64,000 nt of DNA from Salinispira pacifica (GTDB lineage Bacteria; Spirochaetota; Spirochaetia; DSM-27196; Salinispiraceae): the NCBI RefSeq assembly GCF_000507245.1, contig NC_023035.1, positions 2,585,570 through 2,649,569 on the forward strand, given 5' to 3'. Positions within the stretch are counted from its first letter, which is position 1. Every line of letters starts with the position of its first letter. The notes under the pieces are model-generated. The model saw only the letters and a list, made by a program, of their open reading frames with translations, ran no database searches and had not been told where the DNA came from. Shown here piece after piece: positions 1-64,000 of this stretch. The translations under genes were made by a program, and so were the position numbers.

Positions 1-324
1 TTCCATCACCTCGGAAACCCACTGAATTCTCTGTGACGTTTCATCCGCCGCCCGTTCAAGCTGACTTTCGGATATTTTGAGAAAATCTTCCTTCCATGCG
101 GCAAAATAGCAGGACGGGCATACCGTCACCGGATATGCCAGGGGGATAACCTCACCGAATTTTTTGCTGGGTTCGTACAGCCGGCGAAGTTCCTGGGTAA
201 GATTCCCGGCAATCAGCCGTCCCCGGCCGGTCAATAGTTCTTCCCGGTAGAACTCCGTCTGACACACCGGACAGCTGATAGGTTTTTTCTGAAAATATGT
301 GAGCGAAGGGGTCTTCTCTGCCAT
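1..324 (-). CDS. DUF2225 family protein, C-terminus cut off by window edge
   Basis: The frame opens with ATG at 324 and stays open for 108 codons to the window edge, so the C-terminal part is missing. The protein begins MAEKTPSLTYFQKKPISCPVCQ and has one C-P-V-C pair near residues 18-21 and a second C-P-S-C pair about 50 residues later. This is the two-CxxC, zinc-ribbon-like start of the DUF2225 family, whose function is unknown. The start lies 5 nt after the acpS stop, so it is the last visible gene of the cdaA-ybbR-acpS run and probably co-transcribed with it. Family assignment rests on recalled motif similarity only. Confidence 0.75.
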   Translation of the reverse strand, partial: MAEKTPSLTYFQKKPISCPVCQTEFYREELLTGRGRLIAGNLTQELRRLYEPSKKFGEVIPLAYPVTVCPSCYFAAWKEDFLKISESQLERAADETSQRIQWVSEVME

Positions 325-329
325 GACCG

Positions 330-698
330 TTATTCTATCACAACCATGGCGACTGCGTAATCCCGTTCATGGCTGAGACTCACATGGACGCTGCTGATTC
401 CCATGCTGTCCAGCTGATCTTGCGCCCGGGGTGCCGGGCAGAATGCCGGCTTTCCCTGATCGTCCCGGCAGATTTCCAGATCCTTCAGCCGCAGATCCCG
501 CAAACCGGTTCCCAGAGCCTTTCCCAGGGCTTCCCGGGCGGCGAAACGGGCTGCCAGGGAGGCAGCGGCTCCCTCTCCCTGGGAGAGGACCCAGGAAATT
601 TCCCGGGATGTGAAGAACCTTGCCATCATCTCCGGTCTCTCCAGCCAGCTTATCATCCGCTCAACCCGGACAATATCAACTCCTATGCCACGAATCAC
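330..698 (-). CDS. acpS: holo-[acyl-carrier-protein] synthase
   Basis: This enzyme transfers 4'-phosphopantetheine from CoA to a serine of apo acyl carrier protein and so switches on fatty acid synthesis in the cytoplasm. The 122-residue product matches the usual AcpS length. It has the N-terminal GIGVDIVRVERM motif with metal-binding Asp8 and the FAAREALGKALG motif with Glu56 and Lys60. The start is GTG and overlaps the ybbR stop by 4 nt (GTGA), indicating translational coupling. Identity is secure from the two signature motifs. Confidence 0.95.
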   Translation of the reverse strand: MIRGIGVDIVRVERMISWLERPEMMARFFTSREISWVLSQGEGAAASLAARFAAREALGKALGTGLRDLRLKDLEICRDDQGKPAFCPAPRAQDQLDSMGISSVHVSLSHERDYAVAMVVIE

Positions 699-1690
699 GG
701 CCCACTCCCCGCATCCTGTGCTGAAGAACCGGCTTCATCCGCCCCTTCCACCTGAAGCACCAGCTCCAGAGGATCGAAGCGGAAGATCACAAAACCCCGT
801 GGAACCACCGGCCGTACCGGGAGGGTGTACTCTCCCGGCTGGCTGATATCTCCGGCATCCACAACCAGACTGATTGCCTCGGGACTTGTGCGGTCTATAA
901 GACTCTGACCTGCCTGGGCACGGATGCTTCCGGTCACCTCTTCAATCTCCACGGAAAAGCGGGAATCCAGTCCGATTACCGACACCGGCACATTTTCAAA
1001 GGTGTTCACCAGAATTGATTCACTGATATCCACCCGGAAATCAACAATGCTGGTGCTGTCGAAATGAACAAGAGGATGGGGTTTAATCAGGGGAATCCGG
1101 GCGGAGAAGCTGCTGTCCTGTCCGCTCAGCTCTATGGACTCGGTCTCCACCTCAACAATCTGTTCCAGGACCTGCTCCGGACCGTACACCCCCACGCTGG
1201 AGGGAAAGACGCTGTGACTGGCAAGTTCGTACCCCGATGCTGGGGAACCGCTGAAACGGGGGATCACGTCAACAACCTTCCGGGACTTGCTCTGGAGTTC
1301 TATGCTCAACAGCCCCGGTTCTATGCGAACCTCCAGGGGTTCCACGCTTTCGGCCATACCCAGACGGCGGTGCTCCAGGGCAACCCGGTACACGCCGGGG
1401 CTGGCATACTGGGTAAAGTCCGCGGTGACCTGAATCTCATCCTCGGAAATGCTGAAAATACTGTCGCCGTCACCCCGAAGATACACACGTGCAAAGCTGG
1501 GATACTCCTGGGCGGCCACAAGATCGTCGGGAAGCTGCACCCTGATGGGAACGGAGATATAGCGTTCCTCCATGCTGTTCAGCCCCACCAGCAAATACAT
1601 GATGATGGCTGCTCCCACGGAGATGGCCTTGGCGGGCCAGTTATTGGAAAGAGATCGGAGAAATCTGTTGGCCCGGGTGACAAATGTCAT
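695..1690 (-). CDS. cdaR: YbbR-domain protein (CdaR-like regulator of diadenylate cyclase)
   Basis: The 331-residue protein has one N-terminal membrane helix (about residues 20-38, following NNWPAKAIS) and then a beta-rich extracytoplasmic part with repeated YbbR-type units of the form VPVRVQL...V.V.G. In Firmicutes such proteins (CdaR/YbbR) bind and modulate the membrane diadenylate cyclase CdaA. Here the gene directly follows cdaA with an ATGA overlap, which supports the same pairing. glmM, the usual third gene in Firmicutes, is absent; acpS follows instead. Regulation of CdaA by this protein is inference from family and context. Confidence 0.85.
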   Translation of the reverse strand: MTFVTRANRFLRSLSNNWPAKAISVGAAIIMYLLVGLNSMEERYISVPIRVQLPDDLVAAQEYPSFARVYLRGDGDSIFSISEDEIQVTADFTQYASPGVYRVALEHRRLGMAESVEPLEVRIEPGLLSIELQSKSRKVVDVIPRFSGSPASGYELASHSVFPSSVGVYGPEQVLEQIVEVETESIELSGQDSSFSARIPLIKPHPLVHFDSTSIVDFRVDISESILVNTFENVPVSVIGLDSRFSVEIEEVTGSIRAQAGQSLIDRTSPEAISLVVDAGDISQPGEYTLPVRPVVPRGFVIFRFDPLELVLQVEGADEAGSSAQDAGSGP

Positions 1691-2472
1691 TGCTCAAAAT
1701 CCTCGTCATCAAGGTTCAGAAGCTCATGAAGTCTGCTTCTCACTTCCTCGGGTTCCAAATCATAATACAGGGTGGCATCATAGGCCAGGCTGATGGCTCC
1801 GGTCTCCTCTGAAACCACCAGAATAACCGCATCCGACTCCTCCGCAAGTCCAAGGGCGGCCCGGTGACGGGTCCCGAAGCTGCGGCGGATATCCTGCTGT
1901 TCCGACAGGGGAAGAAATGCGCCGGCGGCAATCAGTTTGCCGTCTTCGATAATTACGGCTCCGTCGTGAAGCGGGGTATCAGACCCGAAGATGGTGATCA
2001 ACAGGGCGGAACTGAGTTCCGCATTCAGGGTGCTTCCGGTTTCCACGATGTTTTTCTGCCCCACGCTCCGTACAAACACCACCAAAGCACCCCGTCTTTG
2101 CTGGGCAAGCATCTGGGATGCCTTCAGCACTCCGTCAATCTGGAGGGGCTTGGCAGTTTCCTTGAAGCGGAAAATTTTTCCCTGCCCCAGCTGCGTGAAA
2201 ATCTTGCGCAATTCCGGCTGAAAAATAATGGCAATACCGATCACCAGGCTGGGAGCCAGGAAATTCAACAGCCACAGAACCGTCTCCAGCCGGAGAATGT
2301 ATGCAAACGCATAGAGCAGGATGATGAGCAGAGTTCCCCTCACCAGCTGAACTGCGCGGGTCTGGAGAAAAATTGTGTATGCCCGGTAAAATATGAGCGC
2401 CAGTATCAGTATATCCAGAATCGGAATGATCACTGATCCCAACAGCCAGCTGTCAAAGAGCCAACCCATCAT
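1687..2472 (-). CDS. cdaA: diadenylate cyclase (c-di-AMP synthase)
   Basis: CdaA condenses two ATP into cyclic di-AMP at the membrane. The 261-residue product has three N-terminal hydrophobic segments (about 10-30, 42-62 and 66-85) followed by the DisA_N cyclase domain. Both catalytic signatures are present: DGA at 170-172 (LHDGAVII) and RHR at 202-204 (GTRHRAALG). c-di-AMP commonly controls potassium transport; a Ktr/Trk-type K+ system with an RCK subunit lies at 40.2-42.8 kb, a possible target (inference). The gene lies 38 nt downstream of folP and overlaps ybbR by 4 nt. Confidence 0.95.
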   Translation of the reverse strand: MMGWLFDSWLLGSVIIPILDILILALIFYRAYTIFLQTRAVQLVRGTLLIILLYAFAYILRLETVLWLLNFLAPSLVIGIAIIFQPELRKIFTQLGQGKIFRFKETAKPLQIDGVLKASQMLAQQRRGALVVFVRSVGQKNIVETGSTLNAELSSALLITIFGSDTPLHDGAVIIEDGKLIAAGAFLPLSEQQDIRRSFGTRHRAALGLAEESDAVILVVSEETGAISLAYDATLYYDLEPEEVRSRLHELLNLDDEDFEQ

Positions 2473-2510
2473 CCATCCTTGTTTTTGAATATATCACGCC
2501 GGGAAGAAGC

Positions 2511-3404
2511 TCAGTCTTCAACCCCGTCAATGGCGGAGAGCACCCGGAGTATTTCCCGGGTTTCCTGTACGTCATGAACCCGGAATATGCGCGCACCCTT
2601 CTTATAACTATCGGCAACAACGCCGAGGCTCCCAATCATTCGTTGTTCAACCGGAAGGATTTCCAGTTGATCTTCGGGGTTCCGAATGGGAGGAGCAAGA
2701 ATTTGCCCGATAAAGCGTTTCCTGCTATGCCCCATGAGCACCGGGTATCCCAATTGGGTAATGCTGTCCAGATGCTTGAGAAGCTGCAGATTATGGTTGT
2801 GACTTTTCCCGAAACCGATCCCGGGATCCAGAATAATTCTCTCACACGGGATATCCACGGATTGGGCATAGTCGATCCGGCTTCGGAGGAAGCCGATCAC
2901 ATCCTCGGTAACATCATGATACCGGGGAGAATCCTGCATATTCCCGGGACTTCCCTGCATGTGCATGAGAATTACCGGCAGATTATGCTCTGCAATAAAG
3001 GGGCCCAGCTGATCATCATCCCTCAAGGCGGAAATATCGTTGATGCAGCTGGCTCCGGCAGCCACCGCTTCCCGGGCCACCGGAAGTTTTCTGGTATCCA
3101 CAGAAATCGGAATGTCCGACTCCCTGCGGATGCGCTGAATTACCGGAATTACCCGTTCCAGTTCTTCATCCACACTCACATATTCTGCTCCAGGTCTGGA
3201 GGATTCCCCCCCCACATCGAGAATGTCTGCACCCTGTGAAATATACTCCAGGGCCCGTCTGAACCCCTCCAATCCCTGCTTTCGGCTGCCGGGAAAAAAG
3301 GAGTCCGGGGTGGTATTGATGATTCCCATTACCAGGGGTGGCATCTCTTTATCCAGAATGCGTTCAAGAAGACCTTCCGCCGAAGGATGAATAGGCAGGC
3401 TCAT
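2511..3404 (-). CDS. folP: dihydropteroate synthase
   Basis: FolP joins 6-hydroxymethyl-7,8-dihydropterin pyrophosphate to p-aminobenzoate in folate synthesis. The 297-residue TIM-barrel protein carries the expected blocks: GIINTTPDSF near residue 27, DVGGESSRPGA near 62, DPGIGFGK near 193 and GHSRKRFI near 225. It is the first gene of a minus-strand run leading to cdaA. folB, another folate gene, is at 16.0 kb in a separate unit. Between its start and the upstream small basic-protein gene lies a strong minus-strand terminator (3449-3505), so folP probably has its own promoter. Confidence 0.96.
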   Translation of the reverse strand: MSLPIHPSAEGLLERILDKEMPPLVMGIINTTPDSFFPGSRKQGLEGFRRALEYISQGADILDVGGESSRPGAEYVSVDEELERVIPVIQRIRRESDIPISVDTRKLPVAREAVAAGASCINDISALRDDDQLGPFIAEHNLPVILMHMQGSPGNMQDSPRYHDVTEDVIGFLRSRIDYAQSVDIPCERIILDPGIGFGKSHNHNLQLLKHLDSITQLGYPVLMGHSRKRFIGQILAPPIRNPEDQLEILPVEQRMIGSLGVVADSYKKGARIFRVHDVQETREILRVLSAIDGVED

Positions 3405-3448
3405 ACTGAAAATATAACAGATTGTGAAGGGTTGAGAAAGGAGAGGGC

Positions 3449-3505
3449 AAAAAAAACCCCGGTATCGGCACTGCAGAGCGTACTCTCCATGCGATGATCC
3501 GGGGT
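3449..3505 (-). terminator. intrinsic terminator of the small basic-protein gene
   Basis: Read on the minus strand, ACCCCGG pairs with CCGGGGT and is followed by a run of eight T. A second short hairpin (AGAG...CTCT) lies in the large loop. It sits about 45 nt after the stop of the 29-codon gene and before folP, so it separates the two units. Confidence 0.75.
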
Positions 3506-3550
3506 GACTGAAAACGGCAGAGACCGCCGGCCGGGGCGGTCGTTCAGGAA

Positions 3551-3640
3551 TTACTTCTTCTTATGCCGGTTTTTTCTCAGCTTCTTTTTCCGCTTGTGGG
3601 TTGCAATCTTTTTTCGTTTTTTCTTTTTTCCGCAAGGCAT
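3551..3640 (-). CDS. 29-residue AURKAIP1/COX24-type basic protein (bTHX-like)
   Basis: A 29-codon frame encodes MPCGKKKKRKKIATHKRKKK followed by LRKNRHKKK. More than half the residues are Lys, Arg or His, and the MP.GKK..KKIATHKRKK.LR.NRHKKK pattern is what I recall for bacterial AURKAIP1/COX24-domain proteins, small ribosome-associated proteins of Bacteroidetes and spirochaetes. The start has a good Shine-Dalgarno (AGGAG, 12 nt upstream of ATG). The gene has its own consensus promoter and a terminator, so it is an independent transcription unit. It is too short for default gene callers. Ribosomal association is inferred from the family. Confidence 0.85.
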   Translation of the reverse strand: MPCGKKKKRKKIATHKRKKKLRKNRHKKK

Positions 3641-3721
3641 ACTCGACGCTGCTCCTATATCATTTTTTCTTCTATTTTCAACCGGATTAGCCCGGGTATT
3701 TCCCCAAGACTATACAGTGGC

Positions 3722-3741
3722 CATAATGAGGCGTCATTATG
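3722..3741 (-). promoter_or_regulatory. perfect inverted repeat over the -10 box of the small basic-protein promoter
   Basis: The arms CATAATGA and TCATTATG are perfect reverse complements separated by four bases. The distal arm contains the -10 hexamer CATAAT, so a protein bound here would block RNA polymerase. A role as operator is inference from position and symmetry. Confidence 0.55.
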
Positions 3742-3764
3742 CCCGAGGGATTCTGCTCTGTCAA
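3736..3764 (-). promoter_or_regulatory. sigma70-type promoter for the small basic-protein gene
   Basis: On the minus strand a consensus -35 TTGACA (3764-3759) is followed after exactly 17 nt by CATAAT (3741-3736). The predicted start near 3729 leaves a leader of about 90 nt before the ATG at 3640. It is among the best promoter matches in the window. Confidence 0.75.
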
Positions 3765-3806
3765 GGGACTGCGCCCGCAGCAGAGATCATGCTTCAAACA
3801 GGATAT

Positions 3807-4832
3807 TTACAGCTCCTGAACGTTGAATTTGCCGGTAATCTCATGGATGATCTCGGCAGCATTATCCGGATGAATCCATTTCACATCTGGAAGGGCGCGG
3901 AAAAACGTCAGCTGGCGCTTGGCATACCGCCTGCTGGCTGTCTGTATTTCTTCCAGAACCCGGCTTCGATGTTCTTCCCCGAGCCGCCCCCTGGACAACA
4001 GTTCATCCCGGTATTCATCCCGGAAAAATTCCCGGTAACCTATGGCCTTCATTCCCGGATCATGTTTGGTATAACCGCTTCTCATCAGCCGGCACAGCTC
4101 GGATTCCAGGCCGCTTTTGAACATGTTTTCCACACGCAGGTTGATCCGCTCATACAGCTCATCCCTGGGCCTATCCAGTCCATACACCAGAAGATCCATA
4201 TCGTTTCGGGGACTATCCGGAACATGATAATCGCTCAGGGGACGGCCGCTGCTGCGGTACACTTCCAGGGCGCGGATGATCCGGTAGCTGTCATTTGGAT
4301 GAATTCTGTCTGCCGATTCCGGATCAATCTCTGAAAGTTCCCGGTGAAGCTGTTCAGCTGAGCGGGATTTCAGCTCTTTCTCAAGCTCCCGGCGAACTGC
4401 GGGATCTCCCGGCGGGCTCTGGGGAAGTCCGAACCAGAGATGCTTGAAATAAAACGCCGTACCTCCGCTGATAACCGGTACTGCGCCTCGGGCACTGATC
4501 CGGAGGATTTTTTCTTCTGCAAGGGAAATAAAGTCTGCAAGGTTAAAGCCTTCATCGGGATTCCGTATGTCCAGAAGATGGTGGGGAACCGCCTTCTGCT
4601 CACCCTCGTCGGCTTTCGCCGTACCGATATCCATGCCCCGATAGACCTGCATGGAATCGGCACTGATCACTTCTATGCCGGGAATTCTGCTTCCCAGCAT
4701 TTCCAGGGCGGCGGTTTTTCCCACCCCGGTGGGACCGAACAGAAAAACTGCACGGTACTGCTTCTGATTATTGCTCTTCCAGTTCGTACTGCACCTTCCG
4801 GGTGAGAATCTGTTTGATGGCAGTTGAAACAA
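3807..4832 (-). CDS. miaA: tRNA dimethylallyltransferase
   Basis: MiaA transfers a dimethylallyl group to N6 of A37 in tRNAs reading codons that begin with U. The P-loop GPTGVGKT, the SADSMQVYRGMDIGTAK block and the C-terminal KRQLTFFR block are all present. The start is unclear. The frame is open back to a GTG at 4865; a TTG at 4832 has an AGAGGAA-like Shine-Dalgarno and is used here. Both lie inside rpoZ, and no ATG occurs between the rpoZ stop (4768) and the P-loop. The gene therefore overlaps rpoZ by at least 65 nt, or uses a non-standard start codon. Function is secure, the N-terminus is not. Confidence 0.92.
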   Translation of the reverse strand: MFQLPSNRFSPGRCSTNWKSNNQKQYRAVFLFGPTGVGKTAALEMLGSRIPGIEVISADSMQVYRGMDIGTAKADEGEQKAVPHHLLDIRNPDEGFNLADFISLAEEKILRISARGAVPVISGGTAFYFKHLWFGLPQSPPGDPAVRRELEKELKSRSAEQLHRELSEIDPESADRIHPNDSYRIIRALEVYRSSGRPLSDYHVPDSPRNDMDLLVYGLDRPRDELYERINLRVENMFKSGLESELCRLMRSGYTKHDPGMKAIGYREFFRDEYRDELLSRGRLGEEHRSRVLEEIQTASRRYAKRQLTFFRALPDVKWIHPDNAAEIIHEITGKFNVQEL

Positions 4833-4962
4833 TCTTTGACTGTTCCTCTTCGGTTTCCGTGTCACCTGTCACTGTGAGCTGGTATGCCCGGCGAATTGCT
4901 GCACAGGTGAGCTCGTACATATTTCCCTTTTCACTTTCCAGATAATCCAGGGGTATGATCAT
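4768..4962 (-). CDS. rpoZ: RNA polymerase omega subunit
   Basis: The 64-residue protein MIIPLDYLESEKGNMYELTC... resembles spirochaete proteins annotated as the omega subunit, which helps assemble the beta' subunit of RNA polymerase. It is short for omega and keeps the pattern of an N-terminal helix, then EEEQSKIVSTAIKQIL. A clear AAGGAG lies 9 nt before the ATG. It precedes and overlaps miaA. The assignment depends on recalled spirochaete annotation and is less certain than the miaA call. Confidence 0.75.
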   Translation of the reverse strand: MIIPLDYLESEKGNMYELTCAAIRRAYQLTVTGDTETEEEQSKIVSTAIKQILTRKVQYELEEQ

Positions 4963-5020
4963 TGGGAGATCTCCTTATTTACATCTATTGCGATAATATA
5001 TCAGACTTGCTGCCGGGGTA

Positions 5021-5965
5021 TCAAGCAGGTGAATCCTGGGCTTCATCCAGCTGGAAGTGGAGAAGATCGTAGTCTTCCCGGTCCTGAAACCCCATTCCCT
5101 TGTATATTTTTTCGGCAACAGGATTTTCATAGAATAACACCGGCATGAGGGAGTCCTGTTTCAGGGATTCTATGAGAAGATCCATGAGACGGCGGCTGTA
5201 CCCCCGGTTCCGGCAGCCTTCCACGGTAAAGACTCCCACAATCATCGCAGTGCTGGGGTTCTCCGCGGTACTGCTGGCGGCGGCAAGCACCCGGCCCTGC
5301 GAATTCACCAACGCCAGACTCCGGGCCCCGCCGTGGAGGTGGGAATTTCGGAACGTCTCCCTGGCTCCGGGTGAGGTCACAAATTCCTCAATATGCTCTT
5401 TCTCATCCATAATTCTGTCCAGCAGCTCCCATTCGGGGCCTTCTGCTTTTTCCAGATATACGCCTTCCGGGAGAGGAGCCGGTTCGCCCTCCGGCTGAAG
5501 AGGCGGCCTGGGAAGATCCGACTCATACACCGCCAGCTGCATTCTCCGCTTCCGGATCCCGATGCCCTCATCGGCGGAGCGCAGATAATCCGCTGCATCA
5601 TCCATACAGGAGGCAAGACCGTTGATCCGGTTCACACGCCCTGAACGGATCCAGCTCAACAACCGGGGCAACAACGGAAGAGCCGGTGAATCTGCCGCGG
5701 AGCCGGTGGAGGTGGAAGGAAAATACAGCAGGGCATTGGTGAAATGGGCCATGAGAACCGCAGTAATGCCGGGAACAGCACCCCCGTCCTTCCCGTCAAC
5801 CGCCAGCAGGAGTTCCTGCTTTTTTCCGGTTTCGAAACCCATATTCCGGAGATTACCCAGCATGAAGCAGTTTGCAGGACCGTTCCGGGACAGAAAGCTG
5901 ATGATGGTCTCGGGAGTTCCGCCTTTACGGAAATACTCCTCGGTTGAGAGAACCTTCGCCGCCAT
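5021..5965 (-). CDS. GNAT family N-acetyltransferase
   Basis: The 314-residue protein has a C-terminal GNAT fold (about 170-305): VGVFTVEGCRNRGYSRRLMDLLIESL is the acetyl-CoA-binding V..V...RG.G..L block, and FYENPVAEKIYKGMGF is the closing motif. The N-terminal half (FLSRNGPANCFMLGNL...) resembles the non-catalytic half of two-domain GNATs. The substrate is unknown. It starts 1 nt after the DHH gene stop, so the two are almost certainly co-transcribed. Confidence 0.85.
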   Translation of the reverse strand: MAAKVLSTEEYFRKGGTPETIISFLSRNGPANCFMLGNLRNMGFETGKKQELLLAVDGKDGGAVPGITAVLMAHFTNALLYFPSTSTGSAADSPALPLLPRLLSWIRSGRVNRINGLASCMDDAADYLRSADEGIGIRKRRMQLAVYESDLPRPPLQPEGEPAPLPEGVYLEKAEGPEWELLDRIMDEKEHIEEFVTSPGARETFRNSHLHGGARSLALVNSQGRVLAAASSTAENPSTAMIVGVFTVEGCRNRGYSRRLMDLLIESLKQDSLMPVLFYENPVAEKIYKGMGFQDREDYDLLHFQLDEAQDSPA

Positions 5966-5966
5966 A

Positions 5967-6902
5967 TTAATCCTTCAAACGCCGAAGAAGTTCCTGCAGA
6001 ACCTCATCGGCACGGTCGCTTTCAACCTGACAGGTTCCAGCGGCGGCATGGCCTCCTCCGCCGTATTCAAGCATCAACTCGCCGATATTTACCTGGGAAA
6101 TCTTGTTGAAAATGCTCCTGCCCACGGTGAACACAATGTTTTCCCGGTTATATCCCCAGATCTGCTGAATGGATACCGAAGTTTCAGGATAAAGGGCGTA
6201 CTTCACAAACCTGTTTCCCGCATAAATGGGCTCGGCATCCAGGAGGGAAACGATGAGAATGTCCCCGTCAACTCTGCTGTTTTCCCTGATTTGCCGGCGG
6301 AATGCATCCTGATGTTCGAAATAGAGGTCAACCCTCTCCTTCACATCCGGGAGTTCCAGAATTTCCGTGATGCTGTGATCCCGGCAATACTCGATCAGAT
6401 CCATCATCAGCTGATAGTTGGATATTCTGAAATTTCTGAACCGTCCGAGACCGGTGCGGGCATCCATTATAAAATTGAGAAGCACCCATTCCCGGGGATT
6501 CAGCACTTCCTCAATATTGAAACTGGCCGAATCTCCCTTGTCCACTGCATCCATCATATCCGGAGAAACATTGGGGAAGGATTCCTCACCGCCGTAAAAA
6601 TTATAGATAACCCGGGCGGCAGATGGCGCATCCGGGTCGATGATGTGATTGTCCGCCTTGCCCTTGTTCCTGATGGTTTCCGAGAAGTGATGGTCGAAGG
6701 CCCGATATACTCCGTTTACATATGGAAGATTCGCCGTGAGATCATTGCCATGGATTTCAATGAGTCCATCCTGCATATCTTTTGGATGAACAAATTGGAT
6801 TTCCTCGATATTTTCCTGCTCTTTTAACAGAACCGCACATACCAGACCGTCAAAATCACTTCTGGTAATGAGGCGATACGAATCGGGGTTCACATCGGGC
6901 AT
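5967..6902 (-). CDS. DHH/DHHA1 family phosphoesterase
   Basis: The product has the DHH-family signatures: an N-terminal YRLITRSDFDG motif for metal binding, DHHFSE near residue 80, and a C-terminal DHHA1 glycine-rich stretch (EYGGGGHAAAGTCQV). Relatives hydrolyse short oligonucleotides, cyclic dinucleotide products or polyphosphate. The missing long middle domain argues against RecJ, and a NrnA-like or exopolyphosphatase-like role is possible. The frame extends to 6938, but ATG at 6902 has a GGAGG five bases upstream and is preferred. A pApA or pGpG phosphodiesterase role would fit the cdaA and PilZ genes nearby, but this is speculation. Confidence 0.85.
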   Translation of the reverse strand: MPDVNPDSYRLITRSDFDGLVCAVLLKEQENIEEIQFVHPKDMQDGLIEIHGNDLTANLPYVNGVYRAFDHHFSETIRNKGKADNHIIDPDAPSAARVIYNFYGGEESFPNVSPDMMDAVDKGDSASFNIEEVLNPREWVLLNFIMDARTGLGRFRNFRISNYQLMMDLIEYCRDHSITEILELPDVKERVDLYFEHQDAFRRQIRENSRVDGDILIVSLLDAEPIYAGNRFVKYALYPETSVSIQQIWGYNRENIVFTVGRSIFNKISQVNIGELMLEYGGGGHAAAGTCQVESDRADEVLQELLRRLKD

Positions 6903-6977
6903 GGACACCTCCAGCAGAAATCGTAAAGCATTCATCAAGGCTTTGCAAGTTGCATAGCCGGGGGGGAACCGGATACA

Positions 6978-8069
6978 ATGCTGGCCATGAAAACGGATAG
7001 AGCAAAAAACGAGCCTTCATATATTCTCGCGGGAGATATCGGAGGAACTAACACCAGTCTTGCCCTGATGAAAAACAACGGGGGAAGCTTTGAGATGAAA
7101 TCCCGTCAGGTGTATTCCACCCCCAAACTGGATAACCTCAGCCAGGCAATACAGCTTGCCGTAGAGGCATTTCAGGCTGATGTTCCGGGGTTTAAAATTG
7201 ATGCTGCATGTCTGAGCATCGCCGGACCTGTGGTGGATAACCGATGTGTTCCCACCAATATCAGCTGGAGCCTGGACGGGGATGAAATCAGCAGGGAATT
7301 CGGGTTTCCGACCCTGGTGATCAACGATTTTACCGCGGTATGCTACGGTATTCCCCTTCTGGATGTGAATAACCCCCAGGAGATCACCCCCCTTCCCCAC
7401 CCAGACGGCAGCATGCCTGAACAGAGCGAATACCTCCCGGGAATCGGCGTCCAGGCAGTGGCAGGGGCCGGAACCGGGCTGGGCGTAGGCTATCTGGTGG
7501 AAGAGCAGGAGCGAATACTTGCCCTTCCGGCGGAGGGCGGGCATATGGACTTCGCTCCGTTCAATGAGGTCACCCGGGAGCTTCAACTGTTCATGTTTGA
7601 ACGCAACGGTGCGTATCCCGAACCGGAAATGTTTGTCAGCGGCATCGGGATTGCCAACATTTTTCATTTCATGAGGAAAAAAAAGGGCGCGGACAGTAAG
7701 ATAATCCGGGACATAGACGTCTTACCCGACAGCGAAAAGCCTCCGGCAATCAGCGCTAATATTGACAATGATCCGGTGTGCCGGGAAATTCTTGAGCTCT
7801 TCGTAAGCATGTATGCCCGGGTGGCCCACAATCTCTCCCTTGCGTTTATTCCCAAGAAGGGTCTGTTTCTGGCCGGGGGAATTGCCGCCAAAAATAAGCA
7901 GCTGTTTCTTGAGAATAACCGGTTTATGAACCTCTTTCTGCACAATTTTCAGCCAAGCATCCGGCCGGTGCTGGCTTCAATTCCCGTCTATATTGTTGAG
8001 GATTATAAAATCAGTCTCTACGGGGCGGCGAACGCATATATTCAACTGAGTAAATTTCTCTCCCATTGA
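6978..8069 (+). CDS. glk: glucokinase
   Basis: Cytoplasmic kinase converting glucose to glucose 6-phosphate with ATP. The 363-residue protein has the ATP-phosphate motif GDIGGTNTSLAL at 19-30, the sugar-binding region NDFTAVCYG, and GAGTGLGVGYL, typical of the Glk (non-ROK) family. It lacks the ROK zinc Cys cluster. GGGGG precedes the ATG. It is divergent from the DHH gene and followed after 54 nt by the uridylyltransferase gene, so glucose capture and UDP-glucose formation may be co-expressed. Confidence 0.92.
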   Translation: MLAMKTDRAKNEPSYILAGDIGGTNTSLALMKNNGGSFEMKSRQVYSTPKLDNLSQAIQLAVEAFQADVPGFKIDAACLSIAGPVVDNRCVPTNISWSLDGDEISREFGFPTLVINDFTAVCYGIPLLDVNNPQEITPLPHPDGSMPEQSEYLPGIGVQAVAGAGTGLGVGYLVEEQERILALPAEGGHMDFAPFNEVTRELQLFMFERNGAYPEPEMFVSGIGIANIFHFMRKKKGADSKIIRDIDVLPDSEKPPAISANIDNDPVCREILELFVSMYARVAHNLSLAFIPKKGLFLAGGIAAKNKQLFLENNRFMNLFLHNFQPSIRPVLASIPVYIVEDYKISLYGAANAYIQLSKFLSH

Positions 8070-8123
8070 CACTATCCGGCTCCGCCTCAGCCGGCGGATG
8101 CCGGAATCATACAGGAGGACCAG

Positions 8124-9869
8124 ATGAAGGATTATCCGAAGGAGCAGCAACAAAAGGAATCCGGCCCGCATACCGAAGTGGATCGTACAGAATTGAATCG
8201 TACAGAAGTGAATGCAATTCTTTCCCGGGAAGGTATTGATCCCGGCCTCAGCGCCTGGGTTCTGAACAAAGTTCGGGATCTGGACCGGAACAATTCCGGC
8301 GGCGGGAAAGAGGGGGATTTTACCGGACTTCCGGAACTGCAGCGGCCTGAACCGGGAAAACCCTGTCCCTGGTCCGCCTCTTCCCCATCCGAGGGAGGCA
8401 ATGGCTCTCCCTCCCGGCAGATAATGGATATCAGCCGTCCCCGGGACGGATATATGGACATATCCGTTTCCCGTCTCCACAGCCGGATAGATGCATTCCA
8501 TCTTCCCCCCGCTCTGGCCGAACGGCTGAAAACGGAACTGTCGGTTTCAGAATCCCCCGATACCGGCGAATCCGTGAAATCAAACGAAGAGGTTATCCGC
8601 CTGGATGCAGGAAAAATCCGGCTTTTCGGCTTGGCTCTGCTGCCCCGGGTGAGCTACGGTGTTCTCAACGGCGGATCGGCAACCTCCTATGCGGATGAAA
8701 AGAAGAACAATGAGTTTCATTCCGAACTGTTCCGCCTCTACCGCTCCCGTTTCGAATCCCAGGCCGAACTGTGCCGGGGAAAGGCCAAAGGGATCACCCC
8801 CGCATATCTGAACCCCGACGGTACTCCGGGCTTCAGTTTCATGGAGATGAAAATCCGTGCAGCCCTGCTCCTTGCCCTTGAACATTACCGGATATTCCCC
8901 GAAAGCAGAGAGAGCACTTCCCGTGACTGGGGGCTGCCTCTTTTTCCCCTCTTTCAGATGACAAGCAGCGGAAATGACCGGGAAATCCGGGACGCTCTGG
9001 ATTCCTACGCCCGAAGCCCGGCGGTGGCGCCCCTTTTACACCGGCTTCAGTTGGATGCCATCCCCGTGAAAACCGGCGTCCAGCCCCTCATAGCAGCCAT
9101 GGAACACAGCGAACGCCTCAGCCCGGATCATCCGCGGGAGTATTTCCTGGAAGCCTGGGGGGAAGCGAACCGTGCCCTGGCCCTCCCCGGCGGACACGGC
9201 CAGAATTTCTTCGCCCTTGAAGAGGTGTACACCAATCTCCACAGTAAGGGAAAACGTTATGCGTACCTTGGAAATGTGGACAATCTTGCATACCTACCCG
9301 ATCCCCTGGAAATCGGGCTGGCCGCTTTATCCGGCGCACCGGCCGGTTTTGACTTCTCCTTCAAAACCGACGTGGACGTGAAGGGAGGAGTACTGCTGCA
9401 GACATCCGGGGGAGGTTTAAGCTGCGGAGATATCGGCCCGGCGGTGAGCAGGGCAACGGTTGAGGCCGTTGAGCAGGAGGGAAAGGCAATTCTGTTCAAC
9501 TGTGCCACCGGCCTGTTTGATCTTGATTATCTCTGCAGGGAACTGAAGCATATTCAGGAGGCTCTGCCCCTGAGGGTGAGCGATCAGGACAAGGATGCCG
9601 GCCGCTACAGTCAGGCCGAACAGGTCACCTGGGAGGTGATGAGTCTGATCGACGGATTTATTGCATTCGGTGTGGATAAATTTCAGAGGTTTCTTGCAGG
9701 CAAGCTCCTGGTGGAAAACCTGCTCACCAGCGGACTGTTGCTGGAGGATCCGGATTTCCCCCAGGATTTAAAGCATACCGGGGAACGGTTGAACCGGGGA
9801 TTTGAAGATCTGATGAAGTCATCCTGCGGCATGGAACTGAAAAACGGCAGATGGCAGGCTGCGGATTAA
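8124..9869 (+). CDS. UTP--glucose-1-phosphate uridylyltransferase (UDPGP type)
   Basis: The 581-residue protein matches the large UDPGP family, which makes UDP-glucose (or UDP-HexNAc) from UTP and sugar 1-phosphate. Signatures include the nucleotide loop VLNGGSATSYADEKKN near 190, KGITPAYLN, the PVKTGVQPLI block, and YLGNVDNLAYLPDP, whose VDN carries metal and sugar ligands. The first 150 residues are poorly conserved. An unusual feature is the conversion of the usual GG.GTR/GG.GSR loop to GGSATSY. GGAGG lies upstream of the ATG. The exact sugar cannot be decided from sequence. Confidence 0.85.
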   Translation: MKDYPKEQQQKESGPHTEVDRTELNRTEVNAILSREGIDPGLSAWVLNKVRDLDRNNSGGGKEGDFTGLPELQRPEPGKPCPWSASSPSEGGNGSPSRQIMDISRPRDGYMDISVSRLHSRIDAFHLPPALAERLKTELSVSESPDTGESVKSNEEVIRLDAGKIRLFGLALLPRVSYGVLNGGSATSYADEKKNNEFHSELFRLYRSRFESQAELCRGKAKGITPAYLNPDGTPGFSFMEMKIRAALLLALEHYRIFPESRESTSRDWGLPLFPLFQMTSSGNDREIRDALDSYARSPAVAPLLHRLQLDAIPVKTGVQPLIAAMEHSERLSPDHPREYFLEAWGEANRALALPGGHGQNFFALEEVYTNLHSKGKRYAYLGNVDNLAYLPDPLEIGLAALSGAPAGFDFSFKTDVDVKGGVLLQTSGGGLSCGDIGPAVSRATVEAVEQEGKAILFNCATGLFDLDYLCRELKHIQEALPLRVSDQDKDAGRYSQAEQVTWEVMSLIDGFIAFGVDKFQRFLAGKLLVENLLTSGLLLEDPDFPQDLKHTGERLNRGFEDLMKSSCGMELKNGRWQAAD

Positions 9870-9874
9870 TCGGA

Positions 9875-10675
9875 CTATTCGTAGGTGAGTTTTTCTTCGA
9901 AATCTTCCTGAAGACGTTCCATTACATAGTCCTTGATTTTCTGAATACCGCCGGTATCGATATGATTACGGAATATGACAACATAAATCAGTTTTCCATC
10001 ACTCTCACGTGACCCCATGAGAACTCCGTCAACCATCACCAGCCGGCCGTTGAGCTTCAGTTGAATCTTCGGGAGAATTGCCCCTCTCTGCATATTCAGG
10101 GGCTCCCGACCCTGGTCAAACACACAGGCCATACCTGCGGAACTGATATCCAGGATCACCCCGTTATAGCTGTCGCCGTCCCTGCGGAGGTTGAACGAGG
10201 TCTTGCCGTGGTTTTTGCAGCTTACCCGGATATACCGACGCTTGCTGCTGGGATACCATTGTTTGATAATGGCCCGGATCAGCAGCATGGTTTGTTTGGG
10301 ACTCTTGCCCATGTCGAAGGCGTCGAAGGAGATATCCAGTTTTACCCGTGACTTGATTCCTTCCCGGGTCTGTTTTCCGATAAATACCGGCAGAATACGC
10401 TGCTTCTCCAGTTGCTCTTCCAATGATGAAGCAATATCGTACCAGCTGCCGTTCTCAGGATGTTTATCCACATTGAAAAACATAATGCTTCCAGGATACA
10501 GCTCCAGTGTTTTTCCGATATTCCGGGGATTTTCCATAACAATGCACTTGTATTCCGCCCGAATGAGAATAGTTATATAGTGTTCTTTCACCCAATCTTC
10601 AGGACTGACAAAGATTACCCGGCTCTGCTCCGCATCCAGAACATCCCGGGGCGCGGAAGGTGATTGCTGCTCCAT
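9875..10675 (-). CDS. PilZ-domain protein, probable c-di-GMP effector
   Basis: The 266-residue protein has an N-terminal alpha/beta part (about 15-125) reminiscent of a receiver-like fold and a C-terminal PilZ domain. The c-di-GMP motif is intact: RRYIR (R-x3-R) followed by DISSAGM (D-x-S-x-x-G). A sister family in spirochaetes is linked to motility, but no motility genes other than the chemoreceptor remnant lie in this window. It converges on the uridylyltransferase gene with a 5-nt gap and is transcribed from its own unit. Confidence 0.85.
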   Translation of the reverse strand: MEQQSPSAPRDVLDAEQSRVIFVSPEDWVKEHYITILIRAEYKCIVMENPRNIGKTLELYPGSIMFFNVDKHPENGSWYDIASSLEEQLEKQRILPVFIGKQTREGIKSRVKLDISFDAFDMGKSPKQTMLLIRAIIKQWYPSSKRRYIRVSCKNHGKTSFNLRRDGDSYNGVILDISSAGMACVFDQGREPLNMQRGAILPKIQLKLNGRLVMVDGVLMGSRESDGKLIYVVIFRNHIDTGGIQKIKDYVMERLQEDFEEKLTYE

Positions 10676-10716
10676 GAAAACCCTCTTGCCGATGTTTTTA
10701 TATTATCTGTTAGATA

Positions 10717-11250
10717 TTATTCCTTCTGCTTTTTTTCAAAATCCCGGTACAGCAGAGAAGGCTGAATACCCTTATTGTTCTGATACTTCCCGCTCTTGTA
10801 ACGGCTGTACTCCCCTTCAAGGGTATGGTAAAAAATTTGGCAGATTTCGATTCCCGAGTACACCCTGATGGGCTGTACGCAGAAAATTTCCAGTGTCCAG
10901 AAGCCGTTAAAACCTACATCTCCGAATCCTGCGGTAATGTGTACAAACAGTCCCAGCCTGCCGATGGAGGACCGGCCTTCAAGCATGGGCACCAGATTTT
11001 CCGTACGGGTATGCTCAATGGTGCGTCCCAGATAGAGTCGATTCGATTCGAGAAGCAGCCCTTCCGGAGGAATTTCCAGAGGAGTGGCGGCATTGGGACT
11101 TTTCATATCCAGGACGGGATCATCATACACCAGCAATTCATGGTGAAGACGTAAATTATACGAGTTGGGATTCAGCTGTTCCGGATTATATGGATCGATA
11201 ATAATATCGGAGCCGAGACGTTTTTGAATTTCAAGACCGGAAAGTATCAT
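10717..11250 (-). CDS. dcd: dCTP deaminase
   Basis: Dcd deaminates dCTP to dUTP (or, in bifunctional forms, to dUMP) for thymidylate synthesis. The 177-residue protein from ATG at 11250 begins MILSGLEIQKRL, as in the family, and carries EGRSSIGRLGLFVHITAGFGDVGFNGFWTLEI, which includes the active-site Glu and nucleotide-binding residues. The longer frame to 11325 is rejected because the family starts at MILS and an AGGGAG lies 7 nt before that ATG. Confidence 0.95.
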   Translation of the reverse strand: MILSGLEIQKRLGSDIIIDPYNPEQLNPNSYNLRLHHELLVYDDPVLDMKSPNAATPLEIPPEGLLLESNRLYLGRTIEHTRTENLVPMLEGRSSIGRLGLFVHITAGFGDVGFNGFWTLEIFCVQPIRVYSGIEICQIFYHTLEGEYSRYKSGKYQNNKGIQPSLLYRDFEKKQKE

Positions 11251-11358
11251 GAAACGGCTCCCTGGAAAGGTCTGCGGCATTTGAACATTCTGCCGTGCCC
11301 CGTCGCGAGAATCCGGGCAGGTCACCGGGCGGGCGCCCAGGACCTGTTCCGAATTGTA

Positions 11359-11529
11359 TTACATCAGGTCTTTGGGTTTACGTGCCTGATTGCCGGTTTT
11401 TTCGCACACTGCATAGTGGCGCATCCGGCCCTTTTCGAATACTGATTTCATGATAATTTTGCCGCCCCAGCGGCTAACCAGCTCTTTGGCACCTTCACGG
11501 CGGGCATTCTTTGAAATATTCGCAGCCAT
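11359..11529 (-). CDS. 56-residue conserved-looking basic protein, function unknown
   Basis: A frame begins ATG GCT GCG AAT at 11529 after a GGAGAAAG Shine-Dalgarno. It encodes MAANISKNARREGAKELVSR, then a WGGKIIMKSVFEKGRMRHYAV segment, then CEKTGNQARKPKDLM. It is rich in Lys and Arg, has no membrane segment, and has a single Cys in an AVCEKTG context resembling half of a zinc knuckle. I recall similar hypothetical proteins in spirochaetes but cannot name a family. It sits 108 nt upstream of dcd on the same strand. The coding look (codon use, Shine-Dalgarno, composition) is good. Confidence 0.75.
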   Translation of the reverse strand: MAANISKNARREGAKELVSRWGGKIIMKSVFEKGRMRHYAVCEKTGNQARKPKDLM

Positions 11530-11699
11530 AACTTTCTCCTAAAACGTTCACAGGCTACACCCGGTACCCTGTGATGCACAAGGCATAACCATCTATCTTT
11601 TTAAAACGAGACTGATTTTTATCAGAATTGAATATAAGTTTCAAGTCCGCCCGGGCAAAGCACGTTGCCCCGGAAAAAACCGGTATTGCATATCGAGTA

Positions 11700-11773
11700 G
11701 GGCAATAAAGGAGGAATGACCTCCTTTATTGTCCCTCTCACAGAACCGTACGTACGGACCTCGTATACGGCTC
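11700..11773 (-). ncRNA. group II intron domains V and VI
   Basis: Domain V (11773-11743, minus strand) starts GAGCCGTATACGAGG and ends CGTACGTACGGTTC, close to the canonical GAGCCGTAT...ACGGTTC catalytic hairpin. Domain VI (11735-11700) is a long stem in which CAATAAAGGAGG pairs with CCTCCTTTATTG, extended by GGG/CCC across a bulged A. Confidence 0.85.
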
Positions 11774-12752
11774 CTGTCTTCAGTTATCCAGCAAGCTGCC
11801 GGACAGAAATTGCGACCTGTACCTTGTCGAGAGAAAACAGATTCATCTCTTCAAAGTGCTTGTTTTGCAGCGCCATGGCTGCAAGCGGACTTTTAGCCGA
11901 TCTCCACGAACTCATCTTGATGTGTTTGAACTCGCCTTGAAATCCCAGCTGCCGCAATCGGCGGTGCAGCCGGGAAGAGCGTTTCCAAAGTCGCAACTGA
12001 ATAGCCCGCAATCGCCTGCGTACCCAGCTCATCAGCTCCCTGAATACCTTCGTACAATTTGCTATCCTGAAATAGTTAGCAAACCCGCGTAGTACTGGAT
12101 TGAGTTCGTAAATTGTCGATCCCAGCGGTCTCCCGCTGTTGCGTCGGGTCAGTTTCCTGACCTTGTCCTTGAAGGCTTTCACCTTCTTTTCCTGAATCCG
12201 GGTGTGGTGACGAGAGATTACTACTCCAAGGTAGCGCACCCCCTCATACAGGTTTGTAATGTGAGTTTTCTCACGATTCACAGCCAGTCCCATTTCTTCT
12301 TCCAGAAAATGCGTTGCAGCTGCAAGCCGACGTTCCGCACCTTTTTGTGATGAAGCAAAGATGAGGATATCGTCGGCATAGCGAACTATGCGATACCCTC
12401 GTGCCATGCTCCACTGGTCAAAGAAGTCGAGGTAGATGTTCGCGAGAAGCGGACTAATCACCCCGCCCTGGGGACTCCCTTCTTCAGTGTTCTCTTCACC
12501 AGCATCCGTCATCACACCACTTTCAAGAAAGAGGCGTATGAGATTCAAGATGCTTCCATCGGCAACTCGTTTTCGTACTTGAGTCAGTAAAAAGTCATGC
12601 TTCAGTGTGTCAAAACACTTCGACAAGTCCATATCCACTACCCATTCCAATTCATACCTGCGCATGAACGTAGATGCCTTATCAATTGCCTGATGTGCGC
12701 TTCTGCCCGGTCGGTATCCGTAACTGGACGGATGAAAGTCCGGGTCAAATAT

Positions 12753-14633
12753 TGACTCCCCTGAAAAAAGGTAGGGAATTCCCAAAATTTTGTTGATAGG
12801 GTAAAATTCCGCATCGGGGGGAGCGGATGTTTCGAAAGAACGAAGGACATAAGCAGCAGAGAATGTTTACATCGGTGGACCAACTTCCTGAGACTGCAAG
12901 AAAACACCTTGAACAGTCCTGGGCACAGGTTTTCTACCATGAATATTTCTGCAGGATTAACGAGGAGGTCTTCTCCGTTCTCTACAGTGATAAGCATTCA
13001 CGGCCCAACACGCCTATCAATATTCTGGTAGGCTTTGAAACCCTCAAATCCGGATTCGGCTTAAGTGACGAGCGACTCTATGATCATTTCATGTTTGATC
13101 TGAAGTTCCGCTACGCCCTGGGCTTGAAGGACTTTGACGAAGGAAACTTTGAGCTGCGTACTATCTACAACTTCCGCTCAGCGGTGAGTGCCTATGAAGA
13201 GGAACACAGGGTTAATCTGATTCACAAGGCAAGTGAACAGATAACCGACGAGCAATTGAAACAGTTTCAGATAAAAACCGGCCTACAGCGGATGGATTCA
13301 ACCATGGTGCAGAGTAACATCCGCAAGATGAGCCGTCTGCAGCTGTTGGTAGAAATCATCCATCGCTTTTACCGTATGCTCAGTGAAGAAGAACAGAAAG
13401 CGTATGAGCAGCTGTTTGCCAGGTATGTGAAAGAAGACTCCCTGCACTATTGCTGCCGGGTGAAACGGGACGAGATGGACGGGCGACTTGAGCAGCTTGG
13501 AAAAGATCTATCGACTATGCTGGAATGTTTTGAAGACGTGCACGGAGATGAAAAAGCGTACCAGCAGGCCTTCAGGGTTTTTGGTGAACACTTTCGTTTT
13601 GAACAGGAATCTATCGTTGTGCGAGAAAGTAAAGAACTCGGTGGTAGCACCTTGCAGTCTCCTGATGATGAAGAGGCCACCTTCAGGACGAAAAGCAGAG
13701 AAAGCTCCCGGGGGTATGGTGCAAATATCACGGAAACTTGCGATGAAGATAATAATCTCCAACTCATCAGCAGGGTAAGTGTGGCGCCAAACATAACCGA
13801 TGACCAGCAATTTCTGGCCGAAGATATTGAGAACCTGAAAGAGCGGGAGGGAATCGATGAAGTGTATACCGATGCGGGGTATACGGGAGAGGCGGCAGCC
13901 AAGGCAACAGCAACATATCAGGTAAGCCAGCACGTGAGTGCCATCAAGGGAAGGAAAAAAGAGAAGACGAGAGTGGGCCTGGAAGATTTCACCGTCACTC
14001 GAACCAGTGAAGGAAAGGTGACTGCTATCATCTGTCCAAATGGCCAGGGCGGGGAGCTGCGGGAAAGTAAAAAAGCAGCAGACCGCTATACCGCCGGGTT
14101 TTCTGCCGACGGCTGTCAGGCTTGCCCCTTTGTCAACCAGTGCCCGGCAAAGCGGCTGAAAAAGCGACCAAGTTATGTTCTTCATTTTACTGCGACCGAT
14201 TTGCGGGTTGCCGCCACCAGGAAGCAGGTAGCAGAAACAGGAAAAGAGATTACCAATAAGCGGGCATCAATAGAGAGTACCGTTCGAAGTGTTATTCACC
14301 CCTTTGGTGGCCATCTCTGTAAACTACCAGTGCGGGGCAGGCATCGGGTTACCACCATGATGGTCTTGAGTGCCATGATGGTTAACATTCGCAGAATCAG
14401 GGGATACCTGTTTCCCGAAGATGGGTCAAAACCAATTCCGGATGGATATGCACTCTGTTAGAAGCGAAAAGGGGAAAGGGAAAGCCCTTCGGGGTGGGGG
14501 TACAGATAAATAGCCGGTAAAGAAAGTGGCGGGGGCCCTCCCATAGGGTTATCTCCCCCTATGGGGCTGGATTCCCCGACCAATTTTTCCGGGTTTTTTT
14601 GAATTTACCATCAAGCTTTTTTCAGGGGAGTCA
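12753..14633 (+). mobile_element. IS1182-like insertion sequence with ATAT target duplication
   Basis: The element is 1,881 bp. It has perfect 18-bp terminal inverted repeats TGACTCCCCTGAAAAAAG, and identical ATAT tetramers flank it at 12749-12752 and 14634-14637. It carries one transposase gene. Because ATAT is itself palindromic, the exact boundary could shift by up to four bases. The family name rests on the transposase type. Confidence 0.9.
12827..14461 (+). CDS. IS1182-family DDE transposase
   Basis: The 544-residue protein begins MFRKNEGHKQQRMFTSVDQL. It has the N-terminal DUF772-like helical domain (HSRPNTPINILVGFETLKSGFGLSDERLYDHFMFD), a DSTMVQSNI first catalytic Asp region, a YTDAGYTGEAA second Asp region and a late zinc-like cluster (DGCQACPFVNQCPAKRL). 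The C-terminal RASIESTVRSVIHPFGGH holds the catalytic Glu. The frame is intact, so the element may still be active. It is transcribed opposite to the intron it interrupts. Confidence 0.9.
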   Translation: MFRKNEGHKQQRMFTSVDQLPETARKHLEQSWAQVFYHEYFCRINEEVFSVLYSDKHSRPNTPINILVGFETLKSGFGLSDERLYDHFMFDLKFRYALGLKDFDEGNFELRTIYNFRSAVSAYEEEHRVNLIHKASEQITDEQLKQFQIKTGLQRMDSTMVQSNIRKMSRLQLLVEIIHRFYRMLSEEEQKAYEQLFARYVKEDSLHYCCRVKRDEMDGRLEQLGKDLSTMLECFEDVHGDEKAYQQAFRVFGEHFRFEQESIVVRESKELGGSTLQSPDDEEATFRTKSRESSRGYGANITETCDEDNNLQLISRVSVAPNITDDQQFLAEDIENLKEREGIDEVYTDAGYTGEAAAKATATYQVSQHVSAIKGRKKEKTRVGLEDFTVTRTSEGKVTAIICPNGQGGELRESKKAADRYTAGFSADGCQACPFVNQCPAKRLKKRPSYVLHFTATDLRVAATRKQVAETGKEITNKRASIESTVRSVIHPFGGHLCKLPVRGRHRVTTMMVLSAMMVNIRRIRGYLFPEDGSKPIPDGYALC

Positions 14634-15724
14634 ATATTGGGTTTAGAATGTCCAGTAAGGCTTGCTGGACTACCCGGTCGCGAACCGAAGGTATCCCGAG
14701 TTTCCTTACTCCTCCCCCGTCTTTGGGTATTTCCACCCTCAAGACTGGAAGCGGTCGGTAGCTCTTGTCCTTCAATTCCTTCACAAGTACATCGAGTTGC
14801 TCCGCCAGACGGTCGGCAAAGGCTTTGACGCTCACTCCGTCTACTCCGGGGGCTCCGTTCGCTGCCTTCACCTTCCTGAAAGCGGCCTCCAGCCGTGGTC
14901 TCTCGAGCATCCTGCCGTAGAGGCTGTACCAGATTTTACGATTTCCTTGTGTCTGCATCTTCTTTCGTTTGAAACCTCGGCGGTGAAACTCCTGCTCATT
15001 CTCTCCTCTGCAGCTGTCTCTTAGCCATTTTCCGGCAATATTCAGCTGGTCAAAAAGATACTCAGGTCAACGGTATTCTGGCTCAGCTTCCTGGTTCCCC
15101 AGTCGGCCGTGGCCACATACTCTGCTCACTTTCCAGCAACTTTCTGTTTAGGCTTCACGCTCCTTCGGTTGCATAGGCGAGCAGGCAGCGTAGCTGCCGA
15201 CCAGCCTTTTCATCGAAACAAGATTTACTAAAAACTTCGTCCCTTCGCATCCGCATCCGGCTTTTGGCCTGAATGCAGTCCTCGTCACCGGGGACGAGGT
15301 CATTCCGGTTTTCTCCTCCACACCATTACTGGCTTTCACTGGCCGGAACTTACTCACTACTACGGACTCATCTGCCACCTGCTGAAACTTCGATCTGACT
15401 TGCATTTCTGCTTGTCGTTCCCTACCCTTTGCTGGGATTTCAACAGGTTTACCCAGATACTGTGCGCAGTCCCTGTAAACAACGCCATCCTCAAACACAC
15501 TACAGGTCTGTTCAGGTTTCGGGCTTCGCGCTATTTTGCACGCTTACCACCCCTGTTGTGCCGTATCAGGTTCGCTTTCGCTATGTGCTGTTCACTTCCT
15601 ATTGCTTCCTTCAGACCCAACCGTTGCCAGCTGCGCCCTTGCAATTCGGATTGTCTTCCTCCTGAACGAGGCGACACCGGTATCTTCCAACCGGTCGGGT
15701 ATGCCTGCGCTTCGCTGGGCATAC

Positions 15725-15756
15725 AAAAAAGCCGCCCGGATGGATCCGGACGGCCT
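15725..15756 (-). terminator. intrinsic terminator of the ferredoxin gene and intron target
   Basis: On the minus strand GCCGTCCGGAT pairs with ATCCGGGCGGC (one G-U pair) and is followed by TTTTTT. The intron begins at the next base, as expected for group IIC insertion. Confidence 0.9.
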
Positions 15757-15783
15757 GGATCTTCCAGTCAATCCTGTGATGGT

Positions 15784-16013
<230 letters not shown>

Positions 16014-16025
16014 GCTGGTTTATGA

Positions 16026-16451
16026 TTACCATTTGACTCGTATTAATGCCGCTTCGGCATCCGCTATGGCATGGGGCTTTCGGATTTCCAGCATACCGCT
16101 TCTGATCCGGGGATGCCGCTGCTGCAACGCGGAAATCATATCTTCAGCCAGGTTCTCCAGCAGCCCGTACTTTCCCTGAACCGCAAAATTCGCTGCAAAT
16201 TCCGCAAGCCCACGGTAGTCCAGGGTGGAGGATAATTCGTCACTGGTATGTTCCGCCGCTGTGTTTTCCGTCCGTGCATATTCAGACGGGGAACTGCCCC
16301 GGGAGCTCCGGGCTTCTTCGGAAATCCCCGCCCCGGGGGACACATCTATATCAACCTGGAGATCGCAAAAAATATCCTGCGCAGTCAGCCGTTCATGTTC
16401 AAGAATCCCGATAATGCAGCTGATTTTCAGCCCCTGGAAACCCACTGTCAT
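16026..16451 (-). CDS. folB: dihydroneopterin aldolase
   Basis: FolB cleaves 7,8-dihydroneopterin to 6-hydroxymethyl-dihydropterin in folate synthesis, feeding FolP. The family start is seen in LKISCIIGILEHERLTAQDIFCDLQVDID. The C-terminal half has DYRGLAEFAANFAVQGKYGLLENLAEDM and ends IRKPHAIADAEAALIRVKW. A low-complexity insert (about residues 40-70, rich in Ser, Glu and Arg) separates the two conserved parts and is unusual. The start is at one of three clustered ATGs after GGGGAGGGG; the longer frame to 16643 is not supported. Confidence 0.88.
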   Translation of the reverse strand: MTVGFQGLKISCIIGILEHERLTAQDIFCDLQVDIDVSPGAGISEEARSSRGSSPSEYARTENTAAEHTSDELSSTLDYRGLAEFAANFAVQGKYGLLENLAEDMISALQQRHPRIRSGMLEIRKPHAIADAEAALIRVKW

Positions 16452-16641
16452 GATCATCATCCCCTCCCCTTCGCCGCCGGCAAATCCCGGTCCGAATGTT
16501 AAAAACCCTCGGCTCAGATCACTATACACGGAAATGTCCGGCAATCCAACGCAAGTCTTTCCCGGCCCTCCATTGCAAGGCGGGGTAGTCACGACTACAA
16601 TGGCGGCACCCTGCATGAGGGCACCAGGGAAGGAGATGTAC

Positions 16642-17736
16642 ATGGATTTTTATCAATTGGATCCGCCTGCCATACTCAGAGCGGTGGAATCCGCAGGATT
16701 CAGCTGCAGCGGACATATCCATCAGCTTAACAGCCTGGAGAACCGGGTCTTTGACGTACGTCTTGAAGACTCTTCCCACCTCGTGGTGAAGTTTTACCGC
16801 CCGGGACGTTGGAGCAGAGAAGCCATTGCCGATGAGCATGCCATGCTGTTCCGGCTTCAATCCATGGATGTGCCGGTTTGCGCACCGCTGCGCAGGGACG
16901 GCGAGAGCCTTTTTCTGCAGGACGGACTGCTCTTTGCCATCTGGCCCAGAACCGGGGGACGGCTGATTGATGAATTCACCCTTCCGCTGATCAGACGTCT
17001 GGGCAGCTATATCGCACGAATTCACCTTGCCGCACGGGATCTGCAACTGACTAACCGACCGGTGATGAACCGACAATACATGCTGGAGCGCCACAGCAGC
17101 CTGCTTTTGGATGAACATCTGCTTCCACCCCAGCATATCGCCTCATACCGGGAACGGGTTGCCCAGCTGGGTGAATGGATACAGGCAATGGAGAATGAAC
17201 TGACCTTCCAGCCGGTGCACGGCGACTGCCATACCGGAAATATTCTTCATGGAAATGAATCATTATTTTTTCTGGATTTTGACGACAGCATGCGGGCTCC
17301 GGCAGTTCAGGATATGTGGATGATTATATCCGACAGCCCGGAGCGGCAGGAGCTGAAGGCGGGCGCATTTCTGGAAGGGTACCGGGAGTTTCTGGAATTT
17401 CCCGGGGAAAGCCAGAAATACATCGAGCTGCTGAGAGCCCTCCGGTATGTTGCCTATAACGGCTGGATTGCCGCCCGAAGGGAGGACCCGGCCATCCGAA
17501 GGGCTTTTCCGGATTTCGGTTCCGGGGAATACTGGGACGGTTTCATACAGGATCTGGAGGATCAGTGCAGAATGCTCAGTTCGCGGATTCCCCTCACTGC
17601 GGATACGGAAACCGCCGGCCACTCACAGCGGCTGGCCCGGCAGATGAGAGAAGAGCAGGAGACAATAGATCAGCTGGAAGACGGAGACTATTTCTTTGAT
17701 CTAGATGAAGGACGCTGGAGCCCCGGCGACGATTAG
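16642..17736 (+). CDS. srkA: SrkA/YihE-like serine/threonine stress-response kinase
   Basis: The 364-residue protein belongs to the APH phosphotransferase fold. The catalytic loop VHGDCHTGNILHG and metal site FLDFDDSMRAP are clear, and the N-terminus (LNSLENRVFDVRLED...VVKFYRPGRWSREAI) matches the Stress response kinase A type (YihE/RdoA). In Enterobacteria SrkA counteracts MazF-linked death and envelope stress. The AAGGAG Shine-Dalgarno lies 6 nt before ATG at 16642; the longer upstream frame is an artefact. It converges with aroG. Confidence 0.85.
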   Translation: MDFYQLDPPAILRAVESAGFSCSGHIHQLNSLENRVFDVRLEDSSHLVVKFYRPGRWSREAIADEHAMLFRLQSMDVPVCAPLRRDGESLFLQDGLLFAIWPRTGGRLIDEFTLPLIRRLGSYIARIHLAARDLQLTNRPVMNRQYMLERHSSLLLDEHLLPPQHIASYRERVAQLGEWIQAMENELTFQPVHGDCHTGNILHGNESLFFLDFDDSMRAPAVQDMWMIISDSPERQELKAGAFLEGYREFLEFPGESQKYIELLRALRYVAYNGWIAARREDPAIRRAFPDFGSGEYWDGFIQDLEDQCRMLSSRIPLTADTETAGHSQRLARQMREEQETIDQLEDGDYFFDLDEGRWSPGDD

Positions 17737-17766
17737 GTTGCAGCACAGGCTGGTTCAGGACCGCAG

Positions 17767-17797
17767 TTCCCGGCCATGTCTGCCTCCGCCGGGAACA
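17767..17797. terminator. hairpin between convergent srkA and DAHP synthase genes
   Basis: GTTCCCGGC and GCCGGGAAC form a perfect 9-bp stem with a 13-base loop between the two stops. No T-run follows on either strand, so terminator function is only suggested by position. Confidence 0.35.
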
Positions 17798-17799
17798 TC

Positions 17800-18867
17800 T
17801 CAGCGCTGAAGGCTGAGTTTCCCGCTGCGAAGCATTTCAGCACTTTTATGAAGAATGCTTTTCGTTTCATCCCAGCCGATGCAGGCATCGGTGATGCTGA
17901 CGCCGTATTTCAACTGGGAAATATCTTCAGGAATGGCCTGCTTGCCGGAAAAATGGTTGCTTTCGATCATGAATCCCATCACCTCATGGACCCCATTGAG
18001 CCGCTGACGCACCAGATCCTCGAGAACAATGTGCTGCCGTTCATGGTTTTTTCCGCTGTTGGAATGGCTGCAGTCGATCATAATCTTGTCTATAAGCCCC
18101 GCTTCCCTGAGCTGGCTGCCGGCGGATTCCACATGATCACGGTAATAGTTGGGACCGTTTTTTCCGCCCCTGAGAATCAGATGCCCCATATCATTCCCTT
18201 TGGTTCTGAGAATACAGGTTTTCCCGTCTTCATCTATACCGATGAAACTGTGGGGATGGCGGGATGAGGTCATGGCATTCACCGCCGTGGAAACCGAGCC
18301 GTCGGTTCCGTTCTTGAAGCCGATGGGCATGGAAAGACCGCTGGACATTTCCCGGTGGGTCTGGCTTTCGGTGGTTCGTGCACCGATGGCTCCCCAGCTG
18401 AGGAGATCATCAATGAACTGGGGAACAATGGGATCAAGCATTTCCGAGCCGGCGGGTATTCCCATGGCGGTAATATCCAGAAGAAGTTTCCGCGCCTGGC
18501 GCAGCCCCTCCTGAATATCGTTGCTGCCGTTCAGGTGGGGATCCAGAATCAGGCCCCTCCACCCCAGTTTGGTCCGGGGTTTTTCGAAATACACCCGCAT
18601 CACCAGATAGATGCTGTCCCGTACTTCGTCCGCCAGCTCCTTGAGCTTGGCTGCGTACTCAAGCCCCATCACCGGATCATGGATGGAACAGGGACCGATC
18701 ACTCCAAGAAGGCGGTTGTCCCTGCCGCTGAGAATGTCTTCAATCTGTTTCCGGCCCTCTTCCACCGTCTGCAGATGTTCTTCCGTTGCCGGAAGTTCGC
18801 TGAGCAGCTCACGGGGGGTAAGCAGTTGATCCGAGGATTCTATTCTGAGATTACTGGTTCTTTCCAT
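17800..18867 (-). CDS. aroG: 3-deoxy-7-phosphoheptulonate synthase (AroG/F/H type)
   Basis: First step of the shikimate pathway: phosphoenolpyruvate plus erythrose 4-phosphate gives DAHP. The 355-residue size and motifs GVIGPCSIHD, RVYFEKPRTKLGWRG, MDCSHSN-type IMIDCSHSNSGKNHERQ and the C-terminal SITDACIGWDET identify the class I alpha type. Which aromatic amino acid inhibits it cannot be read from the sequence. AAAGGA lies 11 nt before the ATG. Confidence 0.95.
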   Translation of the reverse strand: MERTSNLRIESSDQLLTPRELLSELPATEEHLQTVEEGRKQIEDILSGRDNRLLGVIGPCSIHDPVMGLEYAAKLKELADEVRDSIYLVMRVYFEKPRTKLGWRGLILDPHLNGSNDIQEGLRQARKLLLDITAMGIPAGSEMLDPIVPQFIDDLLSWGAIGARTTESQTHREMSSGLSMPIGFKNGTDGSVSTAVNAMTSSRHPHSFIGIDEDGKTCILRTKGNDMGHLILRGGKNGPNYYRDHVESAGSQLREAGLIDKIMIDCSHSNSGKNHERQHIVLEDLVRQRLNGVHEVMGFMIESNHFSGKQAIPEDISQLKYGVSITDACIGWDETKSILHKSAEMLRSGKLSLQR

Positions 18868-19049
18868 TCGAGTGTATTCCTTTCAGGGCGGTAACCCGGC
18901 AGTTGTGTTTCTTCAGTTCATATCTGTTCTGATTGCCTGCAGCGCCTGGTCTGCAGTGCTTGGTCTGCTTCGCTGCATAATCTTTTTCGCCGCATAATAA
19001 TGAGCGCAGCACATCATACCCCTCAGGGGGGGCATCCATCAAGCCCTGA

Positions 19050-19076
19050 TTGACTGGGGTGGGACAAGCTGATAAT
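19050..19076 (+). promoter_or_regulatory. candidate promoter of asnS with no room for a leader
   Basis: TTGACT (19050-19055) and GATAAT (19071-19076) are spaced by 15 nt. The predicted start near 19083 almost coincides with the ATG at 19086, and no Shine-Dalgarno is visible. Confidence 0.4.
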
Positions 19077-19085
19077 CTCCGGTTT

Positions 19086-20492
19086 ATGAAAAGATTCCGT
19101 GTTAAAACACTCATCTCCATGGATCCTCAGGAAGATCCCGTCCTGTGCAAGGGCTGGGTCAGGACCAAGCGGGATTCGAAAAATGTGGTTTTTTTTGAAG
19201 TGAATGACGGCTCCTCCATGAAGAATCTTCAGGTTATTCTTGATAAGGATAAGGAGATTCTCAGCGAGCAGATGCTGCAGCGGCTGAACAACGGCTCCAG
19301 CGTGGAAGTGGAAGGCATGCTTGTTGAGAGTCCGGGTAAAAATCAGAAGGTGGAGCTCCATTGCAGCGCCCTGACGATTCACGGCGATGCGGACCCGGAA
19401 ACCTACCCCATGCAGAAGAAGCGCCACAGCTTTGAATATCTCCGGGAAATTGCTCATCTGCGCCCCCGTACCAACACCTTCGGCGCAGTGGCCAGAGTAC
19501 GGAATACCATGTCCCGGGCGGTTCACGATTTTTTCCAGGAGAATGGATTTCTCTGGGTTCACACCCCAATTATCACCGCAAGCGATGCAGAAGGCGCCGG
19601 TGAGATGTTCCAGGTCACCACCCTGGATCTGGACGGCCTCGCCAAAGCGGACGGGGCAAAAATGTCCGGCGGAATTGATTATTCCAGGGATTTTTTCGGA
19701 AAGCCCTCATTTCTCACGGTAAGCGGACAGCTTAACGCGGAAATCTATGCCAGCGCCATGGACCGGGTCTACACCTTCGGACCCACGTTCCGAGCGGAAA
19801 ACAGCAATACCAGCCGCCACCTTGCGGAATTCTGGATGATCGAACCGGAAATTGCCTTCTGCGACCTTGAAGCCAACATGGACTGGTCCGAGGCTTTTCT
19901 CAAGCACATTCTCGCCACAGTGCTGAAAGAATCCCGGGACGACATGGAATTCTTCGACCTGCGCATCCAGAAAGGAATTATCCAGCAGCTTGAGCAGGTG
20001 GTTGAAAGCGATTTCACCCGCATCAGCTACAGCGATGCCGTCAGCCAGCTGGAAAAATCCGGCAGAAATTTCGAGTACCCCGTGAGCTGGGGTGCAGACC
20101 TCCAAAGCGAACATGAAAAATTTCTTACCGAAGAGATATTCAAGGGTCCGGTAATCGTCACAGACTATCCCAAGGAGATCAAAGCCTTCTACATGCGTCT
20201 GAACGACGATGAAAAAACCGTACGGGGCATGGACGTTCTGGTACCCCGGCTGGGAGAAATTATCGGCGGAAGCCAGCGTGAAGAACGGCTGGACGTACTC
20301 AGCCGCCGTCTCGGGGAAAGCGGCCTTACCGAAAAAGATTACTGGTGGTATCTGGATCTCCGGCGCTTCGGCAGCGTCCCCCATTCCGGGTTCGGTCTGG
20401 GATTTGAGCGGCTCATACAGTATGTCACCGGCATGCAGAATATCAGGGATGTCATCCCCTTCCCCAGAGCGTCTAAAACCGCAGAGTTCTAA
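19086..20492 (+). CDS. asnS: asparaginyl-tRNA synthetase
   Basis: Class IIb synthetase that charges tRNA-Asn. An N-terminal OB-fold anticodon domain ([24 protein letters not shown]) is followed by motif 2 ([21 protein letters not shown]) and motif 3 ([27 protein letters not shown]). The GFGLGFERL and [10 protein letters not shown] forms are of the AsnS rather than AspS type, and the 468-residue length fits. The start chosen is ATG 19086 ([11 protein letters not shown]). The 12 codons upstream lie over the promoter. Confidence 0.96.
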
Positions 20493-20509
20493 CTTTGTCC
20501 CCGTCTTGC

Positions 20510-20543
20510 TTGATGGGCTTGATGGGGGAGAAACTTGATGGGA
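20510..20543. repeat. triplicated CTTGATGGG in the asnS-TraB spacer
   Basis: Three copies of CTTGATGGG occur at 20510-20518, 20519-20527 and 20535-20543. No function is suggested. Confidence 0.6.
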
Positions 20544-20577
20544 AAAACCATACACTCCGGTACACGGGAGGCGAAAC

Positions 20578-21603
20578 ATGATCAGATACTTTCAAAAACG
20601 GTTTGCAGGGAGCATCAACCCTCTGTTATGTGCAGCTGCGGTACTTCTGGTTCTGCTGCTGTCGGCGGGCTGTACCACCACCCGGATTATCGATCCGGAT
20701 GCGGTAAGCTCCTCTGCCGTTGCCACGGAAAAGCGCGGCGACAGGGATGATGATCCGGCCCCCGAATATCCGGGAAAAGAAGACGGGGAGCTTTTTCTCT
20801 GGGAGTTCAGCAAAGATGGCCGTACCCTGCACATCCTGGGATCAATTCATCTTGCCAGCGACATGATATACCCCCTTCCGGAGCAAATTCTGGAAGCCTT
20901 CAGTGTATCGGATATTCTGGTGGAAGAGGTGGATATTGTTCAGGCGGATATGCAGGAGGCCCAGGAATTCATCAGTTCCCACTCCACCCTCCCCGACGAC
21001 CGGGTGCTCAGCGAGTATCTGGGGCAACAGGAGGAGGAGATGCTTCTGGAAATACTGGAACGCTACGGCATTCCCTACTCCACCGTTGAACGCCTTCAGC
21101 CTTGGGTTGTGAGCAATACCCTGAGTATGCTCAGCAGTTTCGAAGTGGATATGAAGCCCGAGTACGGACTGGATCTTTACTTTGCCAGAGAGGCCCAGTC
21201 CACCGGCAAGGAAGTGTACGCCCTTGAAACCGTGACACAGCAGCTGGAGATTCTCAACTCCGTAGGACTCCAGGCACAGGCCTACAGCCTGAATGAAACA
21301 ATTCGCGAATTTGCCCGGCTGGACGAGTACATGTACCGGGTACTTGAAACCTGGTCCCGGGGAGATGCCCGGGCCATGGAAGAGATTCTCCTGGAGGGGA
21401 TGACATCCAATGAGAATGGCCGGGATTACTATCGCCGCCTGATTGTGGAGCGAAATGAAGACTGGACGGAACAGTTGATCACCCTTTTCGAGAGAGAACC
21501 GGAAAGCAGAATTTTTGCAGTGGTAGGCTCAGCACATCTTCTGGGTCCCCACAGTCTGGTACGCCTGCTCATGGAAGAAGGATTTCAGGCACGAAGGTAT
21601 TAA
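20578..21603 (+). CDS. TraB/GumN family lipoprotein
   Basis: The 341-residue protein has an N-terminal membrane segment ending in a lipobox (LLLSAGC, Cys near residue 32), so it is an exported lipoprotein. The mature part starts with a charged linker and has a TraB/GumN core: FLWEFSKDGRTLHILGSIHLASDMIYPLP, YALETVTQQLEIL and a final FAVVGSAHLLGPHSLVRLLMEEGF. The two conserved His/Gly motifs (GSIH, GSAHL) are the putative active site of this metalloprotease-like family. GGAGG precedes the ATG. Confidence 0.88.
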   Translation: MIRYFQKRFAGSINPLLCAAAVLLVLLLSAGCTTTRIIDPDAVSSSAVATEKRGDRDDDPAPEYPGKEDGELFLWEFSKDGRTLHILGSIHLASDMIYPLPEQILEAFSVSDILVEEVDIVQADMQEAQEFISSHSTLPDDRVLSEYLGQQEEEMLLEILERYGIPYSTVERLQPWVVSNTLSMLSSFEVDMKPEYGLDLYFAREAQSTGKEVYALETVTQQLEILNSVGLQAQAYSLNETIREFARLDEYMYRVLETWSRGDARAMEEILLEGMTSNENGRDYYRRLIVERNEDWTEQLITLFEREPESRIFAVVGSAHLLGPHSLVRLLMEEGFQARRY

Positions 21604-21614
21604 TCCGGGAAAAA

Positions 21615-21644
21615 TTGGATAATTTCTGATGATTACGCTAATAT
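21615..21644 (+). promoter_or_regulatory. candidate promoter of the CARDB-like lipoprotein
   Basis: TTGGAT (21615-21620) and TAATAT (21639-21644) are 18 nt apart, about 75 nt upstream of the lipoprotein ATG. Confidence 0.45.
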
Positions 21645-21715
21645 ATATTTCATACTGAACGAGATACGCGGGAAACCGGATTTTCACTGTCCCCGGATTC
21701 CCCAAGGAGAGAGGT

Positions 21716-22180
21716 ATGAGAAACATTGTTCGAATAGCATCACTTTTCGTTATGGTCATGGTACTGGGCGGCTGCAGCGGGGTTCTGGGGTTGCTCACCG
21801 GCTTTAACCCCGGTGTGAGCACAGTTGTGGTGGATGATACCGGCAGCAAGGGAATCAGTGAAATTGATATTGTCTTCACCAACGCCGGACCTGCATTGGA
21901 TGCCGTTGCGTATGCGGTGGTATTGTCCAACGGCACATCCTTGAGTTATGCATCCGATGCAGTAATTTATGAGGACTCGGTGGATCTGAAAGCCGGAGGT
22001 ACTCAGACAGTCAGCGTCAACAGGGAATTGATAGACGAATTCATGGCAGAAAGCCAGGAGACGGTTTCCGACGGTAATTATTATGTTGGGGTAATTCTCG
22101 ACCCCCTGAGCAGGGTGAACGATGAAGACCGCGCCGACAATCAGGCGGTATCCCAGGGAGAATTCAACTTCACCAACTGA
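21716..22180 (+). CDS. small lipoprotein with a CARDB-like domain
   Basis: The 154-residue precursor has a signal peptide with lipobox VLGGC (Cys near 20) and a mature beta-rich part. The pattern is that of the CARDB adhesion fold: VVLSNGTSLSYASDAVIYED, an aggregating V..L.AGGTQTVSVN strand, DGNYYVGVILDPLSRVNDEDRADNQ at the C-terminus. CARDB domains mediate surface binding; the ligand is unknown. AAGGAGAG precedes the ATG. Confidence 0.75.
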   Translation: MRNIVRIASLFVMVMVLGGCSGVLGLLTGFNPGVSTVVVDDTGSKGISEIDIVFTNAGPALDAVAYAVVLSNGTSLSYASDAVIYEDSVDLKAGGTQTVSVNRELIDEFMAESQETVSDGNYYVGVILDPLSRVNDEDRADNQAVSQGEFNFTN

Positions 22181-22219
22181 TCACCATGATGCCTTCCTTC
22201 CAATAATCACTTCCCGCAC

Positions 22220-22251
22220 TCCCCCGGGCAGGATCTCCGCTCCCCGGGGGA
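22220..22251. other. strong GC hairpin downstream of the lipoprotein gene
   Basis: TCCCCCGGG and CCCGGGGGA form a perfect 9-bp stem around a 14-base loop, about 40 nt after the lipoprotein stop. No T-run follows, so it may act only in 3' end protection or be a weak terminator. Confidence 0.45.
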
Positions 22252-22304
22252 TGGGGGAATGATCCTCCGAATCAGACTTTTACAATTTCCCGACTGAAGA
22301 TTCT

Positions 22305-22333
22305 TTGACACAACCATATCTTGCACCGATACT
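22305..22333 (+). promoter_or_regulatory. candidate promoter of the chemoreceptor pseudogene
   Basis: A consensus TTGACA (22305-22310) is followed after 17 nt by GATACT (22328-22333), 20 nt before the ATG at 22353. Confidence 0.5.
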
Positions 22334-22352
22334 GATGGAAAGGAGAAAATTA

Positions 22353-24323
22353 ATGTCCATTAGGTGGAAGATATTTATCCCGATTGCAATAACCATTTTT
22401 GGCTATTTACTTCTGATGGTGGTTCTCACATCCACCACTGTTTCCGGCGACATGATCGAGCAGAACGAACAGTTTGCAGAAATCTATGTTGATGAGATTC
22501 ATGCCCATATCACCTCTTTTTACACCGAGACGGAACGGCAGGGTGAAATTCTCCGGAACGATGTTGAGCGAAGGCTGGAGGAACTGGTGCAGTCCGTCAC
22601 AGGAATGCTCCAGGGACTTCACCAGATGGAGCTTGACGGCGATCTGACCAGGGCGGAGGCCCAGGAAATGGCGGTTGAACAGATTAACAATATGTGGTTC
22701 GGCCTGGACGGATATTTCTGGATCGATACCACCGAACATATTAACGTGGCCCTCCCCCCCGATCCCTCGGTGGTGGGAACCAGCCGCTTCGACCTAACCG
22801 ACCGCAGGGGCACCAAAATAATCCAGGAGATGGTTTCATCCTCTCTGGAACAGGGTACCGCCTGGGTTGAATACTACTTTCCCAAACCCGGTGAAAGCGA
22901 ACCTTCGTTGAAGCTTGGACATACCAGACTCTTCGAGCCCTGGAACTGGGTGGTGGGCACCGGTGAATACATCGACAACATAGAAGAGGAACTCCAGGCC
23001 ATCCGTCAGGAGAGCATCCGGGAACTGAACACCAGTCTCTATGCCAATCTTTCCCAGGACAATTATCCCATTATTGTAAACAGTGAGGGAGAATTCGTAG
23101 CCTATGTGGATCAGAGCGTTGTGGGTACAAACCCGAATTTTGCCGATGCACTCAGCGGCGAGTCCCTGAATGATCTGTTTCAGGAGAGCTAGGACGGAAA
23201 AATCGAATATCATTTTTCAAAACAGGATGAAGAGGGATCGTTTAGAAAAATGGGCTATATCAAAGAGTTTTCTCCACTGGACTGGAAAATAATCTACACC
23301 TTCTACGTGGATGATGTTGTTGCCCAGGTTCAATCGTTCCGCATCTTCCTCATTATCCTGGGACTGGCAGGCCTCATCCTTATCGGAGGAATTCTGTTCG
23401 GAATGCTTACCTACGTGCAGCGCACCCTGCTGAATATCAGCCAGGGGCTGGGCACCATCTCCCAGGGTACCGGAGATCTGACTTTCAGGCTACCGGTGAG
23501 AAGCAGAGATGAGATCGGTTCACTTTCGGAAAATTTCAACCTGATGATGGAGAAACTTCAGAATATCGTCATAAAACTGAAATCCACAGTTTCCGACAGC
23601 GAGGTGCTTGGGGAAGATCTCAGTGCAAGCACCGAAGAAATTTCAACGGCAGTTGTTGAAATGTCAGCCACGGGACAGTCTATTAAGGGAAAATCCCAGA
23701 ATCTTTCCGGTGAATCCGATTCGGTGGAGAGGAATCTCAACCATATCATCGACTCCATGCGGGGACTGGCGGATGCCGCCCATGCAGGGGATGCGGGCCG
23801 GGGTTTTGCGGTGGTAGCTGAAGAAATTCGAAAGCTTGCGGAATCCACAGCCCAGAACTCCAACCAGATCGGATCTTCGGTGAAAGAAATTATCGAGAAG
23901 ATTCACACCACATCCGACCGTTCACGGCAAACCGGTGAGGCCATCAGCGCCATTGCCACAGAAACCGAAGAATCCAGCTCAGCCATGGAAGAAATTCTCC
24001 AGGCCCTGGCGGAAGTGAATATGGGAACTCAGCAAATCACCGAAGCACTGGAACATCTTGTGAGCACGTCCTCAACGGTAAAAAGTTCGTCTTCTGAAGT
24101 GCGGGAAGAATCGGAGCATGCTCTTGAAGCAATCAGCAAGGTGAACAATCTTTCTACGGAAAATAGTCAGGGCATAGCGGAGATTTCCAACGCCATGGAG
24201 GAAATCAACATCTCCATTCAGCAGATTCGGGATCTGGGCATCCGAAACCGGGAGAATATCAAAACCATCCATGCTGAAGTTGAGAACTTCAAAACCGAAA
24301 CGGAGCAGGATGCATCAGCATAA
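22353..24323 (+). pseudogene. methyl-accepting chemotaxis protein with an in-frame TAG and a tip deletion
   Basis: The reading frame from ATG 22353 (AAGGAG upstream) encodes a first membrane helix, a Cache sensor (DGYFWIDTTEHINVALPPDP ... WNWVVGTGEYIDNI) and then TAG at 23190-23192. Translation continues in the same frame after the stop (DGKIEYHF ... MGYIKEFSPLDW), through a second membrane helix, a HAMP domain and a signalling domain. That domain keeps AHAGDAGRGFAVVAEEIRKLAE. The preceding hairpin-tip block, usually IA.QTNLLALNAAIEAA, is missing: a heptad region runs directly into GLADAAHAG. Loss of the CheA/CheW contact tip plus the stop points to a decayed gene. Confidence 0.85.
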
Positions 24324-24357
24324 AAAAACCGGAGGGATGAATGTGTCATCTCTCCGG
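24322..24357 (-). terminator. intrinsic terminator downstream of the flavodiiron gene
   Basis: On the minus strand CCGGAGAGATGA pairs with TCATCCCTCCGG (one G-U) and is followed by seven T. It lies 94 nt past the fprA stop. Confidence 0.8.
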
Positions 24358-24451
24358 CATAATGTTTCTCCGGGCCGTTGCGCAGCGTTTCCCTGTGCAC
24401 AGCCCGGGGTCTATGGCGTCTCTTTTGTTTTTAATAAAATGTTGAATGAAA

Positions 24452-25705
24452 TCAGGCGATGGCGGGAGCCTCGGCCACCATTCTCTTCACTTCCCTGGCA
24501 AGTTCCGTGCCTCGCTGTCTGATCAGTTCGATGTCTTCCTTGCCGGGAGCGCCTTTGAACTCAACGGTTTCCAGGAAATCCCAACCGGTTTTGTGCTTTG
24601 CCATCAGTTCGTCCAGTTCTTTCTGAGCACCGCCGGACCAGCCGTAGCTTCCGAAACGGAAGGCTTTCCGGTTCTTCACCTTCTTCTTCGCCAGTTCATC
24701 CAGGGCTGCGAACATGGGGGGAAACATTTTATATTCATAGGTGGGCATTCCCATCACAATTCCCGTTGATGTCCAGGCGGATGTGAGAACATCACCCAGA
24801 GGAGATTCGGGCAGCCTGTGAACATGAACCTTCACTCCTTCGGCTTCAATTGCTTCAACCAGAGGCTTCACCGCTTTTTCAGTCATGCCGTACATGGAAC
24901 CCCAGAGTACGGTAACTTCTTCCTTGGCAGGGTTCTTGTCGTAGCTGGCGTAGCGCTTATAATCATTTACAATCTTCCAGGGATCCTTACGCCACACGAT
25001 TCCATGTCCTGGGGCGATTATTTTCACCGGAAGCTCTTCAACCGCCTTAATCGCCTTTTTCACCGGGAGACAGAATGCTGCAACAATATTTGAGTAATAC
25101 CGTACAGCTTCATGCTCGAAGAAATCTATCTCTTCCCGGGAAAGCTGATCGTCGTAGGGTGCGTCACTGATGGCACCGAAGGATCCGAATGCATCGCAGG
25201 GCATGAGGGTTCCGCTCTTGGTGTCGAATGTTGCCATGGTTTCCGGCCAGTGAACGTTGGGGATATCTGCAAATGCCAGAACCCTGCCGTCACCCAGATC
25301 CAGACTGTCTCCGGTTTTCACCGTCCGTACATCATTGGTTATTTCATAGAACGCTTCCAGCAGGGGCTCGCCTTTCACGCTCGTGATAATCTGAAAGTCA
25401 TCCCTGATCTTTTTAAAATCCTCCAGCCACCCGCTGTGATCCGGTTCATGGTGGTTGACAATTACATAATCAATATCTTCGGCTTTAATACCCATCTGAT
25501 CAAACTGCTCAAAGAGGGTTTCGGGAACACCGTCCCAGCCGCAAACACCGTCGACTATGGCAACTTTTTCACCCTTTACGATGTAGCTGTTCATGCTTAC
25601 ACCGTTGGGGATAGGCCATATTCCTTCGAAAAGAAGAGAGTTTGGTTCTGCATTGGCTGACAGCCGGAAAATTCCATCGGTAACTTCTGTAACATTCATT
25701 CCCAT
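24452..25705 (-). CDS. flavodiiron protein (class A FprA-like)
   Basis: Flavodiiron proteins reduce O2 to water or NO to N2O, protecting anaerobes. The 417-residue protein has an N-terminal beta-lactamase-like diiron domain with the H-x-E-x-D-H motif at H85-E87-D89-H90 (NHHEPDHSG), then VHWPETM, PCDAFGSFG and PGHGIVWR ligands. A C-terminal flavodoxin domain follows (VTVLWGSMYGMTEKAV, GSYGWSGGAQKEL). GAGGAG precedes the ATG. No rubredoxin gene is adjacent, so the electron donor is unknown. A short inverted repeat AATAC-CTTA-GTATT (25733-25746) lies in the leader and may be an operator. Confidence 0.93.
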   Translation of the reverse strand: MGMNVTEVTDGIFRLSANAEPNSLLFEGIWPIPNGVSMNSYIVKGEKVAIVDGVCGWDGVPETLFEQFDQMGIKAEDIDYVIVNHHEPDHSGWLEDFKKIRDDFQIITSVKGEPLLEAFYEITNDVRTVKTGDSLDLGDGRVLAFADIPNVHWPETMATFDTKSGTLMPCDAFGSFGAISDAPYDDQLSREEIDFFEHEAVRYYSNIVAAFCLPVKKAIKAVEELPVKIIAPGHGIVWRKDPWKIVNDYKRYASYDKNPAKEEVTVLWGSMYGMTEKAVKPLVEAIEAEGVKVHVHRLPESPLGDVLTSAWTSTGIVMGMPTYEYKMFPPMFAALDELAKKKVKNRKAFRFGSYGWSGGAQKELDELMAKHKTGWDFLETVEFKGAPGKEDIELIRQRGTELAREVKRMVAEAPAIA

Positions 25706-25849
25706 AGATAACTCCTCAGGTTTTTACAATACAATACCTTAGTATTTCGATAAATTTATAGCTATATTCCGGATTTTGCAAGTAAAATATGACTGTTTTT
25801 ATGATATTCATCTGCAACGGACAAATAGCCCCGGTTCCAGGAAATCCCC

Positions 25850-26302
25850 TCATTCTTTCAATAACCGGGTGAGTTCCCGGTCAAAGGCGGAGGCAAAGGC
25901 CTGAATTTCTTTGGGGGAGAAGCTGCGGTCTTTCATGCTCTCAAGCCCCATTGCCCGAAGCTCAGCCATAAAATTCCGTTCGCTCAGGCGGGTACGGATA
26001 TTTTCCGGAGTGAACTGTGTGCCCCTGTCATTGAGAACCGTCAGACCGAGCTCCACCAGTTCAGCGGCAAGTGGAATATCACGGGTGATCACCATATCTC
26101 CCGGTTCAGCCAATCGCTGAATCTCCATGTCTGCGGCATCCTGACCCGGTTCAACCACGATGAGTTCAATCCACGGGCTTGTTTTTACCGGAATGCTCCG
26201 GGCGGCCACGAAGCGGGCCGTTACTTCTCTTCGGATGGCGGCTTTGGATATGATCTCCCTCACCTTCACAGGACATGAATCGGCGTCAACATAGATGGTC
26301 AT
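25850..26302 (-). CDS. YaiI/YqxD family (UPF0178) protein
   Basis: The 150-residue protein begins MTIYVDADSCPVKVREIISK and has the conserved Asp-rich, PIN-like pattern of UPF0178 (VDADSCPVK, DMVITRDIPLAAEL, DRGTQFT, LSERNFMAELR). Function in the family is unknown; a nuclease-like fold is suspected. Its ATG overlaps the manA stop by 4 nt, so it is translated from the same message. Confidence 0.9.
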   Translation of the reverse strand: MTIYVDADSCPVKVREIISKAAIRREVTARFVAARSIPVKTSPWIELIVVEPGQDAADMEIQRLAEPGDMVITRDIPLAAELVELGLTVLNDRGTQFTPENIRTRLSERNFMAELRAMGLESMKDRSFSPKEIQAFASAFDRELTRLLKE

Positions 26303-27570
26303 TCTTTGTCCCCGGACAGGGCATTCACCGTGGCCAGGGCAAACACCGCCGTCGCCGTTTCGGCACTCAGGGTGATGCCGGTTACCTGCCCTTCAAGCTC
26401 CCGTTCAGCGGGAATGAAAAGAGCCTCGCCTTTCCGGACGCTGAAGGCAGCATCCCCCTGTCGAACCACCAGAGTTCCCTGTTCTACCAGGAGAATTGCC
26501 GGGGCTTCTCCAAGTTCCATCCCCCTGCGCAGCTCCGTTTCCTCTGCTCCATCATCCAGCCGTACTCTGGCAATCCGGAACTCGGGAACCGGAGAATCGT
26601 ACCATCCCAGGGAATCAGGCGTGAGAATACCTGGCTGAAAGGGGGAAAAATCGAGAACAGAGATCAACTCAGGCACATCAACATGTTTGGACGTGCAGCC
26701 TCCCCTGAGAACATTGTCGGAATTTGCCATCAGCTCAATGCCCGTACCCGCAAGATACGCATGAAGAACCCCTGCATGCATAAAAAGCCCCTGCCCGGGA
26801 TTCAGTTTCACCACATTCAGATACAGGGGGGCAAGGGTGCCCGGATCCCCGGGGAACTGAGTCCGGAGCTCCTGCAGCCAGTACCAAATTCTCTCCTCAG
26901 CACCATCCGGCAATTCCCCGGGACCTTCCTTCTCCACAGCCCTGCGGCTGCTCTCCATAAGCTCTTCCAGTTCATCCTGCCCGGCATTCATCAGACCGGT
27001 ATAGAAATCCTGGAGACGGTTTTCGCTGGTGTCATACTCCAGAATTGTTTTCAATCTCGAGAGAAGCCCGCACTCTCCCCCCAGCTCTTCCACACGCTGG
27101 AAAATACTCAGAATTTCCTCCGGCCGGCGAAATCCGCTGAGAGCCCAGAATTCACTGACGGCCACAATGCATTCGGGTTTGTGATTATCATCACGATAGT
27201 TCCGTTCCGGCGCCGAGATATCTATTCCCAGCTCCTCCTCCCGGGCAAAACCCGCCTCTGCCTGGGCCTTGCTGGGGTGTGCCTGTATGGAGAGGCCTTT
27301 CCGTGCGGATAATATTTTCAGAAGAAAAGGAAATTCTCCGGCATAGCGCTTGTACAGTTCCTTCCCCAGAATATCTTCCCCATGGGACACCAGGAGATCC
27401 CGGAGACTGAAATGTTCATTTTCCGCAATCATGGCAGGTGCTTTCCGGTGTGCCCCGAACCAAAGCTCAGCCAGAGGCTTTCCGGGAGGATTGGCAATCC
27501 CGAAGTACTTTTCAATTTCGCCGTAGCTTCCCCAATCATAGCTCATCACTGCCGGAGTAATTTTATACAT
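26299..27570 (-). CDS. manA: mannose-6-phosphate isomerase, class I
   Basis: ManA interconverts mannose 6-phosphate and fructose 6-phosphate. The 423-residue protein begins with the family start YDWGSYGEIEKYFG and has the zinc sites SIQAHPSKAQAE and DNHKPECIVA, then LNPGQGLFMHAGVLHAYLAGTGIELMANSDNVLRGG. An AAGGAG Shine-Dalgarno lies 9 nt before the ATG. yaiI follows. The divergent neighbour is the GHMP kinase, so a sugar-1-phosphate theme is possible. Confidence 0.93.
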   Translation of the reverse strand: MYKITPAVMSYDWGSYGEIEKYFGIANPPGKPLAELWFGAHRKAPAMIAENEHFSLRDLLVSHGEDILGKELYKRYAGEFPFLLKILSARKGLSIQAHPSKAQAEAGFAREEELGIDISAPERNYRDDNHKPECIVAVSEFWALSGFRRPEEILSIFQRVEELGGECGLLSRLKTILEYDTSENRLQDFYTGLMNAGQDELEELMESSRRAVEKEGPGELPDGAEERIWYWLQELRTQFPGDPGTLAPLYLNVVKLNPGQGLFMHAGVLHAYLAGTGIELMANSDNVLRGGCTSKHVDVPELISVLDFSPFQPGILTPDSLGWYDSPVPEFRIARVRLDDGAEETELRRGMELGEAPAILLVEQGTLVVRQGDAAFSVRKGEALFIPAERELEGQVTGITLSAETATAVFALATVNALSGDKE

Positions 27571-27676
27571 ACACCCTGCTCCTTGGAAATTTTCTGAATC
27601 ATTCGCACTTCATCCGCTTATATTTTATAGTTAGTATAAGAATATCAGTCCCACTTTGTCGATTATGGAGAATTCC

Positions 27677-28972
27677 ATGCGTTTCAGCTACTGCAAACAG
27701 ATCACATCTTCCACCGGATTTCCCAACCGGATTCTCACCGGACTGGGGATTCACAAAGAAATTCTCAGCTCTGAAGAGTATTCACAGCTCCCTCTTCCCT
27801 ACAGGGAATTATGTACAGAAGGAGAGCAGTTCCTTGCCCTTCAGGATGACGATGAGGTGTACGTATACAGTTCTCCCGGCAGAATAACCTATGCAGGGAG
27901 CCATGCCGAATCCTGGAAGGGCAAAACCCTTGCTGCGGCGGTGAATCCCGATATCCGGGCCATCGTACGCCCCCGCACGGACAGACAGGTGGTTATCTAT
28001 TCCCGGGGGTACGAGCATCCCTTCCATATCCATATAGACGAATATGATCCGGTAGATCAGGAACGGGGAACCTCTTCGGCACTCATCAGGGGTGCAGCTG
28101 CAGTTCTGGCCCGTGACGGTATACAAACCGGCGGCTTCGATGCATACCTCAATGCGTCCCTGTTACCCGGAAGCGGACTCAATGCCTCGGCTTCATTTAC
28201 CGTTCTCTGCCTTGGGCTTCTGACCGATGCAGGCAAGAATTTCCCGAACGAAAGTGAAGGTCCATACACTCCTCTGGAACTCAGCTCCAAAGTGAAGGAG
28301 ATTGAAGAACACTTTTTTTCCGAAACAGGGGATCTGGCAAGCGGAGCTGTAATATATTCAGGCGGTCTTCACTACATCGACCACAGTCCCGAACTTTCAC
28401 TTCAAAGAATCAATCAAAATCAGGGGCTTTTTCACAAACGCCAGTATATTGTTGACAGCCTTTCGGCAGAGGCAGGTTCCGAGACTGCATACGCTCATCT
28501 CCATGACGAACTGGAAAAGATTATCGCCCTGAAAGGAGAGAGCATCCTGGATGCCAAGGTGTTCGCCGGATACAGCCAAGAGGATATCGTCCTGCTCCAT
28601 TTTTTCTACAGTGAAAACTTCCGGATTCAGCAGCTTGTCCACTGTTTGCGGAACGGCAATCACTCACGCCTCTACCATCTGTTCCAGGAATATCTCCATG
28701 AATACCGCCATATACTGAACCTGATAAACAGAAAAAGTTCAAACTACAACGATCAGCTGGAGCTTCTTCACAGCATTCTCTCGATATTCCGCATTGAAGA
28801 AGATGTTGAAATTGTACACGGCCCCTTCGGACCGGGTCTGGACTCAAAAGCGTTCTTCCTTCTGCCCCCGGCCCACGGCGGGGAATTTGAACATCTCATC
28901 CGGCGTTTTTTCCAACGGATCGATATTCAGCCCGTGTATCCCCGGGAAAAAGGGCTTGTCAGGCTGCTGTAG
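27677..28972 (+). CDS. GHMP-fold kinase, divergent galactokinase-like
   Basis: The 431-residue protein has the galactokinase layout: an SPGRITYAGSH start motif, the ATP loop PGSGLNASASF near 170, and DLASGAVIYSGGLHYIDHSPEL, matching the DQ.AS....GH.L.ID block. The sugar-binding GEHTDY motif is replaced by GSHAESW: the Glu and Asp that position the sugar are gone while His remains. The C-terminal region lacks a clear GHMP_C glycine loop. It may be a galactokinase of altered specificity or a different sugar-1-kinase. Starts at ATG 27677 with ATGGAG 6 nt upstream; a TTG at 27656 also fits. Confidence 0.7.
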   Translation: MRFSYCKQITSSTGFPNRILTGLGIHKEILSSEEYSQLPLPYRELCTEGEQFLALQDDDEVYVYSSPGRITYAGSHAESWKGKTLAAAVNPDIRAIVRPRTDRQVVIYSRGYEHPFHIHIDEYDPVDQERGTSSALIRGAAAVLARDGIQTGGFDAYLNASLLPGSGLNASASFTVLCLGLLTDAGKNFPNESEGPYTPLELSSKVKEIEEHFFSETGDLASGAVIYSGGLHYIDHSPELSLQRINQNQGLFHKRQYIVDSLSAEAGSETAYAHLHDELEKIIALKGESILDAKVFAGYSQEDIVLLHFFYSENFRIQQLVHCLRNGNHSRLYHLFQEYLHEYRHILNLINRKSSNYNDQLELLHSILSIFRIEEDVEIVHGPFGPGLDSKAFFLLPPAHGGEFEHLIRRFFQRIDIQPVYPREKGLVRLL

Positions 28973-29019
28973 CTCCGAAATTTCATGAAAACCCGATTCC
29001 ACATTCTTTGGGGCTTTGC

Positions 29020-29472
29020 CTAATGGTTATATACATCTCTGGATTTATCGGAAACGGTGGCCAGCTTTTCCAGAATACCTTTCTGTGCCTCACAGAGGCG
29101 GTTCAGATTATACAGTATCACCAGACTCTTCTCAGGATAACTTAGATTTGAGGGAAGATGGGCCCCGGCTTCTGTAATTACATCGTCGAGTTCGCACATA
29201 TAGCTCTCTCTCAGATCATCCATGAACCGTTTCATCTCCTGCTGAAGCTCGAAGATCTCATGGAAGGTGAAATTATGTGTTTCCACAAAGTTTTTCAGGT
29301 CGCCGGTATTCCAGGGATCCAGAATCAGGGGATAAAACACCTCCCGGACATGATTGCGCTTCAAAGCCGCCGTAAGACGATCCTGATACACACCGCCGAA
29401 GGCATGATGCAGTTCTTCCAGTCCCGGAGCCTTTTTTTCCAGCTCATTAATTGTTGCCAACAGTTGTTCCAC
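29020..29472 (-). CDS. hypothetical helical protein, 150 residues
   Basis: I do not recognise the family. The protein starts (GTG) MEQLLATINELEKKAPGLEELHHAFGG, is almost entirely alpha-helical with many heptads and no membrane segment or Cys pair, and contains an aromatic patch VREVFYPLILDPWNTGDLKNF. The C-terminus YNLNRLCEAQKGILEKLATV again favours a coiled coil. It follows the 54-residue gene by 91 nt on the same strand and has GGAGGAG just upstream, so the two may form a small unit. Function unknown. Confidence 0.7.
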   Translation of the reverse strand: MEQLLATINELEKKAPGLEELHHAFGGVYQDRLTAALKRNHVREVFYPLILDPWNTGDLKNFVETHNFTFHEIFELQQEMKRFMDDLRESYMCELDDVITEAGAHLPSNLSYPEKSLVILYNLNRLCEAQKGILEKLATVSDKSRDVYNH

Positions 29473-29563
29473 GTTCTCCTCCGCTTTCTTATGGGTACTC
29501 CTCCGCCCGTCGGAATCGGATATATCCGCCGGGAACAGGAGGGAATTGTATTGTATTTCGCGT

Positions 29564-29728
29564 TCAATCTTTCCAGTTTACTTCGATCTTCTCCTGAGGG
29601 ATTTTCTTGGTAACGATATCCATCAGATTGAGAATTTCTTCCTTGCAGCAGTTAATATCCTTGTTGATTTCCAGACGCCGGGCAAGTTCCCGGGCAAATT
29701 CTTCCACCATAATCACTTTCTTCGACAT
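29564..29728 (-). CDS. small acidic/basic protein, 54 residues, function unknown
   Basis: The frame starts ATG at 29728 behind GAGGAGGAAGCT and encodes MSKKVIMVEEFARELARRLE, then INKDINCCKEEILNLMDIV, then TKKIPQEKIEVNWKD. It is amphipathic and helical with a Cys-Cys pair near the middle and no membrane segment. It lies upstream of the 150-residue protein on the same strand. The good Shine-Dalgarno and clean codon use argue for a real gene. No family recognised. Confidence 0.7.
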   Translation of the reverse strand: MSKKVIMVEEFARELARRLEINKDINCCKEEILNLMDIVTKKIPQEKIEVNWKD

Positions 29729-29819
29729 AGCTTCCTCCTCACAGATTCATGCTCACTACTCTTAAATTATAAAACCAGAAAGCTCAGTCTGCGAGGGGAA
29801 AACCGGAAAGATGGAAGGT

Positions 29820-31973
29820 TTATGTATTTTTCAGGCTCAGCCCGATCCGCTTCCGTGGAGCATCCACCGAAATAACCCGCACCGTCACCTGCTGCCCCAG
29901 GGCCAATACTTCCCCCGGATCGCTGACGAAACGGTCTGCCATTTCGCTGATGTGTATGAGACCGTCCTGATGCACGCCGATATCCACAAAGGCACCGAAT
30001 TTGGTGATATTTGTCACAACTCCCGGCAATTTCATTCCCTCATTCAAATCGTCAATTTTTTCAACACCTTCGGCGAACTGAAAAGCCTGAAAGCTTTTCC
30101 GGGGATCCCGGCCCGGTTTTTTCAGTTCCGCGATAATATCAGAAAAGCTGGCGCTGTTCAGCTCCGGTCCAAGATACTTCCGGGCATCGATTTGTGCGAT
30201 CAGTTCGGTGTTTCCCGGTAACTCCTGAAGCTTCACCCCGAGATCCCCGGCCATCTGCTCAACAAGGGGATAGCGCTCAGGATGTACGGCAGTTTTATCC
30301 AGCGGATGATCTCCATCATGAATGCGAAGAAACCCTGCCGCCTGCTCAAACGTTTTGGGTCCCAATCCGCTCACACTCTGCAGATCCTTCCTGCTGCGGA
30401 ATTTTCCCAGTTTGCTGCGCTGTTCGACCACCGCTTTGCTCAGTCCGGGATTCATCCCCGAAACATAGGAAAGCAGGCGGGGGCTTGCGGTGTTCAGCTC
30501 CACACCCACTGCGTTCACGCAGCTGACCACGGTATCGTCAAGGCCCTGCTGGAGCCGCTTCTGATCCACATCGTGCTGATACTGTCCCACCCCGATGGAG
30601 CGGGGATCGATTTTAATCAGTTCTGCCAGCGGATCCATCAGGCGGCGGCCGATGGAAACGGCTCCCCGGACGGTAAGATCCAGATCGGGAAATTCTTCCC
30701 GGGCCAGGGAAGATGCCGAGTACACCGAAGCTCCGCTTTCATTTACCATGGTCACCGTTACCCTGCCGCCGGAATCCCGGAACAGATCAAGGGAGGTGAT
30801 GAAACTGAGAGTCTCCCGCCCCCCGGTTCCGTTTCCCACGGCAATGGCCTGGATATCCTGCTCCTTCACCAGTTTCCGCAGAAGCTGTTCGGCTACCTGG
30901 GTATCCTGCCGGGGAGGGAGAGGATAGATCACATGATGGGACAGCAGATTGCCGCTTGAGTCCAGTACCGCCAGCTTACAGCCGGTTCTCAAACCGGGAT
31001 CAACACCCAGCACCCTGGCTTCACCCAGAGGAGGGGCGAGAAGGAGCTGCCGCAGATTTTCGGTAAATACCCCGATGGCTTCTTCGTCGGCCTCTTCTTT
31101 CCGGGTCTTGCGCATTTCGTTCTCCAGGGAAGGCTGAATCAGACGCTGGTATGCATCGCTCCCGGCGGCGGTGATCAGCTCCCGTTCTCCCCTGGAAGCC
31201 CCGGATTTGAGATAGCGCCGATGAACAGCCTCCGGCCCCATGTCATCCGGAGGCTCTATCTTCATCCGCACAATTCCCCCATCCACGGCCCTGAGCATGG
31301 CAAGGAAGCGGTGTCCGGGCATCCGCCCCAGCTGCTCCCGATGGTCGAAATAATCCCGGTACACCTGAGCCTCCTGGCTTGAGGCGTATTTTTTCACCAC
31401 CTGTGAGCTGACCACCCCCTTTTGGGTGAATAGCCGGCGCAGTTCTCCCCTGAGGGCCGGATCATCGCTGATCACTTCAGCGATAATATCCGAAGCACCC
31501 TTCAGGGCGCTTTCAATATCCGGGACGCTTTTTTCGGCATTCAGGAATTTCTCTGCAAGATGCCGGGGGTTTTTTCCGTTCTGCGAAAGTATCTGCAGTG
31601 CGAGATCCTCCAGGCCGTTTTCCCGTGCAATCTGGCCCCGGGTTCGCCGTTTCGGCTTAAAGGGTAGGTAGATATCTTCAAGTTCCGCAAGGCGGTGGGC
31701 GGCCCGGATCTGTTTCTCAAGTTCCGGCGTGAGCCGGCCCTGTTCTTCGATCACAGACATAATATAGCTTCGTCGCTTCTCCAGCTCCTGCAGTCGCGCT
31801 GCGGTATCCCTGACGGCGGTAATCTGGGTTTCATCCAGATTACCGGTGGCTTCCTTCCTGTAGCGGGCAATAAACGGGACGGTGGCCCCGTCGTTCAGCA
31901 GCTCAAGGGTTTTTTCGATTGATGAGAGCCGGATGCCCAGCTCCGATGCGATGTGGGATAGTGATATGTTCAT
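29820..31973 (-). CDS. tex: Tex-family RNA-binding protein
   Basis: The 717-residue protein has the Tex/YhgF order: N-terminal helices (SIEKTLELLNDGATVPFIARYRKEATGNLDE), an RNase H-like YqgF core (GVDPGLRTGCKLAVLD), a helix-hairpin-helix region (NTASPRLLSYVSGMNPGLSKAVVEQR, DLQSVSGLGPKTFEQAAGFLRI) and a C-terminal S1 domain (GVVTNITKFGAFVDIGVHQDGLIHISE). Tex binds nucleic acid and influences transcription in several bacteria; its mechanism is not settled. Length and domain order are normal. Confidence 0.96.
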   Translation of the reverse strand: MNISLSHIASELGIRLSSIEKTLELLNDGATVPFIARYRKEATGNLDETQITAVRDTAARLQELEKRRSYIMSVIEEQGRLTPELEKQIRAAHRLAELEDIYLPFKPKRRTRGQIARENGLEDLALQILSQNGKNPRHLAEKFLNAEKSVPDIESALKGASDIIAEVISDDPALRGELRRLFTQKGVVSSQVVKKYASSQEAQVYRDYFDHREQLGRMPGHRFLAMLRAVDGGIVRMKIEPPDDMGPEAVHRRYLKSGASRGERELITAAGSDAYQRLIQPSLENEMRKTRKEEADEEAIGVFTENLRQLLLAPPLGEARVLGVDPGLRTGCKLAVLDSSGNLLSHHVIYPLPPRQDTQVAEQLLRKLVKEQDIQAIAVGNGTGGRETLSFITSLDLFRDSGGRVTVTMVNESGASVYSASSLAREEFPDLDLTVRGAVSIGRRLMDPLAELIKIDPRSIGVGQYQHDVDQKRLQQGLDDTVVSCVNAVGVELNTASPRLLSYVSGMNPGLSKAVVEQRSKLGKFRSRKDLQSVSGLGPKTFEQAAGFLRIHDGDHPLDKTAVHPERYPLVEQMAGDLGVKLQELPGNTELIAQIDARKYLGPELNSASFSDIIAELKKPGRDPRKSFQAFQFAEGVEKIDDLNEGMKLPGVVTNITKFGAFVDIGVHQDGLIHISEMADRFVSDPGEVLALGQQVTVRVISVDAPRKRIGLSLKNT

Positions 31974-32019
31974 AGCAGGGCAAGTATGACCTTCCCGGCG
32001 GGTTTATGCAATCGGAATA

Positions 32020-33414
32020 TCAATCTTCCCCCAGCCAGAGAACTCGCGCCGGCGAACCGGCACTGATGCTCAGCAGCGGACGTATTTCCTCTTTCGTGGT
32101 GCTTGCCGTATTGCCCGGAACTCCTGTGGAAGGATCGAAGCGGAAAACGGCAATGGTGTGAGAGTCCTGGTTCCCCACAGCCAGAAATTCACCCCCGGGA
32201 GAAAAGCTCATATCCCTGGGAGTATTGCCTCCGCAGGAAAACCTTCGGATGAAGCTGAGCTTCTGCAGGAAACCTCCATGACGTTCCACAGCGTATAGAA
32301 TAATCTCATCTGCGAACCTGTTGGAGAGAGCCAGTGTCCGGCCTGAAGGATGGAGCCGGATCGCCGAAGGGGCCTGGTTCTCTGTTGAAGCTGAGATATC
32401 AATATCCTCAACCAGCGTCAGCCCCGATGTAGGCTCCCCCTCCGTCTCAGGACCGGATCCTTCTGCGCGGCCGTCTTCCTCCCGGGCCTCTGGTCGTTCC
32501 TCTGGTCTTTGCTTTGGTCGTTCCGCTGGTCGTTGCTTTGGCTGGTCTTCATCACGGCGCAGCACCAGCAGCCGGGGCCGGAGTTCGCACAGGGCGTACA
32601 TATGGATCCCGTCGGGATCGAACTCAAGATGCCGGGGGCCGTACCCCCAGGGCAGCTGAGCATAGCTGATCACAGGGGTTTCGCCCTCGCCGTACCCGCT
32701 GATAATCCAGATCCGGTCGCTTCCCAGATCGGCGCAATAGATTCTGCCGTCCCGGGGGTGCACGGCTGCGAAGTGCACATGGGGCGCTTCCTGACGGGTC
32801 ATGTTCCGTCCAGCCGGCGGGGACCCGGCGGATGGCAGCGGCATGTGAAGCCGATGCAGTTCCCGGGGCTGTGCAGGGTCGGAAACGTCCACCACATGGA
32901 GAATCCCGGATGCGTAGGAGGATGCCAGCACAAGGGCTGCGGGTTCGGCGGGTTCCGGGGCGGCCGCCGGGTCTGCAGCTGAACGGGATGGTTCGGCGGT
33001 TTCGACAACCCGGGCTGCACCCGGGGATTTTTCTGCCGGGTTCACACTGTCACCTGACGGGCTGAAGAGGCTGAGGTGACACAATCCGTCGGACAGGGGA
33101 ATCATGGAAACGGGCTCCGGTTCGCCCTGTTCACGGATCGATTTTCGGATTGAGGCAAGCGTGTAGGAGTAGATGCCGCTTTCCTTTCCTGAAACTTCGG
33201 TGGCGGCATGGAGAAGCCCCCGGTTCCAGTCCGGCTGAATCCAGCTGGGGTTGGGAATGGGGCTGAAACTCCGGGAGTGCACCCGGGCGGCCTGGTTATC
33301 CGCCGGAGTATCACCCAGCTCCACCGAGTGCATCATCATGGATTCACCCCTGGGATCGGGAACATGCCCTTCCCTTCGGGTGTAGGAGCCGCTGATGAGG
33401 GTGAACCTGGTCAT
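32020..33414 (-). CDS. lactonase-fold (7-bladed beta-propeller) protein
   Basis: The 464-residue protein is of the 6-phosphogluconolactonase-like beta-propeller family: repeated units such as LLHAATEVSGKESGIYSYTL, HVHFAAVHPRDGRIYCADLGSDRIWI, PRHLEFDPDGIHMYALCELR and a final PRDMSFSPGGEFLAVGNQDSHTIAVFRFD. Two low-complexity insertions break the blades: an Ala/Pro/Glu-rich segment near 125-150 and a PKQRPAERPKQRPEERPEAR repeat near 290-320. Catalysis on 6-phosphogluconolactone is not certain. It overlaps the hemolysin III gene by 4 nt. Confidence 0.8.
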   Translation of the reverse strand: MTRFTLISGSYTRREGHVPDPRGESMMMHSVELGDTPADNQAARVHSRSFSPIPNPSWIQPDWNRGLLHAATEVSGKESGIYSYTLASIRKSIREQGEPEPVSMIPLSDGLCHLSLFSPSGDSVNPAEKSPGAARVVETAEPSRSAADPAAAPEPAEPAALVLASSYASGILHVVDVSDPAQPRELHRLHMPLPSAGSPPAGRNMTRQEAPHVHFAAVHPRDGRIYCADLGSDRIWIISGYGEGETPVISYAQLPWGYGPRHLEFDPDGIHMYALCELRPRLLVLRRDEDQPKQRPAERPKQRPEERPEAREEDGRAEGSGPETEGEPTSGLTLVEDIDISASTENQAPSAIRLHPSGRTLALSNRFADEIILYAVERHGGFLQKLSFIRRFSCGGNTPRDMSFSPGGEFLAVGNQDSHTIAVFRFDPSTGVPGNTASTTKEEIRPLLSISAGSPARVLWLGED

Positions 33415-34076
33415 GAAAGGGGCCCCAGTTGATGCAGAACCGAGCGGTATTGCATGGCAAAATGCACCCCGGCACCCGCCAGAATAAACAGATGGAAAAT
33501 CTCATGAAATCCCAGCCAGCTTCCGGGGATATTCGGACGTTTCAGGGCGTAAATAACCGCCCCGATGGTGTACAGCACTCCTCCCAGAATCATCTCCAGG
33601 AACACCGGAGCGGTCATACTATTGTACAGAGGGACAATTGCGCCCAGAGCAACCCAGCCCATAGCAACATAAATGGCCGGAGCGATCCAACGGGGGGGAT
33701 GGGGGATGAATATCTTGTATATAAGGCCGATAAGCGTCAGTCCCCACTGCAGACCGATCACCAGCCAACTCCATGGCTCTTCATACCAGATGTATGCAAT
33801 GGGCGTATAGGAACCGGCTATCATCACAAAAATGGCAATATGATCCAGCTTACGGCGTATGGACTGCTCATTTTCTTCTGTTTTATGAAAGTGATAGTTG
33901 GCACTGGAGAAAAAGAGAAACATGGCTGAAAGACCATACACCAGCGACACGATCATCAGATCGGCGGCACCCCGGGCTGTGAGTACCAGCCAGATGGTAA
34001 GGGGGATCCAGATGAGAAAGCCGGCTGCATGGGTAATGAAATTAACCCGTTCTGAGGGTAAGGTGATCCTTGGCAT
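33411..34076 (-). CDS. hemolysin III / PAQR family membrane protein
   Basis: The 221-residue integral membrane protein has seven hydrophobic segments. It has the family Ser/His/Asp pattern: FFSSANYHFHKTEE, RRKLDHIAIFVMIAGSYTPI and a final GFHEIFHLFILAGAGVHF. These residues form the putative metal hydrolase site of the CREST/PAQR superfamily. No haemolytic role can be inferred. It is followed by an ATGA-overlapped lactonase gene, so both are likely co-expressed. Confidence 0.9.
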   Translation of the reverse strand: MPRITLPSERVNFITHAAGFLIWIPLTIWLVLTARGAADLMIVSLVYGLSAMFLFFSSANYHFHKTEENEQSIRRKLDHIAIFVMIAGSYTPIAYIWYEEPWSWLVIGLQWGLTLIGLIYKIFIPHPPRWIAPAIYVAMGWVALGAIVPLYNSMTAPVFLEMILGGVLYTIGAVIYALKRPNIPGSWLGFHEIFHLFILAGAGVHFAMQYRSVLHQLGPLS

Positions 34077-34332
34077 AGGGCGTCCTTTTTGGTTTGCGGT
34101 GCCCCGGACACGGATGTTCGGGACACCGGAAATCTGAACGGCCGAAGTTTTTTCAGGCCGCGAGTTTTGAAATCACCCTACCCTACACCATTTTTCAGGT
34201 CATATCCAATCGTTTCTGCCGGCACCCGTCCGGCAACCCCCGGACTTCTTGCAGGCCCCCGCAGGCGCCCAGTCTCCAGGCAGGCGCCCGGCGGACTATC
34301 TGCCTCTGACAGGGGCTCCGGGCACCGAAGGG

Positions 34333-35616
34333 TTATTCGGACATTTCCTTGCTGATGCTTATGGCTGCAATAGTGCCGTCGCTCACCGCAGTGGTGATTT
34401 GCCGGTACATCTTGGAGATAATATCTCCAGCGGCATACACTCCCTCCAGATTGGTCCGCATTTCATCATCGGTTTTGATATGGCCCCACTGATCCAGATC
34501 AAGGCCTTCCAGCCCCTCCAGGTTGGCCACAAAACCGATAAACACGAACACGCCGTGGGCCCGGATCTCTTTTTTCTCTCCGGATTTAAGATCTTCAACC
34601 ACAACGCCCATATCCATGGTTCCGTACTTTTTAAACTCCCTGGGCTCATGACTGAACATGAAGGAAACTTTTGAATCGGCTTTGATTTTTTCCTGGGCCT
34701 GTTTATTCGCCTGAAGATCATCAAACTGATGAACTATGGTGATTGAACGGGCAAATTTGGAGATAAACATGGCCTCTTCAATGGCAGAGTTGCCTCCGCC
34801 GATGACAATTACATCCTTATCGTCGAAATACTTGGCATCGCAGGTGGCGCAGTATGATATGCCGTCTCCCCGGTACTCCATCTCTCCGGGGACTCCCAGA
34901 GGACGGGGACTTGAACCGGTGGCTATTACAAGTTTTTTACCGGTAATGGTTTCCACTCCGTCTATCTTCACCTGTTTGCGTTCAAGATTCACTTCATTCA
35001 CTTCCACCGCCGCACGGAATTCAACGCCGTTCGCCTTGGCCTGTTCGCTCATATAATGGCTGAGCATCATTCCCTGCTGGGGCTCTACAAACCCGGGATA
35101 ATTGGAGACCTGATGGGTTGTTGCCACATATCCTCCCGGGAGAGCGACATCAATCAATACGGTCTTGAGTCTGGCCTGAGCAAGATACAATCCTGCAGTG
35201 AGACCTGCTGGTCCTCCCCCCAGGACGATCACATCCGCATCCGTGGAGGTTTGGGAGATTTTGCCGTGGAGCTGTGCGGCACGTTTTTCGCCCACCAATG
35301 CGTCCAGATTGCGCATGATGTCGGATCGCTTGATTCCGCCGGTAAGTTTATCTCCGGTGATCTCTCCGTTGCGGTAAAAAAGCAGGGTTGGACTACCGGT
35401 AACGTCCAGTTCTGTTGCAAGTTCCCGGTTTCCCTGACGGAAGATCTTCACAAAATTAATATCGTCCCCGTAAATCTCACTCAATGCCTGGTATTTACTG
35501 GCCAGTGCCTCACAGGGAGGGCATTCGGTGGAATAAAAGTCCAGTACTGCCAGGGGTTTATCAAGAACCTCAGCCTGGTACTGATCCGCATCAATTTCTG
35601 TAATTTTTCCTGCCAT
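34333..35616 (-). CDS. N-terminal thioredoxin fused to thioredoxin reductase
   Basis: The 427-residue protein has a thioredoxin domain (about 1-105) with a CPPC active site at Cys32-Cys35 in FYSTECPPCEALAS, then a low-molecular-weight thioredoxin reductase (about 128-427): GGGPAGLTAGLYLAQA for FAD, the redox CATC in ISYCATCDAKYF, GGGNSAIEEA for NADPH and AAGDI near the end. CPPC instead of CGPC and the N-terminal position of the thioredoxin are unusual. It is the last gene of the peptide-maturation-like cluster, and a 12-bp tandem repeat lies in its leader (inference: NADPH-driven reducing partner of the pathway). Confidence 0.9.
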   Translation of the reverse strand: MAGKITEIDADQYQAEVLDKPLAVLDFYSTECPPCEALASKYQALSEIYGDDINFVKIFRQGNRELATELDVTGSPTLLFYRNGEITGDKLTGGIKRSDIMRNLDALVGEKRAAQLHGKISQTSTDADVIVLGGGPAGLTAGLYLAQARLKTVLIDVALPGGYVATTHQVSNYPGFVEPQQGMMLSHYMSEQAKANGVEFRAAVEVNEVNLERKQVKIDGVETITGKKLVIATGSSPRPLGVPGEMEYRGDGISYCATCDAKYFDDKDVIVIGGGNSAIEEAMFISKFARSITIVHQFDDLQANKQAQEKIKADSKVSFMFSHEPREFKKYGTMDMGVVVEDLKSGEKKEIRAHGVFVFIGFVANLEGLEGLDLDQWGHIKTDDEMRTNLEGVYAAGDIISKMYRQITTAVSDGTIAAISISKEMSE

Positions 35617-35628
35617 GATTTGCTCCTG

Positions 35629-35680
35629 TTCGTTCGGTTATTCGTTCAGTTGTTCGTTCAGTTGTTCGTTCAGCTGTTCG
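35629..35680. repeat. 12-bp tandem repeat in front of the Trx-TrxR gene
   Basis: Four and a third copies of a 12-mer (TTCGTTCAGTTG on the plus strand, with single-base variants) lie in the 110-nt gap between the radical SAM stop and the Trx-TrxR start, next to its Shine-Dalgarno. Confidence 0.9.
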
Positions 35681-35726
35681 ATTTTTCGCACATCGATCTG
35701 TGCATATGATTTCTCTAGTGATAGTC

Positions 35727-37166
35727 TTATTGAAGCTGGACCTCATTGAAGTGAAGGTTTTCTTTCGGGTCCTTCCGCTTCTCTTCGGTTCTCTCATGGA
35801 TATCTGCATCCTGATACAAGGCCACCCCCATTGAGATAAGCCCGTCAACAGGGCGGCAGTCCGGGGCATGAAGATTACCTTCCCGGTTATATGCAACCGA
35901 CCCACAGCCTCCGCCGCAGGCCAGCTGGAGGGAACAGTCCCGGCATGCGGATATGGAGAGCACGTCACGATCTTCCCAGTCGGCAATTCTGTCATGGTCC
36001 AGATCCGTATGAGGATAAAAGCGCCCCAATTGTTCACCGTCCTTTCCCACTGTGGCGGTGCATGAGTAGATCTGACCGGTGTAATCATATGCCCATTCAG
36101 TTTTGGTGCCCGGGCAGCTGTCGAATAGAGGCGCCGGCAGTTCACCGTTCTCAAACAGGAAGCGGGAGATACTGTAGGCTGGGGTGTGAAACTCAAGAAT
36201 CTGAGGGTATCGTTGAATCTGCTCAAAAAGATCCTCGTACATTTCCAGCCTTCCGTAGAGGCGGTTCTGCTGATCCTGACAGTAGTGAAGCTCATAGTTC
36301 CGGCCCAGTTGGGTTTTAAATCGCGGATTGGCCGTCCACCCCCGCTTCAGGGCAAAATCTGCCAGCTCATGAAGCCGGGGAAGATTGTCCCTGTCCAGCA
36401 CTGAACGGAGGTTAATCTCCAGCCCCGCAGCGAGGGCGTCATCTATTCCCCGGACCACTTTCTCAAAATTCCGGTATTCGCCGCCGTTCATCCGTCCGGC
36501 CTTCAGAGGCCTTCGTCGGTCATGAACATCCCCCACTCCATCCAGCGTTACCTGAATCTCCCGGATTTTGGCCGTTGAGAGCAGATCGATGTATTCACTG
36601 AGATAATACCCGTTGGTAACCAGAGCGATTTCCACATTGCGTGCATTGGCGCCTTCAATGAGACGGGAGATAATCTTCCGCTGTCCCCCTCCGGGCAGAA
36701 GGGGTTCGCCGCCGAACACGGTGAGGTACCACGGTTTCCCCGCCAGATGTGTATCCAGATGGGTGAAAAACGCATCAATTACATCATCCTGAGCCTGATG
36801 GGAATCGTGAATGTATCCGTCCTGGTAACAGTAATCACAGGCAAAATTGCAGGCGTAGCCGGGAACATAGAAGACCTGCACTTCGCCGGCATCCCTCTCC
36901 CTGATAAAATCGGCGTACGCCAGCCGGTACAGGGAGGTTTCCCGCTCCGGATCGATAATATAGCCCTTCTCCGATAATTCCCGATAATCATCCGACTCAG
37001 GCTCTGAGAGTATGCTGCCGTCCCGGATTTTCGAGGCCAGTTCAGGAGAAATGATATCCGCCTGCCTGTGGAGAAGGTTCACCACAATCCAATCCTCCTG
37101 CCGGTGAATCTGTTTCAGGATATTGTGTCGGGAAAGGGTTTTATTCATTGATTGCTTAGCTTCCAT
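35727..37166 (-). CDS. radical SAM/SPASM peptide-maturase-like enzyme
   Basis: The 479-residue protein has an N-terminal region (EDWIVVNLLHRQADIISPELASKI) common in peptide-maturing radical SAM enzymes, then the [4Fe-4S]-SAM motif C-x3-C-x2-C at Cys106, Cys110 and Cys113 (YACNFACDYCYQDGY). The C-terminal SPASM domain is complete: DSCPGTKTEWAYDYTGQIYSC and CRDCSLQLACGGGCGSVAYN ending in APDC, for two auxiliary clusters. Such enzymes form thioether or C-C bonds in ribosomal peptides. The start is ATG 37166 with AGGAAG 7 nt upstream; the earlier in-frame start is over the leader. It follows the 35-residue peptide gene across an attenuator-like hairpin. Confidence 0.9.
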   Translation of the reverse strand: MEAKQSMNKTLSRHNILKQIHRQEDWIVVNLLHRQADIISPELASKIRDGSILSEPESDDYRELSEKGYIIDPERETSLYRLAYADFIRERDAGEVQVFYVPGYACNFACDYCYQDGYIHDSHQAQDDVIDAFFTHLDTHLAGKPWYLTVFGGEPLLPGGGQRKIISRLIEGANARNVEIALVTNGYYLSEYIDLLSTAKIREIQVTLDGVGDVHDRRRPLKAGRMNGGEYRNFEKVVRGIDDALAAGLEINLRSVLDRDNLPRLHELADFALKRGWTANPRFKTQLGRNYELHYCQDQQNRLYGRLEMYEDLFEQIQRYPQILEFHTPAYSISRFLFENGELPAPLFDSCPGTKTEWAYDYTGQIYSCTATVGKDGEQLGRFYPHTDLDHDRIADWEDRDVLSISACRDCSLQLACGGGCGSVAYNREGNLHAPDCRPVDGLISMGVALYQDADIHERTEEKRKDPKENLHFNEVQLQ

Positions 37167-37212
37167 TGTTGTACTTCCTGATGTGTTCCCGATTCCGCTG
37201 CTGCGGTACAGG

Positions 37213-37250
37213 AAAAATGACTCCGGGGAAGGGCTCACCCTCCCCCGAAG
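37213..37250 (-). terminator. attenuator-like terminator between peptide and radical SAM genes
   Basis: On the minus strand CTTCGGGGGAGGG pairs along its whole 13-bp length with CCCTTCCCCGGAG (two G-U pairs) around a TGAG loop and is followed by TCATTTTTCC. It lies between the peptide stop (37311) and the maturase start (37166), so it would lower read-through into the maturase. Confidence 0.7.
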
Positions 37251-37310
37251 CCCCCGAAATACGACCCGCCGTACATTCGGCGGATCCGGGATGACCTGGA
37301 CCCGGGGTCC

Positions 37311-37418
37311 TCAGTCGTGACAGCCCGCAACGACAGGGGACACCTTGGCACAACACTGAGCCTGGTTCTTATCGCCTTTGGGCTTTTTGCGGATCAGAGA
37401 CTTCATGGATTTCTTCAT
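37311..37418 (-). CDS. 35-residue Cys-containing peptide, candidate RiPP precursor
   Basis: The 36-codon frame begins ATG at 37418, 8 nt after a perfect AAGGAGG. It encodes MKKSMKSLIRKKPKGDKNQ (basic leader-like half) and AQCCAKVSPVVAGCHD (hydrophobic core-like half with three Cys at 22, 23 and 33). No signal peptide is seen. Position between the methyltransferase and the radical SAM gene, strong translation signals and an attenuator after it are typical of precursor peptides. It is too short for most gene finders. The modification and fate are unknown. Confidence 0.75.
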   Translation of the reverse strand: MKKSMKSLIRKKPKGDKNQAQCCAKVSPVVAGCHD

Positions 37419-37446
37419 AAAGATCCCTCCTTAGGTTTCAGCTTCG

Positions 37447-37468
37447 CCCCGTTCCTGAAGGAACGGGG
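37447..37468 (-). other. perfect hairpin in the peptide gene leader
   Basis: CCCCGTTCC and GGAACGGGG form a perfect 9-bp stem with a TTCA loop. It lies between the methyltransferase stop and the peptide Shine-Dalgarno. The T-run precedes the stem on the transcribed strand, so it is not a normal terminator; it may be a processing or stability element. Confidence 0.7.
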
Positions 37469-37477
37469 AAAAAACAT

Positions 37478-38143
37478 CTATTTGCTGCAGCAGGATGATC
37501 CTCCGGTCTTGTAACCCAGAATCGTCCAGCTGCAAACTTCCACTTTCCCCTTATCATAGGGGGTGCTTTCTTCCAGAATTTGAACATCCTTGAACCCCGC
37601 ATCTGATAGCTGGGTGATGTATTCTTCCCGGGTCACCGAGCCGGCCCAGCATTCTGCAACCGCCTGGGGATCCTCTGCATACTCATGGGGAACCGGCTGA
37701 AGCGAATAGATGTCGCTCACCACAAAACGGCCGCCGGGTTTGAGAATTCGGTGAATTTCCTTCCATACCATGCCTTTATCAGCCGCATGGTTGATGGTGC
37801 AGTTGGAGATGAGCAGATCCACTGAATTGCATTTCAGAGGAATGTATTCAAGATTGCTTTGGTGAAGTTCCACCTGTTCTTCCAGGTTCAGCTTGGTAAT
37901 GGTTTTCCGGGCTTTGGCAAGCATTCCCCGGCTGATATCCACACCGTGAACCCGGCCTTCAGGTCCCACGGCTTCCGCAAGGGTAACAAGGTCATTCCCT
38001 CTGCCGCTTCCCAGGTCCACACATACTTCCCCCGGCCGGGGTTGGGATTTATCTATAGCTCCGCCGCAGGATAGACAGCAGCTGGTCTCAGCCAAGTCGC
38101 TGTATCGCAGGTCTATTGCGGAGAGTACGTTTTCTTCGGACAT
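37478..38143 (-). CDS. ArsM-like Cys-rich SAM methyltransferase
   Basis: The 221-residue protein has a class I methyltransferase fold (VDLGSGRGND at 42-51, GVDISRGML, LISNCTINHAADKG, LKPGGRFVVSD). It resembles arsenite methyltransferases, sharing Cys115 (ISNC), Cys165 (ECWAGS, the ArsM C-x-x-G-A position) and an N-terminal Cys cluster (Cys22, Cys23, Cys26). It also ends with a GGSSCCSK tail not usual in ArsM. It could methylate arsenic, a peptide Cys or another thiol/metalloid. An AGGAG Shine-Dalgarno lies 7 nt before the ATG. As first gene of the cluster it precedes the 35-residue peptide. Confidence 0.8.
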   Translation of the reverse strand: MSEENVLSAIDLRYSDLAETSCCLSCGGAIDKSQPRPGEVCVDLGSGRGNDLVTLAEAVGPEGRVHGVDISRGMLAKARKTITKLNLEEQVELHQSNLEYIPLKCNSVDLLISNCTINHAADKGMVWKEIHRILKPGGRFVVSDIYSLQPVPHEYAEDPQAVAECWAGSVTREEYITQLSDAGFKDVQILEESTPYDKGKVEVCSWTILGYKTGGSSCCSK

Positions 38144-38165
38144 ACTATGCTCCTATGTGACAATT

Positions 38166-38179
38166 CGCTACATGTCGCG
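38166..38179 (-). promoter_or_regulatory. near-palindrome in the leader of the methyltransferase-peptide cluster
   Basis: CGCTACATGTCGCG is symmetric apart from one mismatched pair and lies between the predicted transcript start and the methyltransferase ATG. A regulatory role is unproven. Confidence 0.3.
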
Positions 38180-38219
38180 TCGGTACACTTCGTGGCATTA
38201 CTGGTACGTTCTTACTTCT

Positions 38220-38247
38220 ATTTTAATCTCTGGTTCATAAAACACAA
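38220..38247 (-). promoter_or_regulatory. candidate promoter of the methyltransferase-peptide-radical SAM cluster
   Basis: Minus-strand TTGTGT (38247-38242) and TAAAAT (38225-38220) are separated by 16 nt, giving a leader of about 70 nt. Confidence 0.5.
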
Positions 38248-38424
38248 GGATTGTTTTGGGTACACTTTTATCTATATTTAATTTTTTATATATTGTCAAC
38301 ACGGAGAGGGAGATCCCTTCAAGCCGTCTCATCCGGCGTATCTCAGGGAGGCATTCCCTTCACAGGCCGGCGAAAATCCGCTACACTCCATGCTCAATCC
38401 CCCATACCACGTAAAGGAGTTTCC

Positions 38425-40086
38425 ATGGAAATCTCATCCCTACAAAAAGCCCGTTATGAATATCAGCCCAAGCTTCCCGCAGCCCTTGATTCGGCAATTT
38501 CCGATATCAGGGTAGAACTTGGCGACCCCACTGAATCAGTGGCGGACCAGGATCAGGTAAAAAGCCTCTTCCCCCACAGCTACGGTGCCCCGATTGCGGT
38601 ATTCGCATCCGGAAAGGGCAAAACATCACAGAATCCCCTGCGGGTCGGAGTAATTCTCTCCGGCGGACAGGCTCCCGGAGGCCATAATGTAATTACCGGT
38701 CTCTATGACGGACTGAAGAAAGCCAACTCTCAGAGCAACCTGGTGGGTTTCCTGGGCGGTCCCAGCGGTCTCATGGACAACGATTTTATCGTTTTCGACG
38801 ATGCAAAGATTGACGCCTTCCGGAATACCGGAGGATTCGACATCATCGGATCTGGGCGCACCAAAATCGAAACGGACGAGCAGTTTGCAGCAGCCCTGAA
38901 TACCGCCAAAGAACAGAAGCTTGATGCCGTGGTGGTCATCGGCGGAGATGATTCAAACACCAACGCAGCCCTCCTGGCTGAATACTTCAAGGATAACGGA
39001 ACTGACATACAGGTTATCGGTGTACCCAAAACAATAGACGGGGACCTAAAGAACGAATACATCGAAACATCCTTCGGATTTGATACCGCAGTGAAAACCT
39101 ACTCGGAGCTGATCGGAAATATTATGCGGGATGCCAACTCCGCAAAAAAATACTGGCATTTCATCAAGCTGATGGGACGCTCCGCCAGCCATATCGCATT
39201 GGAAGCCGCATTGCAGACCCACCCCAATGTAGCCATTATCAGCGAGGAAGTGGCGGAAAAGAAAAAAAGCCTGAACCAGATCGTTGAAGAGATTGCCAAT
39301 GTGGTTCGTCACCGTTCCGACAACGGCGAAAACTTCGGCATCGCGCTGATTCCCGAAGGTCTGATTGAGTTTATTCCGGAAATGAAGACCCTCATCTCCG
39401 AACTGAATGATTTGCTGGCCCACGACGAGAAGTACTTTGCCACCTTGAAGAGTTTTGAGGATCAGGCGGAATTTGCGGTGAGCAAACTCAGCGACCACAG
39501 CGCCAAAGTATTTTCCTCCCTTCCCCGGGGCATCCGCCAGCAGCTTCTCCTGGACCGGGATCCCCATGGAAACGTGCAGGTAAGCCTCATCGATACGGAA
39601 AAACTCCTCATCGAGATGGTGGGAGAACTGCTGGCACAGTGGAAAGCTCAGGGAAATTTCTCCGGTTCTTTCAAGGCCCTGGCCCATTTCTTCGGGTACG
39701 AAGGACGCTGTGCCTTCCCTTCCAATTTCGACGCCGACTACACATACAGCCTCGGATACACCGCATTCCTGCTCATTGCCAACGGTCTCACCGGCTACCT
39801 TTCCAGCGTCCGGAACCTGGACAAACCCGCATCAGAATGGGTTGCAGGAGGTATTCCCCTGACCATGATGATGAACATGGAGCAGCGCCACGGCAAGATG
39901 AAGCCGGTAATCCGCAAGGCTCTGGTGGAGCTTGACGGCGCTCCATTCAAGGAGTTTTCTTCCAAACGGGATGACTGGGCGAAGAACACCCGATACTTCT
40001 TTCCCGGAGCCATTCAGTACTACGGACCGGCGGAAGTGTGCGATCAGCCCACTATCACACTGAAACTGGAGCGGTCCGGCAAATAA
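38425..40086 (+). CDS. pfp: pyrophosphate-dependent 6-phosphofructokinase
   Basis: Converts fructose 6-phosphate to the 1,6-bisphosphate with PPi. The 553-residue length is of the long PFP type. The phosphate-binding loop [11 protein letters not shown] and the GGDD motif ([12 protein letters not shown]) mark PPi rather than ATP use, since Asp replaces the Gly found in ATP-PFKs. [10 protein letters not shown] holds the catalytic TIDxD. The start is ATG 38425 with AAAGGAG upstream; the longer frame from 38251 is spacer. A terminator follows at 40133-40167. Confidence 0.96.
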
Positions 40087-40132
40087 TCCCGCCTGCCCGC
40101 AAAAGCAGAAGCAGTATCAACACATGAATCCA

Positions 40133-40167
40133 GGCCATCCGGCGTCATGCTGCCGGATGGCCTTTTT
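40133..40167 (+). terminator. intrinsic terminator after pfp
   Basis: GGCCATCCGGC pairs with GCCGGATGGCC around an 8-base loop and is followed by TTTTT. It overlaps the 5' extension of the next frame and shows that frame cannot start before it. Confidence 0.92.
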
Positions 40168-40221
40168 ATTTCGGTTGGGCATGCTTTACTTGCTGCCGCC
40201 ATATATACAATAATCAGGACA

Positions 40222-42003
40222 ATGGAAACCCCGGCCCGAAGCAGGCGCATCGAAAATATCCGCAAAATTCTTACTCCGGTGATCATTTTCACCTTCGTAT
40301 TAAGCATCATTTCCCTTTTTCTGGAACAGGCGGAAATAGACTCCCCTTTTATCGGGGTTTTCACCAATGCGGTTGATTTCACTCTTGCTTTCTTCATTCT
40401 GCTGGAGCTGATATTTGAGCTGATCAGTGCCCCATACAAGGGGATCTGGCTGAAAAACAATCTTGCTTCAACCCTTTTCTCCGCAGCCTTCCTGATTTTG
40501 TTTACCTACAACAAGTATGTTGAGTTTGTCATTCAGCCGGACCTGGAATCGGGGTTCCAGATTGCCGGTCTCATTGTGGTGCGGAACTTCTTCATGCTCT
40601 TCAAGGTGTTCGGCAGGATCCGCCGGATATCTGCTTTATTGAACAATTTGACAATCCATCCCGCCCAAACCCTGGTGTTGAGCTTTCTCATGGTGATTTT
40701 GGTGGGGACGTTTTTCCTCATGCTTCCGGTTACAACGGTGGATGGAAGCGGCTTGAATTTCATCGATGCCCTGTTCACCACCACCTCCGCAGTGTGTGTC
40801 ACCGGACTGATCGTGGTAGATACGGCAACACACTTCACCCTTCTGGGACAGGCGGGAATTCTCATACTCATCCAGATCGGCGGGCTGGGAATTATGATTC
40901 TCAGTTATTCTGCGGCCTGGGCCCTCCGGCGTTCCTTCAGTCTTCAGGATAAACTTCTCATTTCCTATATGACCAATGAAGATGACTTGAACCGGGTGAG
41001 CCGGTCCCTTCTCCAGATCATCACCCTCACCTTTTCCATCGAAGCCCTGGGTGCACTGTGGCTGTTCTTTTCGTTTTTTTCAGAGGGAATGGCCCTGGGA
41101 AAATCCGCCTGGTTTGCGGTCTTTCATTCCGTGTCGGCCTTCTGCAATGCGGGCTTTGCCCTGTTCAGCGACAGCCTGGAAGGTTTCGCCGGGAATATTC
41201 CGGTGAACCTGGGGGTGGCGTTTCTGATAATCTGCGGAGGTCTGAGCTTTGCGGTGATGATGGATCTTATGAAGATCCCGGGGAAGCTTCGCCCATTTTC
41301 AGGCCGGGCGGGTATTTCAGGCAAGCGGGGACTACAGCTGCAGCTGAACACCCGGGTGGTATTGCTGGTGAACCTCATCCTGCTCACAGCTGGGGTGCTG
41401 ATTTTTTACGGACTGGAGTACCGGAACAGCCTTTCTGCAGAACCGGTGGGAAGACAGTATCTCCTTGCCTTTTTCCAGACCGTAACCCTGCGTACCGCCG
41501 GATTCAATACCATGAATTTCGCCTCACTGGGCTCGGCTGCCCTCATGCTCTCACTCTTTCTGATGATTATCGGCGGTGCTTCAGGATCCACTGCCGGCGG
41601 GATGAAGGTGAACACCGTTGCGGTGGTGTTCAGCTACCTGAAATCCCGGCTCACAGGACGGGACCGGGTGCGGATTTTCGAGTACACGCTCACACGGAAT
41701 ACCTCAAGCAATGCACTGGTGCTCTTCATTTTTGCCGTCTCAACGATATTTGCCGGGGTGTTTTTTCTGAGCATCAGCGAGGAACAGCCCTTCCAGGATA
41801 TTGTGTTTGAGGTGGTCTCGGCCTTCGCCACTGTGGGAGTCAGCCGGGGAATCACCTCAGGGCTGAGTACGCCCGGCAGACTGATAATCTCCATACTGAT
41901 GTTCATGGGGCGTATCGGACCTCTGACCCTGCTCACCGCCCTGGCAGGAAGACGAGTGAACGACGGGGTGTATTATCCGGAAACTGACATTCTGATAGGA
42001 TAA
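40222..42003 (+). CDS. Trk/Ktr-type potassium transporter, membrane subunit
   Basis: The 593-residue protein is a KtrB/TrkH-type K+ channel-like subunit. Four M-P-M repeats carry the selectivity loops TTSAVCVTGLIVV, FCNAGFALFSDS, LRTAGFNTMNF and SAFATVGVSRG. An extra N-terminal membrane block (about 1-120) precedes the pore, longer than KtrB. The ATG at 40222 is chosen because the frame start at 40147 lies inside the pfp terminator. It is followed by the RCK regulator gene, giving a two-gene K+ uptake operon; c-di-AMP control is plausible given cdaA but not shown. Confidence 0.9.
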   Translation: METPARSRRIENIRKILTPVIIFTFVLSIISLFLEQAEIDSPFIGVFTNAVDFTLAFFILLELIFELISAPYKGIWLKNNLASTLFSAAFLILFTYNKYVEFVIQPDLESGFQIAGLIVVRNFFMLFKVFGRIRRISALLNNLTIHPAQTLVLSFLMVILVGTFFLMLPVTTVDGSGLNFIDALFTTTSAVCVTGLIVVDTATHFTLLGQAGILILIQIGGLGIMILSYSAAWALRRSFSLQDKLLISYMTNEDDLNRVSRSLLQIITLTFSIEALGALWLFFSFFSEGMALGKSAWFAVFHSVSAFCNAGFALFSDSLEGFAGNIPVNLGVAFLIICGGLSFAVMMDLMKIPGKLRPFSGRAGISGKRGLQLQLNTRVVLLVNLILLTAGVLIFYGLEYRNSLSAEPVGRQYLLAFFQTVTLRTAGFNTMNFASLGSAALMLSLFLMIIGGASGSTAGGMKVNTVAVVFSYLKSRLTGRDRVRIFEYTLTRNTSSNALVLFIFAVSTIFAGVFFLSISEEQPFQDIVFEVVSAFATVGVSRGITSGLSTPGRLIISILMFMGRIGPLTLLTALAGRRVNDGVYYPETDILIG

Positions 42004-42062
42004 TTCCCGGAGCTACCAGACACCGGGAATGGGTATGTGCCCGCAAGGGGCGTTCCGGTCTA

Positions 42063-42096
42063 AATAACCGCTGCGAATAACCGCTGCGAATAACCG
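42063..42096. repeat. 13-bp direct repeat before ktrA
   Basis: AATAACCGCTGCG occurs twice in tandem with a third partial copy (AATAACCG), about 25 nt upstream of the ktrA ATG. Confidence 0.85.
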
Positions 42097-42120
42097 GCAC
42101 AAACATATAAAGGAAGAACT

Positions 42121-42819
42121 ATGGCAAAGAAGAAAGAACAGGTATTTACCGTTATCGGCCTCGGTGCCTTCGGCAGCCAGGTCTGCAAGGTTCTTGCCGA
42201 CAGCGGAGCAAAGGTTATCGCCGTGGACAGTTCCGCAGAGCGGATCGACCGGGTCAAAAACTCCGTCACCCAGGCGGTGATCATGGACGCTACATCCGAA
42301 GAAGGTTTCGCCAAACTTCCGCTGGAGGATACTGATATTGCAGTGGTGGCCATCGGAGATAATATGGAGGCGAGCATTCTCAGCACCGCCCTTCTGAAGA
42401 AAGCCGGTGTACGCTACATCATCGCCCGTGCCATCAGTGCAATACACAGACAGGTTTTGCGACAGGTGGGTGCCGATGAAATTATCAATATTGAAGAGGA
42501 TGAAGGGGAGCAGCTTGCAATCCGGCTGATAGCACCCCAAATTCTTGACCGCATCCCCATTTCCAAGGATATCAGCATAGCCGAGGTGTATACCCCCAAA
42601 GATTTCAGCGGGCAGAGCCTGATCGATCTGGATCTGCGCAGCAGAATGCGGGTCAACGTGATAGCCATCAAAAAAAACGCCGTGGAACTTGATGAGCAGG
42701 GGAACCCCCACTCCAATGAGGAAATCCTCTTCCCCGACGGCAACTATCGACTGGACGAGGATGATATTATGCTGATCGTGGGGCAGAATCAGGATATTGA
42801 AGCATTCAACAGTCTTTGA
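42121..42819 (+). CDS. ktrA: KtrA/TrkA-type potassium regulator (RCK domain)
   Basis: The 232-residue protein begins VFTVIGLGAFGSQVCKVLADSG, the Rossmann nucleotide loop of RCK_N, and ends with an RCK_C domain (ISIAEVYTPKDFSGQSLIDLDLRS ... LDEDDIMLIVGQNQDIEAFNSL). It is the single-RCK form that gates a Ktr pore; ADP/ATP or NAD binding and, in many species, c-di-AMP binding to RCK_C regulate it. AAGGAAG lies near the ATG. It directly follows the membrane subunit. Confidence 0.93.
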   Translation: MAKKKEQVFTVIGLGAFGSQVCKVLADSGAKVIAVDSSAERIDRVKNSVTQAVIMDATSEEGFAKLPLEDTDIAVVAIGDNMEASILSTALLKKAGVRYIIARAISAIHRQVLRQVGADEIINIEEDEGEQLAIRLIAPQILDRIPISKDISIAEVYTPKDFSGQSLIDLDLRSRMRVNVIAIKKNAVELDEQGNPHSNEEILFPDGNYRLDEDDIMLIVGQNQDIEAFNSL

Positions 42820-42892
42820 CCCGGCAACACCGGGAAAGCCTTGTGGAATTTCCCGTCCCTACCCGGGTAAAACAGGTTGAGGAGGAAGGACC

Positions 42893-43720
42893 ATGGTAAT
42901 TCTTCGCAAATATTTCATTCACCTCTTGGGGATCATGTCGGTTATCTCCGTTCTTTTTCTTGGTGTATTCGCCTTTCTGCAGCTCAACACCGGGGGCGGG
43001 CTATCTACTCAAAGTTCCGGGGAATTGAAAGAGATCAGGGAAGGTGTTCTCTACATCTCAATTGTTCTGGCACTTCTTCAGTCCGGGATCTTTCTGCTCA
43101 TCCTTGCGGCAGCGGGGAAAACCCGGCGCCGGGCGGAGAATCTCATGCAGCGTAAGCTGTGGCTCAGCGCAGGGGGCGATGGTTGGCAGAAGGTGCTGGG
43201 CGAACTCGGCGAAAGCTTCTATGAGATGAATTCACAGCTTCTGCAGACCAATGAAGCCCGGGGGATCAAAATTCAGGCCATGAACCGACTGACAGAGTTC
43301 CTTGTGCAGAATCACGGTCAGCCCCTCTGCATCACCAATATTAAAGGTGAAATTCTGTATGCCAGCCCCTCATTCCTGGAAAAAACAGGAACAGGGCGTT
43401 CCCGGCTGATCAATTCCTTTATCTCCCAGGAATTTCCCGGCATCCGGCCGGGACATATTATCAACGCCTTTCAGAAGGACCATGGCGTGTACAGTGCGGA
43501 AAGCGAAAACGGCAATTTCTCCGTCTATCCGGTAAGGGACCATCGGCAGGAAATTACCTACCTTGTGTTCACCTCAGGAAACAGAAACTACAACGCTCTG
43601 AAATCCGAAAACAACACTCCATCATCCAAAGAGACCAAAGAGACATTGAAAAGCTCCGGAAGCGGCCAGGATTGGCTCCGCAAGACTTTTCAAAGGGTAT
43701 TGAAACGGGGCGGCAATTAG
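42893..43720 (+). CDS. membrane protein with a PAS-like domain, function unknown
   Basis: The 275-residue protein has two membrane helices (about 8-28 and 50-72), a short cytoplasmic helical linker (residues 80-140) and a PAS-like domain (about 145-215: QPLCITNIKGEILYASPSFLEKTGTG). The tail is Ser/Thr-rich. No kinase, GGDEF or receiver domain follows, so it is either a signalling adaptor or a truncated sensor. GAGGAAGGA lies before the ATG. It is downstream of ktrA by 73 nt on the same strand. Function unknown. Confidence 0.75.
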   Translation: MVILRKYFIHLLGIMSVISVLFLGVFAFLQLNTGGGLSTQSSGELKEIREGVLYISIVLALLQSGIFLLILAAAGKTRRRAENLMQRKLWLSAGGDGWQKVLGELGESFYEMNSQLLQTNEARGIKIQAMNRLTEFLVQNHGQPLCITNIKGEILYASPSFLEKTGTGRSRLINSFISQEFPGIRPGHIINAFQKDHGVYSAESENGNFSVYPVRDHRQEITYLVFTSGNRNYNALKSENNTPSSKETKETLKSSGSGQDWLRKTFQRVLKRGGN

Positions 43721-43732
43721 GTGTAGCATTCC

Positions 43733-43751
43733 GTTATTACTTTGTAATACC
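43733..43751 (+). promoter_or_regulatory. inverted repeat upstream of the Mn/Zn-type ABC genes
   Basis: GTTATTAC and GTAATACC flank a TTT centre, with one mismatch out of eight pairs. GTAAT/ATTAC half-sites resemble those used by metal-responsive repressors. Operator role is inference. Confidence 0.4.
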
Positions 43752-43791
43752 ATCTTCACGGACAACTTCGTTGCTCCCGGTGAATCTGTGC

Positions 43792-43822
43792 CCGTAATTC
43801 GTACCCTGGATCCGAATTACGG
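43792..43822 (+). promoter_or_regulatory. 10-bp perfect inverted repeat next to the ABC ATPase start
   Basis: CCGTAATTCG and CGAATTACGG are perfect complements around an 11-base loop, ending 14 nt before the ATG. It may be a second operator, or an RNA hairpin beside the Shine-Dalgarno region. Confidence 0.5.
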
Positions 43823-43836
43823 AAAGTGAGAAGATT

Positions 43837-44634
43837 ATGAGCATATTAACCCGGCTTCAATACGGCGGACAGTGCGATCTGCCGGCGGTTCCCCACACCG
43901 ATGCACTTGAAATCTCTGAGGTAAGCTACCGCTACCCCAACTCCCAGAAGAAAGCTCTTGAAAATGTGACCCTGCATATCCAGCCGGGAGAACGGCTGGC
44001 ACTGGTGGGACCCAACGGCGCAGGAAAATCCACTCTGCTACAACTGATTCTGGGAATGAAAAAGGAACAGCAGGGTGCAATCAGGGTGTATGGAAACCCC
44101 GCCCATCACTGTCGTCACAGGGTTGCCATAGTACCCCAGCGTGCTTCCGTGGACTGGAATTTTCCCCTTACCGTCCGCCAGGTGGTAACCATGGGACGAT
44201 ATGTGCATCTGGGCTGGATGCGCCGGCCAGGCAACCGGGATAAAGAAAAGGTGGATGAAGCAATGGAGACCATGGGAATATCTGATCTCAGTTCCCGTCA
44301 GATATCCCAGCTCTCCGGAGGACAGCAGCAGCGGGTCATGCTTGCCCGCACCCTGGCCCACGATGCGGATCTCCTTCTTCTGGATGAACCCCTGAATCAC
44401 GTGGACATCAAAACCCAGGAACTCATATTCCACACCATTGAACGACTGAGCAAGGCGGGGAAAACCGCCATTGTGAGCACCCACGACCTGGGTGTGCTCA
44501 CCGTCCACTTCAACCGTGCGGTATTTCTTGACCGCAGGGTGATCGCCGACGGACCTGTGGATGAGGTAATTACGCCCCGAACCATAGCCAAAGCCTACGG
44601 CTTTGAATTTCACAAGGACTATCACAATGATTGA
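43837..44634 (+). CDS. Mn/Zn-type ABC transporter ATP-binding protein
   Basis: The 265-residue ATPase has Walker A GPNGAGKST at 58-66, the Q-loop VPQRASVDWNFPLTV, the ABC signature LSGGQQQR near 160 and Walker B LLLLDEPLNHVD. The PQR..VDW.FP.TV form is characteristic of the Zn/Mn (ZnuC/TroB/MntB) group. The gene overlaps its permease by 8 nt (ATGATTGA). No metal-binding periplasmic protein gene is nearby, so the cognate binding protein must lie elsewhere or be missing. Confidence 0.9.
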   Translation: MSILTRLQYGGQCDLPAVPHTDALEISEVSYRYPNSQKKALENVTLHIQPGERLALVGPNGAGKSTLLQLILGMKKEQQGAIRVYGNPAHHCRHRVAIVPQRASVDWNFPLTVRQVVTMGRYVHLGWMRRPGNRDKEKVDEAMETMGISDLSSRQISQLSGGQQQRVMLARTLAHDADLLLLDEPLNHVDIKTQELIFHTIERLSKAGKTAIVSTHDLGVLTVHFNRAVFLDRRVIADGPVDEVITPRTIAKAYGFEFHKDYHND

Positions 44635-45490
44635 ACTTATCATGGAACCTCTCCAATACGGATTTATTCTCCGAGGGCTGGCAGCCGGACTGCTGGCGGG
44701 AATTTCCTGTGCGCTGCTCAGCTCCTTCGTGGTGTGGAGGGGCATGGCGTTCATGGGAGATGCCATGGCCCATGCAATTCTGCCGGGAATTGTTGCCGCA
44801 TATGCCTGGGGATTCAGTCTGATACTGGGAGCCCTGGGGGCGGCGGTTGTAGCCGTTTTTGCCATCGGGATAATCAGCAGCCGCAGTTCACTGAAGGAAG
44901 ACAGCGCCATTGGAATTGTGTTTGCAGGTCTGTTCGCTTTGGGTATCCTGCTGCTCAGCAGAATTGCAAGCTATCAGGACCTCAGTCACATCCTGTTCGG
45001 AAACATTCTCGGCGTATCCAAAGCCGACCTTATTACCATGTCCCTGGTAGCCCTGGGGGTACTGGGGGTGCTGGCTAGCAGTTTCAAGGAACTTCTGGTG
45101 GCCTCCTTCGACCCCACCCATGCAGTTGCCATCGGCATCTCGCCTTCGCTGATCCGCTACCTTCTCCTTCTTCTCCTTGCTTTCACTACGGTAATTGCAA
45201 TTCAGTCGGTGGGAGTCGTTCTGGTTCTGGCCCTGCTGGTCACCCCCGGGGCAACCGCATCTGTTCTGACCAACAAACTCGGCAGAATGATGGGAATTTC
45301 GGTGCTTACCGCCATTGTATCTACCGGTCTGGGATTTTACGCTTCCTATTACTGGAACACCGCTTCCGGGCCTACAATTGTACTGGTTCTCATAGCTATA
45401 TTTTCTCTGGCGATGCTCATATCCTTTCTGCGCAGCACATTTTCCGGGTCCGGGAACAGCTCCGAACATACCGCAGAAGAAAGCAGCTAA
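44627..45490 (+). CDS. Mn/Zn-type ABC transporter permease
   Basis: The 287-residue permease is of the ABC-3 family (TroC/ZnuB/MntC-like): LLSSFVVWRGMAFMGDAMAHAILPGI, RSSLKEDSAIGIVFAGLFALGILLLS and LVVLALLVTPGATASVLTNKLGRM-type segments, with about nine membrane helices. Its ATG lies inside the end of the ATPase gene. It is probably the membrane half of a manganese or zinc importer. Metal specificity cannot be read from the sequence. Confidence 0.9.
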   Translation: MIELIMEPLQYGFILRGLAAGLLAGISCALLSSFVVWRGMAFMGDAMAHAILPGIVAAYAWGFSLILGALGAAVVAVFAIGIISSRSSLKEDSAIGIVFAGLFALGILLLSRIASYQDLSHILFGNILGVSKADLITMSLVALGVLGVLASSFKELLVASFDPTHAVAIGISPSLIRYLLLLLLAFTTVIAIQSVGVVLVLALLVTPGATASVLTNKLGRMMGISVLTAIVSTGLGFYASYYWNTASGPTIVLVLIAIFSLAMLISFLRSTFSGSGNSSEHTAEESS

Positions 45491-45610
45491 AAATACCGGG
45501 CATTATCCCGGAACACATGAAAGAACGGTACGGGGAAAATACCCGCCAAAGGAACAATTGCCCATGCTCACCGGGGGAGATCTTTCTTCAGCCTTGCCGG
45601 GAAATTTCCG

Positions 45611-45637
45611 TTTACATAGCGGGTGATTGGGCATAAT
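45611..45637 (+). promoter_or_regulatory. candidate promoter of serA with almost no leader
   Basis: TTTACA (45611-45616) and CATAAT (45632-45637) are 15 nt apart; the predicted transcript start is within a few bases of the serA ATG at 45646, and no Shine-Dalgarno is seen. Confidence 0.4.
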
Positions 45638-45645
45638 GTAAACAT

Positions 45646-46833
45646 ATGAAAATACTAATTGCCGATAAACTATCAGATAATGCCGTGAAGGCCCTTGAAA
45701 ACATGGGAGCCTCGGTGAGGCTTGAACCCGACGCTGCAGCCGGGGATCTCCCCCAACTCATGAACGATGCGGAGATACTCATCGTTCGATCCACAAAGGT
45801 GAACAAAGCCGCCATGGATGCGGCAAGCAGCCTGAGCCTCATCATCCGGGCCGGTGCAGGAGTGAACACCATTGACCTGGAATACGCGTCCGCACTTGGA
45901 ATCCATGTGGCCAACTGCCCCGGCAAAAATGCCGATGCCGTTGCAGAGCTCACAATAGGACATATGATCGCCCTGGACCGCAATATTGTGGACAACAGCA
46001 TTGATCTCCGCAATGGAGTATGGAACAAAAAGGGCTACAGCAAAGCCCGGGGGCTGAAAGGCCGAACCCTGGGAATTCTGGGTCTGGGCTCCATCGGAAC
46101 CAAGGTGGCCGCAGTTGCCCAGGTGATGGGAATGAATGTTCAGGCGTGGTCCCGGAGCCTTACCGAACAGAAGGCAAAGACCATGGGCCTGGGATTCTGC
46201 CCCACCCCCATGGATCTGGCACGGAGTTCGGATATCGTCAGCATTCATCTTGCAGCCAGTAATGACACCCGGCATCTCGTGGACCGCAGTTTTCTGGAAG
46301 CCATGAAAGAATCGGCGTTTCTGATCAATACATCCAGGGGTGAAATCGTGGACAGTGCGGCTCTTATGGAAATATGCAGCTCTAAATCTCTCAAAATAGC
46401 CCTGGATGTGTATGAAGATGAACCTGGGGCTTCGGAAAAAACGTTTCCACACACAGAACTTGCACAGCTTATTACCGGAACCCATCATATCGGCGCTTCC
46501 ACCCAACAGGCGGCTGACGCCATAGCCGATGAAGTGGTAAAGATTGTAGAAAGCTACCGCAGCTCTGGAAAACCCCTGCACCCTGTGAATGCCAGAGACA
46601 AGAGCACCGCCCAGTTCAATCTGGTGGTGCGCCACTTTAACAAGGTGGGCGTTCTGGCCGCGGTGCTTGATGCCCTGCGCAACGCCGATATCAATATAGA
46701 AGAGATGGAAAATTCCATTTTCTCCGGGGGCGAAGCCGCAGTGTGTACCCTGAAGCTGGATGACCGTCCCTCGGATGTGATTTTGAATGAAATATCTTCC
46801 ATGGATAATATCATCAAGGCTTCACTGAAATAA
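45646..46833 (+). CDS. serA: D-3-phosphoglycerate dehydrogenase
   Basis: First step of serine synthesis (3-phosphoglycerate to 3-phosphohydroxypyruvate). The 395-residue protein has a substrate half (RSTKVNKAAMDAA), the NAD loop GILGLGSIGTKVA, the catalytic NTSRGEIVD, DVYEDEP and GTHHIGAST region, and a C-terminal ACT-like domain (VGVLAAVLDALRNADINIEEMEN). It overlaps the class V aminotransferase gene by one base (TAATG). A phosphoserine aminotransferase of the classical SerC type is not next to it. Confidence 0.93.
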   Translation: MKILIADKLSDNAVKALENMGASVRLEPDAAAGDLPQLMNDAEILIVRSTKVNKAAMDAASSLSLIIRAGAGVNTIDLEYASALGIHVANCPGKNADAVAELTIGHMIALDRNIVDNSIDLRNGVWNKKGYSKARGLKGRTLGILGLGSIGTKVAAVAQVMGMNVQAWSRSLTEQKAKTMGLGFCPTPMDLARSSDIVSIHLAASNDTRHLVDRSFLEAMKESAFLINTSRGEIVDSAALMEICSSKSLKIALDVYEDEPGASEKTFPHTELAQLITGTHHIGASTQQAADAIADEVVKIVESYRSSGKPLHPVNARDKSTAQFNLVVRHFNKVGVLAAVLDALRNADINIEEMENSIFSGGEAAVCTLKLDDRPSDVILNEISSMDNIIKASLK

Positions 46834-48389
46834 TGAATCTGGAAGACTATTTTGCCCGATTCCGGAAAAAGACCATCGGATGGAATCATACAATCAACAC
46901 CCCCATGGGAACTCGGCCGCTGATTTACGCCGACTGGATTGCCAGCGGCAGACTATATGAGGATATTGAAGATACGATCAGGAATCAGATAGGTCCCATG
47001 GTTGCCAACACCCACAGCGAAGCCAGCGCAACCGGGAAGGCCATGACCCGGGCGTATCACCTTGCCGGAGATATCATCAAAAACCATGTGAACGCCGGCC
47101 CTGAAGATATTCTCATATCTGCAGGAAGCGGCATGACCGCAGTGGTGAATAAACTGCAGCGCATGCTTGGTCTCCGCCGCCCTCCACAGAGCAAGGAAGG
47201 CGTGGATTTCAGCCGGGGCCTGCCCAGAGTCAAACCTTCCAAGCGCTGCGATACGGTGGTATTTATCACTCACATGGAGCATCACTCCAACCACATCAGC
47301 TGGCTGGAAAGCTGTGCCGAAGTAGTGGTTCTGGAGCCGGATGACAGCCTGCAGGTAAACCCCGAAGAACTTGAGCGGAAGCTGAAAGAGTATGAAGATA
47401 CCGCCCTGAAGATCGGCAGTTTCAGCGCAGCAAGCAACGTGACCGGATTCATTCCTCCCTATCGTGAACTTGCCCGGATTATGCACCGCCACGGAGGATA
47501 CGCATTTGTGGATTTTGCCGCCTCGGCACCCTACGTGGAGATAGACATGCATCCGGAACATGATCAATGGGGATACCTGGACGGGATCTTTTTCTCACCC
47601 CACAAGTTTCTTGGAGGGCCCGGCAGTTCAGGTGTGCTGGTTTTTAACCGAAAGCTGTATCACAACCGGATACCTGATAATCCCGGGGGGGGAACGGTAA
47701 ACTGGACCAATCGCTGGGGAGAACGAAGCTATGTTACAGATATTGAAGCCCGGGAGGACGGAGGTACGCCCCCCTTTCTCCAGACCATGCGCACTGCCCT
47801 GGCAATCAGACTGAAGGAGCAGATGGGGGTGAAAAACATCGCAGCCAGGGAGAAGGAGCTTCTCCAACAGGCGGTGGAGGGGCTGTCCCGGGTTCCGGGG
47901 CTTCAGTTCCTGGGGGCCGACGGAGAATTTCCCCGGAATGAGCAACTGGCCGTTCTCTCGTTTTTTATCAGAGATATTCATCACAATCTCATTGTCGCCC
48001 TGCTGAATGACCGCTTCGGCATTCAGGTGCGGGGCGGCTGTTCATGTGCAGGCACATACGGCCACTGGCTGCTTCATGTCAGCAGGGAGGACTCTCTGCG
48101 GATCACCCGGGAAATAGAACGGGGGGATCTCAGCGAAAAACCCGGATGGGTGAGAATCAGCCTTCATCCCTCTATGAGCAATGGTGAGCTGGATGCAATC
48201 ATTCACGGGGTGCATCAGATCGCCTCAAAAGCAGGTGAATGGGAAAAGGATTACCGCTTCAACCCCAAAAGCGGCGAGTTTGACTATGTACCCCGGGAAA
48301 ACGTCAATTCCCCGTCCGGGGGAGGGGCTGAAAATGCGGGGGATTATGATTCATCCGGCAGCAATGAATCCTCGTGGTTTGACCTCTGA
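46833..48389 (+). CDS. class V aminotransferase (cysteine desulfurase-like fold)
   Basis: The 518-residue PLP enzyme has the fold type I class V pattern: a nucleotide-like N-terminus (YADWIASGRLYEDIEDTIRNQI), VVFITHMEHHSNHISWLE, GGYAFVDFAASAPYVEIDM, and the Schiff-base lysine in FFSPHKFLGGPGSSGVLVF. A CSCAGTYGH segment near residue 395 sits where desulfurases carry the catalytic Cys. It is translationally coupled to serA, so a phosphohydroxypyruvate aminotransferase (SerC-like) role is an attractive alternative to Cys/selenocysteine chemistry. The sequence alone cannot decide. Confidence 0.8.
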   Translation: MNLEDYFARFRKKTIGWNHTINTPMGTRPLIYADWIASGRLYEDIEDTIRNQIGPMVANTHSEASATGKAMTRAYHLAGDIIKNHVNAGPEDILISAGSGMTAVVNKLQRMLGLRRPPQSKEGVDFSRGLPRVKPSKRCDTVVFITHMEHHSNHISWLESCAEVVVLEPDDSLQVNPEELERKLKEYEDTALKIGSFSAASNVTGFIPPYRELARIMHRHGGYAFVDFAASAPYVEIDMHPEHDQWGYLDGIFFSPHKFLGGPGSSGVLVFNRKLYHNRIPDNPGGGTVNWTNRWGERSYVTDIEAREDGGTPPFLQTMRTALAIRLKEQMGVKNIAAREKELLQQAVEGLSRVPGLQFLGADGEFPRNEQLAVLSFFIRDIHHNLIVALLNDRFGIQVRGGCSCAGTYGHWLLHVSREDSLRITREIERGDLSEKPGWVRISLHPSMSNGELDAIIHGVHQIASKAGEWEKDYRFNPKSGEFDYVPRENVNSPSGGGAENAGDYDSSGSNESSWFDL

Positions 48390-48549
48390 TTCCACCCGAT
48401 GAAACTCATGTTTCAGTGAACCGATGAATTAGCGCCCTGGAGAAAAACAGGGCAATAAAACCCTCATGAAGGACCCTGCAACCCGTTTTGCAGGCTCATG
48501 CACCCGCTATCCGGTTTTATACCATCCCGACGGGCTATCCCGGAGGAGG

Positions 48550-49089
48550 CTATCCCGGAGGGGCAAGAACCCCCAGCCTTGAGGCGGACCACCATTCAAA
48601 GAGTCTGAGCATGATTGAGTACAGTCCGCTCCAGAGCACCAGGGCGATCACTGCCTGGAGCATCAGTGCGGGAAACGGCCGGATCTTCCGGGTCTTGGGA
48701 GCTTCACTCCCTTGGGTGTTCAGGGTCTCACCGGAGCGCAGGGCATCCTTCCAGGCGTTTTTCCGACGCCTACCCAGAGGAAGCAGATACAGCAGGGCAA
48801 GAACCAGCCCTATAATCGTACCCGGGAAGCCGCCGGGGGCGTAGAGCAGCATAATAGGCGTGCTGACAACCTGTCTGAACTGGAATATCAGGGGCGCAAG
48901 CTTCCAGCCCAGCAAAAAGATCATCAGCGCATTACCCATCAGGCCCAGCAGCGCCGTGCTGCTGCGAATATGAAGAAGCCGTTCCAGGGTATCAATTTTG
49001 CCGGCGGTCTCGAGAAGGGAAAAGGAGAGCACGCCGGAAAGTACCAGAAGAATTATCTGTTCCAGGGAATTGACGAAAAAATGGATCAT
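48550..49089 (-). CDS. hypothetical four-helix membrane protein
   Basis: The 179-residue product from ATG 49089 (MIHFFVNSLEQIILLVLSGVLSFS) has four hydrophobic segments (about 10-30, 45-68, 75-102, and 145-168), separated by a Lys/Arg-rich loop near 107-135. No family recognised; the arrangement is vaguely like small TlpA/DoxX-type membrane proteins. No clear Shine-Dalgarno is present. The divergent neighbour avtA starts about 90 nt away. Longer upstream frames (to 49587) overlap avtA and are not supported. Confidence 0.6.
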   Translation of the reverse strand: MIHFFVNSLEQIILLVLSGVLSFSLLETAGKIDTLERLLHIRSSTALLGLMGNALMIFLLGWKLAPLIFQFRQVVSTPIMLLYAPGGFPGTIIGLVLALLYLLPLGRRRKNAWKDALRSGETLNTQGSEAPKTRKIRPFPALMLQAVIALVLWSGLYSIMLRLFEWWSASRLGVLAPPG

Positions 49090-49176
49090 GGGAGTAATAT
49101 TAACAATTTTGAATATAAAGTAAAGAGCGAGGGGCTCAGCTTGCCCCCCGTCGGCAACACTGATAGAGTGTGAAGC

Positions 49177-50517
49177 ATGATGAACTGGTCGGAATTCGGA
49201 AAAAAACTCACCTCCCGCAGCGGTATCCTGGAACTCATGGATGATCTGGGCAAGGCCATGCAGTCCAGCGGTGAAAAGTACATGCTGGGCGGGGGCAATC
49301 CCGGGAACATCCCTGAGATGAACCGGGTCTGGCGCAGAAGAATGCAGGAAATTCTTGCCAACGGCGATGAATTTGAACGGGGACTGGGCAACTACGACAC
49401 CCCCCAGGGCAAAGGCAGCTATCTGAATAATATCGCAGATATGCTCCGGGGAGAGTACGGCTGGGATCTCGGCCCTGAGAATATTGCCGTCACAAACGGA
49501 AGCCAGTCCGCCTTTTTCATGCTGTTCAATCTGCTCTCCGGTGAACTTGACAGCAGCAGGGGCGAAGGTGCGGGAACCATCCCCCACAGCCGCAGCGCCG
49601 GAGAACCCGCAGATGCCGCCGCTTCACCGCCCGGCGGACGGGCTACCCGTCAGATTCTTCTTCCCCTCATGCCCGAATACATCGGCTATGCCGATCAGGG
49701 TATCGGCCATGAACACTTCCGGGCCTACAAGCCGGAAATTGAAATAATAGACGATAATTATTTCAAATATCATGTGGATTTCGACAGCGTTGTTCTGGGG
49801 CCCAACGATGCGGCGGTTTGCGTATCCCGTCCCACCAATCCCACGGGAAATGTATTAAGCGATGAAGAGGTGAACCGGCTGGATCAGCTGGCCAGGGATC
49901 ATGATGTTCCTCTGCTTCTGGATAACGCATACGGTACGCCGTTTCCCAACATGATTTTCACCGACGCCCGGCCCATCTGGAATGAGAATATCGTTCTGGG
50001 TATGAGTCTCTCCAAAATCGGGCTGCCTTCCACCCGCACAGGAATAATCATTGCCCGGGAGGAGATCGTTCAGGCAATATCTGCGGTCAACGCCATCATG
50101 AGCCTGGCGAATAATACTCTGGGTCAGATGATCACCGGTCCGCTCATAGAATCCGGGGAGATCCTGAAGCTGAGCAACGAAGTGGTACGCCCCTTCTACC
50201 GGGATAAATCCATGAGAGCCCAGGAAGCTGTACTGAGACACATGAAGGGGCTGCCCTGCCGTATTCACCTGAGTGAGGGTGCGCTCTTTCTCTGGCTCTG
50301 GTTTGATCATCCTGATATTGATACTGCAGTCCTCTATGAGAGACTGAAAGCCCGGCAGGTAATAATCGTACCGGGCAAATACTTCTTTTACGGAATCGAC
50401 GAAGAGTGGGAGCACAGGAATCAATGTATCAGAATCAATTTTGCCCAGAGCGATGATGTTGTGGATGAAGGGATACGGAGGATCGCCGAAGAGGTTCGGG
50501 AGATGATCGATGCCTGA
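49177..50517 (+). CDS. avtA: valine--pyruvate aminotransferase-like enzyme (AvtA)
   Basis: The 446-residue PLP enzyme matches AvtA: N-terminal LMDDLGKAMQSSGEKYMLGGGNPGNIPEM, NYDTPQGKGSYLNNIADMLR, VTNGSQSAFFMLFNLLSG, the YIGYADQG motif, CVSRPTNPTGNVLSDEEV, and the Schiff-base lysine in GMSLSKIGLPSTRTGIII. It transfers an amino group between valine and pyruvate (alanine). A Ser/Ala/Pro-rich insert near residues 125-150 is not conserved. The start uses the first of two ATGs; Shine-Dalgarno is weak. Confidence 0.9.
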   Translation: MMNWSEFGKKLTSRSGILELMDDLGKAMQSSGEKYMLGGGNPGNIPEMNRVWRRRMQEILANGDEFERGLGNYDTPQGKGSYLNNIADMLRGEYGWDLGPENIAVTNGSQSAFFMLFNLLSGELDSSRGEGAGTIPHSRSAGEPADAAASPPGGRATRQILLPLMPEYIGYADQGIGHEHFRAYKPEIEIIDDNYFKYHVDFDSVVLGPNDAAVCVSRPTNPTGNVLSDEEVNRLDQLARDHDVPLLLDNAYGTPFPNMIFTDARPIWNENIVLGMSLSKIGLPSTRTGIIIAREEIVQAISAVNAIMSLANNTLGQMITGPLIESGEILKLSNEVVRPFYRDKSMRAQEAVLRHMKGLPCRIHLSEGALFLWLWFDHPDIDTAVLYERLKARQVIIVPGKYFFYGIDEEWEHRNQCIRINFAQSDDVVDEGIRRIAEEVREMIDA

Positions 50518-50647
50518 AAAGCCCGGGTGAATACTGGGTTCAACCTGCGGAACCATCGGCCGAGCGAATTTCCCGGATCAATTCCCCCGGCTCCCTTTCC
50601 CGATTAACTTCCCGGATTAAGCTCCGGGAGGTAGTTGCCGGATTCGT

Positions 50648-50941
50648 TCAGTCCGGCAGGCGGATGCTGCGCTTCCCGGGATCCCGTGCAGGCCGGTAGA
50701 TAGTGAGTATGTTTCCGATTATGCTCACACTCTCGGCGTTCAGGCTGTTGCAGAGTTCGTCTGCTATTTCCCGTTTGGCTTCTTTATAATCCTGAAATTT
50801 CACTTTTATAAGCTCATGGGACTCAATCGCTTCTTCTGCCGCTTTCAGCACCTGTTCGTTTAAACCGTTTTGACCGATCATCACCACCGGTTTCAGACTA
50901 TGCGCAGCCTTCTTCAGGAAATTTCTTTGTGCATTATTCAA
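50648..50941 (-). CDS. yhbY: YhbY-family CRM-domain RNA-binding protein
   Basis: The product has the CRM/YhbY fold: NNAQRNFLKKAAHSLKPVVMIGQNGLNEQVLKAAEEAIESHELIKVKF and a final ESVSIIGNILTIYRPARD. YhbY associates with the large ribosomal subunit precursor. The frame extends to a GTG at 50968, but TTG at 50941 has an AAGGA ten bases upstream and gives the usual N-terminus. Converges on avtA. Confidence 0.9.
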   Translation of the reverse strand: MNNAQRNFLKKAAHSLKPVVMIGQNGLNEQVLKAAEEAIESHELIKVKFQDYKEAKREIADELCNSLNAESVSIIGNILTIYRPARDPGKRSIRLPD

Positions 50942-51068
50942 TTCATTCCATCCTTTATGCCGCCGCACTATACTGATATTATGGTACTTCGTCTATACCG
51001 GGAGCTGCCCGGCGACACATTCACAAAACAGAGGCCGGCTCATCCCAATTGAATACGGGAGAACAAAC

Positions 51069-52181
51069 ATGCTTGAACTTGAATCACCCTTCGACCTTCT
51101 CCAATCCAGATCCATGGCGGTGCCCGACAGGGAACATGCGGGAGCATTGGAGGAAATCAGACTGGCTCACTCCCCCATCCCCCGTCCGGGACATGCTTTG
51201 GTGAAAATTCACCGGGCAGGTGTGGCATTTGGTGATATTATCAGATCCACCGATTCTATCCTCAGAATCAGGGAATTCCCATGGACACCGGGCTACGATA
51301 TTTCCGGTGAAATTATCAGTTTCACTCCCGCGGATCATGATGACCGGTTCCCGAAGGAATTCCGCACTACTCTTGAAAAGACCCTGAAGCCGGGAACCCC
51401 GGTGGCCGCCTTCTGCACAGAGGGAGGGTACTCCCAATATGTTGAACTGCCGCTTGAACTTCTGGTGCCGATCCCCGGTGATCTCAGCTACGACGACTCC
51501 TGTGCTTTGGTGCTGAACTACCTTACCGCCTGGCAGATGATGTTCAGAGTGGCGAAACTCCCCCGGCTGCAGCTTGAAGGCAGGCAGCAGCCTGCAGTAT
51601 TTGTACAGTCGGCTGCAGGCGGTGTGGGTACGGCAGTTCTGCAGTTGGCCCAGGCCTTCAATATTCGGGCATACGGAACCGCATCTCCGGAAAAACACGA
51701 TCTTGTGCACAAACTTGGTGGAATTCCCCTGGATTACCGGGATAAGGATCTTGTATCCCGAATACTTCAGGAAGAGCCGGGCGGATTGGATGCGGTCTTT
51801 GAAACCCGGGGATTTGACAGTGCAGTAACAAGCCGGAAGCTGTTGAAACCCAAGGGGAGGATCGTGCTCTTCGGATTTCTTGAGCACCATTCCAACATGG
51901 ACATATACCGAAGACTTCGCTTCGTCCTCAAGGGGGCGAGATTCTTCCTCCCCCTACAAAATGGCCGTTCGTCCCTCTACCTGATAAATCCCGGAAGGAA
52001 TATTGTTCATTATCGGGAAGATCTGGAACGCCTGCTTCACCTGGGAAATGACGGCATTCTGCAGCCGGTAATATCCGCCGTATTACCCCTTGAGGATGCG
52101 GAAGAGGGCTGGAATCTGATGAAGGAACGAAAAAGCCGGGGAAAAATTCTTCTGGATCCGTTTTACTCTGAAAATTCCTGA
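51069..52181 (+). CDS. medium-chain alcohol dehydrogenase/quinone oxidoreductase-like protein
   Basis: The 370-residue protein has the MDR layout: ARFCAL-type GroES domain (HRAGVAFGDIIRSTDSILRIREFPWTPGYDISGEII) and a Rossmann domain (FVQSAAGGVGTAVLQLAQAFNIRAYGTAS). It lacks the structural zinc Cys cluster, which suggests quinone oxidoreductase/enoyl reductase rather than zinc alcohol dehydrogenase. Substrate unknown. It precedes the acyl-CoA synthetase gene on the same strand and may act on acyl chains (inference). Confidence 0.85.
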   Translation: MLELESPFDLLQSRSMAVPDREHAGALEEIRLAHSPIPRPGHALVKIHRAGVAFGDIIRSTDSILRIREFPWTPGYDISGEIISFTPADHDDRFPKEFRTTLEKTLKPGTPVAAFCTEGGYSQYVELPLELLVPIPGDLSYDDSCALVLNYLTAWQMMFRVAKLPRLQLEGRQQPAVFVQSAAGGVGTAVLQLAQAFNIRAYGTASPEKHDLVHKLGGIPLDYRDKDLVSRILQEEPGGLDAVFETRGFDSAVTSRKLLKPKGRIVLFGFLEHHSNMDIYRRLRFVLKGARFFLPLQNGRSSLYLINPGRNIVHYREDLERLLHLGNDGILQPVISAVLPLEDAEEGWNLMKERKSRGKILLDPFYSENS

Positions 52182-52226
52182 ACGCCCTTCAATTATTATT
52201 TGTCCCAAACCTGACTTTCATGATAT

Positions 52227-52232
52227 TATAAT
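52227..52232 (+). promoter_or_regulatory. -10 element of a possible fadD promoter
   Basis: A consensus TATAAT lies 85 nt before the acyl-CoA synthetase ATG. A good -35 element at standard distance is not obvious (TTGTCC is 21 nt away). Confidence 0.35.
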
Positions 52233-52240
52233 AGATATAT

Positions 52241-52283
52241 GCAGGTCACCTTCTGAATTCTTCCTATATTTGAAGGTGCCTGC
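52241..52283 (+). other. long hairpin at the predicted 5' end of the acyl-CoA synthetase message
   Basis: GCAGG-T-CACCTTC pairs with GAAGGTG-CCTGC, 12 bp with a single bulged T, around an 18-base loop. It begins about nine nt after the TATAAT element, so it could cap the transcript 5' end or be a protein-binding site. Confidence 0.65.
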
Positions 52284-52317
52284 TGCAGCATAAATCTAAT
52301 ACGTGGTGGTGTGTTTC

Positions 52318-54234
52318 ATGAGTAAAAATATTACCCAGACCTTTGCAGAAGTGGCGGAAAGACTTCCCTCCCAACCGGTGCAGTACAGCAAGGATGAAAC
52401 GGGAGAGTTTCAACCGGTAAGCTTTTCACAGCTCTACTCTGAAGTTGAAAAAATGGCTGCCGGACTTGCATCCATGGGTATCGGCCGAAATGACCTTGTA
52501 GGTCTCATTTCCGAAAACAGAAAGGAATGGCTGGTGGCGGATCTTGCGGTTCTCAGCCTTGGCGCCGCTGACGTTCCCCGGGGTAATGACTCCATGCCCG
52601 AGGAAATTGCGTTTATTCTGGGCTTTACCGAAGTCAGTACAACCTTCGCAGAAAATGCAGCACAGGTGGAAAAGCTCATTTCCATCCAGAAAGATATGCC
52701 GGAACTGAAGCGGATTATCGTTCTTGATCAGGACTTTCAGCTGAAGGAGCTGAAATCCAAGGCTGCCGACAGAAAATCACTGGAAATACTGAAATATCAT
52801 GAAGTGATCCAGGCGGGAGAGAAATTTCTTCAGAACGATCCGGACTATGTGAAAAAGGAAGTTGAGAAAGGCAGCAGGGAAGATCTGGCCACAATCATTT
52901 TCACATCGGGCACAACCGGTGAGCCCAAGGGTGTGCAGCTCTCCCATGCCAACTATATGGCCCAGGTGGATCTTATCGATACGAAAATCCGCATCGGTGC
53001 GGGTGATATTTGGCTTGCGGTGCTTCCGGTCTGGCATTCATTTGAACGGGTGATGCAGTATATTGCGGTGCTTTACGGTTGCTCCCTTGCCTACTCCAAG
53101 CCCGTGGGCAAAATTATGCTGGAAGACTTCCAGAAGGTGAATCCCACCTGGATGGCGTCGGTACCCCGCATCTGGGAGGCCGTCAGACTGGGGGTTATTA
53201 AAAGCGTAAATGCAGGCAGCAAGGTGAAAAAGTCCCTCTTCTTCTTTTTCCTGGGAGTGGGAAAACTTTACCGATATTTTCATAACATGGTTTTCAGCAG
53301 ACTGCCCAGCTTCAAGCGGCGATCCCGGATACTGGACGCCCTGATCGGCTTCATCCCCATGATCTTTTTTCTCCCGGGTTATCTGTTGGGTAACCTTCTT
53401 GTATTCAAAAAAATCAAAGCAAAGCTTGGAACCCGATTTGTTGCCGGTATCTCCGGCGGCGGCGCCCTCCCCAGCGGAGTGGACAAGTTCTTTTCCGCCG
53501 TGGGAATTCTTCTGCTTGAAGGATACGGTCTCACCGAGACCGCGCCGGTTGTTTCGGTGCGGACCCAATGGCATCCGGTCACCGGATCCATCGGCACCAA
53601 ACTTGAATGCTGCGAGATCCAGGTCCGGGACGAAGCGGGCAATGTCCTCAAACCCGGGAAAAAAGGCATTCTCTATGTGAAGGGCCTGAATGTGATGAAA
53701 GGGTACTACAAGCGGGATGAGTTTACCCGGAAGGCAATCGATGAAGAAGGCTGGTTCAACACCGGCGATCTGGCCATGATTGCACACCGGGGAGAGATCC
53801 GCATTCTGGGACGTGCCAAAGATACCATCGTTCTGCTGGGGGGAGAAAATGTTGAACCCTTGCCCATGGAAGATAAGATGCGGGAAAGCATGTATATTTC
53901 ACAGGTTGTAGCCCTTGGGCAGGATCAGAAATTTCTGGGAGCCCTGATTGTCCCCGACGAAGAGAATATCCGCCAATGGGCCAAAGAACAGGGACTGCAG
54001 GTGGGAGATTACGGCAAGTTTATTAAAGGTCCCGAAGTGCACGACCTGATTAAGTCGGAGCTGGCAGAAGCGGTGAGCACCAAAAACGGATTTAAAACCT
54101 GGGAACGGATCGCACGCTTTGGAATTATTCCCGGTCCCTTTGAAGTTGGTAAGGAGCTGTCCGGAAAACAGGAAATCAAGCGTCATGTGATCTACGAAAT
54201 GTACAACAAGGAAATTAACAGGATCTTTGCCTGA
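52318..54234 (+). CDS. long-chain acyl-CoA synthetase (AMP-binding)
   Basis: The 638-residue protein activates fatty acids with ATP and CoA. The AMP-binding loop TSGTTGEPKGVQLSHANYM, the motif EGYGLTETAPVVSVR and NTGDLAMIAHRGEIRILGRAKD are as in FadD/ACSL enzymes. A central hydrophobic segment (FIPMIFFLPGYLLGNLL) is seen in spirochaete and eukaryote-like ACSLs and may bring it to the membrane. The start is ATG 52318; the track frame begins 15 nt earlier without support. A terminator follows. Confidence 0.93.
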   Translation: MSKNITQTFAEVAERLPSQPVQYSKDETGEFQPVSFSQLYSEVEKMAAGLASMGIGRNDLVGLISENRKEWLVADLAVLSLGAADVPRGNDSMPEEIAFILGFTEVSTTFAENAAQVEKLISIQKDMPELKRIIVLDQDFQLKELKSKAADRKSLEILKYHEVIQAGEKFLQNDPDYVKKEVEKGSREDLATIIFTSGTTGEPKGVQLSHANYMAQVDLIDTKIRIGAGDIWLAVLPVWHSFERVMQYIAVLYGCSLAYSKPVGKIMLEDFQKVNPTWMASVPRIWEAVRLGVIKSVNAGSKVKKSLFFFFLGVGKLYRYFHNMVFSRLPSFKRRSRILDALIGFIPMIFFLPGYLLGNLLVFKKIKAKLGTRFVAGISGGGALPSGVDKFFSAVGILLLEGYGLTETAPVVSVRTQWHPVTGSIGTKLECCEIQVRDEAGNVLKPGKKGILYVKGLNVMKGYYKRDEFTRKAIDEEGWFNTGDLAMIAHRGEIRILGRAKDTIVLLGGENVEPLPMEDKMRESMYISQVVALGQDQKFLGALIVPDEENIRQWAKEQGLQVGDYGKFIKGPEVHDLIKSELAEAVSTKNGFKTWERIARFGIIPGPFEVGKELSGKQEIKRHVIYEMYNKEINRIFA

Positions 54235-54348
54235 GCAACATTCGCCGAATTATTGATAATCGGTGAAAAAAGCTTTAATCAGCAGGCGCAGCAGAAGCTG
54301 AGCAGGCCGGTGAATTTTACCGATATTCACAGAATTTAAGCGCAAAGA

Positions 54349-54392
54349 CGGGGCTGTCCGGGGAGTAAACCCAGGCAGCCCCGATTATTTTT
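54349..54392 (+). terminator. intrinsic terminator after the acyl-CoA synthetase gene
   Basis: CGGGGCTG pairs with CAGCCCCG around a 19-base loop, followed by ATTATTTTT. Confidence 0.75.
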
Positions 54393-54493
54393 AAACCGCA
54401 GATACCCGCTGATCTTCGCAGACTTCGCGGATTGATCTCATCAGGATTTGCCGGAGAAATTTTCCGGAGTCGGTCCGGCTGCCAACGGCGAAA

Positions 54494-56248
54494 TTAGCCC
54501 TTTTTCAGACGGTTAATCAGGGCGTTTACAAGGTAGGCCATACCGTAGGTGTCGGTGTCACAATACGATTCAACCTCCCGGTAGAACCGCCGGGGATCTT
54601 CTCTTACATATCGGGCATAGGGATCCCAGCTTTCGGGCACCGGCAGTTCCGGATGCATAAGATAGTAGTAGCCGATAAACGCATCGCTTCCGCTTGACAC
54701 CTTATCGTCTTCATACCCGTGGCGGGTGAGTACCGGAAGCACGGTCTTGAGGCTGATTTTGCCGCCCTGATCGGGGTGGTACACGCTGAACTCGGCAAAG
54801 GGCTTCTGCAGATCCACCAGTCGGTGAATAATCTGTTCAAGCCCCTTCCTTCGGGTATCCAGAAGGGAGGCCAGACGCCGGAGCACCGCCTTCTCAAAAT
54901 GTATGCCGTAGACCAGAATTGAACCCTCTGAACCCAGATCACGAATCAGGGCATCGGCCAGTTCACCTCTTCGATCTTCACCGGGTTCAATAAGATATGA
55001 GCCCACCTTCTCCGGACTACCTGGAGAGAAACCGGATTCACTCCGGGATCCGGGATTATCCATTCGATATGCAGAGTACAAAAAAGGTACATGCTCCCAC
55101 ATCCCCACTCCGTTCCAGCGGGGAAGTGCCTCCAGATAGCATTCAAAATCCAGGAAGTAGAGAGGCCATTTCAGCCCGTCAAGGAAGTTTTGAAGGGCCT
55201 CGGTTTTCACCTGCTCCTGGCCCTGGAGTTCCGCCTGATGCTGAATCCAATGATAGGGTTTAATTTTCTGTTTCAAAGGCGGTTTCACAAGGTGGAGGTC
55301 TTTCACCCGGGTTATCCCCTGTGCTCTCAGCTTTGATGCAAGCCCCCCGGACCTGTGTAATCGGGAAATATCGCCGGGACCCGGAAGGGGATTTTCGGAG
55401 CCGCAAAACGGGCAGGAGCTACTTCTGCAGCCCGGAATGGATTCGATCCTGTAGGGGGGTGAGCCCAGTGCGGCTTCAATCCGCTGCACCTCCGCAGCAA
55501 TATCCGCCTTCATGAACTTATGCCCTTTCTTCTGGCGCTGGATACTGAATATTTCACTGCTGTTCCGGGGGTAATCCTTGTTGAGGTAGAGAACGTTCAC
55601 GTCATCCACCTGATACCCTGCAGCGGTGAGCCCCTGGGACAGCCAGGCTGCTTCCCGGACATAGCCGTCCTTCACCTTGGATGCGGCCTTCAAAAGAGTG
55701 ATGCTCAGGCCGCCGTATGCCCCCCGTTGAATCAGATCCAAAAAGAGAATACGGCCCCGGGAAATCATTACTCCGTTAAGTATTCCCGGCTCAGTTGATT
55801 CGGAAAATTCCGGTGAATCCGGTGTTCCGTGTAATGCTTCGGTATGTGGGGAGGCTCCCCATTGTGAGAGTAACTCCAGAGTTGCCGATTCCAGTTCCTG
55901 AATGCCGTGTCCCTGCTTGCTGCCCCCGCTCCCGGAACCGCCTGATTCCCGGGCGGTTGCATCAAGCAGATCCTGGTATGGACCGGGATACACTTCAACA
56001 ATTCCAGGATAACGTTCCCGGAGGATTTTCCGGAACTCATTGAGAACCCGGGTTTTTTCAAGGAATTGATGAGTGGATCCGGCACCTGAAGGTTTTTCAA
56101 TGTACGTGCCGGGGGACGCCTGGAGCCAGTAGCTGCCGGGAAATTCTTCAGCTCTTCTGGTGAGTCTCTCCGCCAGCTGCCGCGGACAGCGCCAGCCGGT
56201 GAAAAGATCATCTATGCACCGAATCCCGGGATAGGTATCTGATGACAT
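54494..56248 (-). CDS. DUF2779 domain protein, nuclease-like
   Basis: The 584-residue protein has a C-terminal DUF2779 region starting with LYFLDFECYLEALP, a D-x-E motif typical of DEDD/RNase H-like exonucleases, and later YGIHFEKAVLRRLA, LKTVLPVLTRHGYEDDK and a final YCDTDTYGMAYLV with Asp residues. The middle carries IPGCRSSSCPFCG, four Cys that could hold an iron-sulfur or zinc site as in RecB-like nucleases. A RecB-like N-terminal nuclease half is plausible. Function is unknown, and a role in DNA repair or defence is speculation. It lies 6 nt upstream of nothing else: its start is next to the ackA stop. Confidence 0.75.
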   Translation of the reverse strand: MSSDTYPGIRCIDDLFTGWRCPRQLAERLTRRAEEFPGSYWLQASPGTYIEKPSGAGSTHQFLEKTRVLNEFRKILRERYPGIVEVYPGPYQDLLDATARESGGSGSGGSKQGHGIQELESATLELLSQWGASPHTEALHGTPDSPEFSESTEPGILNGVMISRGRILFLDLIQRGAYGGLSITLLKAASKVKDGYVREAAWLSQGLTAAGYQVDDVNVLYLNKDYPRNSSEIFSIQRQKKGHKFMKADIAAEVQRIEAALGSPPYRIESIPGCRSSSCPFCGSENPLPGPGDISRLHRSGGLASKLRAQGITRVKDLHLVKPPLKQKIKPYHWIQHQAELQGQEQVKTEALQNFLDGLKWPLYFLDFECYLEALPRWNGVGMWEHVPFLYSAYRMDNPGSRSESGFSPGSPEKVGSYLIEPGEDRRGELADALIRDLGSEGSILVYGIHFEKAVLRRLASLLDTRRKGLEQIIHRLVDLQKPFAEFSVYHPDQGGKISLKTVLPVLTRHGYEDDKVSSGSDAFIGYYYLMHPELPVPESWDPYARYVREDPRRFYREVESYCDTDTYGMAYLVNALINRLKKG

Positions 56249-56254
56249 CAGAAC

Positions 56255-57460
56255 TCAGGCGAAAATCAATTCATGAGTGTCGGTGGCGATCTGAAGCTCC
56301 TCGTTGGTGGGAACTACAAGGATTGTCACAGGGGAATAATCTGCAGAAATAATTCCCAGGCCGGGGCCGTTATTGCGGTTCTTCTCTATATCGATAATTA
56401 TGCCCAGGTTTTCCAGCCTTCGGCAGATCCGTTCCCGTACATCAATATCGTACTGGCCCACTCCGCCGGTGAACACCAGAAGGTCCACCTTCACCAGCTC
56501 GGCCATGTATGCCCCGATGTAGCGCCGGACCCTGTGGGCGAACACCTCAAGGGTTTCCTCGGCATTCTTGTCGCCGTTTTCTACGGCTTTCTGAATATCC
56601 CGGAAATCATTGGAAATGCCCGAGAGTCCGTAGACACCGCTCTTTTTGTTCAGCAGAGTGTTTACTTCCTCAGGGGTATATCCCCGTTCAAGCAGGTAAA
56701 AAATGATCGCAGGATCAATGTCGCCGCTTCGGGTACCCATTACCAGCCCTTCAAGAGGGGTGAAGCCCATGGAAGTATCCACAGATTTCCCGCCGCCGAT
56801 GGCAGTAATAGAAGCACCGTTGCCGAGATGGCAGCTGATCACATTGGTGTTTTCCACAGATCTCTTCACATGCTCCACTGCAACACGGTTCACATAGCGG
56901 TGGCTGGTACCATGAAAACCGTAACGCCTGATTTTAAACCGATCGTAGAGTTCTCGGGGAAGGCCGTACATGTATGCGGAAGGCTGAATACTCTGATGAA
57001 ACGCAGTATCAAAAACCGCCACCTGCTTTACCCCGGGGAACAGCTTAATTGACTCCTGAATACCTGTGAGATTGGCGGGGTTATGGAGAGGGGCCAGCTC
57101 GATGTTATTCTCAATTGCGGCAATCACATCATCATCGATAATCACCGATTCCGAGTAGCTTTCTCCCCCGTGGACCACTCTGTGTCCCACACCGCTGATG
57201 CGGGAAAGATCCTGAATCAAACCCTTTTCCGGATCGGTGAGAGCCTTTTGAACCAGGGACATGGCCACACCATGATCCGGTATTTCCTGCTCAAGATAGT
57301 ACTCCCTGTCCGATGGATCTTCCTGGGTAATCATGCCCGTACCCATACCGATCCGCTCAACCGTACCTTTTCCCAGACTGGTTCCAGCTGGCATCTCATA
57401 TACTTCATATTTTAATGATGAGCTGCCGCAGTTAATCACAAGAATGGCCTGTCCGTCCAA
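56255..57460 (-). CDS. ackA: acetate kinase
   Basis: AckA makes ATP from acetyl phosphate and ADP in fermentation. The 401-residue length and motifs ILVINCGSSSLKYEVYE, GHRVVHGGESY, VFDTAFHQSIQPSAYMYGLPRELYDR, GFHGTSHRYV, SCHLGNGASITAIGGGKSVDTSMGFTPLEG are canonical. The start is TTG with GGAGG upstream. No pta gene is adjacent. The DUF2779 gene starts 6 nt after the ackA stop on the same strand, suggesting co-transcription. An inverted repeat array lies in its upstream region. Confidence 0.97.
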   Translation of the reverse strand: MDGQAILVINCGSSSLKYEVYEMPAGTSLGKGTVERIGMGTGMITQEDPSDREYYLEQEIPDHGVAMSLVQKALTDPEKGLIQDLSRISGVGHRVVHGGESYSESVIIDDDVIAAIENNIELAPLHNPANLTGIQESIKLFPGVKQVAVFDTAFHQSIQPSAYMYGLPRELYDRFKIRRYGFHGTSHRYVNRVAVEHVKRSVENTNVISCHLGNGASITAIGGGKSVDTSMGFTPLEGLVMGTRSGDIDPAIIFYLLERGYTPEEVNTLLNKKSGVYGLSGISNDFRDIQKAVENGDKNAEETLEVFAHRVRRYIGAYMAELVKVDLLVFTGGVGQYDIDVRERICRRLENLGIIIDIEKNRNNGPGLGIISADYSPVTILVVPTNEELQIATDTHELIFA

Positions 57461-57502
57461 AACGACCTCCGAATTTTCGTCCCATTTTGTACAAGTATGT
57501 CA

Positions 57503-57526
57503 ATTTCGAAATCAGATTTCTGAAAT
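57503..57526. promoter_or_regulatory. overlapping ATTTC/GAAAT inverted repeats upstream of ackA
   Basis: ATTTC-GAAAT is followed by a 13-bp perfect palindrome GAAATC-A-GATTTC and then GAAAT, giving alternating ATTTC and GAAAT half-sites within 24 bp. It lies 43 nt from the ackA start and about 225 nt from the phospholipase-like gene. Regulatory role is inferred. Confidence 0.35.
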
Positions 57527-57749
57527 ATCCTCAAGTATAAGACATTTAAATATTTTTCTATCGGGCCTGATACAGTTTTTCTGCAGCAGACGTTCACAGG
57601 AAGGGGAACATGCCCGGCTGTTGGCAGAAAGCAACGGGGCATGGTATTTCCTGTGGGACAACCCGAAACTCTGACGCCTCCGGATTATCCAATGGCAGAT
57701 TGTAGCATTGCCCTTTTATTATGTACAGACAGATATTACATTTACACTC

Positions 57750-58997
57750 ATGCCTGCACACATTAGTCACAGTATACTGACAGAAGATCTTTTAGTGAAC
57801 CACCTCTCACTTTTCTCCGGCAAGGAACTCCACGGAGATTCCGAACGTTCGTCAGCATTGGTGAACGGAGCTCAGGGGCCGGATATCTTTTATCATAATC
57901 AACGCACCATGCCGTCGGGGCTCCTGATCGGATCCCTGCTTCACCGCAGGGGCTACGGTTCGGTAAGCGCCGCCATGCTTGAGTATCTGCTCCTTGAAGA
58001 ATGTTCACCCCTCAGCCCGGAGGCCATATACCTCTACGGTTTCATCAGTCACGGGGTCATGGACAGAATCATGCATCCCTATATCAACTATTTTTCCGGC
58101 TGGATTAATGATGATGATAACAGCAGGATGTACCGGGACTGCCACCCCTTTTTCGAACGGATTATCGACACTGCCCTGGCGGTTTCCGTCCCATCCTCCT
58201 ACGGCGCAGATGATATGATGTGGAGCATCCGGGGCAACCGGCCCCGTCATTACAGCGGGAACATGTTCTCCGCAATGTTCGATCGGGGGGAGACCATGCA
58301 CCCGGGCATTCACCGGATGCTGTCCCACGGCCTCCGGTCCGTGTTTTCCCGGTTGAGAAATGACGGCAAACTTGAGACCAGAATTCAGAACGCATACGCA
58401 GACAGCCGGGGCTTCTACCGTTTCTGCGAGGAGGCCAAAGCAACCCCGGAAGCTTCTGCGCCGCAAGCCTCGGTACCACAAACCTCTGTACCGGAAACCT
58501 CTGGGACCGAACCCGGCGGAACCGTCAGCTTGTCAAAACGGGGTAGTGCAGATGCACCGGCTGAAGGAAAACATGGCTGGGAAGATCCCGGAGCGTCCCG
58601 TCGCTGGAAGGCATTGAGCCATCCTGACCGGCTGCCCGACGGACCTGACTACGCCAATCTGAACCGGAGCACCTGGTACGATCCCTGCGACGGCGAAAAG
58701 CCCCGACGGGAGGGGCTTGGGGAACTCTACGCCCGGTCTCTACGGGAAGCCGCTGGTGTACTGGGTCCAATTATCAGCATCCTCCAGGGGGCCGATCCCC
58801 CGGATCACTACCCCGGGGTACCTGACAGCGTGGGAGATCACGGATTGCGCAGTTCTCTGAGCGGGGAAACGCCCTGCACCATGGTTCACATGGATCCACT
58901 CCCTCTCTACAAAATGCTGGAGCCGGGAGAAGATCTGCCCGGAAGCCCCGAAGATGTAGAAACACTCTTTGCTCCGTTGAGAAAACGTATTCGATAA
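57750..58997 (+). CDS. zinc-dependent phospholipase C-family protein
   Basis: The 415-residue protein begins MPAHISHSILTEDLLVNHLSLFSG and has GAQGPDIFYHN, LLHRRGYGS, YLYGFISHGVMDRIMHPYINYFSGW, the His/Asp pattern of the PF00882-type zinc phospholipase C family. A linker near 230-275 holds a degenerate five-residue repeat (PEASAPQASVPQTSVPET). No signal peptide is seen and the start has no Shine-Dalgarno; TTG at 57708 would extend it by 14 residues. Substrate unknown. Confidence 0.78.
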   Translation: MPAHISHSILTEDLLVNHLSLFSGKELHGDSERSSALVNGAQGPDIFYHNQRTMPSGLLIGSLLHRRGYGSVSAAMLEYLLLEECSPLSPEAIYLYGFISHGVMDRIMHPYINYFSGWINDDDNSRMYRDCHPFFERIIDTALAVSVPSSYGADDMMWSIRGNRPRHYSGNMFSAMFDRGETMHPGIHRMLSHGLRSVFSRLRNDGKLETRIQNAYADSRGFYRFCEEAKATPEASAPQASVPQTSVPETSGTEPGGTVSLSKRGSADAPAEGKHGWEDPGASRRWKALSHPDRLPDGPDYANLNRSTWYDPCDGEKPRREGLGELYARSLREAAGVLGPIISILQGADPPDHYPGVPDSVGDHGLRSSLSGETPCTMVHMDPLPLYKMLEPGEDLPGSPEDVETLFAPLRKRIR

Positions 58998-59028
58998 AAA
59001 GAGATCCGGGCCTCTTCTTCAGCCGGAT
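58996..59028 (-). terminator. candidate terminator at the end of the peptide ABC operon
   Basis: On the minus strand ATCCGG pairs with CCGGAT and is followed by CTCTTTTT. It starts at the permease stop and lies between convergent genes. Confidence 0.5.
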
Positions 59029-59891
59029 TAATGATGGCGGTGAAACAGGTCGTTGATGTGATCTCCCAGGGTATTCAGACTGTACACTGCCAGAGCCAGG
59101 GCAATACCCGGAGGGAATGCAAGCCAGGGAGCGGAAATCAGGTAATCCCGGGCGTTATCAAGCATAATTCCCCAACTGGATCCCGGGGGCTGTATGCCGA
59201 TACCCAGAAAACTGAGGCTTGCCTCGATGGTGATGGCCGCAGCGAAGAGACTGGTGAGCTGAACCAGCAGAGGGGGGAAAACCTGGGGGAGGATGGCGGT
59301 GAAAAAGATTTCAGGGCCGGGTGTGTTCACCAGAATTTCAGCTTCAACAAAATCCTGTCCGGAAGCTCTCTTCAGTTCGGCCCTCATCAGCCGGGCTATG
59401 AGGGGGGAGAATACAATGCCCATAGCCAGCATCACTTGAACAAGTCCGTATCCGAAAACCGCAACGATTGCCACGGCCATGAGAATCGTCGGCATGGCAA
59501 GCAGGCCGTCCATCAGCAGCATGAACAGGGAATCCATCCAGCGCGGACCATAGGATGCAAGAATGCCGACTGTAGCTCCGATTATCAGTGCAATTCCCGT
59601 GCTTACCAATCCGACGATAAACGCAGAACGTCCGCCGTACATCAGTCTGGAAAGGACATCCCTTCCCAGACTGTCGGTTCCCAGCAGAAATCCCTGGGTG
59701 AAGGGTTTCTGAAACCGCGCATCCAGGTGCTGCTGGTAGGGAGGATGGGGTGCCAGAACGGGGGCCAGCAGGGCAATCAATACCAGGAGGATCAGGGTTA
59801 CGGCCGCGAATGCCAAAATACCAGGCTGTCTCACCCTTCTTCGAAACTGCCTCTGGAATGACGATCTCTGAAGATACCCCGGTTTGATCAT
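59028..59891 (-). CDS. dipeptide/oligopeptide ABC transporter permease (DppC/OppC type)
   Basis: The 287-residue protein has an N-terminal cytosolic arm, a first helix (ILAFAAVTLILLVLIALLAPVLAP), the DppC-type LLGTDSLGRDVLSRLMYGGRSAFIVGLV motif and the EAA loop region (RMRAELKRASGQDFVEAEILVNTPGPEIFFTAILPQVFPPLLVQ). It pairs with the DppB-type permease at 63.5 kb. The gene order in this operon (B, D, F, A, C) is a common variant. Confidence 0.9.
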   Translation of the reverse strand: MIKPGYLQRSSFQRQFRRRVRQPGILAFAAVTLILLVLIALLAPVLAPHPPYQQHLDARFQKPFTQGFLLGTDSLGRDVLSRLMYGGRSAFIVGLVSTGIALIIGATVGILASYGPRWMDSLFMLLMDGLLAMPTILMAVAIVAVFGYGLVQVMLAMGIVFSPLIARLMRAELKRASGQDFVEAEILVNTPGPEIFFTAILPQVFPPLLVQLTSLFAAAITIEASLSFLGIGIQPPGSSWGIMLDNARDYLISAPWLAFPPGIALALAVYSLNTLGDHINDLFHRHH

Positions 59892-59917
59892 AGGCTGCCT
59901 GGTTACTCCTCCCTGCC

Positions 59918-61465
59918 TTACTCGCCGCTTCCGCTGGATATTCGGCGGAAATCGAAGGTATCAAGATTCGGAGTCATCCTGAATCCTGATATATCGCTGC
60001 TGTAGGCAATGCGGCGCAGAGAACTTCCCACAAAAACAAAGGGAACCTGTTCGGCGAAAATACGTTGGACCTGAGTATAAATCTCCTGTCTGCGGGAGAA
60101 CTCCAGCGTCCGGCGCCCCTCTGTGATCAGTTCCTCCAGGAGTTCATTGGGGTAGCGTACATACATGTTGCCCGAACCGTAGCCTATGAAGCGTCCGTCG
60201 GGATCCAGCTTCCCGGTATGACCGATAACTGTGAGGTCGTAGTTGGCATTTCCGTACACGTCGGAGATCCAGGTGGGCCAGTCCACCATGCGGATCCGGG
60301 CCTGGATGCCCGCTTCTCTCAGCATCTCCTGGTACAGCTCGCCGGCGGTCACATGGGGTGCGAAGTTCTGGGGAAGAACCAGGTCGAAAACCCTGTCTTC
60401 ACTGTAGCCCGCTTCCCTGGCAAGCTCCGCCGCTCTTTCCGGATCATAGGGATACATACCGGTAAAGTCCGCATAGAAGGGATTGGAAGCATCGTTAAAG
60501 GTTCCCACGGGAGTTCCCCCGCCGTAGGCCACATCCAGGGCTGTCTGTTTATCGATGGCATGATTCAGGGCACGGCGCATTTCCACCTCGCCGAGAATAT
60601 CCCTGCTGGTGTTGATGGACATCACCATAACCAGAGAAGTGGTGTCGGTTTCCACAATAATATCGTCCCGGGACTGGAGCACCGGAACGTCCTCTTCACT
60701 GACGATGTAGAGGATATCCACCTGACCGCTCATCAGAGCCTGGGTTTGTACGGAAGGTTCGGGAATAATCTGGAGGCTCACCTTTTCAACCTCAATTTCA
60801 TCCTCCATCCAGTAGTCGCCGTTTTTATTCAGCGTAATGCGCTCATCGGCAACCCACTGTTCCAGGGAAAAGGGGCCGGTTCCAACCGGTTCTCTGGCAA
60901 AATTATGCCCGGACTCGATCTTTTCCGATGGCAGAATGGCGGACCAGCCGCTTGCGAGAGTATAAAGCAGCGGTGCATTGGGTTCGGAGAGGATCAGCCG
61001 CAGGGTGAAATCATCCACGATCTGAACATCCTCAATTACCGAGTACTCCCCTGCACTGGGAGATGCAAAATCCGGGGAGAGCAGACGCTCAATGGATGCC
61101 GCAGCATCCCGGGCATCAAAGCCGCTTCCATCATGGAAGCTGACATCACGGCGCAGCTGAAAGGTAATTTCCTTCTGAGAATCCGAAACCGACCATGACC
61201 GGGCCAGAGCGGGAACGAGCTCCCCGTCATCATCCGGTTCAAGGAGGGTATCGTATAAACTTTTCGTCACCTGAAATGTAAGGGTTTCGGTGGTTGCGTG
61301 GGGATCCAGAGTAGACGGATTTCCCGACAGGGCCAGACTTACCTCAAGGGGCGCTTCTTCGCCTCCGCCTTGGCAGGAAACGGCCAGTATCAATGAAAAA
61401 ACAAGAATACCCAGCAGCCCTACACTCTGAGAGTAAATGCTTTTTGGTAATGTATGACGACTCAT
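59918..61465 (-). CDS. family 5 extracellular solute-binding lipoprotein
   Basis: The 515-residue protein has a signal peptide with lipobox ILAVSC and a mature SBP_bac_5 fold: NPSTLDPHATTETLTFQVTKSLYDTLLEP, ALARSWSVSDSQKEITFQLRRDVSFHDGSGFDARDA, PVGTGPFSLEQWVADERITLNKNGDYW, and MRRALNHAIDKQTALDVAYGGGTPVGTF. It delivers peptides (or related solutes) to the permease pair. It lies 12 nt after the OppF-type ATPase and 26 nt before the permease. Confidence 0.92.
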   Translation of the reverse strand: MSRHTLPKSIYSQSVGLLGILVFSLILAVSCQGGGEEAPLEVSLALSGNPSTLDPHATTETLTFQVTKSLYDTLLEPDDDGELVPALARSWSVSDSQKEITFQLRRDVSFHDGSGFDARDAAASIERLLSPDFASPSAGEYSVIEDVQIVDDFTLRLILSEPNAPLLYTLASGWSAILPSEKIESGHNFAREPVGTGPFSLEQWVADERITLNKNGDYWMEDEIEVEKVSLQIIPEPSVQTQALMSGQVDILYIVSEEDVPVLQSRDDIIVETDTTSLVMVMSINTSRDILGEVEMRRALNHAIDKQTALDVAYGGGTPVGTFNDASNPFYADFTGMYPYDPERAAELAREAGYSEDRVFDLVLPQNFAPHVTAGELYQEMLREAGIQARIRMVDWPTWISDVYGNANYDLTVIGHTGKLDPDGRFIGYGSGNMYVRYPNELLEELITEGRRTLEFSRRQEIYTQVQRIFAEQVPFVFVGSSLRRIAYSSDISGFRMTPNLDTFDFRRISSGSGE

Positions 61466-61477
61466 CGGATTCCTCCT

Positions 61478-62395
61478 TCAGGATATGAATGAATCAAGCC
61501 AGTTTTGCTTCTTCAGGCCGGCTTCAAGCAGGGTTCTGGTGAACTCCTCCCGGGGATGTTGTACAATCTCCTCCACCGGACCGGATTCAAGAATTCTGGA
61601 ATTGTGAATAATTGCCATACGGTCGCTTATATACTCGGCAATGTCAAGATCATGGGTAATAAACACATAGCTCAAACCGTACTCCTCCTTGAGCTCCAGG
61701 AGCGTATTCAGAAGACGTGCCTGAATGGAAACATCCAGGCTGGAGACCGGTTCATCAAAAATGATGAGCCTGGCTTCCATGGCCAGAGCCCGGGCTATGA
61801 GAACTCTCTGGCGCTGACCTCCGCTGAGCTCACCGGGATATCGTTTCAGGAACGCCGGACTCAGGCCGCAAAGCTCCATCAGCTCCTCCTTGGCGGTTTG
61901 AATATTATCCCTCGCAGTTTGCATACTGTTCCCCCGCCCCGAAGTACGCCGGAGAATGGGATCCAGCAATTGGTCAACCCGCCTCCAGGGGTTCAGGCTG
62001 TTCTGGGTAGCCTGGGGCACCAGCTGGATTTTCCGGTAGAGATCTCTTGAACTGATTGTTGTGTCGGGCCCCAGAGGATTCCCCTGAATCTGCCGGGAGT
62101 GCTGCTCCGGGGCTCCCCGCTGGATGGTACCCCAGATACTGTCGATCCGGCCGGACTGAATCTTTTCACGCTGGAGAATACATCGTGCCAGGGTGGTCTT
62201 CCCGGATCCTGACTCACCGATGATGCTCAACACTTCCCCGGGGTAAAGATCCAGATCGATATCCTTCAGAGCATACAGGGACTGTGCGCCCATGCCTCCG
62301 TATCCTCCGCTTTTATACTGCTTGGTGAGGCCCCGAATCCGCAGCAGCGGGGAATCCGCCCCGGTTCCGTTTGTCTTTCTATTCTTTTTATTCAT
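61478..62395 (-). CDS. peptide ABC transporter ATP-binding protein (OppF type)
   Basis: The 305-residue ATPase has Walker A GESGSGKTTLARCIL, Q-loop LVPQATQNSLNPWRRV, signature LSGGQRQRVLIARAL and Walker B IIFDEPVSSLDVSIQ. It starts 8 nt inside the upstream OppD gene. A long N-terminal stretch and an insert near 85-120 (Ser/Asp/Arg-rich) differ from standard OppF. Paired ATPase of a peptide importer. Confidence 0.92.
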   Translation of the reverse strand: MNKKNRKTNGTGADSPLLRIRGLTKQYKSGGYGGMGAQSLYALKDIDLDLYPGEVLSIIGESGSGKTTLARCILQREKIQSGRIDSIWGTIQRGAPEQHSRQIQGNPLGPDTTISSRDLYRKIQLVPQATQNSLNPWRRVDQLLDPILRRTSGRGNSMQTARDNIQTAKEELMELCGLSPAFLKRYPGELSGGQRQRVLIARALAMEARLIIFDEPVSSLDVSIQARLLNTLLELKEEYGLSYVFITHDLDIAEYISDRMAIIHNSRILESGPVEEIVQHPREEFTRTLLEAGLKKQNWLDSFIS

Positions 62396-63458
62396 TAAAT
62401 TGCTCCCCTGCCCCTGGAGCTCCGCTGTTTTTCCGGGTGGAATCCTTCTCCCCGTTACCTTTTTCAGGGTAGGGAAAATGGCAGCGTACCGCCCCGCCGG
62501 TATCGGGAATCAGCTGGGGGAGCACTTCCCGGCATGTCTGTTGTGCACGGGGACAGCGGGGATGAAACGGACAACCGGGGGGAGGATCTGCAGGAGAGAC
62601 CGCTTCCCCGGGAATAATTCGCAAGGGCCGCCCCCTGTCCCGAAGTGCAGGATGACTCTCCATCAGCATTCTGCTGTAGGGATGTCTGGGCATGGAAAAA
62701 AAATCCCTGCTGTTGCGATATTCAACGGTATACCCTGCATAGAGCACTGCCACGTGGGAGGCAATCCGCTCTACGGTTTTCAAATCATGGGAAATATAGA
62801 CGACTGTTTTCCCCATATTTCCTGCAATATCATGAAACAGGTCAAGGATCCGGGCCGCTGTGCGGCTGTCCAGAGCGGTAATGGCCTCATCGGCGATGAG
62901 AACATCATTTTCCCCTGCAACAACACAGGCGATGACCAGGCGCTGCTGCATTCCGCCGGACAGTTCATGGGGAAAGGAGCGGAAAAACCGACGATCGGTG
63001 GGCAAATCCACCCTGCCGAGGATTTCCTGGGCCCGTTCAATTCTCTGCAGACGTGAATCTCTGCCTGTGAAGCCGGAAGCATAGCGAAGAACCTCGGTAA
63101 GATGCTGCCCGACCCGAAGACCGGGATTGAGGACCTTCTTGGGATCCTGGAAGATCATGGCAAATTTAGGGGATGTTTCACTGTCAGCTCCGTTGGTGCC
63201 GGGAGCCAGGTGGCGGCCGTTATACAGAACGTCACCACGCACTGTGAAATTACCGCCTCCGGGAAGCAGACCTGATATACCGCGCATGCTCATGGTCTTT
63301 CCCGAACCGCTTTCACCCACAATTGCGGTCACCTGTGCAGAGGGGATATTGAGGGTTATATCGTGAAGGACCGGGATTTCTCCGGAAGGGTGATGTGCTG
63401 ACATTTCAAGCCCGTGAATTTCCAGATCCGAATATCTATTTCGGGCTGTATTGCTCAT
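62388..63458 (-). CDS. peptide ABC transporter ATP-binding protein (OppD type)
   Basis: The 356-residue ATPase has Walker A GESGSGKTMSMRG, the signature LSGGMQQRLVIACVV and Walker B DVLIADEAITALD. The Opp/Dpp C-terminal motif CPFHPRCPRAQQTC (residues about 300-315), which binds an iron-sulfur cluster in some members, is present. It overlaps oppF by 8 nt. Confidence 0.93.
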   Translation of the reverse strand: MSNTARNRYSDLEIHGLEMSAHHPSGEIPVLHDITLNIPSAQVTAIVGESGSGKTMSMRGISGLLPGGGNFTVRGDVLYNGRHLAPGTNGADSETSPKFAMIFQDPKKVLNPGLRVGQHLTEVLRYASGFTGRDSRLQRIERAQEILGRVDLPTDRRFFRSFPHELSGGMQQRLVIACVVAGENDVLIADEAITALDSRTAARILDLFHDIAGNMGKTVVYISHDLKTVERIASHVAVLYAGYTVEYRNSRDFFSMPRHPYSRMLMESHPALRDRGRPLRIIPGEAVSPADPPPGCPFHPRCPRAQQTCREVLPQLIPDTGGAVRCHFPYPEKGNGEKDSTRKNSGAPGAGEQFNE

Positions 63459-63525
63459 CTAACCTCCCCGGCATCCGTGTGGCCCGGTGTTGTACACAGC
63501 GGCCTTTCCGCTCATGCTGCAGCAA

Positions 63526-64000
63526 CTAAATCCTGCTCCGGGGATCCGCCAGTATCACCAGAAAATCCGCCGCAAAATTCACCACCGAAAAAATTACCGC
63601 AAACATAATAACAGTTCCCTGGATGAGAGGGAAATCCCTCATTTGAATTGCCTGTAGCAGGAGACGACCGGTGCCCCCCATACCAAACACCTGTTCGATA
63701 ATAATGGCGCCGCCAAGGAGATAGCCGAACTGGATTGCCGCCGGAATGGCAATGGGAATCATCGCATTGGGCAGGATATGGCGGAACAGCAGACGGCGCC
63801 TGGGTACTTCAAGCTGGGAAAGAAACTGCACATAGTCCCGGGAAAACTCCCGCAATACGGATGTTCGCACCAGTCTGGCCAGGAAAGCCGCCCGGCCCAG
63901 TCCCAATGCCAGGGCCGGCAGAATAAAATGCAGCAGGCTGGAGGATCCGAAGAGGGGAAACACCGGGATATAGACTCCGAAGAATAAGAGAAGAACAATT
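63526..64000 (-). CDS. dipeptide/oligopeptide ABC permease (DppB/OppB type), N-terminus outside window
   Basis: The frame is open to the window edge (VLLLFFGVYIPVFPLFGSSSLLHFILPALALGLGRAAFLARLVRTSVL) and holds the EAA loop (SVLREFSRDYVQFLSQLEVPRRRLLFRHILPNAMIPIAIPAA) and the final helix (FAVIFSVVNFAADFLVILADPRSRI). It is the B-type partner of the permease at 59.0 kb. The true start lies beyond 64000. Confidence 0.9.
   Translation of the reverse strand, partial: IVLLLFFGVYIPVFPLFGSSSLLHFILPALALGLGRAAFLARLVRTSVLREFSRDYVQFLSQLEVPRRRLLFRHILPNAMIPIAIPAAIQFGYLLGGAIIIEQVFGMGGTGRLLLQAIQMRDFPLIQGTVIMFAVIFSVVNFAADFLVILADPRSRI

Follow-up and report, generated by a model that had tools for sequence, protein, structure and literature searches.

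A conserved precursor-like peptide encoded with a radical-SAM/SPASM enzyme, an ArsM-like methyltransferase and a thioredoxin reductase fusion in Salinispira pacifica

Salinispira pacifica, an anaerobic spirochaete whose source was a hypersaline mat (PMC4511686), carries a gene for a 35-residue peptide which, as judged from sequence comparison, is conserved, resembles a precursor and is locked together with a CteB-like maturase, an ArsM-like enzyme and a dithiol reductase. We lean, at a little better than even confidence, towards the view that this peptide is the precursor in a new radical-SAM RiPP-like system, and that its product is retained inside the cell, where it serves as thiol cofactor or carrier; both the modification and the bound partner are inferred.

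The peptide gene and the four-gene unit

The window, that is the whole 64,000-nucleotide stretch of DNA that was analyzed and to which coordinates refer unless another locus is named, contains on its minus strand a unit of four genes in the order ArsM-like methyltransferase, peptide, radical-SAM/SPASM enzyme and thioredoxin::thioredoxin reductase fusion. Its features are:

37478..38143, minus strand: ArsM-like SAM methyltransferase of 221 aa that opens the unit; C22/C23, C26, C41, C115 and C165 conserved, tail SCCSK
37447..37468, minus strand: hairpin of 9 bp, CCCCGTTCC/GGAACGGGG, between the methyltransferase and peptide genes (z -3.0)
37426..37432, minus strand: Shine-Dalgarno AAGGAGG, 7 nt 5' of the peptide ATG, read from the sequence
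37311..37418, minus strand: precursor peptide gene; MKKSMKSLIRKKPKGDKNQ leader (basic, variable) and AQCCAKVSPVVAGCHD core (near-invariant), stop TGA
37219..37252, minus strand: terminator-like hairpin of 15 bp followed by ATTTTT, between the peptide and maturase genes (z -4.8)
35727..37166, minus strand: radical-SAM/SPASM maturase, 479 aa; CxxxCxxC, seven-Cys SPASM motif, N-terminal RRE-like domain
34333..35616, minus strand: thioredoxin::thioredoxin reductase fusion of 427 aa that closes the unit; CPPC in the thioredoxin part and CATC in the reductase part

Translation of the complement of 37311-37418 gave MKKSMKSLIRKKPKGDKNQAQCCAKVSPVVAGCHD followed by a stop codon, in agreement with a preliminary description of this DNA that had proposed a 35-residue frame with Cys22, Cys23 and Cys33. 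The frame is present in a single copy in the host genome (one contig, 3,782,798 bases). Its Shine-Dalgarno had been called the strongest of the cluster, and this holds, AAGGAGG being a full match to the anti-Shine-Dalgarno core and the flanking genes having only AGGAG or AGGAA. The frame had also been described as hidden in a 239-nt gap. It does lie in the gap between the two flanking genes, but the figure of 239 nt, counted from the methyltransferase stop at 37478 to a GTG at 37238, probably does not stand: an alignment of homologues and an AGGAAG site make ATG 37166 the more likely start of the radical-SAM gene, and on these grounds initiation at GTG 37238, which would give a longer frame, is unlikely. 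Counted to ATG 37166, the gap measures about 311 nt. Since unrelated open frames on both strands also overlap this gap in the list of open reading frames, an open frame alone is no evidence for a gene, and the evidence is conservation.

Conservation of the core and linkage of the genes

Radical-SAM genes that share 55-58% identity with the window neighbour (P0003) were found in three further genomes of the class, each with a small frame at the equivalent place: MKSLIRKKPATKQVVAQCCAKNSKVVAGCHD, MRSLVNKKPANQKAVAQCCAKNSVVVAGCHD and MKSLIRKKRQSEKPGAQCCAKLSKIEAGCHD. A scan for the radical-SAM protein in one genome per species (84,980 species) gave 285 relatives, of which the best 80 were retained. 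All 80 genomes of these best relatives, which span Spirochaetota, Bacteroidota, Ignavibacteriota, Myxococcota and Elusimicrobiota, encode the peptide, 79 adjacent to the radical-SAM gene and one on another contig beside a methyltransferase. Four loci had first been scored as lacking it; on re-reading, three proved to contain the peptide inside longer frames and the fourth was the case on another contig. A methyltransferase match was found in 78 of the 80 loci, the exceptions being a contig end and a genome with the methyltransferase on another contig, and the thioredoxin::thioredoxin reductase fusion in 76, with three of the four exceptions at contig ends.

The converse search was independent of the radical-SAM gene and used a DNA pattern for CCAK...GCHD-stop on 395 genomes of the class. 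The pattern matched in 35 of them, once in each, and a reversed control pattern gave no match. At all 30 of the pattern-found loci that were inspected, the methyltransferase gene precedes the peptide and the radical-SAM gene follows it. A chance frame is ruled out by this class-wide pattern, by these 30 neighbourhoods and by conservation in the 99 distinct core sequences described below.

Across those 99 sequences the core reads A-[Q/L]-C-C-A-K-x-S-x3-[AV]-G-C-H-D-stop and is near-invariant: A, C, C, A, K, S, G, C, H and D do not vary, the position following the first A holds Q in 96 sequences and L in 3, G is preceded by A or V in 94, and at least 12 of the 16 positions are kept or conservatively varied. 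The collecting pattern itself required C, C, A, K, S, G, C, H and D; since 79 of the 80 radical-SAM loci fit it, little was lost by selecting cores in this way. The cores draw on each of the four Ala codons, each of the four TCN codons for Ser and both codons of Cys, Lys and His, with third positions varying; such full synonymous codon use with fixed residues indicates that selection acts on the protein. The N-terminal part varies in length and sequence, is Lys-rich and mostly begins M[KR][ST]L[IV]. On the alignment the layout is that of leader and core, unusual in that the core is the fixed part. The basic leader and cysteine-containing core proposed earlier beside a SPASM gene are thus supported, the leader varying, the core being fixed and the SPASM linkage near-obligatory; lack of conservation, which would have refuted the proposal, was not what the alignment revealed, as the frame is kept across phyla. 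The description had raised thioether bonds, disulfide bonds or a bound metal ion as possible fates of the cysteines; the ArsM-like methyltransferase, the thioredoxin::thioredoxin reductase fusion and the fixity of the core from phylum to phylum do not appear in it.

The penultimate core codon (His) was CAC in 62 of 77 cases (L035-L114) against about 30 expected from neighbour genes of the same locus (z 8.6, although the sequences are related and so not independent), and TGT was favoured for the second Cys of the Cys-Cys pair; this preference is unexplained and is possibly an expression-related codon choice. In one peptide, MKTLIKKKSAAQCCATAQCCAKISSIVAGCHD (L041:7883-7981), the AQCCA segment is partly duplicated within the leader. 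Two Paludibacter loci (L076 and L106) have an extra CGC motif in the leader, a gene for an outer-membrane-like protein (405-411 aa) between peptide and maturase, and downstream genes resembling CoA-disulfide reductase/rhodanese and SQR-like flavoproteins. At another locus (L005:763-2173) the maturase gene is seemingly split by a frameshift with peptide and methyltransferase intact; the contig is a draft and an assembly error is possible. No TGA was found at the Cys-Cys codons of the aligned cores that would mark a Sec variant, a weak test because the collecting pattern demanded Cys.

A mobile element was ruled out: at E 1e-40 the plasmid collection held nothing related to the maturase, and viral contigs held nothing related to the peptide. 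Phyla are intermixed in the maturase tree; support is weak and branches are long, so the tree allows no firm statement on gene transfer.

The hairpin at 37219-37252 is probably a partial terminator, which by inference would give more peptide than enzyme, and the folds are consistent with this. It could also be read as the target of a regulatory leader peptide, with ribosome stalling at the Cys-Cys codons governing a hairpin before the maturase gene, and its position 3' of the frame in the window suits that idea. We find it barely credible, because the non-Cys residues A, K, S, G, H and D are equally invariant, Ser and Ala use nearly all their codons, the frame stands second in the operon behind the methyltransferase, and a strong fold just past the peptide stop occurs in only 40% of the sequences (14% in a control stretch).

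The radical-SAM enzyme and its partners

The CxxxCxxC motif of the maturase (C130/134/137) and its SPASM cysteines (C375-X12-G388-X4-C393, C432/435/441/445 and C461) are conserved in at least 95% of 81 sequences, and the pattern CX12GX4C...CX2CX5CX3C...C fits the membership criterion CX9-15GX4C...CX2CX5CX3C...C. An AlphaFold2 model built from 38 window and locus sequences (pLDDT 84.8) has a separate N-terminal domain of three strands and three helices with pLDDT about 97. CteB (5why/5wgg) ranked first when the model was compared by Foldseek and VIA-align; the alignment starts at CteB residue 1 and covers model residues 12-455 (Z 24.8-24.9, 382-396 residues, rmsd 3.6-3.7). In RiPP maturation CteB forms thioethers, and it binds the leader by its N-terminal domain. 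The modelled fold thus predicts that the enzyme carries an RRE-type leader-binding domain, leader binding itself being inferred. Taken with the Cys motifs and the linked leader/core precursor (80/80 and 30/30), this predicted domain meets those criteria for a radical-SAM/SPASM RiPP system that rest on sequence and predicted structure; the further criterion, enzyme-dependent modification of the core, is here an inference.

The best NCBIfam models for the maturase were all of peptide maturases (CefB, TIGR04463, geopeptide and PapB) and all scored far under their cut-offs. The matches to CefB (NF038107, Cys-every-fifth; 131 bits, cut-off 600) and TIGR04463 (117 bits, cut-off 525) ran along nearly the whole length, although the peptide lacks a Cys-every-fifth pattern. 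The models for the SCIFF maturase (TIGR03974, 58 bits against 425) and the PapB-type ranthipeptide enzyme (NF047865, 90 bits against 340) were likewise not met. With CteB/CteA (SCIFF) and related ranthipeptides the system shares the full-length maturase fold including the N-terminal RRE-type domain, the seven-Cys SPASM motif and a short Cys-containing precursor encoded adjacently, with a core kept across many species. It differs in having only 16% identity, an unrelated precursor sequence with three Cys rather than the six in about 45 residues of the SCIFF precursor, additional ArsM-like and thioredoxin::thioredoxin reductase genes, and a distribution in Spirochaetota and Bacteroidota rather than Clostridia.

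Thioredoxins, DUF302, DUF6132, DUF1847, SQR-like flavoproteins, OsmC, TauE and rhodaneses recur outside the unit in the 80 loci, as do Crp/Fnr and MarR regulators. Two of these families, both without a known function, are tied to the unit: DUF1847 comes directly after it in many loci of Spirochaetota, DUF302 in many of Bacteroidota. In the window, 32020-33414 encodes a lactonase-fold protein with a long Pro/Arg/Glu/Lys-rich, repeat-like insertion in mid-domain (KQRPAERPKQRPEERPEAREEDG). An arsenic operon was ruled out, as no ars resistance gene is among the recurrent neighbours listed (the 25 commonest families of the 80 loci), the ArsR, ACR3 and ArsB families being absent from them. Judged by these gene families, the context is one of redox and sulfur, neither antibiosis nor a classical ars operon.

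This context bears on the possibility that the peptide gives rise to a secreted product, be it a ranthipeptide, a sactipeptide or something bacteriocin-like. The maturase is indeed nearest to thioether-forming SPASM enzymes, but no exporter, leader peptidase or immunity gene is among the recurrent neighbours listed for the 80 loci (their presence elsewhere in the genome is not excluded), the leader has no double-glycine site and the core is undiversified across phyla, so that a secreted product seems to us highly doubtful.

The nearest solved structures to the ArsM-like enzyme of the unit, METHYLTRANSFERASE, are arsenite methyltransferases (E 1e-25), and its C26, C115 and C165 align with Cys72, Cys174 and Cys224 of CmArsM, which have been described as an integral part of arsenite binding and serve as a criterion for membership (PMC5552862). 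Through these three residues it satisfies the ArsM criterion of at least three of four Cys, Cys44 included. They, together with C22/C23 and C41, are retained by at least 95% of 78 homologues. Most homologues also have a Cys-rich C-terminal tail; tails such as SCCSK, CCCC and GCGCSC (window 37478-37495; L035-L114) are short and recall the Cys-Cys of the peptide. The host genome has no close paralogue, and Sec forms of ArsM with UxxG have been listed (PMC13188914). The score against the NCBIfam arsenite methyltransferase model (NF008823, 174 bits) did not reach the cut-off of 263. The enzyme thus shares the methyltransferase fold and three arsenite-binding Cys with ArsM but falls below the family cut-off, is shorter (about 220 aa), lies outside an ars operon and is always paired with the peptide and the SPASM enzyme. 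The arsenic link of the unit rests on this methyltransferase alone.

The retained cysteines of the methyltransferase, with the invariance of the three Cys, the His and the Asp of the peptide, would suit an unmodified metallochaperone-like thiol peptide (CC...C, compare the arsenic chaperone ArsD) that supplies the ArsM-like enzyme with a trivalent metalloid, the SPASM enzyme having its substrate elsewhere. We consider this unlikely: a CteB-like SPASM enzyme with an RRE-type domain linked to the peptide at every locus is the hallmark of a maturase-substrate pair, and no ars genes recur nearby.

Proposed role and relation to known systems

In the reading that we favour, that of a RiPP-like precursor with an intracellular product, the RRE-like domain of the maturase would bind the leader through its conserved MKSL[IV] start and the enzyme would modify the core anaerobically, leader recognition and core modification both being inferences with good support. 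By analogy with CteB, the closest structural relative, the change would most likely be the bridging of at least one Cys to a nearby residue. On weaker inference, the product would be no exported antibiotic but a thiol cofactor or carrier of fixed structure that stays inside the cell; this has modest support because the core is invariant and no export genes recur. More speculatively, it would present the ArsM-like methyltransferase with a soft ligand, either a trivalent metalloid or sulfane sulfur, and both the peptide product and the methyltransferase would be re-reduced by the thioredoxin::thioredoxin reductase fusion. Thioredoxin systems are ArsM reductants, and the fusion could serve the methyltransferase without involvement of the peptide. 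The product has never been seen, and its modification, its ligand and the role of the methyltransferase are inferences; nor is the absence of a protease gene proof that the leader remains attached.

Cores that do not vary across phyla are typical of cofactor precursors such as PqqA and MftA, and the peptide could accordingly be a scaffold that yields a small cofactor by excision, in the way that PqqA yields PQQ and MftA yields mycofactocin; a methyltransferase and a redox enzyme are at hand within the unit. Two points make such a scaffold distinctly improbable, namely that neither a protease nor a further tailoring enzyme is among the recurrent neighbours listed for the 80 loci, and that the number of core positions kept or conservatively varied exceeds the need of a two-residue cofactor.

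ArsM-type and radical-SAM enzymes occur in one unit in the arsinothricin (ArsL/ArsM) and arsenosugar (ArsM/ArsS) pathways. The present unit resembles these organoarsenical pathways in that pairing and differs from them in having a radical-SAM enzyme of the SPASM peptide-maturase type and a conserved peptide. A related proposal, to which we give only low credence, is that the peptide is a carrier on which the ArsM-type methyltransferase and the SPASM enzyme jointly handle or build a metalloid- or sulfane-sulfur-bearing group.

A known peptide family was ruled out, no match to the peptide being found in NCBIfam (up to E 10) or Pfam. Literature searches on ArsM with radical SAM and RiPP, on the core letters and on SPASM/RiPP mining yielded no description of the system; a listing in the radical-SAM RiPP atlas or RadicalSAM.org is not excluded. 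What is new is therefore a radical-SAM RiPP-like system with a set of partners absent from the sources searched and an unusually fixed core, possibly corresponding to an unnamed atlas cluster.

Most RiPP precursors are variable and patchy. Here a core that is nearly letter-identical from spirochaetes through Bacteroidales to myxobacteria points to a fixed, basic function, as with PQQ, mycofactocin and SCIFF. The unit combines a peptide-modifying radical enzyme, a relative of arsenic methyltransferases and a thioredoxin reductase, whose joint action is unknown in the sources searched; it is small, self-contained and testable, and its host S. pacifica has been isolated. If the carrier proposal to which we give low credence is true, the peptide would be a gene-encoded cofactor, modified after translation, that bacteria of several phyla share for the chemistry of arsenic, selenium or sulfur.
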